The notes beneath the pieces are model-generated. The model had not been told where the DNA came from. It saw nothing but the letters and a program-made list of their open reading frames with translations, and did no database searches. A stretch of DNA of 41,440 nucleotides from Actinomycetota bacterium (GTDB taxonomy: Bacteria > Actinomycetota > Acidimicrobiia > Spongiisociales > UBA5794). The stretch is from assembly GCA_013151445.1 (NCBI GenBank), contig JAADIG010000009.1, positions 1 through 41,440 of the forward strand, written 5' to 3'. Both the position numbers and the translations under genes were made by a program. Shown here piece by piece: positions 1-41,440 of the stretch; the stretch's first letter is position 1; each line of letters opens with the position of its first letter.

Positions 1-92
1 ACCGCGGAGACCCCGTCACCATCACCGGAACCCTCGACGAACTCGACGTCCCCAAACGCTCGATCTACCTCAAAAACGCCACACTCGGCTAG
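1..92 (+). CDS. C-terminal end of an unidentified protein (5' end outside window)
   Basis: An open frame enters from the left edge (first full codon at base 3) and stops at TAG 90-92, giving 29 residues that end in KNATLG. The pattern GDPVTITGTLDELDV followed by SIYLKNATL, with alternating hydrophobic residues, would suit the last strands of an OB-fold or similar beta-barrel, but this is too short to name. It converges on glyQS, whose stop lies 23 bases away, so this gene ends tail to tail with it. The function is unknown. Confidence 0.45.
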   Translation, partial: RGDPVTITGTLDELDVPKRSIYLKNATLG

Positions 93-115
93 CTGATCAC
101 CAAGACCGCGACTGT

Positions 116-1417
116 CTAGACCTTGAGACGCTCGGCGAGATACCTGTCCAACTGATCGATGGCAACACGGTCCTGTGCCATCGAGTCTCGATCGCGCACC
201 GTGACTTGCTGATCGTCAAGGGTGTCGAAGTCGATGGTCACGCAGTACGGCGTACCAATCTCGTCCTGGCGCCGGTACCGCTTGCCGATCGACTGGGTGA
301 CATCAACCTCAATGTCGTACCGCTCCCGCAACGACGCGGCAACGCGTTGGGTGACCTCGACGAGATCGGGTTTCTTCGACAGTGGCAACACTGCGACCTT
401 GACCGGGGCAAGGCGATGGTCAAGCTTGAGCACGGTGCGCGTCTCACCGCTCACGTCTTCGTCGCTGTAGGCGTCGATCAGAAACGCAAACGTGGTCCGC
501 GTCGCACCTGCGGCAGGTTCGATGACAAAAGGGAAGAACCGTTCGTTCGCCTCGGCGTCGAAGTAGCGCAGGTCCTTGCCGGAGTGTTCGGTATGTTGTT
601 TTAGGTCGAAATCGGTGCGGTTGGCGATGCCTTCGAGTTCGTCCCAACCCCACGGGAACAGAAACTCGACGTCGAATGTCCCGGCGGCGTAGTGGGCAAG
701 CTCCTCGGATTCATGTTCACGCAGACGCAAGTTCTCGTCAGTCATGCCGAGGTCGAGATACCAACTGTGACGCTCCTTAACCCAGTACTGGAACCACTCG
801 TCGGCCTCTTCGGGTCGCACGAAGAACTCCATCTCCATCTGCTCAAACTCGCGCGTACGGAACACGAACTGACCTGGCGTGATCTCGTTGCGGAATGACT
901 TCCCAACCTGGGCGATACCGAACGGCAGCTTCATCCGCGAGGTCCGGCGCACATTCTCGAAGTTGATGAAAATGCCCTGTGCGGTCTCCGGACGCAAATA
1001 CACCCGGTTCTCAGCCGTGGCAACCGGCCCCATGTTCGTCTGAAACATGAGATTGAAATCTTTCGCCGCAGCGAACGTACCTCGCTTGCCGCAGGTAGGA
1101 CATTGATCCTGATCTTCGAGTTTGTCGAGGCGGTGGCGGGCGTTGCAGTTCGTGCACTCAACCAGTGGGTCGGTGAACGAAGCGAGATGGCCCGATGCCT
1201 CCCACACTTGGGGAGACTGGATGATCGCGGAGTCAATGCCAACGATGTCGTCACGAAGTTTGACCATCGAGCGCCACCACTGCTCCTTTACGTTGCGCAA
1301 CAGGGCAGCACCAAGGGGACCGTAGTCGTAGGCGGAGCGCAATCCTCCATAGATTTCCGACGAAGGGAAAACAAAACCCCGGCTCTTTGAGAGGTTGACG
1401 ATCGTATCGAAATCCAT
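116..1417 (-). CDS. glyQS: Glycyl-tRNA synthetase, alpha2 (single-chain) type
   Basis: Charges tRNA-Gly with glycine in the cytoplasm. The 433-residue protein has the class II catalytic fold: an N-terminal GGLRSAYDYGPLGAAL segment (about residues 24-39) and a CxxC...CxxC zinc-ribbon insert (CTNCNARH to CPTCGKRG, about 88-112). The class II motifs are YLRPETAQGIF, then FRNEITPG with FRTREFEQMEMEFF (motif 2), and EPAAGATRTTFAFL (motif 3, with its arginine). The C-terminal anticodon-binding domain begins near KVAVLPLSKK. This is the single-polypeptide form common in Actinobacteria, not the separate GlyQ/GlyS form. The ATG at 1417 gives the family start. It is the last member of the minus-strand housekeeping block but is separated from uppS by the plus-strand MFS/TetR pair, so it probably has its own promoter in the 173-bp divergent gap. 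Confidence 0.97.
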   Translation of the reverse strand: MDFDTIVNLSKSRGFVFPSSEIYGGLRSAYDYGPLGAALLRNVKEQWWRSMVKLRDDIVGIDSAIIQSPQVWEASGHLASFTDPLVECTNCNARHRLDKLEDQDQCPTCGKRGTFAAAKDFNLMFQTNMGPVATAENRVYLRPETAQGIFINFENVRRTSRMKLPFGIAQVGKSFRNEITPGQFVFRTREFEQMEMEFFVRPEEADEWFQYWVKERHSWYLDLGMTDENLRLREHESEELAHYAAGTFDVEFLFPWGWDELEGIANRTDFDLKQHTEHSGKDLRYFDAEANERFFPFVIEPAAGATRTTFAFLIDAYSDEDVSGETRTVLKLDHRLAPVKVAVLPLSKKPDLVEVTQRVAASLRERYDIEVDVTQSIGKRYRRQDEIGTPYCVTIDFDTLDDQQVTVRDRDSMAQDRVAIDQLDRYLAERLKV

Positions 1418-1511
1418 AATGGAAATGACTCCAGGTGATGAGAGACGAATCCGGATAATAGAGCCTCACGGCCGGGTCTCCTACCTCGCCGAGCCACTAC
1501 CGCCATTACGC

Positions 1512-1523
1512 TACGGTACCGTA
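1512..1523. promoter_or_regulatory. Perfect 12-bp palindrome, candidate TetR operator
   Basis: TACGGTACCGTA is a perfect 12-bp palindrome in the gap between divergent glyQS and the MFS pump. Symmetric sites of this kind are typical targets of TetR-family dimers, and a TetR gene follows the pump. The assignment to that regulator is inferred from context only. Confidence 0.5.
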
Positions 1524-1540
1524 TGGCATTTCCTTGTTAT

Positions 1541-1564
1541 ATACGATACGATACCGATGCGTAT
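1541..1564. promoter_or_regulatory. Imperfect inverted repeat upstream of MFS pump, second candidate operator
   Basis: The segment starts ATACGATACG and ends GATGCGTAT, so ATACG at the left is mirrored by CGTAT at the right, with partial symmetry between. It lies 27 bases before the pump's start codon, where a repressor would block the promoter or early transcription. It shares the GATAC/GTATC half-site flavour of the 1512-1523 palindrome. Confidence 0.4.
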
Positions 1565-1590
1565 CTCAATCCACTCATCCAGGAGACCCC

Positions 1591-3138
1591 ATGTCCGCCA
1601 AGGACCGCATCTACGAACAACGCTGGCTGACGTTGGCCGTGTTATCACTCAGCCTGGTCATCATCGGACTCGACAACACGATTCTCAACATTGCAATTCC
1701 CACGCTGCAGCAAACGTTCCAAGCAAGCGCATCGGAACTGCAATGGATGGTTGACTCGTACATCCTGGTCTTTGCTGGATTGCTCCTCACGATGGGGGCG
1801 CTCGGCGACCGTTTCGGACGGGCCCGGGCCCTCACCGCGGGCCTCATCATTTTCGGGGCCGCATCGGCGTTCGCCGCATACGCCGACTCGGCGAACGCCT
1901 TGATTGTTGCCAGGGGTGTCATGGGTATCGGGGGCGCACTGATGATGCCGGCCACCCTCTCGATCATTGTCGACGTCTTCCCGAAGGAGGAGCGGGGAAA
2001 GGCGATCGCCATCTGGGCGGCCGTAGCCGGTCTCGGCATTGGACTCGGACCGCTCCTCGGCGGTGTATTGCTGGAAACCTTCTGGTGGGGGTCGGTGTTT
2101 CTTGTGAACATTCCAATCATCCTCGGTGCCCTCGTCCTCGGCCGGTTCCTGGTTCCAAATAGTTCGGATCCGGATGCCCCACGGACCGATATCGTCGGAG
2201 CGGGATTGTCGATGGCCGCCGTTTCGGCGATCGTGTATTCGATTATTGAGGCACCCTCACTCGGCTGGACAAGCGGACAAGTCCTCGCCGCGTTCGGAAT
2301 CGGTGTTGTGGCGCTCGCCATCTTCGTGTGGTGGGAGCAGCGCGTGAAGAACCCGATATTTGATCTCGCGTTCTTCCAGAGCAAACGGTTCACGGGAGGC
2401 GTCTTGGCAATCACAATTGCCTTCTTCGCTCTCTTCGGGGTCGTCTTCCTGTTCACGCAGTACATGCAGTTCGTCAAGGGATACTCTCCACTCGAAGCAG
2501 GTGTTCGCATAGCCCCGATCGCCCTCGGCATGGCCATTGGATCAGCAAGAAGCCACCTTGCTGTCAGAAGGTTCGGTACCACTCGTGTCGTCACCGTTGC
2601 CATGGTTGCCCTCGGAGTCGTCATCGCTTCGCTCTCCACCGTCACCGCCGGCACAAGCTACGTCTATCTCTTCTTTGCGCTCGTGGGTATGTCCATGTCG
2701 ATGGGATTCATCATGGCACCGGCGACCGATGCAGTCATGGGTTCGATACCGGTGGCAAAAGCAGGGGTCGGATCAGCAACCAACGACGTGACGCGACAAC
2801 TTGGTGGCGCTCTCGGTGTCGCGATCGTCGGGTCAGCCATGAATGCAAGGTTCAGCGCCAGCATGGCTGATGCAGTCGTCGCGCTCCCCCAACAGGCAGC
2901 GGAGGCGGCATCGAATTCGGTCGGTGCAGCCATCTCAATCGCATCCCAGCTTCCCGAACCAGTCGGCACGGCGCTCGCAGCGGCAGCGAATGAGGCATTC
3001 CTCCAGGGATTTGGTGCCGCCGCCGTGGTGGCTACCGCCGTCGCTCTTGTCGGAGCTGTCGCTGTTGCCAAGTTGCTGCCGGCAACTGAAGACCAAGCCC
3101 CGGTACCGGTGCTAAGCACTTCTCGGACATCCGACTAG
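1591..3138 (+). CDS. MFS drug-efflux transporter, DHA2 (EmrB/QacA) family, 14 TM
   Basis: Proton-coupled export of drugs or other toxic small molecules across the cytoplasmic membrane; the substrate cannot be read from sequence. The 515-residue protein shows LDNTILNIAIPTLQQTF in TM1 (motif D1), LGDRFGRARAL in the TM2-3 loop (motif A) and GLGIGLGPLLGGVL in TM5 (antiporter motif C). Its length and the even spread of hydrophobic stretches fit 14 helices. I chose ATG 1591 because AGGAGA lies just upstream; an in-frame TTG at 1534 would add 19 unlikely residues and run through the candidate operator. A TetR gene follows 11 bases after the stop, the usual arrangement of a self-controlled efflux operon. 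Confidence 0.92.
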   Translation: MSAKDRIYEQRWLTLAVLSLSLVIIGLDNTILNIAIPTLQQTFQASASELQWMVDSYILVFAGLLLTMGALGDRFGRARALTAGLIIFGAASAFAAYADSANALIVARGVMGIGGALMMPATLSIIVDVFPKEERGKAIAIWAAVAGLGIGLGPLLGGVLLETFWWGSVFLVNIPIILGALVLGRFLVPNSSDPDAPRTDIVGAGLSMAAVSAIVYSIIEAPSLGWTSGQVLAAFGIGVVALAIFVWWEQRVKNPIFDLAFFQSKRFTGGVLAITIAFFALFGVVFLFTQYMQFVKGYSPLEAGVRIAPIALGMAIGSARSHLAVRRFGTTRVVTVAMVALGVVIASLSTVTAGTSYVYLFFALVGMSMSMGFIMAPATDAVMGSIPVAKAGVGSATNDVTRQLGGALGVAIVGSAMNARFSASMADAVVALPQQAAEAASNSVGAAISIASQLPEPVGTALAAAANEAFLQGFGAAAVVATAVALVGAVAVAKLLPATEDQAPVPVLSTSRTSD

Positions 3139-3149
3139 CGTCTTCGATA

Positions 3150-3761
3150 ATGGCTACGTCTTCACACACATCGGCGGGTCGGCCTCGGAGCACCGAGGCC
3201 GACGACGCCATCTACGATGCCACGATCGAGATCCTGATCGAGAAGGGTTTTGGTGGCATTTCTTTCGAGGCGGTCGCGGCGACTGCCGGTGTAGCGAAAA
3301 CAACCATCTACCGCCGGCACAAGACCAAGGAGGACCTTGTCGTCGCTGCGCTACGGTGTCGCCTCCACGGCCCGACCATCGAAACGACTGGGGACTTCAA
3401 GGACGATTTGGCGCGGCTCATGAGCGTGATTCGGACGAACATGGTCGATAACAACGGCATCCGCATGGTCTCCGCACTGATGGTGGAAATGGACAGAGCA
3501 CCACTCCTCCTTGAAACCTTTCGCGAGAAGGGCCATGAGGAACGCAGAGAACACTTCATGCGGTTTGTGACGACCGCGATCGATGCCGGTATCGTGAAAC
3601 CCGATGTTGATCCAGAAATCGTTTGCGACATGGCCGTTGGAGCGCTGCTCGCCCAAACCATGGCCGCCGGGTATCCGGATCCCGCCTATGTCACCCAGCT
3701 CGTCGATCAGGTCTGGTCATTGATCGCTGTCGATCCGTCGGTGACAACCGGGGCGTCCTGA
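3150..3761 (+). CDS. TetR-family transcriptional repressor
   Basis: Ligand-responsive DNA-binding repressor, probably of the pump upstream. The 203-residue protein has a TetR helix-turn-helix at about residues 20-66: AIYDATIEILIEKGF, then ISFEAVAATAGVAKTTIYRRH, then KEDLV. The C-terminal two-thirds is the variable helical ligand-binding and dimerisation domain, with a shape like the TetR C-terminal families found next to efflux pumps. It starts 11 bases after the MFS stop, so the two are likely co-transcribed. Its last 55 bases overlap the 3' end of uppS on the other strand. Confidence 0.9.
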   Translation: MATSSHTSAGRPRSTEADDAIYDATIEILIEKGFGGISFEAVAATAGVAKTTIYRRHKTKEDLVVAALRCRLHGPTIETTGDFKDDLARLMSVIRTNMVDNNGIRMVSALMVEMDRAPLLLETFREKGHEERREHFMRFVTTAIDAGIVKPDVDPEIVCDMAVGALLAQTMAAGYPDPAYVTQLVDQVWSLIAVDPSVTTGAS

Positions 3762-4483
3762 GCCACACCGAAACGGCGCTCACGGTGTTGATACTCGACC
3801 ACACAGTCAAACAACGTGTTTCGATCAAAATCGGGCCACAGCACGGGTGTGAACACAAACTCCGAATACGCCGACTGCCACAACAAGAAGTTGGACGTCC
3901 GCTGCTCACCGCTCGACCGAATGATCAGCTCGGGTTCCGGCATCTCGGGTAAATACATCGCTGCACCGAGTGCGGCTTCGTCGATGTCGGCAACGGCTAT
4001 CTCACCAGCCTCCACGCGGGCAGCGAGTCGTTTCGTTGCTTCGACAATCTCCAACCGACCACCGTAGCTAAAGGCAAACACGAGGTGCATCGTGGTGTTG
4101 GCGGCAGTCCTCTCTTCGCTCACCCGAATTCGTTCCTTCAGGTCGTCTGGAATGCGAGGGTCCGCCTTGTCGCCAATGAAGTGAATGGCGACACCCTGAG
4201 CATCCAACTCGTCGCGGCGCCGCTCAAGCAGATCGGCGTTGAAGTGCATCAAGAAGTCCACTTCGTCGGATTCGCGCATCCAGTTCTCCGTGGAGAAGGC
4301 GTACACAGTGAGCCATTCGACGCCGAGTTCCAAGGCACCTTGGATCGTGTCGAACAAGGCTGGCTCACCGCGAGCATGCCCGGCTATGCGGGGTAAGTTC
4401 TGTACGTTCGCCCAACGACCGTTTCCGTCCATAATGACGCCAATATGTCGTGGCACGCGGTCCCTGTCGATGCGATCATCCAT
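3707..4483 (-). CDS. uppS: Isoprenyl transferase / undecaprenyl diphosphate synthase
   Basis: Condenses isopentenyl diphosphate onto an allylic primer to make the polyprenyl diphosphate used as lipid carrier for cell-wall synthesis. The 258-residue protein has the cis-prenyltransferase signatures in order: HIGVIMDGNGRWA with the catalytic Asp near the N-terminus, GHARG, LTVYAFSTENW, and the diphosphate-binding RSSGEQRTSNFLLWQ with WPDF near the C-terminus. I chose ATG 4483, which overlaps the recO stop by 8 bases; upstream in-frame starts would give a non-homologous extension inside recO. About 20 residues after the usual RRFG end (APVVTDGSTAINDQT) are encoded in the overlap with the convergent tetR. 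Product chain length cannot be told from this. Confidence 0.95.
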   Translation of the reverse strand: MDDRIDRDRVPRHIGVIMDGNGRWANVQNLPRIAGHARGEPALFDTIQGALELGVEWLTVYAFSTENWMRESDEVDFLMHFNADLLERRRDELDAQGVAIHFIGDKADPRIPDDLKERIRVSEERTAANTTMHLVFAFSYGGRLEIVEATKRLAARVEAGEIAVADIDEAALGAAMYLPEMPEPELIIRSSGEQRTSNFLLWQSAYSEFVFTPVLWPDFDRNTLFDCVVEYQHRERRFGVAQDAPVVTDGSTAINDQT

Positions 4484-5195
4484 CGAGCACCGCCAAGGTC
4501 CGAAGACGTCGCTCCAGGTGAAACTCGATGAACCGACGGGTAATCCCGAGGGCATCACCCGAGAACGACCGGTCAACGGCGGGAAGCGTGTGAAGATCCG
4601 CCGCCGCCATGTTCGACAGATACCCGACAACACCCGCCCGCAGCGCATACGCCCCTGGTTGACGACATGACTCACAGACCACGCCACCCTCGGCGAAGGA
4701 GAATCGTTTGAGGTTGCTCTCGGAACCGCACGACGCACATTCATCAAACGATGGGGCGAGACCGATGACTGCGGCGGCCTTGATAAGGAATGCGGTTACC
4801 AGGTCAGGATGGGCTCCGGCGAGGTCAAGCGTCTTGAGCCCTCGTTGCAACAACAAGAACATGCGCAGCGAGGACTCCCCCTCCTGGGCGACCGCATCGA
4901 CGACTTCGACCATCGTGCCAGCGGCGCTCACCGAATCAAGATCGTTACGGATGTTGCCATGGCCGTCGATGAGCGAAGCAGCAGTGATCGTGTCCAGGTT
5001 GCGGCCCTCGTAGAGCTGGAGGTCGACATGGGAAAACGTCTCGAGACGGCCTCCGAACCTGCTCTTGGTTTTACGGACACCCTTGGCAACCGTACGAATC
5101 TTTCCGTTGTTCGGCGACAACAGCACCACGATGCGGTCGGCTTCACCGAACGGGTAGCTACGCAACACAATCCCCTGGTCGTTTCGTATGCCCAT
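4476..5195 (-). CDS. recO: DNA repair protein RecO
   Basis: Recombination mediator that helps load RecA onto SSB-coated single strands in the RecF pathway. The 239-residue protein begins with the OB-fold segment GIVLRSYPFGEADRIVVLLS and GKIRTVAKGVRKTKSRFGG, typical of RecO. It then has a helical domain with a four-cysteine zinc site (CASCG ... CESC, about residues 158-183). The length is normal for the family. It is first in a two-gene unit: its TGA stop overlaps the uppS ATG by 8 bases, so translation of uppS is probably coupled. The promoter should lie in the 99-bp gap shared with the divergent pterin dehydratase. Confidence 0.94.
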   Translation of the reverse strand: MGIRNDQGIVLRSYPFGEADRIVVLLSPNNGKIRTVAKGVRKTKSRFGGRLETFSHVDLQLYEGRNLDTITAASLIDGHGNIRNDLDSVSAAGTMVEVVDAVAQEGESSLRMFLLLQRGLKTLDLAGAHPDLVTAFLIKAAAVIGLAPSFDECASCGSESNLKRFSFAEGGVVCESCRQPGAYALRAGVVGYLSNMAAADLHTLPAVDRSFSGDALGITRRFIEFHLERRLRTLAVLDG

Positions 5196-5294
5196 GCGCC
5201 CTCCATTCGGGGTGACCTGTGTACGCGGCTGCGGAGCGTCAGAACAACGCGACTAAGAGCGTACCCTGTTGACAGACGTTTCGAGAGGAGTTCC

Positions 5295-5573
5295 GTGAAC
5301 CGCATTTCCGATGCCGCGTTCCTCACCTGGGTGGCTAACCATCCCGACTGGGTTCGTGAGGACGAGACGATATTCAAGACAAGGCGCGGTGACACGTTTG
5401 CTGCGGCCATGGGCTTTGTGACGGGTATCGGCGTGCTCGCAGATACCGCCGACCACCACCCTGATATCGACATCCGATATCGCGACGTAACTGTTGCGTT
5501 GACGACCCACTCCGAACACGCCCTCACCACCAAGGACCTTGAGCTAGCAGCCGCAATCGACGCCCTCCCCTAG
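5295..5573 (+). CDS. Pterin-4a-carbinolamine dehydratase (4a-hydroxytetrahydrobiopterin dehydratase)
   Basis: Dehydrates the 4a-hydroxy-tetrahydropterin left after aromatic amino-acid hydroxylation; many bacteria carry it without a known hydroxylase nearby. The 92-residue product carries the signature HHPDIDIRYRDVTVALTTHS and GLT-like ALTTKDLELAAAID; the paired histidines and the later TH are the active-site residues of this fold. I chose GTG 5295 because GAGAGGAG lies 4 bases upstream; the frame is open much further 5' but only as antisense to recO. It sits alone on the plus strand between minus-strand tatD and recO, so it looks like an insertion into the conserved block. Confidence 0.9.
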   Translation: MNRISDAAFLTWVANHPDWVREDETIFKTRRGDTFAAAMGFVTGIGVLADTADHHPDIDIRYRDVTVALTTHSEHALTTKDLELAAAIDALP

Positions 5574-5613
5574 GTGCAAGGGCTGCTCCCCTGAGGACGA
5601 ACCGGCACGCTGT

Positions 5614-6393
5614 TCATGCGTGAATTTTCGCTAACCAGGGTTTCAGGTGACTGTCGTTCTCGATGAGGTGCGCCATATTCACGCGAACGAGAGCGAGAAG
5701 CTCGTCTCGTGTCACCCCCCGCACACGAGCCAACTCGTCGGTGATATCTCCAATGAGAGCGGGAGAACCCGCATCACCGGTGACCCACTGCGGACCGCCG
5801 GGGTTATCGGTCTCAGTGAGTAATTGATCCGCTGGTATCGCCCGGGCAATGTCCCGTATGTGGTCCGAATGGAGCACCTCCACACCGACACTGAACATGA
5901 GACCCATCTCGATCATCCTGTCGAGCACATCCAACGGACCCGAAAACCAATGGATGATCGCCCGCTCAACCCCCGACTCGGAGAGAAGCCTCACCGTGTC
6001 ATGCTCGGCGCCGGCACAATGGATGCTGACAAGCTTGTCCTGATTTCGGGCCCGGTGCAGCATCCATCGAAAAACCTGCTGCTGGGCCGGGTAGAGACTC
6101 TCATCGGTTACAAACCGGTAATCCAGGCCGATTTCGCCGAGCATGGGGCTGCGATCGACGAACCGATCGAGGTCTTCGATCGAATCGACATAGATCGAAG
6201 CCTCCGACGGGTGAATCCCGAAGGACGGCACCACGAGATCGGATCGGGTCGCGATCCCCTCGGTACGGACAAAGGACGGGACGTCGATCGAGACACCGAG
6301 CGTGAGTATCCGGTGGCGCTCAATCGTCTCAAGGACTCCGACGAGTTCGTCGTCGGAATACATCTCCGGGTGCGAATGGGCATCGACGTACAT
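5614..6393 (-). CDS. tatD: TatD-family metal-dependent hydrolase (putative DNase)
   Basis: Member of the amidohydrolase-like TatD family, in which characterised members are metal-dependent nucleases. The 259-residue protein has the ordered metal ligands of a TIM-barrel hydrolase: VDAHSHPEM at the N-terminus, GEIGLDY, VSIHCAG, IIHWFSG, and LTETDNPGGP near the C-terminus. It is more divergent than typical TatD (HSHPEM rather than HCHLD). ATG 6393 is preferred over TTG 6396 because GGAGAG lies upstream. It follows era by about 20 bases in the same direction, so it probably ends the phoH-era operon. Confidence 0.88.
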   Translation of the reverse strand: MYVDAHSHPEMYSDDELVGVLETIERHRILTLGVSIDVPSFVRTEGIATRSDLVVPSFGIHPSEASIYVDSIEDLDRFVDRSPMLGEIGLDYRFVTDESLYPAQQQVFRWMLHRARNQDKLVSIHCAGAEHDTVRLLSESGVERAIIHWFSGPLDVLDRMIEMGLMFSVGVEVLHSDHIRDIARAIPADQLLTETDNPGGPQWVTGDAGSPALIGDITDELARVRGVTRDELLALVRVNMAHLIENDSHLKPWLAKIHA

Positions 6394-6414
6394 CAACTCT
6401 CCGTATGGATCGCT

Positions 6415-7299
6415 CTAGAAGCCCATGCGGTCGAGTGCGCTGTCGCGACGCTGCCAGTCGGCTTCGACCTTGACGCGCAGATCCAGAAATACCCTGGTAC
6501 CAAAGAGACGTTCGAGCTCACCCCGGGTTTCGGTACCAACGTCACGCAGGAGCACCCCACCCTTGCCGATCACGATGCCCTTTTGCGACTTACGCTCGAC
6601 GTATACGGTGGCCGAAACGGCGACAACACCATTGGGTCGAGTTTCGATTTCCTCGACAACAACAGCGAGGCTGTGCGGAAGCTCCTCGCGCAGCCGACGA
6701 AGAAACTTCTCTCGTACTAACTCCGCCGCCCACAGCTGGTCGGGCTGGTCGGTCACCATGTCCGCGGGGAAAAACATCGGTCCGTCGGTCAGCAACGGCG
6801 TGAGCTCATCGATGATCGGCTCGGTACCCTTTTCCTTGAGCGCAGACACCGGCACGTAAGCGTGGAAATCCCACTCCCCCGCCACCCGTAGCTGGTCGAT
6901 CACCTGGTCGGGTTTCGCAATGTCGGTCTTGTTGACGACGACCACTACGGGGACGCCGCTTTCCTTGAGCCGATCGGCAATAAGCCGGTCTCCGGGTCCG
7001 ATTTTCTTGGTCGCATCGACGACGAACAGGGCCGCGTCGGCCTCACCGAGGGAGCCGTATACCAGCTTGTTGAGCCGTTCCCCGAGGGAGTTCTTCGGCT
7101 TATGAAGCCCCGGTGTGTCAACAAAGACATACTGGCGCTGGGGATCGCTGAGGGTAAGCACACCGCGAATCGTGTTGCGAGTCGTCTGCGGGCGGGATGA
7201 CGTGATCGCCACCTTGACGCCGACAAGGGCGTTGACGAGCGTTGACTTCCCGACGTTGGGACGCCCGACTACGGCAAAGAACCCTGAAGCTGTCGTCAT
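6415..7299 (-). CDS. era: GTPase Era
   Basis: Ras-like GTPase that binds 16S rRNA near its 3' end and assists 30S assembly. The 294-residue protein has G1 GRPNVGKSTL, switch I near SSRPQTTRNTIRG, G3 VDTPGLHKPKN, G4 NKTD and G5 VSALKEKG. A C-terminal KH domain follows: REELPHSLAVVVEEI, then IVIGKGGVLLRDVGTETRGELE with the GKGG loop. The length is typical. Its ATG overlaps the end of the CorC-like gene by 4 bases (ATGA), indicating coupled translation in the ribosome-maturation cluster with ybeY. Confidence 0.97.
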   Translation of the reverse strand: MTTASGFFAVVGRPNVGKSTLVNALVGVKVAITSSRPQTTRNTIRGVLTLSDPQRQYVFVDTPGLHKPKNSLGERLNKLVYGSLGEADAALFVVDATKKIGPGDRLIADRLKESGVPVVVVVNKTDIAKPDQVIDQLRVAGEWDFHAYVPVSALKEKGTEPIIDELTPLLTDGPMFFPADMVTDQPDQLWAAELVREKFLRRLREELPHSLAVVVEEIETRPNGVVAVSATVYVERKSQKGIVIGKGGVLLRDVGTETRGELERLFGTRVFLDLRVKVEADWQRRDSALDRMGF

Positions 7300-8468
7300 T
7301 GTTTCGATATCCGAACCCGCGACACCCGGCGGCCCTGAACCTGGTCTGCCACAAGCACCAGCCCTTGGTAGGTGAATGCCTCACCTTCACGAGGCACCCG
7401 ACCCGCAAGATCGAGCACCAATCCACCGACAGTGTCAAACTCTTCCGCCGGCAACTTCGTGTCCGTCAGCTCGCTAAGAGCGTCAACATCAAGGCGAGCA
7501 TCGACCAACAATTCATCGTCGGACAGAATCTCGACCATGGGTTCTTCGTCGTCGTACTCGTCGACGATCTCGCCCACGAGTTCCTCAAGAAGGTCCTCGA
7601 TGGTGACGAGACCGGCCGTGCCGCCGAATTCATCGACAACGATTGCGAGGTGTACCTGGTTCGTCTGCATGTCCCGCAGGAGCTCGGAGACCCGCTTGGT
7701 TTCCGGTACGAAGTACGCGGGACGCATGAACTGTGAACACAGACGAGCATCCTCCTCGTTGTCCATGAGTTTGAGTAGGTCGCGGGCATACAGAACACCC
7801 TCGATGTGATCGACGTCTTCACCGACCACTGGAACCCTCGAGCGACCTTCGGCGATCACCAGATCGAGCGCAGCGTCGGTTGATTCTGTGCCGGCGATCG
7901 AAATCATGTCAGGACGCGGAGTCATCACTTCTCGTACGATCGTGTCGGTAAAATCCAACACAGACGAGATCAGTTCCTTCTCTTTGCGATCATCCTCGTC
8001 ATCGTCCGGTTCGGATGCGGTTTGGTCGTCATCGAATTCGGTAACCAGATCCGATGCGGCGTCACCGATAGCGATCGCCGGTTTCAGCAACCATGCGAAC
8101 CGGTACGCGAGGAGCGCCGGTCGATTGCGACCCAGGGTACGAGGCAAGAGATCTCCGAAGACTGCCAGGACCAACCCGAATAACACCAGCGCAACCGCAA
8201 GATTTGCCCCCCTCTCAAGGCGTGTCAACGCCCAGGACGCCGGCACGGCTGCGGCCACGAGGAACAGCGTGTGAGTCATTCCAAGCGCTGGCTGAAGTCG
8301 GGAGCGGTCGTTCAACATTTCAGCAACCGCCGCGGCCCGTTTGTCACCATCCCCCGCATCATGGAGGGCATCCGCACGTGGCGTCCGCACTAACGAGGCC
8401 CCTGCTGCGCGCACGATAGCTGTCAGTACGACAAGAAATCCCGAAACCAAGAGAGCAACATACGTCAT
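7296..8468 (-). CDS. CorC/HlyC-type CBS-domain membrane protein (DUF21-CBS-transporter-associated domain)
   Basis: Membrane protein of the CNNM/CorC family, related to magnesium or cobalt efflux and often mislabelled as hemolysin. The 390-residue protein starts with a DUF21-like membrane part (YVALLVSGFLVVLTAIV and later hydrophobic stretches up to about residue 140), then an acidic linker (TEFDDDQTASEPDDDEDD). A CBS pair follows (VREVMTPRPDMISI; VHLAIVVDEFGGTAGLVTIEDLLEELVG is cut here into two motifs, IVVDEFGGTAGLVT and IEDLLEELVGEI). The C-terminal CorC_HlyC domain has EEFDTVGGLVLDLAGRVP. Both of its ends overlap neighbours by 4 bases (ybeY before, era after). The transported ion is not evident. 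Confidence 0.92.
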   Translation of the reverse strand: MTYVALLVSGFLVVLTAIVRAAGASLVRTPRADALHDAGDGDKRAAAVAEMLNDRSRLQPALGMTHTLFLVAAAVPASWALTRLERGANLAVALVLFGLVLAVFGDLLPRTLGRNRPALLAYRFAWLLKPAIAIGDAASDLVTEFDDDQTASEPDDDEDDRKEKELISSVLDFTDTIVREVMTPRPDMISIAGTESTDAALDLVIAEGRSRVPVVGEDVDHIEGVLYARDLLKLMDNEEDARLCSQFMRPAYFVPETKRVSELLRDMQTNQVHLAIVVDEFGGTAGLVTIEDLLEELVGEIVDEYDDEEPMVEILSDDELLVDARLDVDALSELTDTKLPAEEFDTVGGLVLDLAGRVPREGEAFTYQGLVLVADQVQGRRVSRVRISKQ

Positions 8469-8929
8469 GTCCTCACCCTTCCGGCAGCTTCAAGTATCGT
8501 CCGCTCACGACCCTCCATGAGCTCCGCATCGGCGTCGTCAACATGGTCGTATCCAAGCAAGTGAAGCACGCCATGTACAACCATCAGTGACATTTCATCA
8601 TCGAAGGACACCTCCTGGCTCAGTGCATTGGCCTTGACGATCTCCGGACAGATAAAGATATCGCCAATATGCACGGGAGGTCCACCGGCGATCTGCACAG
8701 GCGGATCCCCGGGAATGGCATCCTCGATGGGGAAAGAAAGGACATCGGTCGGACCGGCTTTACCCAGGTGCGTTTCGTTAAGCACCGCCATGCGCGACAC
8801 GTCGACCAACGACAGTGCCACCACCGTCTCCGCCTCCAGCCCCTCAGCCTCCATCGTGATCCCTGCCAGATCGGATAGAGGCTTGGTAGGAATGGGGTCG
8901 TCTTGGTCGTCGGTTACCAGGACTGTCAC
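8465..8929 (-). CDS. ybeY: Endoribonuclease YbeY (rRNA maturation factor)
   Basis: Zinc-dependent single-strand endoribonuclease involved in 16S rRNA 3'-end maturation and ribosome quality control. The 154-residue protein carries the family motif HGVLHLLGYDH, giving three zinc-binding histidines at residues 119, 123 and 129, and the upstream TDVLSFP segment. The start is GTG 8929, whose GTGA overlaps the pgpH stop by 4 bases; the end overlaps the CorC-like gene by 4. Its place between phoH/pgpH and era is the conserved order seen in many bacteria. Confidence 0.95.
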   Translation of the reverse strand: MTVLVTDDQDDPIPTKPLSDLAGITMEAEGLEAETVVALSLVDVSRMAVLNETHLGKAGPTDVLSFPIEDAIPGDPPVQIAGGPPVHIGDIFICPEIVKANALSQEVSFDDEMSLMVVHGVLHLLGYDHVDDADAELMEGRERTILEAAGRVRT

Positions 8930-11208
8930 GAGGAGTCCTCCGCCATGGTTGGGAACCCGGGGTATGAAACGCGAGTGTGGTAATAACCGACGAGGGCATC
9001 GACGATCGCACGTTTCACAGTCGTCAGGTCACCGAAGGTAAGGTCCGCCTCGTCAAGCTGCCCGTCGTCAAGCTTTTCGTTGACGATCGCTTCGACGAGT
9101 TTTGTCAGCGATTCTTCGGTCGGATCCTCATGCATGGCTGCGGCACGGGTCGCTCCCTCGACGGCGTCACACAACATCAGGATCGCAAGTTCTTTCCGTT
9201 TCGGCTTCACGCCTTCGTGCCGGAACAGCGATGCATCGACGTTCGGGTCGGCTTCGAGGGCCTGGTGGTAGAAGTACCGCATCAGACCACAACCGTGGTG
9301 CATCCGGATACCGTCCACAATCTCGGTGGGGAGTCGAAACTCACGCGCAAGCCGCAGGCCATCGGTCACGTGTCGCCGAATGATCGCCGCGGACGACACC
9401 GGGTCGAGACGGTCATGGGGGTTCGAAACGCCGAATTGGTTCTCGATAAAGAACCGAGGGTTCTCCGTCTTGCCGAGGTCGTGATAGTACGCGGCGGCCT
9501 GGGCGAGCAGCGGGTTCGCCCCGATCTCGCGGGCGGCCTTGCCTGCCAACGTTCCGACCAGGATCGAATGGTTGAACGTCCCCGGAGCCCGCTCCTCGAT
9601 GAGGCGCAGAGCTGGGTGGTTCCTGTCCGTGAGGTCGAGCAACGTCAGTGTCGTAGTGACACGGAAGATGGTTTCGAAGAACGATACGAGGCCCTGGGCG
9701 ATGAGTCCCGCGATGACACCACCGAGGAATGCAAACAGCGCACCCGTCCAGCGACGGTCGTCACCGTAAAAGAGCCACGCCGTTGCGAAGCCGAGTGGAG
9801 ACAACACAACGGTCGCCTGTGCAATTGCGAGACGTAGTTCCCGGCGCGATGACACTGCTGACACAAAAGCTACGGGCACGACGGTTGCGGCCGCCGCATA
9901 CAGGGTGAGGGCAACATCGCCGGTGCTCACCGCAGTAAAGGTTGCCATCGGTACGGCCATGAGAACTGCGGTGCGCGGGTCGTAGAGGATCGCAGCGATG
10001 TAACCGAACATCATCGCCGGGATCAGGAAACCGGTCGTCGGGTCGTCGGTCGTAAGGATGCCGGGGACACGCGATGCCGCGGCAGCGAGCACGAGCAGCG
10101 TACCGAGCAGCGCAAAGTGTTTCGGCTTGGACCACTGTGTCGGGGCCAGCCGCCATAGGAAGAATGCTGCGAGCATGACTGCCAGCGCCCCCAAAGAGGA
10201 GACTGCGAGACGGTTGGCACCAACCTCGGGGATGTTCAATCCAAGCTTCTCAATCGCGGCGAGTTGGACCTGGGTGATCGGTTCACCCTGGTTCACGATC
10301 GGTGCGTCCTCAAAGAACCGCTCCAACACGGGTTCAACTTTGGCCCGAGCGGCATCGCGAGCCGCCTTGGTTGCTTCTTCGTCGACGAAACTGTTGACGA
10401 CCAGGGAACGTTCAATGATGCGCGCCGCAGCACTCGAAGTCGCCGCATTCTCCTCTTCGGTAAGACCAGTGATAAAGATCGACGGAGGGTCTTCAAGGAT
10501 CGTGTTGCGCAACGACTGGAGAGCCGATGGCGACTTGATCTCCTCCCGGAAATAACGATCGAGGGCGGTTTCGACCATGTTCTGGACTTGCAGCAGATAG
10601 GACTGGCCCTCGCCAAGCGCCGCCTTCTCGAGATCGGCGTTATGCAGAGGTACCAGGATCCGGATCGCGTCCTCGAAGGTCCGGAACGATTCCACGACGG
10701 TGTCGATCTGTTCCTCAATCGTCGGCGGGGGCACCACGGTTGTTGTCGTCGTGCTGGTCGATGTCGTCGATGAAGTTGATGACGTTGTTGGTCCGGGATC
10801 CTCTGGAGGTACCGTGGTGGTCTCCCCATCGACCGGCGGCTCCGTCTGATCCGGGGGCGGTTCGGTCGTTGTCGGCACCTCGGAAGGTATCACGACCGTC
10901 GGGGCGACCTTACGAATCTGGTCAAATAGTGCCTGAACGCTGTTCCGATTCTCCAGGCTCGTATCACGTGCATAAATCGCCGGGACGTTGTTCTCTTCGA
11001 AAACTCGCTGCTCTTCGGTCTTTATCTCGTCGGGGACCTCAATGGAGCGTGGCGCGATGTAGTCCTGGGGAGATGGCTGGCCGATAACGAGTTCGACGGG
11101 TGGCTGGATCCCGACGCGACCAACAACAAGCACGATTGCGACAAGGACAACAGTGACCGCGATGGTGAGGAGGTTCAACAGGACTGGACGACTCGCAAAT
11201 CGACTCAT
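8926..11208 (-). CDS. pgpH: PgpH-type 7TM-HD phosphodiesterase (predicted cyclic-di-AMP hydrolase)
   Basis: Membrane enzyme predicted to hydrolyse c-di-AMP, a messenger linked to potassium and osmotic control. The order is: N-terminal TM (about 10-30); an extracellular 7TMR-HDED-like domain (about 40-330) holding a Thr/Ser/Pro-rich stretch at about 108-162; several membrane helices (about 335-525); then a cytoplasmic HD domain with H547, YYHDLGKTENPRFF (HD at 576-577), RRH at 611-613, MHHG at 636-639 and LCDAVEGA (D681). These match the metal ligands of HD phosphodiesterases. Bacillus and Listeria PgpH have the same layout. Genes overlap by 4 bases on both sides (phoH, ybeY). The substrate is inferred from family. 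Confidence 0.93.
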   Translation of the reverse strand: MSRFASRPVLLNLLTIAVTVVLVAIVLVVGRVGIQPPVELVIGQPSPQDYIAPRSIEVPDEIKTEEQRVFEENNVPAIYARDTSLENRNSVQALFDQIRKVAPTVVIPSEVPTTTEPPPDQTEPPVDGETTTVPPEDPGPTTSSTSSTTSTSTTTTTVVPPPTIEEQIDTVVESFRTFEDAIRILVPLHNADLEKAALGEGQSYLLQVQNMVETALDRYFREEIKSPSALQSLRNTILEDPPSIFITGLTEEENAATSSAAARIIERSLVVNSFVDEEATKAARDAARAKVEPVLERFFEDAPIVNQGEPITQVQLAAIEKLGLNIPEVGANRLAVSSLGALAVMLAAFFLWRLAPTQWSKPKHFALLGTLLVLAAAASRVPGILTTDDPTTGFLIPAMMFGYIAAILYDPRTAVLMAVPMATFTAVSTGDVALTLYAAAATVVPVAFVSAVSSRRELRLAIAQATVVLSPLGFATAWLFYGDDRRWTGALFAFLGGVIAGLIAQGLVSFFETIFRVTTTLTLLDLTDRNHPALRLIEERAPGTFNHSILVGTLAGKAAREIGANPLLAQAAAYYHDLGKTENPRFFIENQFGVSNPHDRLDPVSSAAIIRRHVTDGLRLAREFRLPTEIVDGIRMHHGCGLMRYFYHQALEADPNVDASLFRHEGVKPKRKELAILMLCDAVEGATRAAAMHEDPTEESLTKLVEAIVNEKLDDGQLDEADLTFGDLTTVKRAIVDALVGYYHTRVSYPGFPTMAEDSS

Positions 11209-12260
11209 GCGCGTCGCTCCCGGCGATCTCTGTTGGCATCATGGTGTTCGTAGGCATCAACGATATCAGCAACGATTCGGTTGCGCACCACATCCTTGGC
11301 ACTGAGATGAGTGAACTCGACACCGTCGACACCGGTGAGAATCCGTTCGACAACACGCAGGCCCGATGGTCGGCTGTTCTGGAGGTCGATCTGGGTGACA
11401 TCACCCGTGATCACCATCTTCGAGTTGAATCCAAGACGCGTTAGAAACATCTTCATTTGCTCGGGTGTCGTGTTCTGCGCCTCGTCAAGCACGACGAAGG
11501 CGTCGTTCAGCGTGCGCCCACGCATGTAGGCAAGCGGTGCGACCTCGATCGCTCCCTTTTCCATCAGGTCGTGGGTTTCATCCGGACCGAGCATCTCAAA
11601 CATTGCGTCATAGAGGGGGCGCATGTAGGGGTCGATCTTGGCGGCAAGATCGCCGGGGAGGAAGCCCAATCGCTCCCCCGCCTCCACGGCTGGACGGGCG
11701 AGAATCAGTCGTCGAACAGTTCCCGTCAAGAAAGCTTCGATCGCACACGCCATTGCGAGATAGGTCTTGCCTGAACCAGCGGGTCCGATTCCGAACACGA
11801 GGGTGTTTCCCCGAATGGAATCCACGTATTTCTTCTGCCCAAACGTCTTTGGTCGGACGACCTTACCGCGCCCAACTCGGATCGTCTCGGTGAACACACC
11901 CGACGGCGACGGTACATCCTGCAGCACAAGACCCACGACACGATCCACCCGGTCCGCGTTAAGGCCCTGTCCTTCTTGCACAAGAATGAGTAACTCGTCG
12001 AGAGCGATACGAGACTTGTCGACATCGCGCTCGGGTCCCGACAGCGTTATTTCGTTCCCGCGCGCGACGACGGTCACCAGCGGAAAAGCCTTCTCCACGA
12101 GACGTAGCCACGCATCGTGCTCGCCGAGAAGGTCCACCATGAGTTGATTGCTTGTAACAAGCAATGTAGAACGACTATCTACGGACGATGGCACCGAACG
12201 TTGGAACTCCGAATCGCGGACAGGAACACGCATCAACAGCGGATCAAAGACCGCTGACAA
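11205..12260 (-). CDS. phoH: PhoH-like ATPase
   Basis: P-loop ATPase of the PhoH (YbeZ) family, often next to ybeY and thought to act in RNA metabolism. The 351-residue protein has an N-terminal region with ARGNEITLSG, then the ATPase: Walker A GPAGSGKT, LARPAVEAGERLGFLPGD, Walker B VVLDEAQNTTPEQMK, and TGDVTQIDL. TTG 12260 is used here because AGGA lies 5 bases upstream; ATG 12233 (MRVPVRDSEF) is a good alternative, and the conserved part begins later in either case. A -10-like TATACT lies at 12276-12271 on this strand. It begins a run of five genes linked by 4-base overlaps. Confidence 0.93.
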   Translation of the reverse strand: MSAVFDPLLMRVPVRDSEFQRSVPSSVDSRSTLLVTSNQLMVDLLGEHDAWLRLVEKAFPLVTVVARGNEITLSGPERDVDKSRIALDELLILVQEGQGLNADRVDRVVGLVLQDVPSPSGVFTETIRVGRGKVVRPKTFGQKKYVDSIRGNTLVFGIGPAGSGKTYLAMACAIEAFLTGTVRRLILARPAVEAGERLGFLPGDLAAKIDPYMRPLYDAMFEMLGPDETHDLMEKGAIEVAPLAYMRGRTLNDAFVVLDEAQNTTPEQMKMFLTRLGFNSKMVITGDVTQIDLQNSRPSGLRVVERILTGVDGVEFTHLSAKDVVRNRIVADIVDAYEHHDANRDRRERRA

Positions 12261-12270
12261 GCGAGTCCTG

Positions 12271-12276
12271 AGTATA
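12271..12276 (-). promoter_or_regulatory. phoH: Candidate -10 box for the phoH-pgpH-ybeY-corC-era operon
   Basis: TATACT on the minus strand, about 11 bases before the TTG start and flanked by a GAGTC/GACTC inverted repeat. A -35-like TGTTCA lies 17 bases upstream. The matches are moderate, so this is only a candidate. Confidence 0.35.
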
Positions 12277-12319
12277 CCCCGACTCTGAAACGGTGAACAG
12301 ACGAGAATTCGTCAAACCG

Positions 12320-12793
12320 CTACGTCGCCTTGACACCGAGCTCGGTGAGGTGATCGTTGAAGTCCGCCGGAGAGCGATTCAACATCAGCGCCAGCGTGCG
12401 GAGATCGTCGGCGCGGATCGTAAGTACCTTGCCGTTGTAGTCCTGGCGCAACGACTGGATCCCGCGTAAGAAACGTTCGATAACGATGGAGTCCTCACCG
12501 GTGAGGTCGTCCATCTTGTTGAGGTCAATCGTGATACCGGTGACGTCGGCCTTGATAGCGGTCGGGTCGACGCCCTCTTCTGACGGCAGAAACTGAAGCA
12601 TGGGAACGTTGTAGAACTCAGACAGCTTGCGGAGGCGCGGCAAAGACAGGCTTCGCTCGCCGCGCTCATAGGCGCCGAGCACGGCTGCCTTGAACTCCTG
12701 CTCGGAGATCCTCTGAACATCCTGCAGCGATAAACCGCGTTGTTTGCGAATAGATCGCAGGCGGCTTCCCACTTGCTCGTTATATGTCGACAC
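12320..12793 (-). CDS. bldD: BldD-type XRE regulator with c-di-GMP-binding signature
   Basis: Transcription factor resembling Streptomyces BldD, which represses developmental genes when c-di-GMP holds it as a dimer. The 157-residue protein has an XRE helix-turn-helix at about 8-62 (GSRLRSIRKQRGLSLQDVQ, AYERGERSLSLPRL) and a C-terminal domain with SLRQDYNGKVLTIRADDLRT. The latter contains R116-x-D118, eight residues, then R127-x-x-D130, the RXD-X8-RXXD c-di-GMP motif known from BldD. The start is GTG 12793 with AAGGAG 5 bases upstream. It lies between rsmE and phoH in the same direction but has a 104-base leader of its own. Most likely a true BldD orthologue, though the regulon here is unknown. 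Confidence 0.9.
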   Translation of the reverse strand: MSTYNEQVGSRLRSIRKQRGLSLQDVQRISEQEFKAAVLGAYERGERSLSLPRLRKLSEFYNVPMLQFLPSEEGVDPTAIKADVTGITIDLNKMDDLTGEDSIVIERFLRGIQSLRQDYNGKVLTIRADDLRTLALMLNRSPADFNDHLTELGVKAT

Positions 12794-12808
12794 GTCTACT
12801 CCTTAGCC

Positions 12809-12823
12809 AATACGCAGAGTAAC
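12809..12823 (-). promoter_or_regulatory. bldD: Candidate BldD box in front of bldD (autoregulation)
   Basis: On the minus strand the site reads GTTACTCTGCGTATT. Against the published BldD consensus nTnACnCWGnGTnAn it matches 8 of 9 fixed positions. It lies between the ribosome-binding site (12804-12799) and upstream sequence, where bound protein would block bldD expression. Streptomyces bldD is known to repress itself. Confidence 0.5.
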
Positions 12824-12897
12824 ACGAAAGAACGCTCAGCGTGGTGGCCATTTTAGTCTGCACATACGTGGGAGTGATGCATTTCCGGTTTTGCCCC

Positions 12898-13557
12898 TCA
12901 GGACGCCCGAGAGCGGAGGATGGCGAGCGCAGCAATCGCGGCCGTTTCAGTTCGCAAAACTGCGTGCGAGAACCGGACCTTCGGATACCCATCCACGCCA
13001 TCCGTCGGACCCCAACCACCTTCGGGGCCAATCAGTATGGTCAACGTCGATCCGGTATCACCACCGTCGAGGGGTGCTCCCGCCTGGTCGCCGACGACCG
13101 TCGCATCGGTACCGCCGAGATCCGAGATTGGTCTGAGGGCGGCGCCGATGATCGGAACGTAACCGCCGCGTGACTGCTCGACGGCACCATTCGTCCACGC
13201 CTCGAGCTTGGACCGACTGGGCACGCGGCCCTCACCGTATTGGGTCCTGACCCATATGATTTCGTCGACACCGAGCTCGACAACCTTCTCGACAAGAAAC
13301 CGCAGGCGATCGGTCGACCTGGGTGGTGCCACCGCGAGAGTGACGCGGGGCAACGGACGTTCGACCAGTGTCTCGTCACCACGAACAACCACACCGAACT
13401 CGTAACGACCCTCCCCGACGATCCCCGACCCATCGGTGTAGGAGACGGTACCCCCCTCCGCGATGCGCAACACTTTCGAAAGATGGGACCGCTGGGTATC
13501 CGTGAGCACACCGACCTGGCGATCAAAACGAACAACGAGATGAGGAACATGCTTCAT
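12898..13557 (-). CDS. rsmE: 16S rRNA (uracil1498-N3)-methyltransferase RsmE
   Basis: SAM-dependent SPOUT methyltransferase that modifies U1498 of 16S rRNA. The 219-residue protein has an N-terminal PUA-like part (HLVVRFDRQVGVLTDTQRSHLSKVLRI) and the SPOUT knot at the C-terminus with LIGPEGGW and VLRTETAAIAALAI, which form the cofactor pocket. Central motifs include RFLVEKVVELGVDEI and the RSKLEAW-type segment. It starts 2 bases after the dnaJ stop, so it is translated from the hrcA-dnaJ transcript, a common arrangement. Confidence 0.95.
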   Translation of the reverse strand: MKHVPHLVVRFDRQVGVLTDTQRSHLSKVLRIAEGGTVSYTDGSGIVGEGRYEFGVVVRGDETLVERPLPRVTLAVAPPRSTDRLRFLVEKVVELGVDEIIWVRTQYGEGRVPSRSKLEAWTNGAVEQSRGGYVPIIGAALRPISDLGGTDATVVGDQAGAPLDGGDTGSTLTILIGPEGGWGPTDGVDGYPKVRFSHAVLRTETAAIAALAILRSRAS

Positions 13558-13559
13558 GA

Positions 13560-14645
13560 CTAGGACCAGCGACGTTTCCGCTTTTTCGGCCGAGCAGTGT
13601 CCTCTCCCCGGATCGCTGCGAGCTGTTCAAGGATTTCCCGTTCCTTGTCGGACACCTCAACCGGGACATCGACGTTCACCGTGATGAACAGATCTCCAAG
13701 CCCACGTCGTCGCAGCTGTGGCATGCCGTAGCGTTGCATCCGAAAAACAGTACCGGATGCTGTCCCCATCGGAACATCGAGGTCCGTCTCTCCTTCGAGG
13801 AGCGGCACCGAGATGGTCGCTCCGAGGACGGCCTGCGAGTAGCTGATGGTCGCCTGGTGGTGTAGGTCGGCGCCGTTGCGCTCAAAGCGTTCGTCCGGTG
13901 TGACCCGAACCTCGACGTAGAGATCCCCCGGTGGTGATCCGATCTCACCGGCACCTCCTCTTCCTGTGAGACGTAGGCGTGTGCCGTTGTCCACGCCCGC
14001 CGGCACTTCGACCATCACGGTGCGCTCCTGGTCTGTCCGTCCGTAACCGTGGCATGTCGTGCACGGGTCATCAACGGTACGTCCACGGCCGTTGCAGGTC
14101 GAGCACTGCACTGTTGTCAACATGGCTCCAAGCAGGGTGTTCCGCTGCACCTGGACTTGTCCGCGGCCACCGCAGGTGGAGCACGTCACCAGGCCGGATC
14201 CCTCGGCCGCACCGGAGCCGTCGCACACCTCGCAGGATGTCGGTGCAACGTAGACAACCTCGCGTGACACACCGACGGATGCCTCGACCAAGGTGAGATC
14301 AACCAGGATACCGACGTCGGAGCCGCGGGCTGTTCGTTGTCCAACTCCACCGAACCCACCAAAACCCTGACCACCGAAAAACTGTGACAGGATCTCATCG
14401 AGACCGCCAAAGTTGGAGAAAAGGTCCCCGGCGCCAAGTGTCTCTCCCCGGTCATAGCGGGCACGTTTGCTCGCGTCGGAGAGCACTTCGTACGCCTCGG
14501 CGACACCGCGGAACCGCTCCTCGGCGGTGGGGTCGTCCGGATGGGCGTCGGGGTGAGACTCTCGAGCGAGTTTGCGGAATGCCCGCTTGATTTCTTCGGC
14601 CGACGCATCGCGCGCGACACCGAGTATCTCGTAGTAGTCCTTCAT
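13560..14645 (-). CDS. dnaJ: Chaperone DnaJ (Hsp40)
   Basis: Co-chaperone that delivers unfolded substrates to DnaK and stimulates its ATPase. The 361-residue protein has a J domain with HPD at 31-33, a Gly/Phe-rich linker ([23 protein letters not shown]), then four zinc-finger repeats ([32 protein letters not shown]) and C-terminal substrate-binding domains. All four CxxCxGxG repeats are intact, so this is a full type I DnaJ. It lies 6 bases after hrcA with no dnaK or grpE nearby, and is probably a second dnaJ under HrcA control, as in other Actinobacteria. Confidence 0.97.
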
Positions 14646-14651
14646 GCGAAA

Positions 14652-15647
14652 TTATGAGCCGAGCTGTTCGGCCAGCCCCTCTCCAATTTCTTCGACGACC
14701 TTGATCGTCCTTCGGTAGTTCATGCGTGTCGGCCCGATCACACCAACGTGGCCGATAGATTCGCCGGCGGCAACATAACTCGCCGAGATCACTGCGACAT
14801 CTTCGGCATCCCGATCGACTTCGATCCCGAAACGTACCGAGACCCCTTCTTCGTCACCGAGGACTTCATACACACCGTCCTGGTGGTCGAGCAACCGCAG
14901 TATCCGATGCACGTGGGCAAGGTCCTCCCACAAAGCCGCCAATTGGCTTGCACCGCCAACGTGGACCTGTGGCGATCCGGTCGCTGCCGCGGTCAACGTT
15001 TCACCAACCGTCGTTATGCAGCGCAGGACCCGTTCGGTTGCCCCGGTCTCCGCGTCGATACACAACTGGGCACCTTCAAGCACGCTGCCACCAACAAAGA
15101 CATTCTCGATGGCTGCTTCCAGCTCGCCGAGTTCGCTAGTGGACATCTCGACCGGCGTACTCACGATTTCCTGGATGACCCGCCCCGTCTTGCCTACCAG
15201 CACAAGCATGCTCGCCCCTGAAGAAAGCGGTACGACGTGCGACCCGACCACGATCTCACTCGCAAACCCCGGCCCGATGACAACTGCGGGGAGCCTCGTG
15301 ATATCGGAGAGCAACCCGGAGGTCTCCTTCAACAGGTCGCTGAGTTCTCGGTTCACCTTCGAGAAGAAACCATCAATGCGGGCCCTTGTCGAACTCCGGA
15401 GGGTTGCCGGTGACCGATGGTCGACGTAGTAGCGATAGCCCTGCTCCGTCGGAACCCGCCCCGCCGACGTATGCGGCTGGGAGACAAAACCGTACGACTC
15501 AAGACGCGCCAAATCATTCCTAATAGTGGCAGACGACACCTCGAGCTTGCTATGCGCGAGGACGGCCGCCGACGAGACGGGACCACCCGTACGAATGTAC
15601 TCCTCAATGAGGGCCTCAAGAACTTTGGCGCGACGGTTATCAAGCAT
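14652..15647 (-). CDS. hrcA: Heat-inducible transcription repressor HrcA
   Basis: Repressor of heat-shock genes that binds CIRCE inverted repeats; its activity depends on the GroEL system. The 331-residue protein has an N-terminal winged helix (RAKVLEALIEEYIRTGGPVSS, SSATIRNDLARLESYGF, QPHTSAGRVPTEQGYRYYVD) and a C-terminal GAF-like dimerisation domain (PVVIGPGFASEIV-like region, GHVGVIGPTRMNYRRTIKVVE). ATG 15647 is the first codon of the homologous region. A near-consensus CIRCE lies only 9 bases upstream, overlapping a -35/-10 pair, so the gene is probably self-repressed and its mRNA nearly leaderless. Confidence 0.96.
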   Translation of the reverse strand: MLDNRRAKVLEALIEEYIRTGGPVSSAAVLAHSKLEVSSATIRNDLARLESYGFVSQPHTSAGRVPTEQGYRYYVDHRSPATLRSSTRARIDGFFSKVNRELSDLLKETSGLLSDITRLPAVVIGPGFASEIVVGSHVVPLSSGASMLVLVGKTGRVIQEIVSTPVEMSTSELGELEAAIENVFVGGSVLEGAQLCIDAETGATERVLRCITTVGETLTAAATGSPQVHVGGASQLAALWEDLAHVHRILRLLDHQDGVYEVLGDEEGVSVRFGIEVDRDAEDVAVISASYVAAGESIGHVGVIGPTRMNYRRTIKVVEEIGEGLAEQLGS

Positions 15648-15656
15648 GTGACGATT

Positions 15657-15683
15657 TTAGCAGTCGTCGGGTGAGAGTGATAA
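15657..15683 (-). promoter_or_regulatory. hrcA: CIRCE operator overlapping the hrcA promoter and the hemW stop codon
   Basis: On the plus strand: TTAGCAGTC, 9 bases, GAGTGATAA. The CIRCE consensus is TTAGCACTC-N9-GAGTGCTAA, so 16 of 18 positions match. On the minus strand a -35-like TTATCA (15683-15678) and a -10-like TAAAAT (15659-15654) are 18 bases apart and lie almost wholly inside it. The TTA at its left end is the hemW stop codon (TAA on the coding strand). Confidence 0.85.
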
Positions 15684-16835
15684 GACGCTCCGCGCCACCG
15701 TGTCGGTAAGCAGCGGTGTGGTCACTACCAGACGTTCGTTGATGACCTCGACAAGGCCTGCCCCAAGGTACCGCTGTCCATCGGAAGTGGCGAGAAACCG
15801 AACGACCGTTTCGTCAACGGCGACACCCGCCATGCGCCGCAGGCCGAGAAAGAGCCGCTCGATACGGTAGTCGTGGTGTTCGGAGCGTTCCGTACCAGCC
15901 CACGGTCGTTTCCCATCGGTGACGAGCTCCACGTACTTCTCGATCCGACGCACATTGCGGTACCTCATGGCGTCGCGGTGTCCATGTGCACCTACGCCGA
16001 ACCCCAAATACTCGCCCTGTGCCCACGTCGAAAGGTTGTAAATACAGTGATGGCCGGGGCGTGCATAGTTGGAGACCTCGTACTGCACGAGACCCGCCTG
16101 CGCCGCGAGCAGCTGGGTAAGTTCGTATTTGTCGGCCTGGTCATCCTGATCGGGTGCCGGGCCACCGGCGGCTACCTCACGTGACAACGCGGTCCCGCGC
16201 TCGACGGTGAGCCCGTATGCAGAGAGATGGTCAATGCCGGCCGAGAGAGTGGTCTCGGCGGTCGCCCGCCAACTCTGAAGGGACTCTGCCGGTGTGCCGA
16301 AGATCAGATCCGCACCAACCGAGAACCCGAGGTGACGGGCCCCGCTGATCGCCTGAATCGCGGCGGTCGCATCGTGGGTACGACCCAGGGACCCAAGAAT
16401 CGTCGGGTCCAGAGATTGCACACCAAAGGTGATGCGGTTGACCCCGGCGCCGCGCAGTGCTTCCCCAAACTCCTCGGTCCAGTCCTCGGGGTTGGCCTCG
16501 AGGGATATTTCGGCACCGGTGGTCACGTCTGCGATGTCTCTGACGCGACGTATGAGTTCGGCGATGAGACCCGGCTCGACCGCCGATGGGGTACCGCCAC
16601 CGAAGTTGATCGCCGAGATAGCAAACCATGGTGCCTCGCTCCTCATGTCCTGGAGGACCGCATCGACGTAGGTGCGGTGGGAAATCCTCGACTCCCCGGC
16701 GGCGACGACCGCAAAGTCGCAGTACGGGCATCGGCGCCGACAGAACGGAATATGGATGTACACCGAGCGAGTGTCCGCCAGTTCGTCCGCCAGGGTTGCG
16801 TCGTCGGGGCGGCGTGGTTCGGCGGTCACGGTCAC
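15657..16835 (-). CDS. hemW: Radical SAM protein HemW (HemN-like heme chaperone)
   Basis: Radical SAM protein of the HemN family; HemW members bind heme and deliver it to target proteins rather than acting as coproporphyrinogen dehydrogenase. The 392-residue protein has the iron-sulfur motif [10 protein letters not shown] (CxxxCxxC), [34 protein letters not shown] and the HemN C-terminal region ([21 protein letters not shown]). The start chosen is GTG 16835, overlapping the lepA TGA by 4 bases; longer frames would be antisense-like extensions inside lepA. Its 3' end carries the CIRCE operator of hrcA, which may explain the rare TTA leucine codon there. Confidence 0.93.
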
Positions 16836-18634
16836 TCGTCGATGCGCAACGCAGCTACAAAGGCCTCGGGTGGGACCTCGACCTGGCCGACCATCTTCAT
16901 CTTCTTCTTGCCTTCCTTCTGTTTGGCAAGAAGCTTCTTCTTCCGTGTGATGTCGCCGCCGTAACACTTCGCCGTGACGTCCTTGCGACGGGCCTTGATC
17001 GTTTCCCGGGCAATGATTCGACTCCCGATCGCCGCCTGGATCGGCACGTCAAACAGTTGCCGCGGGATGAGTTTCCGAAGGCGTTCCGACATTGCCTTGC
17101 CGTAGCGGTAGGCACGATCCCTATGCACGATCGACGAGAAGGCATCGACCGAGACGTTGTTGAGGAGGATGTCGACGCGAACCAGATCGGACTTTCGGTA
17201 CTCATTGGGTTCGTAGTCCAGCGAGGCGTACCCGCGCGTCGCCGACTTCAGTTGGTCGAAGAAGTCGAACACGATTTCCGACAGCGGGACCGTGTAGTGG
17301 ATTTCGACGCGGTCCTCGGTGAGATAGGTCATGTCCCCCATCTCACCGCGTCGCTGCTGCACCAGCTCCATCACCACCCCGACGAACTCTTTCGGAGTGA
17401 TGATCATGACCTTCACAAACGGTTCTTCGATGTAGGCAAGCTTTCCCGTCGGCGGGAGGTCCTGAGGACTCCGCACCTCAACGATCGTGCCGTCGGTGAG
17501 ACCAGCGCGGTACTCCACTGAGGGAGCGGTCGCCACGAGGTCGAGGTCATATTCACGTTCAAGTCTTTCCCGCACAATCTCCATGTGAAGAAGCCCGAGA
17601 AATCCAACCCGAAATCCGAAACCCAAAGCCCGCGATGTTTCGGCGACGTATTGCAGGGACGAATCGTTGAGCCGTAGCTTGTCGAGGGCCTCACGCAGAC
17701 GCTCGAAATCGTCGCCATCGGTCGGGAAAAGACCCGAGAACACCATTGGTTTGGGCTCTTCGTAACCGGGAAGCGGCTCACTCGCCGGATTCACCGATGA
17801 CGTCACCGTATCGCCAACCCGGATCTGCTCGATCTCCTTGGTGCCCGTCACAAGGTATCCGACATCGCCCGCCGCCAGCGTCTTCCGAGATACCTGCGAC
17901 GGTGTCATGATGCCGAGATCGTCTGCCTCGACCCGGTGGCCCGTCCTCATAAACTCGACCGGTTCGTGAACCTTGACGCGGCCATCCACGACACGAATGT
18001 ACGAGACGACACCGCGGTAGGTGTCGTAGTACGAGTCAAATACCATGGCACGAAACGGTGCATTGCGGTCACCGTGCGGGACCGGGAGTCGGTCGACGAT
18101 GGCCTGCAGCAGCTCGCCAACGCCATCACCGGTCTTCGCTGAAACCTGGATCACATCATCGACCGTACCTCCAAGCACGCCAACCATCTCGCGCGACACT
18201 CGTTCTGGCTCGGCAGCGGGAAGGTCAATCTTGTTGAGCACCGGAATGATCTCGAGACCATTCTCGATCGCTAGGTAGGCATTGGCAAGAGTCTGGGCTT
18301 CGATTCCTTGTGAGGCATCGACCAGGAGAAGAGCCCCCTCGCACGCTTCGAGCGACCGCGACACTTCGTATGAGAAGTCAACGTGCCCGGGGGTATCAAT
18401 GAGGTTGAGCTGGTAGGTGTGCCCGTCGGCGGCAACGAACTCGATGCGGACCGCGTTTGCCTTGATCGTGATGCCGCGCTCGCGCTCAATGTCCATCGTG
18501 TCGAGCACCTGGTCGCGCATCTCGCGGGCAGTGATAGCACCCGTGCGCTCAAGCAACCGATCGGCGAGTGTCGACTTGCCGTGATCGATGTGGGCGATGA
18601 TGGAGAAGTTACGAATACGCGATGGATCAGTCAT
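16832..18634 (-). CDS. lepA: Elongation factor 4 (LepA)
   Basis: Translational GTPase that acts on stalled or misassembled ribosomes and affects translation initiation and 30S biogenesis. The 600-residue protein has the GTPase domain at the N-terminus ([37 protein letters not shown]), then the EF-G-like domains and the LepA-specific C-terminal domain ([26 protein letters not shown] in part: [14 protein letters not shown], about 555-570). ATG 18634 begins [11 protein letters not shown], the usual LepA start; a longer frame extends back into antisense rpsT. It starts the block lepA-hemW-hrcA-dnaJ-rsmE and is divergent from rpsT. Confidence 0.97.
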
Positions 18635-18660
18635 TGGCACCAGAGCTGGGGATAGCCGTA

Positions 18661-18690
18661 TTGTACCGTGTCGACTATCGGTGCTATCCT
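18661..18690 (+). promoter_or_regulatory. rpsT: Candidate rpsT promoter, interlocked with a lepA -10 box
   Basis: TTGTAC (18661-18666) and TATCCT (18685-18690) are 18 bases apart and read toward rpsT. On the other strand TACAAT (18665-18660) is a -10-like hexamer reading toward lepA, overlapping the rpsT -35. The two divergent promoters would then compete for polymerase. Confidence 0.45.
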
Positions 18691-18693
18691 GGC

Positions 18694-18722
18694 GGCGTTC
18701 CAAACGCCTTAAGGTTTTTTTT
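18694..18722 (+). promoter_or_regulatory. rpsT: rpsT leader hairpin followed by ribosome-binding site and T8 tract
   Basis: GGCGTT-CCA-AACGCC is a perfect 6-bp stem with 3-base loop (18694-18708), followed by TTAAGG and eight T (18715-18722), ending 3 bases before the rpsT ATG. AAGG (18711-18714) is the only likely ribosome-binding site and lies between stem and T tract. It could be a weak terminator or a translational control element; six bases separate the stem from the T tract, which is long for a standard terminator. Confidence 0.5.
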
Positions 18723-18725
18723 CGT

Positions 18726-18992
18726 ATGGCCAACATCAAGTCACAAAAGAAGCGCAACCGACAAACCGTCGGTCGTACCGCGCGCAACCGTTCGCTCCGC
18801 TCGGAGCTGAAGACACGAATCAACGCGACACTCGCGGCCGCTGATTCGGGAGATGCGGCGGCTGCCGAAGAGGCATTGCGTCTCGCCCAGAAGCGAATCG
18901 ATGCCGCAGTTTCCAAGGGGCTGCTGCATCACACAACCGCCTCTCGACGCAAGTCGCGTCTCGCGGCACAGGTTCGCAGCCGCCTAGGCTGA
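18726..18992 (+). CDS. rpsT: 30S ribosomal protein S20
   Basis: Small-subunit protein that binds 16S rRNA. The 88-residue basic product begins [20 protein letters not shown] and continues [12 protein letters not shown] with a repeated helical pattern, and ends [16 protein letters not shown], all typical S20. ATG 18726 gives the exact family N-terminus. It is divergent from lepA, a conserved neighbour, and is followed 30 bases later by greA. The spacing of 11 bases between AAGG and ATG, filled with T, is unusual. Confidence 0.97.
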
Positions 18993-19022
18993 TCGACCTG
19001 CCATCACAATTCGGAGGTTCTC

Positions 19023-19502
19023 ATGCCAGATGAGAAGACCACCTGGCTCACCCCTGCTGCGCACACCAAGCTGCAGGAAGAATATCAACATCTGACGACG
19101 GACGGTCGCCGCGCGATCGAAGCTCGTATCGCCGAGGCGCGCGCACACGGCGACCTTCGCGAAAACTCCGAATACGACACCGCAAAGAACGATCAGGGTC
19201 TCATGGAGGCTCGTATCCGCATGATTCAGCACCTGCTCGATACTGCCGAGGTGCGCGAGGCGATCGACTCCGGTGCCGTGGAAGTCGGCACTGTTGCGAC
19301 GGTTGTCGACGAGGATGGTGACGAGATGGAATTTTTCGTCGCCCCTGCGGAGAACAAGGTAAAGGGTTTCATCCTGGCGTCGCCAGACAGCCCGCTCGGC
19401 GCCGCGTTGCTTGGGTCGCGTCCCGGCGACACCGTCACCTACGAAGCCCCCGGCGGTACCTTCTCCTACAACGTCACTTCGGTCCGTATCTACGAGGGTT
19501 AA
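19023..19502 (+). CDS. greA: Transcription elongation factor GreA
   Basis: Binds the RNA polymerase secondary channel and stimulates cleavage of backtracked RNA. The 159-residue protein has the N-terminal coiled coil with the acidic tip RAHGDLRENSEYDTAKNDQG (conserved Asp and Glu residues), a linker and the C-terminal GreA domain ending FSYNVTSVRIYEG. Length and domain order are normal. GGAGG lies 7 bases upstream of ATG 19023. It follows rpsT closely and may be co-transcribed with it; a perfect inverted repeat follows its stop. Confidence 0.96.
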   Translation: MPDEKTTWLTPAAHTKLQEEYQHLTTDGRRAIEARIAEARAHGDLRENSEYDTAKNDQGLMEARIRMIQHLLDTAEVREAIDSGAVEVGTVATVVDEDGDEMEFFVAPAENKVKGFILASPDSPLGAALLGSRPGDTVTYEAPGGTFSYNVTSVRIYEG

Positions 19503-19520
19503 CCGGGCCACACCGCGAGG

Positions 19521-19538
19521 CACGTTTCGAGAAACGTG
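19521..19538. terminator. Perfect inverted repeat after greA (possible terminator or operator)
   Basis: CACGTTTC-GA-GAAACGTG is an 18-base perfect palindromic hairpin 18 bases past the greA stop. No T tract follows on either strand, so it is not a textbook intrinsic terminator. It also sits upstream of the ECF sigma gene and could be a regulatory site. Confidence 0.4.
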
Positions 19539-19590
19539 ACCACGTTGTAAACGATTGTTATCTCCTGTGCGACTATCGGTTGTGACAGAT

Positions 19591-20094
19591 ATGAAATCGA
19601 TCCAGGCAGCTACCCGGAACAGCACCGCACAGGACGTCGACTTCGACGCGTTCTATGAACGACTGTTTCCGCGAGCCGTTGCGCTCGCTCATGCGCTCGC
19701 AGGAAGCCGACTCGCCGAGGACATAGCGCAGGACGCGTTCTGGGTGACGTATCAGCGGTGGGATGAACTCGAGTCTCCGGAACGCTGGCTCATGCGCGTG
19801 ATCACCAACCGATCCAGATCGGCTCTACGCCGATCCTATGCAGAGGCGCGCGCGTTGAAGCGGCTTTTCGCCGATCGCGCCACGACGGTCGTGGTTCCCG
19901 AGCCGGTGGCCGACTTCTGGACAGCGGTGAAGAGGCTGCCGCATCGCCAGGCACAGGTGATTGCGCTGCTGTTCGTGGAGGAACTCTCCACACAGGAAGC
20001 GGCGGGGGTCCTCGAGTGCTCGGAAGCAACGGTGCGGGTCCACTTGCATCGAGCAAAACAACGTCTCGCAGAACGATTCCAGGCGGAGGTGTGA
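19591..20094 (+). CDS. ECF-type (sigma-70 family group 4) RNA polymerase sigma factor
   Basis: Alternative sigma factor for an extracytoplasmic or other signal. The 167-residue protein has region 2 (FDAFYERLFPRAVALAHAL, AEDIAQDAFWVTYQRW, PERWLMRVITNRSRS) and region 4 (VKRLPHRQAQVIALLFVEE, STQEAAGVLECSEATVRVHLHRAKQRL), with no region 1 or 3, as expected for ECF sigmas. ATG 19591 is preferred; GTG 19582 is possible, and no clear ribosome-binding site precedes either. The next gene starts one base after the stop, so it is very likely the partner regulator. The promoter may lie in 19540-19590. Confidence 0.9.
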   Translation: MKSIQAATRNSTAQDVDFDAFYERLFPRAVALAHALAGSRLAEDIAQDAFWVTYQRWDELESPERWLMRVITNRSRSALRRSYAEARALKRLFADRATTVVVPEPVADFWTAVKRLPHRQAQVIALLFVEELSTQEAAGVLECSEATVRVHLHRAKQRLAERFQAEV

Positions 20095-20095
20095 C

Positions 20096-21295
20096 GTGAA
20101 GATCGACGTCCTTCTACACGAACGAGCTGAGGAGCTACGGCGGGCCTACCGGAACCCGGCTCCACAATCACCCCCGGTGCGTACCCGCGGATTCCACATC
20201 GGTGTTGCGGTCGCTGCAGCGCTCGCAGTCGTCCTGCTTGCGGTCCCCATCGCCGCGTTCCGTTCTGGAGCCGACGGCGTTCCGGGACCTCCGGGGTCCG
20301 GGACTCCCGGCTTGCCGCTAGAAACAACAGTACCGCCGTCCACGGAGCCTGACCCTGTTGTTCCGATCAGTGATTCGGAGGTGGCACCTGAACCTCACGA
20401 TTTGAATGTACCTCTATCCGGTGAGGGGTTCGACATCGAAGACGCGGCAGCTACCCCAGCGCGGATACTGCGTACCCGCTCATTCGGTACCACCACCTTT
20501 CGGCTCTCAGAACGCTCTCGTGAGGGGGCGCGGTGCCTCGAGGTCACCGCTCTGGTCAACGATGTCGTACACAGTCGGGGAGGAACCTGTGGTCTGCGTG
20601 GCAATCCATCGTCCATTGCGTGGGACATCGAATCTCCGATCCGATTCACTATCGACGACACGGACCTCGTTGCGTTCTTCGGGCGGGCCGGGTCCGATGT
20701 TGCGACGGTGCGAGTCAGCGGACCGGTGAATGTTGCAGACACACAGGTCTCCGGCGCATGGCTTGCGGTCGCAAAAGTATCGGGCGAACTACCCGAGATC
20801 GTCGTAACGTCCTATGCGTCCGACGATACCAAGCTGTTCTCCGAAGCGGTTCCAATGGAGCCGATCCACACCGGTGGCCCACTCCCGAGCGCCACCGTGC
20901 TCGACGCAGTCGGCCTGCTAGCCGAGTTGCAGATTGCGGGAGCGACCGTCGACCAGCCGAGCACAACTTCTACAGGTTCCCCGTTCTCGTTGGGTGAACC
21001 GGTCCAGGCGTGTGTGAACGGAGACCCGCTGCTCATGTTCGAGTTTCACGAAGAGGCGAGACGAAAGTGGGAATCTGCCGACATCACCAGGGACGGACGG
21101 TTAACCGGCCCCGGACAGATCGTGACGCCCGATTGGGAAGGCACACCTCGTTTTTTCGCCGCGGGACGCCTCATCGTGCTCTACCTGAATGAGGACCCGA
21201 CCACTATTGCCCTCCTTACCGACATTCTCGGACCGACGCGTAGCCCCGACGCTGTAGGAAACAGCGGAACTGTCTATCTCTCGTGTGAGAACTAG
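20096..21295 (+). CDS. Single-pass membrane protein paired with the sigma factor (putative anti-sigma or sensor)
   Basis: Function is inferred only from its position directly behind the ECF sigma gene. The 399-residue product starts GTG 20096 (KIDVLLHERAEELRRAY), one base after the sigma stop. A single hydrophobic segment follows at about 35-58 (GVAVAAALAVVLLAVPIAAF), then a Pro/Thr-rich linker (GTPGLPLETTVPPSTEPDP) and an extracytoplasmic domain of about 310 residues with several cysteines (for example RCLEVTALV, GGTCGLRG, VQACVNGDP, LSCEN), which could form disulfides. The cytoplasmic part is only about 32 residues, much shorter than the usual anti-sigma domain, and no HxxxCxxC zinc motif is present. 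I do not recognise the outer domain. Confidence 0.8.
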   Translation: MKIDVLLHERAEELRRAYRNPAPQSPPVRTRGFHIGVAVAAALAVVLLAVPIAAFRSGADGVPGPPGSGTPGLPLETTVPPSTEPDPVVPISDSEVAPEPHDLNVPLSGEGFDIEDAAATPARILRTRSFGTTTFRLSERSREGARCLEVTALVNDVVHSRGGTCGLRGNPSSIAWDIESPIRFTIDDTDLVAFFGRAGSDVATVRVSGPVNVADTQVSGAWLAVAKVSGELPEIVVTSYASDDTKLFSEAVPMEPIHTGGPLPSATVLDAVGLLAELQIAGATVDQPSTTSTGSPFSLGEPVQACVNGDPLLMFEFHEEARRKWESADITRDGRLTGPGQIVTPDWEGTPRFFAAGRLIVLYLNEDPTTIALLTDILGPTRSPDAVGNSGTVYLSCEN

Positions 21296-21344
21296 ACGGC
21301 GTCTTCGAACGAGCACGACAATGCAACGGCCGAGACGATCCCGA

Positions 21345-22361
21345 TCAACGCCGGGAGCCGCCGTACCAGCGGGACAAGGCCACCGTCAACCGCTCCAGCG
21401 TCACTCGGTGGGTCACCTCGGGCTGGGTCTTGATCGTCAGATCGGCGCGGGCGACAGCATTCAGCGCCAGGGCGAGGTCGGACGACTTAACGTGCATGCG
21501 ACGCTGCCACGCCTTCTTCACCGGGTAGGCATCAGATTTCTGGCCGATCCACTCCGCAAAGGTCGCCTGGTCGGGTGCGGCCGCGGCCATCGAACGGCGC
21601 TTCAAGTCGTTCTCGACGAACGCCAGCAACTGGAGCGGGTGTCCATAGATCAGGAAGTCCGCAAGCCGCCGCAACGCCTCACCATGGTCGCCCGCAGCGA
21701 CCGCATCTGCGTAGTACCACATCGGTTCATCGGGCCGGTTCTTGAACCGACCAGCGACGACGTCCTCGGAAATCTCCTTGTGGCCGACGGCGAGCTGGTC
21801 GAGCGCCTGACCCATCGCCGCGATATTCGACCCGAATCGCTGCACAAGAGCGTCGACCGCACCCCTCGTCACTCGAACGCCCCGATCCCGTGCGGCCTGG
21901 TGCAGCCAGTCGGCGGCGTCCCTTTCCCGCAACTTCTTCACGGTCAGCGATGTTGCAGCCTTCTTGAGGAAACTACCGAGCGGCGCAGGCACCGCCCCCG
22001 CTGATACGAACACGACGACCACCGATCCATCGTCGGGCTTTGCGCACAACTCGGCAATGACCGTTGCCTCTGCCTTCTGGAGTTGCTGGGCGTCGACAAC
22101 CAACACACCGGTTCGCTCGCCGAACAGCGACCCGCTCTGGAATGCCGGAACTGCGTTCTGGATCGGTATCCGCAGCGCGCTGTCCTCGGAGTCCTCGCCG
22201 GCGCCCCTCCCCGGTACGTCGATGCGGGTGATGTCGTCGACACCGAACTTGCGGAGAACCTCATCAGCCTTTTCGAGCATTTGGGCCCGTTCACCCGGGC
22301 CAGCGTCGCGCGGGCCAAGCACGACTACAAGCGAATTCTCCGGTACCGCGACGGCGGGCAT
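21345..22361 (-). CDS. holA: DNA polymerase III subunit delta
   Basis: Clamp-loader subunit that opens the beta sliding clamp during replication. The 338-residue protein has the HolA order: an N-terminal AAA-like domain with RTGVLVVDAQQL and SVVVVFVSAG, a lid (KKLRERDAADWLHQAARDRGV, RFGSNIAAMGQALDQL) and a C-terminal helical collar (LADFLIYGHPLQLLAFVENDL, DLTIKTQPEVTHRVTLERL). It lacks a good Walker A, as expected for delta. ATG 22361 lies 9 bases after the comEC stop, the common comEA-comEC-holA arrangement, and the gene runs convergently against the membrane protein at 20096-21295. Confidence 0.9.
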   Translation of the reverse strand: MPAVAVPENSLVVVLGPRDAGPGERAQMLEKADEVLRKFGVDDITRIDVPGRGAGEDSEDSALRIPIQNAVPAFQSGSLFGERTGVLVVDAQQLQKAEATVIAELCAKPDDGSVVVVFVSAGAVPAPLGSFLKKAATSLTVKKLRERDAADWLHQAARDRGVRVTRGAVDALVQRFGSNIAAMGQALDQLAVGHKEISEDVVAGRFKNRPDEPMWYYADAVAAGDHGEALRRLADFLIYGHPLQLLAFVENDLKRRSMAAAAPDQATFAEWIGQKSDAYPVKKAWQRRMHVKSSDLALALNAVARADLTIKTQPEVTHRVTLERLTVALSRWYGGSRR

Positions 22362-22370
22362 GGTGGGTGG

Positions 22371-24464
22371 TCACTCCTCGGCGGCAGGGAACTCCATGAC
22401 GATATCACCATCGCGGTCGGTGCGATACACCACGGCGTCGGCCTGGGCCAGGGCATCGAGAATCTCGGCTGTCGGGTGGCCAAAGTCGTTCTCTCCGACA
22501 CTGATGACGACCCGGGCACCCGCCGCAGTGTCTCCAAGCCATCCGATATCGGTCGTATTTGATCCGTGGTGGGGAACCAGCATCACGTCGGGGCGCAGAG
22601 GCGGCATTTCTGCCTGTGCGACGGCCCCAATGTCACCGGGCAACAACAGGGTCGATCCCGAGACGGTGACCCACGTCGCCACGGAGCCATCATTCTCTGC
22701 GGCGAACCTGCGTGAGGGTCCCAACACTTGCAGCGAGAACGCCCCGATGGTCAACGATGCCCCGGTGCGAACCTCCTCGACGAGCACACCACGGCGGTTT
22801 GCGACAGCGATCAGTTCGTCCAGGAGAGGAGCGGACGGTTGCAAGGCCGGAACCCAGAGACGATCGACGGAAACGGCACTCATGACCTCGACAAGGGCCG
22901 CCATATGGTCGGCGTCGGCGTGGGTCCCGATCACGAGGTCGATGCGTTTGATGCCTCTGGAACGCAGCGCGGCCTTTGCCACCAGCGGGTCGATCCCACC
23001 GTCAACCAACACCACCTTGCCATCGGGTGATTGCAGCAATGTCGCATCGCCCTGGCCAACATCGAGAAACGTGACCGTCGGTGCCACCGGTGGACTCGCG
23101 GCCCGCGTGATGACAGCCACGGCAACGAGGATCGTCACCGCAACCACCCACCCGACGCGCTTTGAGAACAATGCCCATGAGATCGCCGCGACTCCGACCA
23201 CACCGGCCACAGAAAGCTGTGGCCATTCGGCCGCAAAGTCAGCCAGCCAGATAACCAGCTCCGCCCCGCGGGAACCTGCATCAACAAGAAGACCGGAACC
23301 GACAACGGCCCCAATCGCTCCGACGATCGTCGAAAAGGCGATGACAGGGGCAGCAACAACGTTCACAAATGGGCTCATGAGCGGGACCGCACCGAACCGC
23401 CACAGCAGGATGGGCATCACCGCGCTCTGTGCGGCAACACTCACCGCCAGGGACCGCCACAGCCACTGTGGCGAGCGACCCGGCCATAATCTCCCCGAAA
23501 GCAAAATCCCCGCGGTTGCTGCCACGGATAACTGGAAACCGACATTGTTAGCAAGGTCGGGAGCAACGATGAGAGAAACGATCACTGCTAGTGATAGTGC
23601 CCTCGCCCCATCCATCGGGATGCCGACAACACGGCCCGCAAGCACCAGCGACACCATGATCGCTGCACGAATAACCGACGGTTCCCACCGGGTAGCGAGC
23701 ACAAAGGCCCACACCCCGACGATACCCAGCAGGTGGCGAAGATCGGGCCGGAGTCTCAGAACCCCGGCAAGGGCCCATATCCCAGCAAGGAAGAGTGCGA
23801 CATTGCTCCCGGAAACCGCAACCGCATGGGTGAGGCCACTGCGTTTCATGTCATCGAGGACCTTCTCGGAGACCTGCGAAGTATCTCCTGTGAGAAACCC
23901 GAGTAGCAGACCTGACCCGGGACGGCTCGAGGCGGTCACCACTCCACCGACGCGTGCGCGGATCTTGTTCCCGATGGCAAACCACGGACGCGGCGGGCCG
24001 AGAATCTGGACATCGCGCGACCGCAGCGTCGTCGTGATGGTCCGCCCCGCCACCCAGCGCGAACGTACAGTCGTGACGCCTCGCACCGCCACGTCCGCAT
24101 CGACCTGAGGAACTGCGCCCGAGACCACAAACATGACTGGACCGCTCCAAGGTTGGGTTACTCCATTCCGTTCGAGAGAAATGGGGCGCAGGAGGAATCC
24201 TCGCTGCGGAGTGGTCGTATCTTGGATGACGGTGCCACGAACGACCCCGATGCCATCCCAAGTCGCGTTCCTGGCCGCTTCGGTCCGCTGCCCCGACCCG
24301 ATACCGGCGAGTATCCCAACGAAGCAGACAAGCGCGATCGTGCGATGCCGAGTCATGGCCAGTAGCACCACAGCTGCGACAGCTAGTCCGAGAACTACCA
24401 CTCCCCCAGCCAACCCACTGGCGGCCCCGAACCACACCCCTACAGCACCCGCAGCGAACTCCAC
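22371..24464 (-). CDS. comEC: ComEC/Rec2 DNA-uptake channel
   Basis: Membrane channel that passes single-stranded DNA into the cytoplasm during natural transformation. The roughly 697-residue protein has an N-terminal DUF4131-like membrane region, the Competence domain (GLLLGFLTGDTSQVSEKVLD, GLTHAVAVSGSNVALFLAG), several TM helices, and a C-terminal metallo-beta-lactamase-like domain (FLDVGQGDATLLQSPDGK, LVDGG, THADADHMA, LVPHHGSNTTD) that may degrade the non-transferred strand. GTG 24464 is chosen, 14 bases after the comEA stop; a TTG just upstream is possible. All three usual ComEC modules are present, so DNA uptake is plausible if a pseudopilus exists elsewhere. Confidence 0.93.
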   Translation of the reverse strand: MEFAAGAVGVWFGAASGLAGGVVVLGLAVAAVVLLAMTRHRTIALVCFVGILAGIGSGQRTEAARNATWDGIGVVRGTVIQDTTTPQRGFLLRPISLERNGVTQPWSGPVMFVVSGAVPQVDADVAVRGVTTVRSRWVAGRTITTTLRSRDVQILGPPRPWFAIGNKIRARVGGVVTASSRPGSGLLLGFLTGDTSQVSEKVLDDMKRSGLTHAVAVSGSNVALFLAGIWALAGVLRLRPDLRHLLGIVGVWAFVLATRWEPSVIRAAIMVSLVLAGRVVGIPMDGARALSLAVIVSLIVAPDLANNVGFQLSVAATAGILLSGRLWPGRSPQWLWRSLAVSVAAQSAVMPILLWRFGAVPLMSPFVNVVAAPVIAFSTIVGAIGAVVGSGLLVDAGSRGAELVIWLADFAAEWPQLSVAGVVGVAAISWALFSKRVGWVVAVTILVAVAVITRAASPPVAPTVTFLDVGQGDATLLQSPDGKVVLVDGGIDPLVAKAALRSRGIKRIDLVIGTHADADHMAALVEVMSAVSVDRLWVPALQPSAPLLDELIAVANRRGVLVEEVRTGASLTIGAFSLQVLGPSRRFAAENDGSVATWVTVSGSTLLLPGDIGAVAQAEMPPLRPDVMLVPHHGSNTTDIGWLGDTAAGARVVISVGENDFGHPTAEILDALAQADAVVYRTDRDGDIVMEFPAAEE

Positions 24465-24477
24465 AGTCTGCCGCCGC

Positions 24478-25041
24478 CTACCGGACAACGACGTCGTCCC
24501 GGATCGCGGCAAGTTTCGCCTCACCAATGCCTGGCACATCAAGAAGGTCTTCAACCGTTTTGAACCCGCCGACGGAGTCCCGGTATGAGACGATACGGGC
24601 GGCAAGTACTGGTCCGACACCGTCCAGGTTTTCTAGTTCGCTAGCGGATGCAGAGTTGATGTCAATGACGGCCGACCCGCTCGGTGACACGGCGCTTACT
24701 GACGCAGGGTTTCTCGTGTCGGGGACCACGAGACGCTCACCGTCGCGGACCGGTTGCGCAAGATTGACGGCGTCCAGGGAGGCCCAACGCGTCGCACCCC
24801 CGGCGGCAGCTATTGCATCCGCCAGCCGGGCATCAGCGGGGAGGGCAACGAGGCCGGGTGCCGCCACCTGACCCGAGACATGGACGGTGATCGTGGCTGC
24901 GGCCGGAGCCTGGCTCGTAACCACCGCCCCCGCAACCATCGCCGGTGCGGACTGGGGCAACCCATACCAGATTCCACCCAACAGGGCGGTGGCGATCAAC
25001 GCTGCCGCACCGATTCCGTTGCGCAGAGAAAGGGAGTCCAT
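24478..25041 (-). CDS. comEA: ComEA-like DNA-binding protein (SLBB plus helix-hairpin-helix)
   Basis: Surface DNA receptor that hands DNA to ComEC. The 187-residue product (from ATG 25041; GTG 25059 is an alternative) begins with a signal anchor (GIGAAALIATALLGGIW). An SLBB-like domain follows (ITVHVSGQVAAPGLVALPADARLADAIAAAGG in pieces: VHVSGQVAAPGLVALP, DAIAAAGG), and the C-terminus is a paired helix-hairpin-helix (DINSASASELENLDGVGPVL, VEDLLDVPGIGEAKLAAI). The overall layout matches Bacillus ComEA. It is followed 14 bases later by comEC. Confidence 0.93.
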   Translation of the reverse strand: MDSLSLRNGIGAAALIATALLGGIWYGLPQSAPAMVAGAVVTSQAPAAATITVHVSGQVAAPGLVALPADARLADAIAAAGGATRWASLDAVNLAQPVRDGERLVVPDTRNPASVSAVSPSGSAVIDINSASASELENLDGVGPVLAARIVSYRDSVGGFKTVEDLLDVPGIGEAKLAAIRDDVVVR

Positions 25042-25113
25042 GACATTCACCACTCCCACGCCACAAGATCCGCCCCCTAGACCTATCAGACCAGCAGGAC
25101 GGGTGCTAGACGT

Positions 25114-25857
25114 TCACGCAGCGGTCGTGTTCGAAAGGACCAACGCGAAAGCAGCCAACGAGTTCACACCGGCGTGGATCAAGATCGCCCGAGACAAATC
25201 ACCACTCTTGAGAGTGACATACGACAGAACAACACCGAGAACGAACAACCCGGGGACGACGAGGGCGGCCTGCGGGTCGACGAGGTGAATGCTGGCAAAC
25301 ACCGCAGCCGAGATGACGATCGCAGTGTTGTCCCCCACACCAAGGCGAAGGATCGCACGCAGCAGCACTGCTCGATAGATGACCTCTTCGATGATCGGTG
25401 CGAGCACGGTTGTCACAACCAACAACGACACGACACCAACTACACCCGAAGCGGCTGCGATGATCTCGGCAATCTGTTGCTGTTCGGGACGCTCAATTCC
25501 CAGCAGTCGGACGATCGGATCCACCACGGCAAGGACGATGACTACCTGGAGACCGAACCCCACGAAGAACAGCCACCAGTCCTTGGCCTTGATACGGAAT
25601 CCCACAGCCGAAACGAACCCGTTCGCCGCCCACTGGCGCGCAAAGAGAATAAGGATCCCAATCCCGGCAAAGAGCTGGACGGATCCCGCAACAGCCACGG
25701 CCAGTGTCTCGTCCTGCCACCCGCCGACGATGGTGTAGGTGAGGATTGCGGCAAGGAACCCGCCAACAATTGCTCCGAAGGTGATCGGGAGGGACCACTC
25801 GGTTCCGTGGAGAAAGCGGTGATCAGTCGCGAGGCGTGGGGGGCGAACGTCAGACAC
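25114..25857 (-). CDS. CPBP-family intramembrane metalloprotease (CAAX/Abi-like)
   Basis: Predicted membrane protease of the CPBP (Rce1/Abi) family; the substrate is unknown. The 247-residue protein has multiple hydrophobic segments and the family motifs IIEEVIYRAVLLRAI (paired glutamates with a downstream arginine), AAVFASIHL (histidine in a membrane helix) and ILIHAGVNSLAAF. These fit the glutamate/histidine active site proposed for Rce1. GTG 25857 is chosen because it overlaps the upstream metallopeptidase stop by 8 bases; an earlier ATG at 25905 lies inside that gene. It is between the metallopeptidase and comEA. Confidence 0.85.
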   Translation of the reverse strand: MSDVRPPRLATDHRFLHGTEWSLPITFGAIVGGFLAAILTYTIVGGWQDETLAVAVAGSVQLFAGIGILILFARQWAANGFVSAVGFRIKAKDWWLFFVGFGLQVVIVLAVVDPIVRLLGIERPEQQQIAEIIAAASGVVGVVSLLVVTTVLAPIIEEVIYRAVLLRAILRLGVGDNTAIVISAAVFASIHLVDPQAALVVPGLFVLGVVLSYVTLKSGDLSRAILIHAGVNSLAAFALVLSNTTAA

Positions 25858-26284
25858 TGGCGACGACCCGACGCGCGATCTGTCGTGCCTCGATCTCGGC
25901 GTCAAGACCGAGATACGCTTGCTGGTGCGTCAAGCCCGCACGTCGTGCCCGTAGATAGTCCGAGAGATACTTGGTGGCGTGTTTCACCAGCCCGACGTTG
26001 TTGAGTTGTTCGACGTGAACCAATTCATGGATGACGAGTTCGGCGAGGTTTCTATCGTTGCTACCCGACTGCCACCACCACATCACACGGGGATGCGCAA
26101 ACACCCCCCACGGTGTCGTGACGGCAAGAACTCCGGTCGCCCACGTCCGCCGCATGATCATCCCGGCCGGTCGGACGAAGACGGTGTCGGATTCAACGGA
26201 CGGGAGAGCGTCACGGACCGCATCGAGAGAAACACCCGCACGTTCGATTGCTTCGCTGGCAAGAAACGATGAAACCCGGGACAT
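25850..26284 (-). CDS. Small zincin-like metallopeptidase-fold protein
   Basis: A 144-residue protein with HELVH at residues 86-90, the HExxH zinc-binding signature, inside AELVIHELVHVEQLNNVG. A downstream glutamate at 130 or 132 (DAEIEARQ) could be the third ligand. It resembles small DUF4157-like or SprT-like zincins in layout, but I cannot place it in a named family. A hydrophobic stretch or signal peptide is not evident, so a cytoplasmic site is likely. Its ATG shares one base with the leuS stop, and its stop overlaps the CPBP gene by 8 bases, so the three are translated together. Catalytic activity is inferred from the motif. Confidence 0.7.
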   Translation of the reverse strand: MSRVSSFLASEAIERAGVSLDAVRDALPSVESDTVFVRPAGMIMRRTWATGVLAVTTPWGVFAHPRVMWWWQSGSNDRNLAELVIHELVHVEQLNNVGLVKHATKYLSDYLRARRAGLTHQQAYLGLDAEIEARQIARRVVASV

Positions 26285-28722
26285 CAGATGACAACGTTGA
26301 CGATCTTGGGTGGGCGTGCGATCACCCTACGCGGCTCGGCACCGGCGAGGATCGCCTGGATCTTTGGGGAAGCCAGCGCAGCCTCGGTGGCGTCATCGTC
26401 TGAGATACCGACCGGGACCTCGATCCTGTCGCGGACTTTCCCGTTGACCTGTACCACGAGGGTCACGGATGCAACCGTCACCAACGCTTCGTCCCACTCG
26501 GGCCATGGCACAGTCGCCAGAATCGTCGAATGGCCGATACGTTCCCACAGTTCGTGGGTCATATGCGGCGCCATCGGTGCGAGTAGCTTGAGCATCATCG
26601 GGTACACGTCGGCAAAAACCGCCCTGTTGCCACCGTCGTCCGACCGCATCCACGATGCAAGCGCGTTGGAGCACTCCATCAATGCCGCGACCGCGGTGTT
26701 GAACGCAAACCGGTCGATGTCCTTCGTCACCTTCTTGACGGTACGGTGGACAACCTTGACAATCTCGTTGTCGGCGGCCGTCACATCACGTTCGACGAGC
26801 GTCCCGAGATCCCCCGTGCCCATACGCCAAATGCGATCGAGGAACCGGGACGTTCCCTCGACGCCGTTGTCGTTCCAGATGGCGTCGTCGGTGGCCGGGC
26901 CGATGAACAGCTCATACAGACGGATCGCATCGGCCCCATACCGCTCGTAGTAGCGGTCGGGTGAAACAACATTCCCCTTCGACTTGGACATCTTGGCACC
27001 GTCTTTGACGATCATGCCCTGAGTGAAGAGAGCGCTGAACGGCTCCTCAACCGAGACATGGCCCAGGTCGTGAAGGACCTTCGTGAAGAAACGCGCGTAG
27101 AGAAGGTGGAGAATGGCATGCTCGACTCCGCCGATGTACTGGTCGATCGCCATCCAATAGTCCGCGTTGGCGCGGCCAAACGGCTCGGTCTCGTTCCTCG
27201 CATCGGTGTAACGCAAGAAGTACCAGGACGAGTCAACGAACGTATCCATCGTGTCGGTTTCGCGAGTAGCGGGACCACCGCACGATGGGCAGGTTGTGTT
27301 CACAAAGGAGTCGACGGCCGCAAGTGGTGACTTGCCCTCGGGTTTGTAGTTGTCAACGTCGGGGAGCAACACCGGTAGTTGATCATCGGGCACGGGTACG
27401 GCGCCGCACGATGCACAGTTCACGATCGGAATCGGGCACCCCCAGTACCGCTGGCGAGAGATCAACCAGTCCCGAAGGCGGAACTGGACCGTTCGTTCGC
27501 CGGTTCCCTGCTCCTCGAACCAGTCAATGATTTTTGCCTTCGCCTCCGCCATGTCGAGACCGTTGAGGAAATCGGAGTTGATCGCGACACCATCACCCGT
27601 ATACGCCTCCCCGTCGAAGTCCGGCGGTGGTTCGACGGTACGGATGATGTCGATCCCGTGCTCGGTGGCGAAATCCCAGTCCCGCTGATCTTGGCCGGGG
27701 ACCGCCATAATCGCCCCCGTGCCGTAACCCATGAGCACGTAGTCGGCGATGTAGATCGGCATCTGGGCGCCGTTGACCGGGTTCGTTGCGTGCACGCCAA
27801 GAAACAACCCCCGCTTGTCCTCACTCCCCGCAAGTCGGTCAACCTCCGATACCTTGGAAACCTGCGCAACAAATGCCGCGACCGGTTCCTCATACTCCGT
27901 GCCGACGGTGAGGTCCGTGACAAGAGGGTGTTCGGGAGCGAGCACGACAAAGGTCATACCGAACGACGTATCGGGTCTCGTTGTATACACATCGATCGAG
28001 ATCCCGGGCCGCTCCGTGACCGCCATCGAGAACTGGGCACCCTCGGATCGACCGATCCAGTTGCGCTGCATCGTCCGCACACGGTCGGGCCAAGCGTCCA
28101 ACATGTCCAGGTCATCGAGTAGGCGCTGGGCGTAGTCAGTGATCTTGAAAAACCATTGCGAAAGGTTGCGCTTGATGACAACCGAACCGCAGCGTTCACA
28201 CTCCCCGTTTATGACCTGCTCATTTGCGAGAACTGTTTGGTCCTGGGGGCACCAGTTGACAGGGGCATCCTTCTTGTAGGCCAGCCCTTCGTTGAAGAAC
28301 CGAATGAAGAGCCACTGGGTCCACCGGTAGTAGTCGGGTCGGTGACACGCTACTTCGCGATCCCAGTCGTACACATTGCCGAGGCGACGGAGCTGCTCCT
28401 TCATCTTCACGATGCGCGACTCGGTGAAGTCGCGTGGGTGAATGCCCGTCTTGATTGCGGCATTCTCCGCCGGCAGTCCGAAGGAGTCCCACCCCATTGG
28501 TGCGAGCACGTTGTATCCACGCATTGTTTTGTAGCGGCTCAGCAGGTCAGTGTATGTGTAGTTTCGGAGATGACCCATGTGGAGTTCGCCCGATGGGTAC
28601 GGGTACATCTGGAGGTTGTAGAACTTCGGACGGTCCGATTCCTCGCCGACCCGCGCAAGCGCGGCCGCTTCCCAGCGGTCCTGCCACTTCGCCTCAATCG
28701 CTGCAATGTCGTACGACGCCAT
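26284..28722 (-). CDS. leuS: Leucyl-tRNA synthetase
   Basis: Charges tRNA-Leu with leucine. The 812-residue class I enzyme has the HIGH-type motif HMGHLRNYTYTDLLSRY, a zinc-like cluster (CERCGS), the CP1 editing domain with TTRPDTSFGMTFVVLAPEHP and YGTGAIMAVPGQDQRDWDFA, a second cysteine cluster (CASCG, CPSCGG), KMSKSKGNV and the C-terminal anticodon-binding part. ATG 28722 (MASYDIAAIEAKWQ) is the family start; the longer frame upstream is antisense to the divergent region. It is the first gene of a unit continuing into the metallopeptidase, CPBP protein and probably comEA-comEC-holA. Confidence 0.97.
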   Translation of the reverse strand: MASYDIAAIEAKWQDRWEAAALARVGEESDRPKFYNLQMYPYPSGELHMGHLRNYTYTDLLSRYKTMRGYNVLAPMGWDSFGLPAENAAIKTGIHPRDFTESRIVKMKEQLRRLGNVYDWDREVACHRPDYYRWTQWLFIRFFNEGLAYKKDAPVNWCPQDQTVLANEQVINGECERCGSVVIKRNLSQWFFKITDYAQRLLDDLDMLDAWPDRVRTMQRNWIGRSEGAQFSMAVTERPGISIDVYTTRPDTSFGMTFVVLAPEHPLVTDLTVGTEYEEPVAAFVAQVSKVSEVDRLAGSEDKRGLFLGVHATNPVNGAQMPIYIADYVLMGYGTGAIMAVPGQDQRDWDFATEHGIDIIRTVEPPPDFDGEAYTGDGVAINSDFLNGLDMAEAKAKIIDWFEEQGTGERTVQFRLRDWLISRQRYWGCPIPIVNCASCGAVPVPDDQLPVLLPDVDNYKPEGKSPLAAVDSFVNTTCPSCGGPATRETDTMDTFVDSSWYFLRYTDARNETEPFGRANADYWMAIDQYIGGVEHAILHLLYARFFTKVLHDLGHVSVEEPFSALFTQGMIVKDGAKMSKSKGNVVSPDRYYERYGADAIRLYELFIGPATDDAIWNDNGVEGTSRFLDRIWRMGTGDLGTLVERDVTAADNEIVKVVHRTVKKVTKDIDRFAFNTAVAALMECSNALASWMRSDDGGNRAVFADVYPMMLKLLAPMAPHMTHELWERIGHSTILATVPWPEWDEALVTVASVTLVVQVNGKVRDRIEVPVGISDDDATEAALASPKIQAILAGAEPRRVIARPPKIVNVVI

Positions 28723-28857
28723 GTTCCGTCCGTCCCTGTGAGGCTGAAAGAGTACCAACCGATCACCGGATCGTGAATCTGAGAGGAAACTTGAGCCGGT
28801 TGCCCCTATCGTCCGAACCCAGACCCTGCGAGAATGGAGACTGTCGAAAGGACTCGT

Positions 28858-29184
28858 ATGCACACAGTGACCCTTCCCGACGGTCTCGTCGAGGGCAGAA
28901 CAACACCGTGGTTCACATCGGACACCGTACCAAGCCGCCTGATGAACGACCACAGCACAACGTGCTGGGCGGCGTTACGTGTCGCGGCTGGCACCGTCCA
29001 CTTCACCGAATCCGAGGGTGACAGTCCGCGCAGCCTCATCGTGTCTGCCGGCGGTGAACTCGTGATCGTACCGAACGTGAAACACAGCGTGTCATTCTCC
29101 GACGACGCTGAGTTTGCGATCACCATGTACGTCACACCAGACAATGACAACAGCCTCGACCAACCCGCGTTCGCCGACGACTGA
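28858..29184 (+). CDS. Small cupin-fold protein, DUF1971/TehB-like
   Basis: A 108-residue protein resembling the DUF1971 cupin found alone or at the N-terminus of tellurite-resistance TehB. The recognisable pattern is TPWFTSDTVPSRLMNDHSTT followed by CWAALRVAAGTVHF and a late IVPNVKHSVSF, with two histidines that could bind a metal. The function of stand-alone members is not settled. ATG 28858 is preferred over an upstream in-frame ATG at 28834 because GAAAGGA lies just before it. It is divergent from leuS and converges on the spermidine-synthase-like gene 9 bases away. Confidence 0.7.
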   Translation: MHTVTLPDGLVEGRTTPWFTSDTVPSRLMNDHSTTCWAALRVAAGTVHFTESEGDSPRSLIVSAGGELVIVPNVKHSVSFSDDAEFAITMYVTPDNDNSLDQPAFADD

Positions 29185-29193
29185 GGACCGGGC

Positions 29194-30645
29194 CTAACGC
29201 CGACTGATGAGCTGGTCCGCCGGTGCGTAGTTGTCCGTGAGAGGCTCGGCAGTGCCGGTGAACACCGTCACGGCGTTGCCGCTGATGATGCTGCTGGACT
29301 CTTCCAGCAGCAAACGGATCGAGTCGATTGGAATCGGTGTGTCTGACGCGATGACAACAAAGTTGCCACCCTTGTCACCCACCAGGTAGGAATCGGGTGC
29401 CACAACACCAACGTACGAGAACACCTGTGAGAAGCTGGCGAGTTCGGCGCGTAGAAAATCCAGCGGCGGATAATCGATGACGTTGATGACATACACACCA
29501 CTCGGCGTCAGCACACGCCGTACCTCGTCGAGGAACTCGACGGTGGTGAGGTGCCACGGGACTGTTGCCCCGGAGAAAGCATCACCCACGACAATGTCGT
29601 AGCTGTCGGACATTTCGTCGGCGATGAGCAAACGGGCGTCACCGATGCGCGTCGTGTTGCCGTCTCCGTTGGCGTCGAATGCCAGTTCCTGTTCCAGGAC
29701 CTCAACCATGATCCGGTCTATCTCGAGCACGGTGTTTGTCGACCCGGGCCGGGATTGGGATAACCAGCGAGGAATCGTGAAACCCCCACCACCGATATAG
29801 AGGGCGTTGAGCGGTTCGTTCCGAGCGAACGTAGCGTCGACGACCTGCGCCATCTGCCGGGCGTAACGGGCCTGAAGATGGGTGCCGTCCGCAACATCGA
29901 CGTACGAGATTCGATAGATATCGCTCCATATCTCGCGGCCAGTGGGGCGTTCGTCATCGACGACCACCAACAAACACACGTACTCAGTTTCGAACTCGCA
30001 GGGGCTCGTCACTATGGCGGCAAAACCGGTGACCGCAAGCAGGGCCGCGGTCGGCCCGATACCGGACTTCCATCCAGCCTGACGGGCGATCAGTATCACG
30101 CCGACAAGTACGAGCACCGCACCGACACCGAACGCAATCTGGCGTGTTCCGAAGAGGCGCAACAGCACAAACCCGGCAAGGAATGTCCCGGCTATTGCAC
30201 CGACTGTTCCGACCGCAGAAAACCGACCCACGGTGACACCGGTTTCGTCGAGAGACGTCAGAGACACCTTCACTACGAGAGGCCCGACCGTCGACAGCGC
30301 AATCGCGGGAGCGAGGAACGCCACCCCGGCAGCGATTACGATCGAGAGAGGATCGCGCCCCACCGAGCGACCGATAATGTCGACGATGGCAGGGGATAAG
30401 GCGGCGGTAATTCCACCAACCACGAGAGCCGGTCCAATGACTCTTTCGGGTGGGCGAGCGTCGGCCAACCGCCCACCGAGCCACGCTCCCCACGCAATCC
30501 CGCCCAAGATGACACCGATGATGCCCGTGAAGGTCTCAAGTGTCACTCCGACGTACGGTGCCAACATTCGACCTGCCACAATCTCGATGACAAGGATGCT
30601 GGCCGACGATAGGAACACGACGAACTCGGCGAAGCGCCTACTCAC
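29194..30645 (-). CDS. Membrane-fused spermidine-synthase-like protein
   Basis: About 483 residues. The N-terminal half is membrane (about seven hydrophobic helices: VVFLSSASILVIEIVAGRML, GIIGVILGGIAWGAWLGGRL and on to ILIARQAGW). The C-terminal half is a Rossmann methyltransferase-like polyamine synthase fold (LNALYIGGGGFTIPRWLSQS, TNTVLEIDRIMVEVLEQE, TRIGDARLLIADE, YDIVVGDAFSGATVPWHLTT). Such fused forms are frequent in bacteria; few have a proven polyamine product. The glycine loop GGGG and the acidic residue in VLEIDR are present. An unusual DANGDGN segment precedes IGDARL. GTG 30645 is used; TTG 30651 is possible. Confidence 0.82.
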   Translation of the reverse strand: MSRRFAEFVVFLSSASILVIEIVAGRMLAPYVGVTLETFTGIIGVILGGIAWGAWLGGRLADARPPERVIGPALVVGGITAALSPAIVDIIGRSVGRDPLSIVIAAGVAFLAPAIALSTVGPLVVKVSLTSLDETGVTVGRFSAVGTVGAIAGTFLAGFVLLRLFGTRQIAFGVGAVLVLVGVILIARQAGWKSGIGPTAALLAVTGFAAIVTSPCEFETEYVCLLVVVDDERPTGREIWSDIYRISYVDVADGTHLQARYARQMAQVVDATFARNEPLNALYIGGGGFTIPRWLSQSRPGSTNTVLEIDRIMVEVLEQELAFDANGDGNTTRIGDARLLIADEMSDSYDIVVGDAFSGATVPWHLTTVEFLDEVRRVLTPSGVYVINVIDYPPLDFLRAELASFSQVFSYVGVVAPDSYLVGDKGGNFVVIASDTPIPIDSIRLLLEESSSIISGNAVTVFTGTAEPLTDNYAPADQLISRR

Positions 30646-30687
30646 GTGCAAGGCTCGGCAAATCGCGGGACAAACATTTGCGGGCGG

Positions 30688-31677
30688 CTACTGGGACGAT
30701 ACGGCTACCTGCCACAGCGGCCGTGCCGGACGTGCCCCCGGATGGCCGAGTACCTCACCGGCCGTCATGCTTCCGAGCTTGCCAGCCGTTGCGATGTCGA
30801 GACTGTTACATATGCCGAAGAGAAACCCGGACGCATACAGGTCGCCGGCGCCGGTGGTGTCGACGACCGTGCCGAAGGTAATCGCGTCGACGTCGGCGCG
30901 CTCGGTGCGTGTGAGGACGGTCGAGCCCTCGGCGCCGCGGGTAACTGCAACAAAGTCGGCGTCCTTCTGCGCTTCCCGGCAAGCCCGATCAAAGTCGCGG
31001 GTCTGGTAGAACGCCTCTACCTCGTCATCGTTGCCGATGATGATGTCGACACCGTCGTTAACGAGCTGTTTCCATTCGTCGAAGTGGCGCTCGACGCAGA
31101 ACTGGTCGTTGAGCGACAGTGCCACCTTCGTCCCCGACTTGCGGGCGACATCAATCGCACGCAGCACCGTGGCACGGGCCGAGGGCGAGTCCCACATGAA
31201 ACCCTCGCAATACAAAATGTCGGCGCTGGCAATCATCGAATCGTCGATGTCGGACGGTTCCAGTAGTGCCGACATTCCGAGGAACGTATTCATCGTCCGT
31301 TCGGCATCCGGTGTGACCTGGATGAGGCAACGGCCGGTCGGTGGGCCATCGACACCCATTTCCGTCGTATAGGTGACGCCGGACGCATGCATGTCATGAC
31401 CAAACACCTCACCGAGCTGGTCCTTGTTAACCTTGCCGATGAATCCACCTCGCCCACCGAGCCAGGCAACACCGGCGATCGTGTTTGCGGCACAGCCGCC
31501 CGACGATTCGATGCTCGGCGGCATCGAGGAGTAGATATGGGAAGCCTGCTCGGCGTCAACCAGCGTCATCGCACCCTTTTCGAGAAGAGGGTGTTGTTCG
31601 ACAAAACTCTCGCGTACTTTCGCCAGCACGTCAACGAGGGCGGCGCCTATGCCGACAACTTGTAGGTGGGTGGTCAT
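30688..31677 (-). CDS. PfkB-family kinase, adenosine-kinase-like
   Basis: Transfers phosphate from ATP to a sugar or nucleoside. The 329-residue protein has the PfkB motifs GGCAANTIAGVAWLGGRGGF (motif 1 region) and DTTGAGDLYASGFLFG (motif 2 with the catalytic Asp). Its overall pattern (GIGAALVDVLAKV, ERTMNTFLGMSALL, YCEGFMWDSPSARA) is close to bacterial adenosine/sugar kinases. ATG 31677 has GGAGG 6 bases upstream. It follows metK in the same direction, and adenosine is a product of the S-adenosylmethionine cycle, which makes an adenosine role plausible but unproven. Confidence 0.85.
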   Translation of the reverse strand: MTTHLQVVGIGAALVDVLAKVRESFVEQHPLLEKGAMTLVDAEQASHIYSSMPPSIESSGGCAANTIAGVAWLGGRGGFIGKVNKDQLGEVFGHDMHASGVTYTTEMGVDGPPTGRCLIQVTPDAERTMNTFLGMSALLEPSDIDDSMIASADILYCEGFMWDSPSARATVLRAIDVARKSGTKVALSLNDQFCVERHFDEWKQLVNDGVDIIIGNDDEVEAFYQTRDFDRACREAQKDADFVAVTRGAEGSTVLTRTERADVDAITFGTVVDTTGAGDLYASGFLFGICNSLDIATAGKLGSMTAGEVLGHPGARPARPLWQVAVSSQ

Positions 31678-31698
31678 GTAAATCCTCCGGCTACAGGA

Positions 31699-31740
31699 TA
31701 GCGCCGATGGGAACCCCAAGGGTTCCATCGTCCGGCGCTA
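31699..31740 (-). terminator. Strong hairpin between metK and the PfkB kinase gene
   Basis: On the minus strand the arm TAGCGCC is mirrored by GGCGCTA, and inside them GATGGAACC is mirrored by GGTTCCCATC with one bulged base. The structure begins at the metK stop codon and ends 8 bases before the kinase ribosome-binding site. No T tract follows, so it may be a terminator, a processing site or an attenuator. Confidence 0.55.
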
Positions 31741-32925
31741 CAGCCCGACCGCCGCCACAAAGTCGCTGAGACGTGAGGTTCGTTCCCATGTGAAGGCTTC
31801 GCCCGTCCTCCCGAAGTGTCCGTACGTTGCTGTTTCGGAAAAACAGGGTCGGCGAAGATCGAGGTCCCGAATTATCGCTGCGGGTCGAAGGTCAAATACC
31901 TTCCGCACTGCGTCGGAGATCCGTTGCGGATCTATGGTTGCGGTCCCGAATGTCTCAACAAGTATCGAGACCGGGTTCGCAATCCCGATGGCGTAGGCGA
32001 TCTGGAGTTCACAACGTCGTGCCGCCCCGCTGGCAACAACATGTTTGGCAACCCAGCGAGCGGCGTAGGCTGCCGATCGGTCCACCTTGGTGGCGTCTTT
32101 GCCCGAAAACGCTCCCCCGCCGTGACGACCCATTCCACCGTAAGTGTCGACGATGATCTTGCGACCAGTGAGGCCCGCATCGCCAGCGGGACCACCAATG
32201 ACGAACCTGCCCGTCGGGTTGATATGGATCGTGGGATTCTCGGCGAGGTACGGGGCCGGAAGTACCGGTGTGATGACATGCTCGATGAGCGCTGGACGTA
32301 TGGTCTCGTCGCGGCTCACGTCGGCATCGTGCTGTGTTGATATCAGCACCGTTTCAATACCGACCGGTTCGCCATCCTGGTACCTGACCGTGACCTGGGT
32401 CTTCCCGTCGGGCCGCAACCATGGCAACGTCCCATCTTGGCGCACCTGGGCGAGGCGTTCGCTCAAACGATGAGCGAGGTGAACGGGAAGTGGCATCAAA
32501 GTTTCGGTGTCGTCGCAGGCATAGCCAAACATCATGCCCTGGTCGCCGGCTCCCTGACGGTCGATTGCATCGGTAGCCCCAGAACGCGACTCCTCGGACC
32601 CATCGACACCCTGGGAGATATCGCCCGACTGCTGACCCATGACTACCTCGACGGCAACTGTGGCACCATCGAATCGCAACTCGGGACGGTCATACCCGAT
32701 CGCAATGACCTTCTCGCGAACAATCTGCTCAATATCAAACGTCGCAGTCGTGGTCATCTCTCCCGCTACGTACACCGTCGCAGGCGTGACGAGCGTCTCG
32801 CACGCCACCCGGGCACCCGGATCTTGCGCCAGCGCAGCGTCGAGCACGGCATCCGAGATCTGATCAGCGACCTTGTCGGGATGTCCCTCTGTCACCGACT
32901 CTGACGTAAAGGTGGTGGTGCTCAT
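31738..32925 (-). CDS. metK: S-adenosylmethionine synthetase
   Basis: Makes S-adenosylmethionine from methionine and ATP. The 395-residue protein has SVTEGHPDK at the N-terminus, [12 protein letters not shown] (ATP and methionine site), and [16 protein letters not shown] in the P-loop region, with [15 protein letters not shown] and YGGMGRHGG. All key motifs are intact and the length is normal. CAGGAG precedes ATG 32925. The 218-base gap to the divergent gene is rich in inverted repeats, and the part next to metK could be a structured leader. It is followed by the PfkB kinase after a strong hairpin. Confidence 0.97.
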
Positions 32926-32946
32926 CGTGGCTCCTGGGAAGTAAAG

Positions 32947-33011
32947 GTATGGGGTCGCGACACCGCCAGCGGTGGCACGGGACGCTCCGGGAAGCGCAGA
33001 CCAGAGGATAC
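32947..33011 (-). promoter_or_regulatory. metK: Candidate structured RNA leader of metK
   Basis: Closing arms GTAT/ATAC (33011-33008 with 32950-32947) and GGTC/GACC (33002-32999 with 32956-32953) enclose two hairpins: one around CGCTTCC/GGAGCG (near 32982-32996) and a perfect CACCGC-CA-GCGGTG (32961-32974, plus strand). This would fold as a three-way junction about 22 bases before metK. I could not match it to SAM-I, SAM-II or SAM-IV core sequences. Confidence 0.35.
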
Positions 33012-33057
33012 ATCGCGGCCGGTCATCGGGAAACCCGTGTCACCAACCGCATGTGCC

Positions 33058-33126
33058 ATGGCACTTTGCCATAGTGTACCCACTGGGTATCGTTCGGATT
33101 CATCGAGACATCCGTCGGCGAATCCG
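33058..33126. repeat. Three successive inverted repeats in the metK / DinB-like divergent promoter gap
   Basis: ATGGCA-CTT-TGCCAT (33058-33072), TACCC-ACT-GGGTA (33077-33089) and CGGATTC...GAATCCG (33095-33101 with 33120-33126) follow one another. Each is a possible dimeric protein-binding site or hairpin. They lie upstream of ATG 33144 and upstream of the metK leader, so they may contain operators for either gene. Confidence 0.5.
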
Positions 33127-33143
33127 TATAAGGGACCTTGGTC

Positions 33144-33941
33144 ATGGACATCACACAAATCGCACAGGATCTCGTCGCGGAACAAGATGCTCTCGACGAC
33201 ATCATCGCTGGTGCTAGCGCAGACAACTGGATGTCACCAACACCAAGTGCGGGATGGAACGTTGCCGATCAGATCGGTCATCTCACATACTTTGACCGTG
33301 CCGCCGCGGTCGCTATCAGTGATCCGAGCACGTTCTCCACCATGGTGGCCGATCTCCTCACCGCGGCCGCAAGCGGTGGCACCTCCTTTGACGACTTCAC
33401 CCTTGTGGAGTTCCGCACCATGGCTCCACACGCCCTGCTCAAAGAATGGCGTTCCGCACGGCAGCTGCTGGCCGGCGCCGCAGCGACACTCACCAACGAC
33501 ACCCGAGTCGATTGGTATGGCCCGTCGATGAGTGGACGCTCGTTCCTCACCGCACGTCTCATGGAGGTGTGGGCACACGGACAGGACGTCGTCGACACCA
33601 TTGGCGTAGATCGAGAAGGCACCGACAGGCTTCACCACATCGCACAGCTCGGTTTTATCACGAGGCAATGGTCCTACCAGAATCGTGGCCTGGCGGTTCC
33701 CGATAGCGACGTTTCTCTCAAACTTGTAGCTCCATCGGGTGAGATCTGGGAATTCGGTCCCGAGGACGCCCACGATGAGGTCGCCGGACCTGCAATCGAT
33801 TTTTGTCTCGTCGTCACCCAACGTCGCCACATTGATGACACCGGGTTGGAAGCAACCCCACTCGCCCGTGAGTGGCTGGAGCTCGCCCAGGCGTTCGCTG
33901 GCCCGCCAACCGATGGGCCCCCGGCTGGGCCGGTTCGATGA
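33144..33941 (+). CDS. DinB/maleylpyruvate-isomerase-like protein (TIGR03084-type, actinobacterial)
   Basis: A 265-residue protein of the DinB-like four-helix superfamily that includes mycothiol-dependent maleylpyruvate isomerase. The N-terminus (QIAQDLVAEQDALDDIIAG, WNVADQIGHLTYFDRAAA) has the conserved tryptophan and helix-helix histidine; SFLTARLMEVWAHGQDVVD supplies the second His-containing motif used for metal binding, and a C-terminal extension follows. It fits the actinobacterial TIGR03084 group, whose function is unknown. ATG 33144 has AAGGGA upstream. Its last 4 bases overlap the acyl-CoA dehydrogenase start (ATGA), so the two are coupled and may act on one acyl-CoA pathway. Confidence 0.82.
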   Translation: MDITQIAQDLVAEQDALDDIIAGASADNWMSPTPSAGWNVADQIGHLTYFDRAAAVAISDPSTFSTMVADLLTAAASGGTSFDDFTLVEFRTMAPHALLKEWRSARQLLAGAAATLTNDTRVDWYGPSMSGRSFLTARLMEVWAHGQDVVDTIGVDREGTDRLHHIAQLGFITRQWSYQNRGLAVPDSDVSLKLVAPSGEIWEFGPEDAHDEVAGPAIDFCLVVTQRRHIDDTGLEATPLAREWLELAQAFAGPPTDGPPAGPVR

Positions 33942-35080
33942 CGGACCTACCGATCTACACCGAAGAGCACACCATGTTTCGTATGATCATTCGGGAGTTC
34001 GTTGCTGCCGAAATGACACCGTACGTCAACGAGTGGGATGAGGCTGAGGAGTTTCCCCGGGGCCTGTACCGCAAGACCGGTGCGGTCGGTATGTTCGGGA
34101 TCGGGTTCGACGCCGAGTACGGCGGCCTGGGACACCATGATGCTGTTCTGCTCACCATCCTCGCCGAAGAGGTGGCCCGGTGTGCGGCTGGCGGGGTGGG
34201 AGCGTCGCTGCTCTCCAACTACATCGGGGCACCGCCGATCCAAAACGGTGGAACCGATGACGTTAAGGGAGAGATTCTGCCGGGGATGTTGTCGGGCGAC
34301 CTCATCTGTGCACTTGCTATCACCGAGCCGAGTGGGGGTTCTGACGTAGCGAACCTGAGGACCACCGCAGTTCGCGACGGGGACGACTACATCGTGAACG
34401 GCTCGAAGACGTTCATCACGTCGGGCATGCGCGCTGACTACGTCACGACGGCGGTGCGTACGGGCGGGCCGGGTGCCAGTGGTGTTTCACTGATCGTGAT
34501 TCCGGCGACAACACCCGGGTTCACAAGAACCCCGCTCAAGAAGATGGGCTGGTGGTGCTCGGACACGGCCACGCTGTACTTCGACGACTGCCGGGTCCCC
34601 GCCAGGTACCTCCTTGGGGAGGAGAACGGTGCGTTCCAGCTGATCATGGAGAACTTCAACTACGAGCGTCTGTTCTTGATTGCGGGCATGGTCGGGGCGT
34701 CACGGGTCTGTTATGACGAGGCACTTGCCTGGGCCAGGGAACGGATCACGTTCGGCGCGCGCCTCTCCGAGAGCCAGGTCATCCGCCACAAACTTGTTGA
34801 CATGGACCGCAGGATCAACGCCACACGGGCATGGATGGAGCAACTCGCCTATCGGGTTGACCAGGGCGACAAACCGATTGCCCAGCTCGCTGAATGCAAA
34901 GTCCAGGCAAGCCTGACGATGGAGTTCTGCGCCCGCGAGGCTTCTCAGATCCTCGGCGGCGCCTCGTATCTACGGGGCAACCCGGTCGAACGCATCTACC
35001 GCGAGGTGCGGGTGAACGCCATCGGTGGCGGCTCCGAGGAGATCATGCGAGACCTCGCAGCCCGTCAGCTGGGTATCTAA
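33938..35080 (+). CDS. Acyl-CoA dehydrogenase family protein
   Basis: FAD-dependent alpha,beta-dehydrogenation of an acyl-CoA. The 380-residue protein has an N-terminal helical domain, the middle beta domain (CALAITEPSGGSDVANLRTT, NGSKTFITSGMRADY) and the C-terminal helical domain (ARERITFGARLSESQVIRHKL, QILGGASYLRGNPVERIYRE). The usual EGT of short/medium-chain enzymes is GGG here (363-365 in AIGGGSEEIM), while NYERLF carries Glu243 at the place used by isovaleryl-CoA-type dehydrogenases, so that residue is the likely base. The chain-length preference is unknown. It starts by a 4-base overlap with the DinB-like gene. Confidence 0.92.
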   Translation: MTDLPIYTEEHTMFRMIIREFVAAEMTPYVNEWDEAEEFPRGLYRKTGAVGMFGIGFDAEYGGLGHHDAVLLTILAEEVARCAAGGVGASLLSNYIGAPPIQNGGTDDVKGEILPGMLSGDLICALAITEPSGGSDVANLRTTAVRDGDDYIVNGSKTFITSGMRADYVTTAVRTGGPGASGVSLIVIPATTPGFTRTPLKKMGWWCSDTATLYFDDCRVPARYLLGEENGAFQLIMENFNYERLFLIAGMVGASRVCYDEALAWARERITFGARLSESQVIRHKLVDMDRRINATRAWMEQLAYRVDQGDKPIAQLAECKVQASLTMEFCAREASQILGGASYLRGNPVERIYREVRVNAIGGGSEEIMRDLAARQLGI

Positions 35081-35104
35081 GACTTTCGGTTTGACGCTTC
35101 GATC

Positions 35105-35779
35105 CTATTCCCCCGACGAGGCCGCCTGTGTTCCACTGTCGGGGACACTTTTGACGAGCCGGTAGCGGAAGGTGATGCAACCGGATTCTTCGTCTTCGCA
35201 GTAGTAAGAATCGAACTGCACCAGGGCGTCACGAGTCTCACCGGTGCGAATCAGATAGGTGTCCGGTTTCGTCGTCACGATGTGAGAAATGAACGAATAC
35301 GAATACCACTTACCGGCCTCGATGTTGCCCGGCTCGTCGTCATCTTCCCCACCGAGACTATCGACAGCGAACGGTACCGACGCTGGAGGGCTGGCCAACT
35401 CAAGCGGAACCTCACCCAACCCGTACGCCCCGCCAGGTCCGGCCGGGTTGGTCACACCCGAGTTCGTGAGCAACTTCGTACGCTTGAACGCCACATCCCA
35501 TCCGGGTGCCGTGAATTCACCCTCCACGACGCGGCCCTTTTCAAAGTCGAATAACACCCAGTCGGTCTTGCTCCGCGCGTCGACGGTATACAGGATCCAG
35601 TCCTCGGTCACTTCGGCTACTTCATCCGGATCGGTCGGGGCGAACCCCAGCGGTTTCGGTTGGAAACTCCCCCAGACAAAGAGCCCGACAACACCCAGAA
35701 TCGCGACACCGGGCAGTCCAAGTAACCAGGTCCTCTTGTAACGCCACCATCGTTGTTTTACTGGCTTGGGAAGATCCAT
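35105..35779 (-). CDS. HmuY-like membrane-anchored protein
   Basis: A 224-residue protein with a basic N-terminus (KPVKQRWWRYKR), one membrane anchor (WLLGLPGVAILGVVGLFVW, about 15-35) and an exported domain. That domain shows a HmuY-like pattern: TDWVLFDFEKGRVV, WDVAFKRTKLLTNSG, then KWYSYSFISHIVTTKPDTYL and a C-terminal pair of cysteines (YYCEDEESGCITF) that may form a disulfide. HmuY of Bacteroidetes binds heme; here only the fold-level similarity is visible and the heme ligands are not both obvious. ATG 35779 is preferred, with GAGGA upstream, over a longer frame from 35836. It converges on the acyl-CoA dehydrogenase. Confidence 0.65.
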   Translation of the reverse strand: MDLPKPVKQRWWRYKRTWLLGLPGVAILGVVGLFVWGSFQPKPLGFAPTDPDEVAEVTEDWILYTVDARSKTDWVLFDFEKGRVVEGEFTAPGWDVAFKRTKLLTNSGVTNPAGPGGAYGLGEVPLELASPPASVPFAVDSLGGEDDDEPGNIEAGKWYSYSFISHIVTTKPDTYLIRTGETRDALVQFDSYYCEDEESGCITFRYRLVKSVPDSGTQAASSGE

Positions 35780-36170
35780 TGGGTAGTCCTCGCTCTCTAC
35801 ATGCGGCACCGCCGACGCAATACCCGATATGCGCACGCCCGGCGGCTATCAACAGCATCGCCGTTTGGCGTCGCTCGCCGGTAGGGCATAACGTCCGTCC
35901 CTGTACCCCATCCGACTCTCGTTTTGAGTCCGAATGACTCGGCTTCCCGCGCCGCCGACTACGGCGGGCACGACACCGCGGTGGCAGCTAGCTCTCAAGT
36001 ATCGGTAACGAAACGACAGGGGTAGAATTCGAGCGACAAGGTAGCAACGCCCCAGCTCCTCAGCGCCCGCCCGGCCCTCCTACGGGTCCGCCCTCCGCCC
36101 GCTTGAGTGAATACTGTCGCATCAACTGACCGCCACCGTTCGGTGACTGTTAAGAGAGGATGGAAGATTC
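35780..36170. other. Intergenic region, 391 bp, with hairpins but no gene seen
   Basis: I see no coding frame or tRNA here. It holds GACTC-TCGTTTT-GAGTC (35914-35930), a perfect CCGCCG-ACTA-CGGCGG stem (35952-35967), a pyrimidine-rich stretch near 36060-36100, a TAGAAT -10-like hexamer at 36023-36028 reading toward the glycosyltransferase, and CACCG-TT-CGGTG (36134-36145). GAGAGGA before ATG 36171 is the ribosome-binding site. It separates the HmuY-like gene from the carbohydrate island and probably carries promoters for both. Confidence 0.5.
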
Positions 36171-37376
36171 ATGAGACATCACGGAAAACTTCCCTCAATC
36201 GGATTTCTGAGTACGTACCCACCCACATCGTGCGGATTGGCAACATTCACGTCATCCCTACGTGAAGCCATCGCCGAAGGTCGAGGCACCGACACTGGCC
36301 TCGACGTCGTGAGCCTCGTCGACACTCGTAGCGACGAGCCCAGACCCGAGGTCATCTACCAGCACATCAACGGAGACCGTCGATCCCTCTCCCATGCAAT
36401 CGACGCACTCAACTCTTTCGATGTCGTGTTCATCCAACACGAGTACGGCATCTACGGCGGACCCGACGGCAGCGAGGTCCTCGATATCATGGCGGGCCTC
36501 GACGTCCCGGCTGTCGTCACCCTCCACACAGTCCTCGGTCATCCCAGTCCCCACCAACGGTCATTACTCCAGGACGTGGTCGAGCGCGCCACGCGGGTCG
36601 TCGTCATGAGCGAGACCGCAAGAAAGCGACTCATCGGCGGGTATGAAGTCGATGCAAAAAAAGTCCAGATGATCCCCCACGGTGCGAGGGCCAGTCTCGG
36701 AGGTCCATCTCTATCGGGTGGCCCTCGACCGATCGCCCTCACGTGGGGTCTCATCGGTCCCGGGAAAGGCCTGGAGACAGCGATCGATGCGTTCGCAGGC
36801 CTCAAGGACCTTCGCCCACTCCCCCGCTACATCATTCTGGGCAAGACCCACCCCAAGGTGCAAGCGTCCCAGGGCGATGCATACCTTGAGGGCCTCGTCG
36901 CCCGGGTCCACGAGCTCGGACTCGACGACCTTGTCGAGTTCGACACCCGGTACCCCGACACTGCAGCCCTCTCAACCGAAGTCCGTCGAGCCGACATGGT
37001 CGTGCTCCCGTACGAGTCCGCAGAACAGGTCACGTCGGGTGTGCTCGTCGAAGCGATCGCAGCGGGCAAGCCGGTGATTGCGACTGCCTTCCCCCACGCC
37101 ACGGAGCTTCTCAGCACCGGGGCCGGGATCGTCGTTGCGCACGACGATCCCGCCGCAATGCGAGATGGCCTGAGAGCTGTGTTCACGGACCCCGCGCGTG
37201 CGCAACAGATGAGTGACGAGGCGAAACGGATCGGTGCGACCCTTTATTGGCCCGCAGTGGCCCGCAGGTACCGCCGTCTCGCTACGAGGGTGATGGCCCA
37301 ACAACAGGCGCTACAGGCCCCCGCAAAAGCAATACTCATGGAGAAGCCTGTTGGTGCCCTCGCCGACGTCGGCTGA
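36171..37376 (+). CDS. GT4-family glycosyltransferase
   Basis: Predicted retaining glycosyltransferase, cytoplasmic. The 401-residue GT-B protein begins IGFLSTYPPTSCGLATFTSS, a glycine-containing N-terminal loop typical of GT4, with FIQHEYGIYGGPDG in the acceptor domain. The C-terminal nucleotide-sugar domain has IALTWGLIGPGKGLETAIDA, then VVLPYESAEQVTSGVLVEAI with the EX7E-like glutamate, and AAGKPVIATAFPHATELLS. The donor and acceptor are not known. It overlaps the next gene, which starts inside its last codons, and heads a three-gene plus-strand unit with a GH130 enzyme, suggesting one oligosaccharide pathway. Confidence 0.88.
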   Translation: MRHHGKLPSIGFLSTYPPTSCGLATFTSSLREAIAEGRGTDTGLDVVSLVDTRSDEPRPEVIYQHINGDRRSLSHAIDALNSFDVVFIQHEYGIYGGPDGSEVLDIMAGLDVPAVVTLHTVLGHPSPHQRSLLQDVVERATRVVVMSETARKRLIGGYEVDAKKVQMIPHGARASLGGPSLSGGPRPIALTWGLIGPGKGLETAIDAFAGLKDLRPLPRYIILGKTHPKVQASQGDAYLEGLVARVHELGLDDLVEFDTRYPDTAALSTEVRRADMVVLPYESAEQVTSGVLVEAIAAGKPVIATAFPHATELLSTGAGIVVAHDDPAAMRDGLRAVFTDPARAQQMSDEAKRIGATLYWPAVARRYRRLATRVMAQQQALQAPAKAILMEKPVGALADVG

Positions 37377-38439
37377 AACGTTACCCGAGCCCTGCTTTGA
37401 TCACCTGCGACGGATGACCGACCGTCGCGGTGTGTGGGAGCATGCGCTATTCACGACACCGCGCACCGAACACGGATATTGCACGGACGATAACGCACGC
37501 GCCCTCATCGTCATGTGCCGCACACCCACTCCGTCCCCCGACCTGGCCCGCATCTATCTCAATTTCGTGCGGGAAGCACAACTAACCGAGGGCGGTTTCC
37601 ACAACCGTCGCAGCGCCGCGGGACTGTGGACCGACGCGATCGGCTCGGACGATTCCCAGGGTCGGGCAATCTGGGCCGCAGGTGTCGCCTCCCGGCTTGG
37701 CCCAGAGCCCTGGATGCGCGACCTCGGACTCGAGATCTTCGACAACCAACAACAATTCGCGTCCCCCTCGCCGCGGGCGAACGCCTTCGCCCTGCTCGGC
37801 GCGGCCGAGGTGCTGACGACATCTCATGACAACGTCGGGGCGCGACGGTTGCTCGAACAGTGTGCCAGTCACATACGCGTGCCCGACGATGCGCGGTGGC
37901 CATGGCCGGAGGTGCGGCTCGCATACGACAATGCCCGCCTCCCGGAGGCTCTTCTCGCAGCGGGGCCACTCCTTGCCGATGGGGAGCTCATCGATACCGG
38001 GCTCCGCCTCCTTGAGTGGCTGGTCGACGTAGAGACCACCGACGGCCATTTCAGCTTCACCCCAGTGCGGGGCTGGGAACCGGGTGAACCGCGACCGGGA
38101 TTCGATCAGCAGCCCGTCGAAGCGGCGGCAATGGCTGATGCCTGCTTCCGAGCGTGGGTACTCACCGGGGATGCTCAGTGGCGAACTCTCGTCGAGCGAG
38201 CGGCGCGCTGGTTTGTCGGAGCGAACGATGCCGATTTGTCGATCTACGATCCGCAGACGGGTGGATGTGGCGACGGTCTTGGTCCCGACCACATCAACCA
38301 GAACCGGGGAGCCGAGTCAACTCTGGCAGCCCTCTCCGCGCTCGAACGGGCCGACAGAGTTCGCCGCCTCGACGGAAGTGTGGCCCCAGGATCCGGTGCG
38401 AGTGATCCAGGCCGTCTAAGCTTCGGTTTCGCGTTCTAG
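37354..38439 (+). CDS. Predicted (alpha/alpha)6-barrel carbohydrate-active protein
   Basis: About 361 residues, starting GTG 37354 with GGAGAA 8 bases upstream; TTG 37351 is also possible. The gene starts inside the last 23 bases of the GT4 gene. The protein has helical repeats with aromatic and acidic motifs (WEHALFTTPRTEHGYCTDDNARALIV, shown here as TTPRTEHGYCTDDNARALIV; GGFHNRRSAAGLWTDAIG; QGRAIWAAG; DQQPVEAAAMADACF). This resembles the alpha/alpha toroid of many glycoside hydrolases and epimerases. Proteins with the CTDDNARAL pattern are usually labelled only as glycosyltransferase- or hydrolase-associated. The catalytic residues and substrate are not known to me. Confidence 0.7.
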   Translation: MPSPTSAETLPEPCFDHLRRMTDRRGVWEHALFTTPRTEHGYCTDDNARALIVMCRTPTPSPDLARIYLNFVREAQLTEGGFHNRRSAAGLWTDAIGSDDSQGRAIWAAGVASRLGPEPWMRDLGLEIFDNQQQFASPSPRANAFALLGAAEVLTTSHDNVGARRLLEQCASHIRVPDDARWPWPEVRLAYDNARLPEALLAAGPLLADGELIDTGLRLLEWLVDVETTDGHFSFTPVRGWEPGEPRPGFDQQPVEAAAMADACFRAWVLTGDAQWRTLVERAARWFVGANDADLSIYDPQTGGCGDGLGPDHINQNRGAESTLAALSALERADRVRRLDGSVAPGSGASDPGRLSFGFAF

Positions 38440-38483
38440 GGTTAACGGATGCCGCGGATGACCAGCAACAATCGACGTACGTC

Positions 38484-39956
38484 ATGAATCCAATTGCAGT
38501 CACTCGGACCGGAGTTCGGTTCGTCCCCGACTCGCGACGCGTCATCACTCGCCCCTTTCTCCCGGGAGAGCGCATCTTCCCTGACGGACATTCGCGCGCC
38601 AAAGTTGTCCTCGACAGGATCCTGGCGATGCCGGAGTCAGAAGTCGCCTCCACGCTCGAAGCAACGCAGCAGCTCTTTGAGGGCCGGCACAAGAACCTCA
38701 CCGCCATCCTCGAGCAACATTACGATGTCGTCGCGAACCACATTGATGACCCAAGCACGCTGTCCGAGCGGCGTCGGCACCTCATCGGTGCCTATTTCAC
38801 GCACGAGTACTCGGTCGAGGCAGCGGCCCTCGGCAACCCATCTATGGTCCCGGCCCCCGACCAGTCCGGTCTCAACCCCGGAGAACAACGTTTCGTTATG
38901 AGCATGCGTGCCATCGGTGAGGGCCATGTCTCCTCCATCGAGTTTCGTTCGGGGGTTATCGATTCCCAGGCAAACGTGACGATCGACAGGGCTAGCGAGT
39001 ACGCCGACACCGGACAACGCCGTGCCGCAATCTACGAGAACGAATTCTTCCGATCCAAGCTCGCTGAACTCGGTGCCATTAACGAAATCGCAATGCTTGT
39101 CCTCGACCCGCTGCCCGGACGCTTCACGCTCATCGAGCTGGAGTCCGCGATTGAGGATCTCGACAACCAGGGAATCGACCGGTCGATCTCGGCACTCACG
39201 ACAAGGACGATGCACTGGCTCGCCGCGTCGAACTACGAGACGGTGTTCTCCGAAGACTCGCAGCTCTCCGAACGGGTGATCTTTCCCGCGGGTCCCACCG
39301 AGAGCCACGGCATGGAAGACGCCAGGTTCGTTCGTTTCACCAACGACGATGGATCGGTGATCTACTACGCGACCTACACCGCGTTTGACGGTTTTCAGAT
39401 TCTCCCACAGCTCATCGAGACCGAAGATTTTGTATCTTTCAGAATCGCGACCCTCAGAGGGTCCTGCGCTCAGAACAAGGGAATCGCATTGTTCCCCCGC
39501 AAGGTCGACGGTCGGTACGCCGCGTTGTGCCGGCACGATAACGAGAACAACTTCCTCATGATGTCCAACGATGTGCGCTACTGGGCCGAGACCAGCCTGA
39601 TCCAAGAACCCCAGCGTCCGTGGGAGCTGATGCAACTCGGCAACTGTGGCTCACCCCTGGAGACCGAGGCTGGTTGGCTTGTTATCACCCATGGTGTTGG
39701 TCCGCTCCGCCGTTACACCCTTGGTGCGATCCTCCTCGATATCGACGATCCGCATCGCGTCATCGGACACTTGAAGGAACCACTTTTGCAACCGAACGCC
39801 GACGAACGCGACGGTTACGTACCCAACGTCGTGTACTCGTGCGGCAGCATGATCCATAACAACTACCTCGTGCTCCCCTACGGCTTCTCGGATGTTGGTG
39901 CCGGTATCGCAACGGTGCCGGTTCCAGACCTTCTCGCCCGACTCACCGGGCAATAA
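38484..39956 (+). CDS. GH130-family glycosidase or phosphorylase (beta-mannoside-active family)
   Basis: GH130 enzymes cleave beta-mannosides either with phosphate or with water. The 490-residue protein has an N-terminal extension of about 240 residues and a five-bladed propeller with SHGMEDARFVRF (catalytic Asp279), YYATYTAFDG, NKGIALFPRKVDGRYAALCR, QLGNCGSPLETEAGWLVITH and GYVPNVVYSCG. Phosphorylases usually have EDPR at the catalytic site; here it reads EDAR. I cannot tell phosphorolysis from hydrolysis by eye. It is the third plus-strand gene of the island and converges on the second GT4 gene. ATG 38484 lacks a strong ribosome-binding site. Confidence 0.85.
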   Translation: MNPIAVTRTGVRFVPDSRRVITRPFLPGERIFPDGHSRAKVVLDRILAMPESEVASTLEATQQLFEGRHKNLTAILEQHYDVVANHIDDPSTLSERRRHLIGAYFTHEYSVEAAALGNPSMVPAPDQSGLNPGEQRFVMSMRAIGEGHVSSIEFRSGVIDSQANVTIDRASEYADTGQRRAAIYENEFFRSKLAELGAINEIAMLVLDPLPGRFTLIELESAIEDLDNQGIDRSISALTTRTMHWLAASNYETVFSEDSQLSERVIFPAGPTESHGMEDARFVRFTNDDGSVIYYATYTAFDGFQILPQLIETEDFVSFRIATLRGSCAQNKGIALFPRKVDGRYAALCRHDNENNFLMMSNDVRYWAETSLIQEPQRPWELMQLGNCGSPLETEAGWLVITHGVGPLRRYTLGAILLDIDDPHRVIGHLKEPLLQPNADERDGYVPNVVYSCGSMIHNNYLVLPYGFSDVGAGIATVPVPDLLARLTGQ

Positions 39957-39995
39957 CCACCAAGGTTCGACTGCCAGTGGGGCATCATCGTGGCG

Positions 39996-41057
39996 TTATC
40001 GGCCGGTACGTGTGAGATGAAGATCGACGGCACGGTGATACACCGCAATGTATTCGTCGACCATCCGGCTGACGTCGAACCGAGCGACAACTGACGCACG
40101 CACCGCGGCCCGTTCCACGTCTCGTGCGCTGCCGACGGCCACGACCGCCTCGGTGATGGAGTGCACCAGGAATCCGTTCTCACCCTCTCTGATCAACTCG
40201 GGCATGGATCCCCGGCGGTGCGCGATCACCGGTGTACCGCACGCCATCGCCTCGACGACGCTGAAGCCGAACGGTTCATCAAAGTTGATGAGATGCAGCA
40301 GAGCCAGGGCACCGCCGAGCAAACCTCCACGCACGTCCGGACCGACCGGTCCGAGAAAGGTGACACGCTCACCGTCGATGTGGGGTTTCACCTGGGCATC
40401 AAAGTAGTCCTGGTCCTGGACGATCCCGGCGATTATGAGAGGGATATTGGCGCTCTCAGCGACCGCAATGGCCTCGGCGGTGCCCTTATCGGGATGGATC
40501 CGACCAAAGAACAACAGGTAGTCACCGGGTTTTGACTGCTCGGTGAACGCCCGCATATCGATGCCGTGGTGAATCGTCGCGATGTAGTCGAGGCTCTGAT
40601 GCCGGTCGGCGTCGCTGATCGCAACGTAGTAGCCACGATCGTTGTACTTCGCATACACCGGAACGATCCGCTCGGATGAGAATCCATGAATCGTGGTGAC
40701 TACCGGCGTGTCGACCAGACCGCTGTACGTGAGGGGTAGGAAATCGAAGCTGTTGTGGATAACGTCGAACTCGTCTGCCCGTTCAAAAACCGCCGAAATG
40801 TGGAGACTCTCCCAGACCTTGGCGTCCACGGTGGGATCTTCGGAGTACCCAGTCGGTGCGGTCCCAACTAGGTGGGCCCTTGTCACAGAATCGGCCGTGG
40901 CGAAGAGGGTTACGTCTATTCCGCGGGCAACCAGACCTTCGGTGAGGAGGGAAACGAACTGTTCCCACGGTCCGTAGTGACGAGGTGGCACCCGCCACGA
41001 AATGGGGGCGAGCATTGCCACACGAAGCTGACCGGAAGCGGAACCCGAAGACGACAT
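39996..41057 (-). CDS. GT4-family glycosyltransferase
   Basis: A 353-residue GT-B glycosyltransferase. The N-terminal domain starts RVAMLAPISWRVPPRHYGPW with the loop that binds sugar nucleotide acceptors, followed by GLVARGIDVTLFAT and FDVIHNSFDFLPLTY. The C-terminal domain has YLLFFGRIHPDKGTAEAIAV, FLGPVGPD and the EX7E region INFDEPFGFSVVEAMACGTP, then IAHRRGSMPELI. ATG 41057 is the start that matches the domain; the longer open frame to 41261 is in the repeat region. It converges on the GH130 gene, 39 bases apart, and its 5' side is the hairpin/repeat region, so its promoter should lie there. Confidence 0.9.
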   Translation of the reverse strand: MSSSGSASGQLRVAMLAPISWRVPPRHYGPWEQFVSLLTEGLVARGIDVTLFATADSVTRAHLVGTAPTGYSEDPTVDAKVWESLHISAVFERADEFDVIHNSFDFLPLTYSGLVDTPVVTTIHGFSSERIVPVYAKYNDRGYYVAISDADRHQSLDYIATIHHGIDMRAFTEQSKPGDYLLFFGRIHPDKGTAEAIAVAESANIPLIIAGIVQDQDYFDAQVKPHIDGERVTFLGPVGPDVRGGLLGGALALLHLINFDEPFGFSVVEAMACGTPVIAHRRGSMPELIREGENGFLVHSITEAVVAVGSARDVERAAVRASVVARFDVSRMVDEYIAVYHRAVDLHLTRTGR

Positions 41058-41079
41058 CAGAACCAGCCTACAAGGCATC

Positions 41080-41242
41080 GACCACGAAGTGTCGATACAA
41101 GGAAGTGACCCGTCGCCGACGAAAAGGAGGCGAAAGGGACACGCGGAGTCGCCCAGGAACGGAGTCTTCGACGTTCCCGGCGAACTCCCAAGGAACACCG
41201 GAGGTGTTCCCACCGCACACGACGGGCGACACGGAAAACCAG
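41080..41242. repeat. Hairpin-rich non-coding spacer beside the terminal tandem repeats
   Basis: No coding frame is convincing here. Inverted repeats follow one another: ATCGACCAC-GAA-GTGTCGAT with one bulge (41080-41100), GGAACG...CGTTCC around 41158-41177 with a TTC loop inside, and a perfect GGAACACC-GGA-GGTGTTCC (41192-41210). The loops repeat the GAA/TTC theme of the adjacent 95-bp units, so this may be an older, decayed part of the same array. Confidence 0.55.
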
Positions 41243-41440
41243 AACCGGCGAGCACCACCAAGTTTGCGAAACAAACTCGAGTCAGGGCTTTGCCCGAAGG
41301 GCGAAACCGACGTGGAGCTGACGGGATCTAAGCCTGAAACCGGCGAGCACCACCGAGTTTGCGAAGCAAACTCGAGTTAGGGCTTCGCCCGAAGGGCGAA
41401 ACCGACGTGGAGCTGACGGGATCTAAGCCTGAAACCGGCG
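41243..41440. repeat. 95-bp tandem repeat, two copies plus the start of a third
   Basis: Unit 1 (41243-41337) and unit 2 (41338-41432) differ at 4 positions; a third begins at 41433 and leaves the window. Each unit holds two hairpins. In unit 2 they are GAGTTTGC-GAA-GCAAACTC (41355-41373) and TTCGCCC-GAA-GGGCGAA (41384-41400). Three of the four differences fall on stem positions where unit 2 pairs perfectly and unit 1 does not. No long open frame spans it. Confidence 0.85.

Follow-up and report, generated by a model that had tools for sequence, protein, structure and literature searches.

The window, a stretch of 41,440 nucleotides, is the complete contig C151 of the Actinomycetota genome G000, and it ends in a tandem repeat close to the start of a GT4 glycosyltransferase gene (Table 1). 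The repeat occupies positions 41243 to 41440 (TRF: period 95, 2.1 copies, 96% match), and the period is a sharp peak, with 113 of 145 matches at 95 against at most 48 at other periods. The first-pass annotation had described two full 95-bp units and the beginning of a third, a description that holds. The two full units differ at 4 of 95 positions. Elsewhere in the window, TRF reports a weak 21-bp tandem repeat of 1.9 copies at 22400-22441.

Table 1. Features of the array and its border in the window
Feature	Positions	Strand	Description	Basis
GT4 glycosyltransferase gene	39996-41057	-	Likely ATG 3 bp beyond T-loop boundary; island border	ORF list, sequence
Distal array part	41060-41144	-	Homologous to first unit behind tRNA-Ala(GGC) of sister species G002	Alignment
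Further triloop hairpin	41192-41210	-	tRNA-flank hairpin family	
95-bp unit 1	41243-41337	-	More diverged copy, distal from tRNA	TRF, unit comparison
Hairpin 2, unit 1	41259-41279	-	Weakened stem	Unit comparison
Hairpin 1, unit 1	41286-41308	-	One mismatched pair	Unit comparison
Second decayed tRNA-Ala 3' end	41312-41341	-	Same lesion; pattern match 41312-41334	Sequence
95-bp unit 2	41338-41432	-		TRF, folding
Hairpin 2, unit 2	41354-41374	-	9-bp stem, UUC loop on minus strand	Fold
Hairpin 1, unit 2	41381-41403	-	10-bp stem, UUC loop on minus strand	Fold
Decayed tRNA-Ala 3' end	41407-41436	-	T arm and acceptor 3' strand; pattern match 41407-41429, 3 mismatches	Sequence
Third unit, first 8 bp	41433-41440	-	Array goes on into contig C36	TRF, contig overlap
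Unit differences (unit 1/unit 2)	41260/41355; 41271/41366; 41283/41378; 41291/41386		A/G; A/G; C/T; T/C	

The sense strand of the array is the minus strand, that is, the strand on which the array lies downstream of a tRNA. On this strand each 95-bp unit carries GGTTTCAGGCTTAGATCCCGTCAGCTCCAC, a decayed version of the tRNA-Ala end GGTTCAAATCCCCTCAGCTCCAC, together with two UUC-loop hairpins. The 95-bp repeat is thus a tandem array of worn tRNA-Ala gene ends and paired hairpins situated just behind a tRNA-Ala gene. The decayed 3' end in each unit was overlooked in the first-pass annotation and is the key to the identity of the array. All of the decayed ends carry one common lesion, suggesting that the unit decayed first and was then duplicated locally in tandem; the 95-bp copies most likely arose later than the decay, by slippage or unequal recombination.

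Unit 2 had been described as the better-paired version, and it does fold to lower energies than unit 1 on both strands (as RNA, -39.3 versus -30.7 kcal/mol on the plus strand and -43.0 versus -35.6 kcal/mol on the minus strand). Compared with shuffled sequences, unit 2 gives z values of -5.0 (DNA, plus), -4.7 (RNA, minus) and -3.2 (RNA, plus). The GAA loops noted previously are present on the plus strand, but because the sense strand is the minus strand any transcript would carry UUC loops. The earlier argument that the fold matters because three of the four differences lie in stems is a weak one: the four differences are real, but only one unit has diverged. Covariation in the stems, across very few sequences, amounts to one compensatory pair (L007, behind tRNA-Val of a sister species), which argues weakly for conservation of the fold. 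The GCGAAGC mini-hairpin proposed as a functional core is without independent support and is lost both in unit 1 and in the C21 copy.

The 95-bp unit is present at three contig places in G000 (C151, the end of C36, and C21). All three are linked to tRNA-Ala, and the unit lies downstream of a tRNA-Ala gene in C36 (GGC) and in C21 (CGC). The ends of C151 and C36 share an exact 56-bp overlap in consistent orientation that reaches into unit 2, so the two contigs are very likely neighbors across a collapsed repeat, and the array does belong to a larger one beyond the right edge, as had been suspected. Joining the contigs in the shortest way yields a minimum of three hairpin modules. In C36 the 3' end of tRNA-Ala(GGC) recurs as an exact copy downstream of the gene, at a 162-bp period, and the 95-bp units lie directly beyond it. 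Plasmid records contain no match for the unit. Just past the Ala-CGC array in C21 (L005), a few hundred bases on, a small ORF was judged by eye to resemble a ribbon-helix-helix antitoxin. In the window, the distal part of the array is homologous to G002 precisely as far as GGTTC, which is the T-loop boundary, and beyond this point the sequence runs into the start of the GT4 gene. The border of the carbohydrate island, at which the array had already been placed, is thus the border of a tRNA-anchored array.

The arrangement behind tRNA-Ala recurs at other tRNAs. The 46 tRNA predictions of G000 were checked for duplicates of their ends. In the fetched loci, eight tRNA genes (Ala-CGC, Ala-GGC, Ile, Leu-TAG, Leu-TAA, Pro-CGG, Ser-CGA and Val-CAC) had a downstream copy, exact or near-exact, of their own segment from the T-loop to position 73. 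The Leu-TAA copy has one mismatch, and Leu-TAG is followed by two near-identical tandem units, the last copy being slightly decayed. The copies follow their own tRNA even at the single base that separates two Ala tRNAs, and in Ala-GGC of genome G001 the T-loop TTCGAAT occurs in tRNA and copy alike. The tRNA-to-copy period is 161-166 bp, or 214 and 236 bp where triloop hairpins have been added, and it is 161-162 bp at five tRNAs (Ala-GGC, Leu-TAG, Pro, Ser and Val), one of which is strongly diverged. On its left side the duplicated block is bounded by GG/TTC in every case, while the right boundary varies from position 73 in Arg to 1-3 bp past the tRNA in others and 12 bp in G002 Ala. No downstream copies of tRNA 5' ends or anticodon regions were found among the three species of the genus. 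Most tRNAs have no unit and presence varies between sister species, but the mini-elements at Ile and Ala-GGC are common to all three. Apparent copies at Ser-GGA, and the only upstream signals, are attributable to neighboring tRNA-Ser genes, and Ser-GGA was left out of the count. In another genus of the family (G009, L124, 4838-5360), three units of about 150 bp lie in tandem behind tRNA-Val, and the 3' end of that tRNA-Val closes each of them.

The segments between tRNA and copy are a homologous family of gene-less inserts of about 138 bp and near-constant size. In this genus each mini-element, about 160 bp in all, lies directly behind a tRNA gene and joins a conserved arm of about 138 bp to the 3' end of that tRNA, from the T-loop to position 73. 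The arm contains the blocks GGGTCTCCCCG, CTACCCGTCTCTGG and CGCGTCTCTGGT, an inverted repeat TTCGAGTCCCT..CGGGCCTCGAA, three repeated GTCTC blocks and the junction TAGG/TTCAAATCC; its ends are not inverted repeats of each other and its 5' 10 bp or so are not conserved. Within the inverted repeat there is no two-sided change among the first 8 arms and there are a few when 23 sequences are aligned. A covariance model of the arm found 13 good copies in G000, four in G001, four in G002 and a small number in two further families of the order, and a sequence-only model run on a 395-genome sample of the class matched in G000-G002, G039 and G115 only. G009 and G063 have short divergent units with the same junction, which come after tRNA-Val and other tRNA ends. 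Phage records contain no match for the element and viral contigs none for the pattern; a Nocardioides match from a genome-collection scan was dismissed as chance, lying in an apparent metalloprotease gene with no tRNA nearby. Arms can also flank genes. On the reverse strand of contig C64 of G000 (L118, 9053 bp), a decayed tRNA-fMet is accompanied by five arm copies and copies of the fMet 3' end, and the segments between arms carry an ECF-type sigma factor with DUF6596, a YCII protein, a Gp49/HigB-like and HTH pair and a second putative HTH pair. C64 is reminiscent of a small, tRNA-anchored cassette array, and in G039 the same arms likewise flank gene-bearing segments.

Comparison of species provides an occupied and an empty site. 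In G002 tRNA-Arg(CCG) carries an insert with a period of 156 bp, the duplication ending exactly at position 73, whereas in G000 the site is cleanly empty: the tRNA runs directly into GAACCTCGCTTCGCTCGGTTCGTT, which in G002 comes after the copy. This pair is precise, and gain, excision or deletion would all fit it. The order of units can be read at Leu-TAG, where in G002 the start of the distal unit alone lies directly behind the tRNA and in G000 a further unit lies between the tRNA and the distal-unit sequence, indicating that the extra unit adjoins the tRNA. Leu-TAA was considered as a second empty site against G001 and rejected, the homology being too weak (score 28; best of 300 shuffles 27). 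At tRNA-Ile in G001 (contig C42), a fragment running from the anticodon loop onward is followed by hairpins and a decayed mini-element; this has the look of an anticodon-loop island's far end, the island having displaced the old unit from the working tRNA.

Hairpins of the kind seen in the array appear to form a lineage-specific family associated with tRNA 3' flanks. Perfect hairpins with a stem of at least 8 bp and a loop of 3-4 nt, counted over the 400 bp behind tRNAs, have a density of 2.3 per kb in G000 and G002, compared with 0.3-0.4 upstream and 0.15 inside the window, which in G000 is an excess of about 8-fold over the upstream side, although some flanks are common to neighboring tRNAs and the counts are not independent. 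In G001 the density behind tRNAs is 0.1 per kb. Paired triloop hairpins of the form GGAACGCC-NNN-GGCGTTCC and others occur in tRNA 3' flanks of G000 and G002 (e.g. L044, L025 and L255). Perfect palindromes of 50-56 bp lie directly behind Ser-CGA and Pro-CGG copies (L057, about 1204-1263; L032, about 1750-1809), and a related 46-bp palindrome (TGGCGTCCA..) lies behind tRNA-Asp, tRNA-Glu and tRNA-Phe in G002.

The preferred reading, which has about an even chance of being correct, takes the array in the window for the worn tail, amplified in tandem, of an insertion site that is anchored behind tRNA-Ala(GGC) and built from mini-elements recombined at the T-loop. It builds on the anatomy of the array, the self-matching copies at eight tRNAs, the homology of the arms, the one occupied/empty pair and the link between window and tRNA-Ala, each of which was observed. 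The elements would recombine site-specifically in the 7-bp T-loop (TTCRANT), much as the mycobacteriophage Ms6 does, using a tyrosine recombinase supplied in trans. An element would carry a tRNA 3' end that is rebuilt on each insertion, and the inverted repeat and three GTCTC blocks of the arm would serve as recombinase-binding sites. The 95-bp array most likely grew afterwards from a decayed unit by local tandem duplication. A crossover in the T-loop predicts a constant GG/TTC left edge and a variable right edge, and the boundaries seen support it. Against T-loop recombination, a 160-bp circle would be stiff, and movement from one tRNA to another would bring the wrong 3' end, so that the exact self-match needs gene conversion or other insertion chemistry; the empty Arg site could also reflect excision or deletion.

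The mini-elements neither contain nor adjoin a recombinase gene, and no recombinase linked to the T-loop was found in G000. The genome has six PF00589 matches: those in C128 and C3 have the look of XerC/XerD-type housekeeping genes, judged from their sequences, that in C91 adjoins tRNA-Thr, and those in C97, C155 and C112 are broken or partial. A separate tyrosine-integrase family came to light between two fMet sites in G039; matches to it occur in 72 of the order's 138 genomes, with a tRNA adjacent in most of the fetched loci. Members include L119 (G039 contig C24, 1405-2233, minus) and L183-L212, and the neighboring tRNAs include fMet, Arg, Asn, Lys, Thr, Val, Ala, Phe and others. This family was rejected as the mobilizer, since the duplication starts at the anticodon loop in both islands with a readable far end (n=2); it suits the displaced fMet and Ile sites and not the mini-elements.

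Other explanations account for parts of the pattern. A transposase- or casposase-like enzyme inserting at tRNA 3' ends, with a target-site duplication of about 23 bp and the 138-bp arm as a MITE-like element, would account for the identity of each copy with its own tRNA, also where Ala tRNAs are one base apart, and for the Arg duplication stopping exactly at position 73. Such insertion is unlikely, given that the right boundary is not fixed and that the arm has neither mutually inverted ends nor a conserved 5' end. Quite unlikely too is a host RNA feature, in which a trailer co-transcribed with the tRNA would yield rtT-like small RNAs or a tRNA-processing or termination structure and mobility would be secondary. 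E. coli rtT/RttR shows the same arrangement, the hairpins are strong, the inverted repeat is kept with a few two-sided changes, and the Ile and Ala-GGC mini-elements are common to the three species of the genus; yet most tRNAs lack a unit, presence differs among sister species and the first 8 arms aligned contain no pair changed on both sides.

Mini-elements could also be scars of ordinary tRNA-targeting islands that lost their genes by deletion and left both ends. The abundance of tyrosine integrases at tRNA genes of the order and the gene-bearing segments flanked by the same arms in C64 and G039 are in keeping with this, but independent deletions would not yield 161-162 bp at five tRNAs, one of them strongly diverged, which makes scars improbable. 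A model without mobile elements, in which each tRNA locus changes purely by replication slippage or unequal recombination, suits the single lesion of the 95-bp array and the near-identical Leu-TAG pair but leaves the homologous 138-bp arms behind different tRNAs and the Arg insertion unexplained. As the whole explanation it is highly improbable, being contradicted for the arms and viable only for the 95-bp copies.

The mini-elements might represent a minimal class of mobile DNA: gene-less, about 160 bp, mobilized in trans, inserting at the near-universal T-loops of many tRNAs, rebuilding the tRNAs' own 3' ends and stacking beside the tRNA into arrays, with E. coli rtT as a relic of this kind. 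This broader proposal is tentative. The pattern poses the puzzle of how one arm family gains many different tRNA ends. It also explains why assemblies break at such sites and how tRNA fragments mislead annotation. No description of such elements was found in the open-licence literature. tRNA genes are classic landing sites of mobile DNA, where elements are usually of kilobase size and specific to one or a few tRNAs.

Several known repeat types were considered. The array shares pairs of short palindromes with small loops with REP/BIME sequences, and the first-pass annotation had offered a REP/BIME-like mobile repeat. REP/BIME sequences are dispersed over many intergenic loci, whereas the 95-bp unit is confined to three, all tied to tRNA-Ala, and this assignment was rejected for want of dispersal in G000. 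A CRISPR was rejected because the CRISPR-DR58 match scored 17.1 bits against a cut-off of 38 and the intervening segments are mutually homologous, and an integron attC site by inspection, the junction TAGGTTCAAATCC being GTTCAAA and not R' GTTRRRY (R'' RYYYAAC). Apart from tRNAs, matches to known RNA families in Rfam were all sub-threshold.

Larger tRNA-targeting systems offer parallels. In integrative elements that target tRNAs, a 3' tRNA fragment, serving as attR, marks the far end (PMC9897764, PMC4383910), as here at fMet, Ile, Asn and Glu, but those elements are kilobase islands (9-23 kb in the archaeal set of PMC9897764) and the inserts of G000 are about 160 bp. Ms6, also from Actinobacteria, has a 26-bp core, AGGGGTTCGAATCCCCTTAGCTCCAC, an identity block of attP and attB that extends from the T stem to the end of tRNA-Ala, and the T-loop is its probable strand-exchange site (PMC1762012). 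Nearly the same block is duplicated in G000, and G002 and G000 provide a precise pair of occupied and empty sites. As a complete phage, Ms6 brings its own integrase and is linked to a single tRNA family, whereas the G000 units are gene-less, adjoin many tRNAs and have no integrase found with them.

The closest known arrangement is that of the rtT repeats at tyrV of E. coli. The same kind of test applied to E. coli K-12 re-detected the tyrV-tpr (rtT/RttR) repeats, with three copies of the tRNA-Tyr end at a 178-bp period. At tyrT/tyrV-tpr, as in G000, tandem units lie directly behind the tRNA and each ends in a copy of that tRNA's 3' end beginning inside the T-loop. Transcription of RttR is known in E. 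coli from annotation. One locus was checked in E. coli; new here are the spread over at least eight tRNAs, the common arm, the match of each copy to its own tRNA's end and the occupied/empty pair. The pattern offers a testable origin for the long-known rtT repeats.
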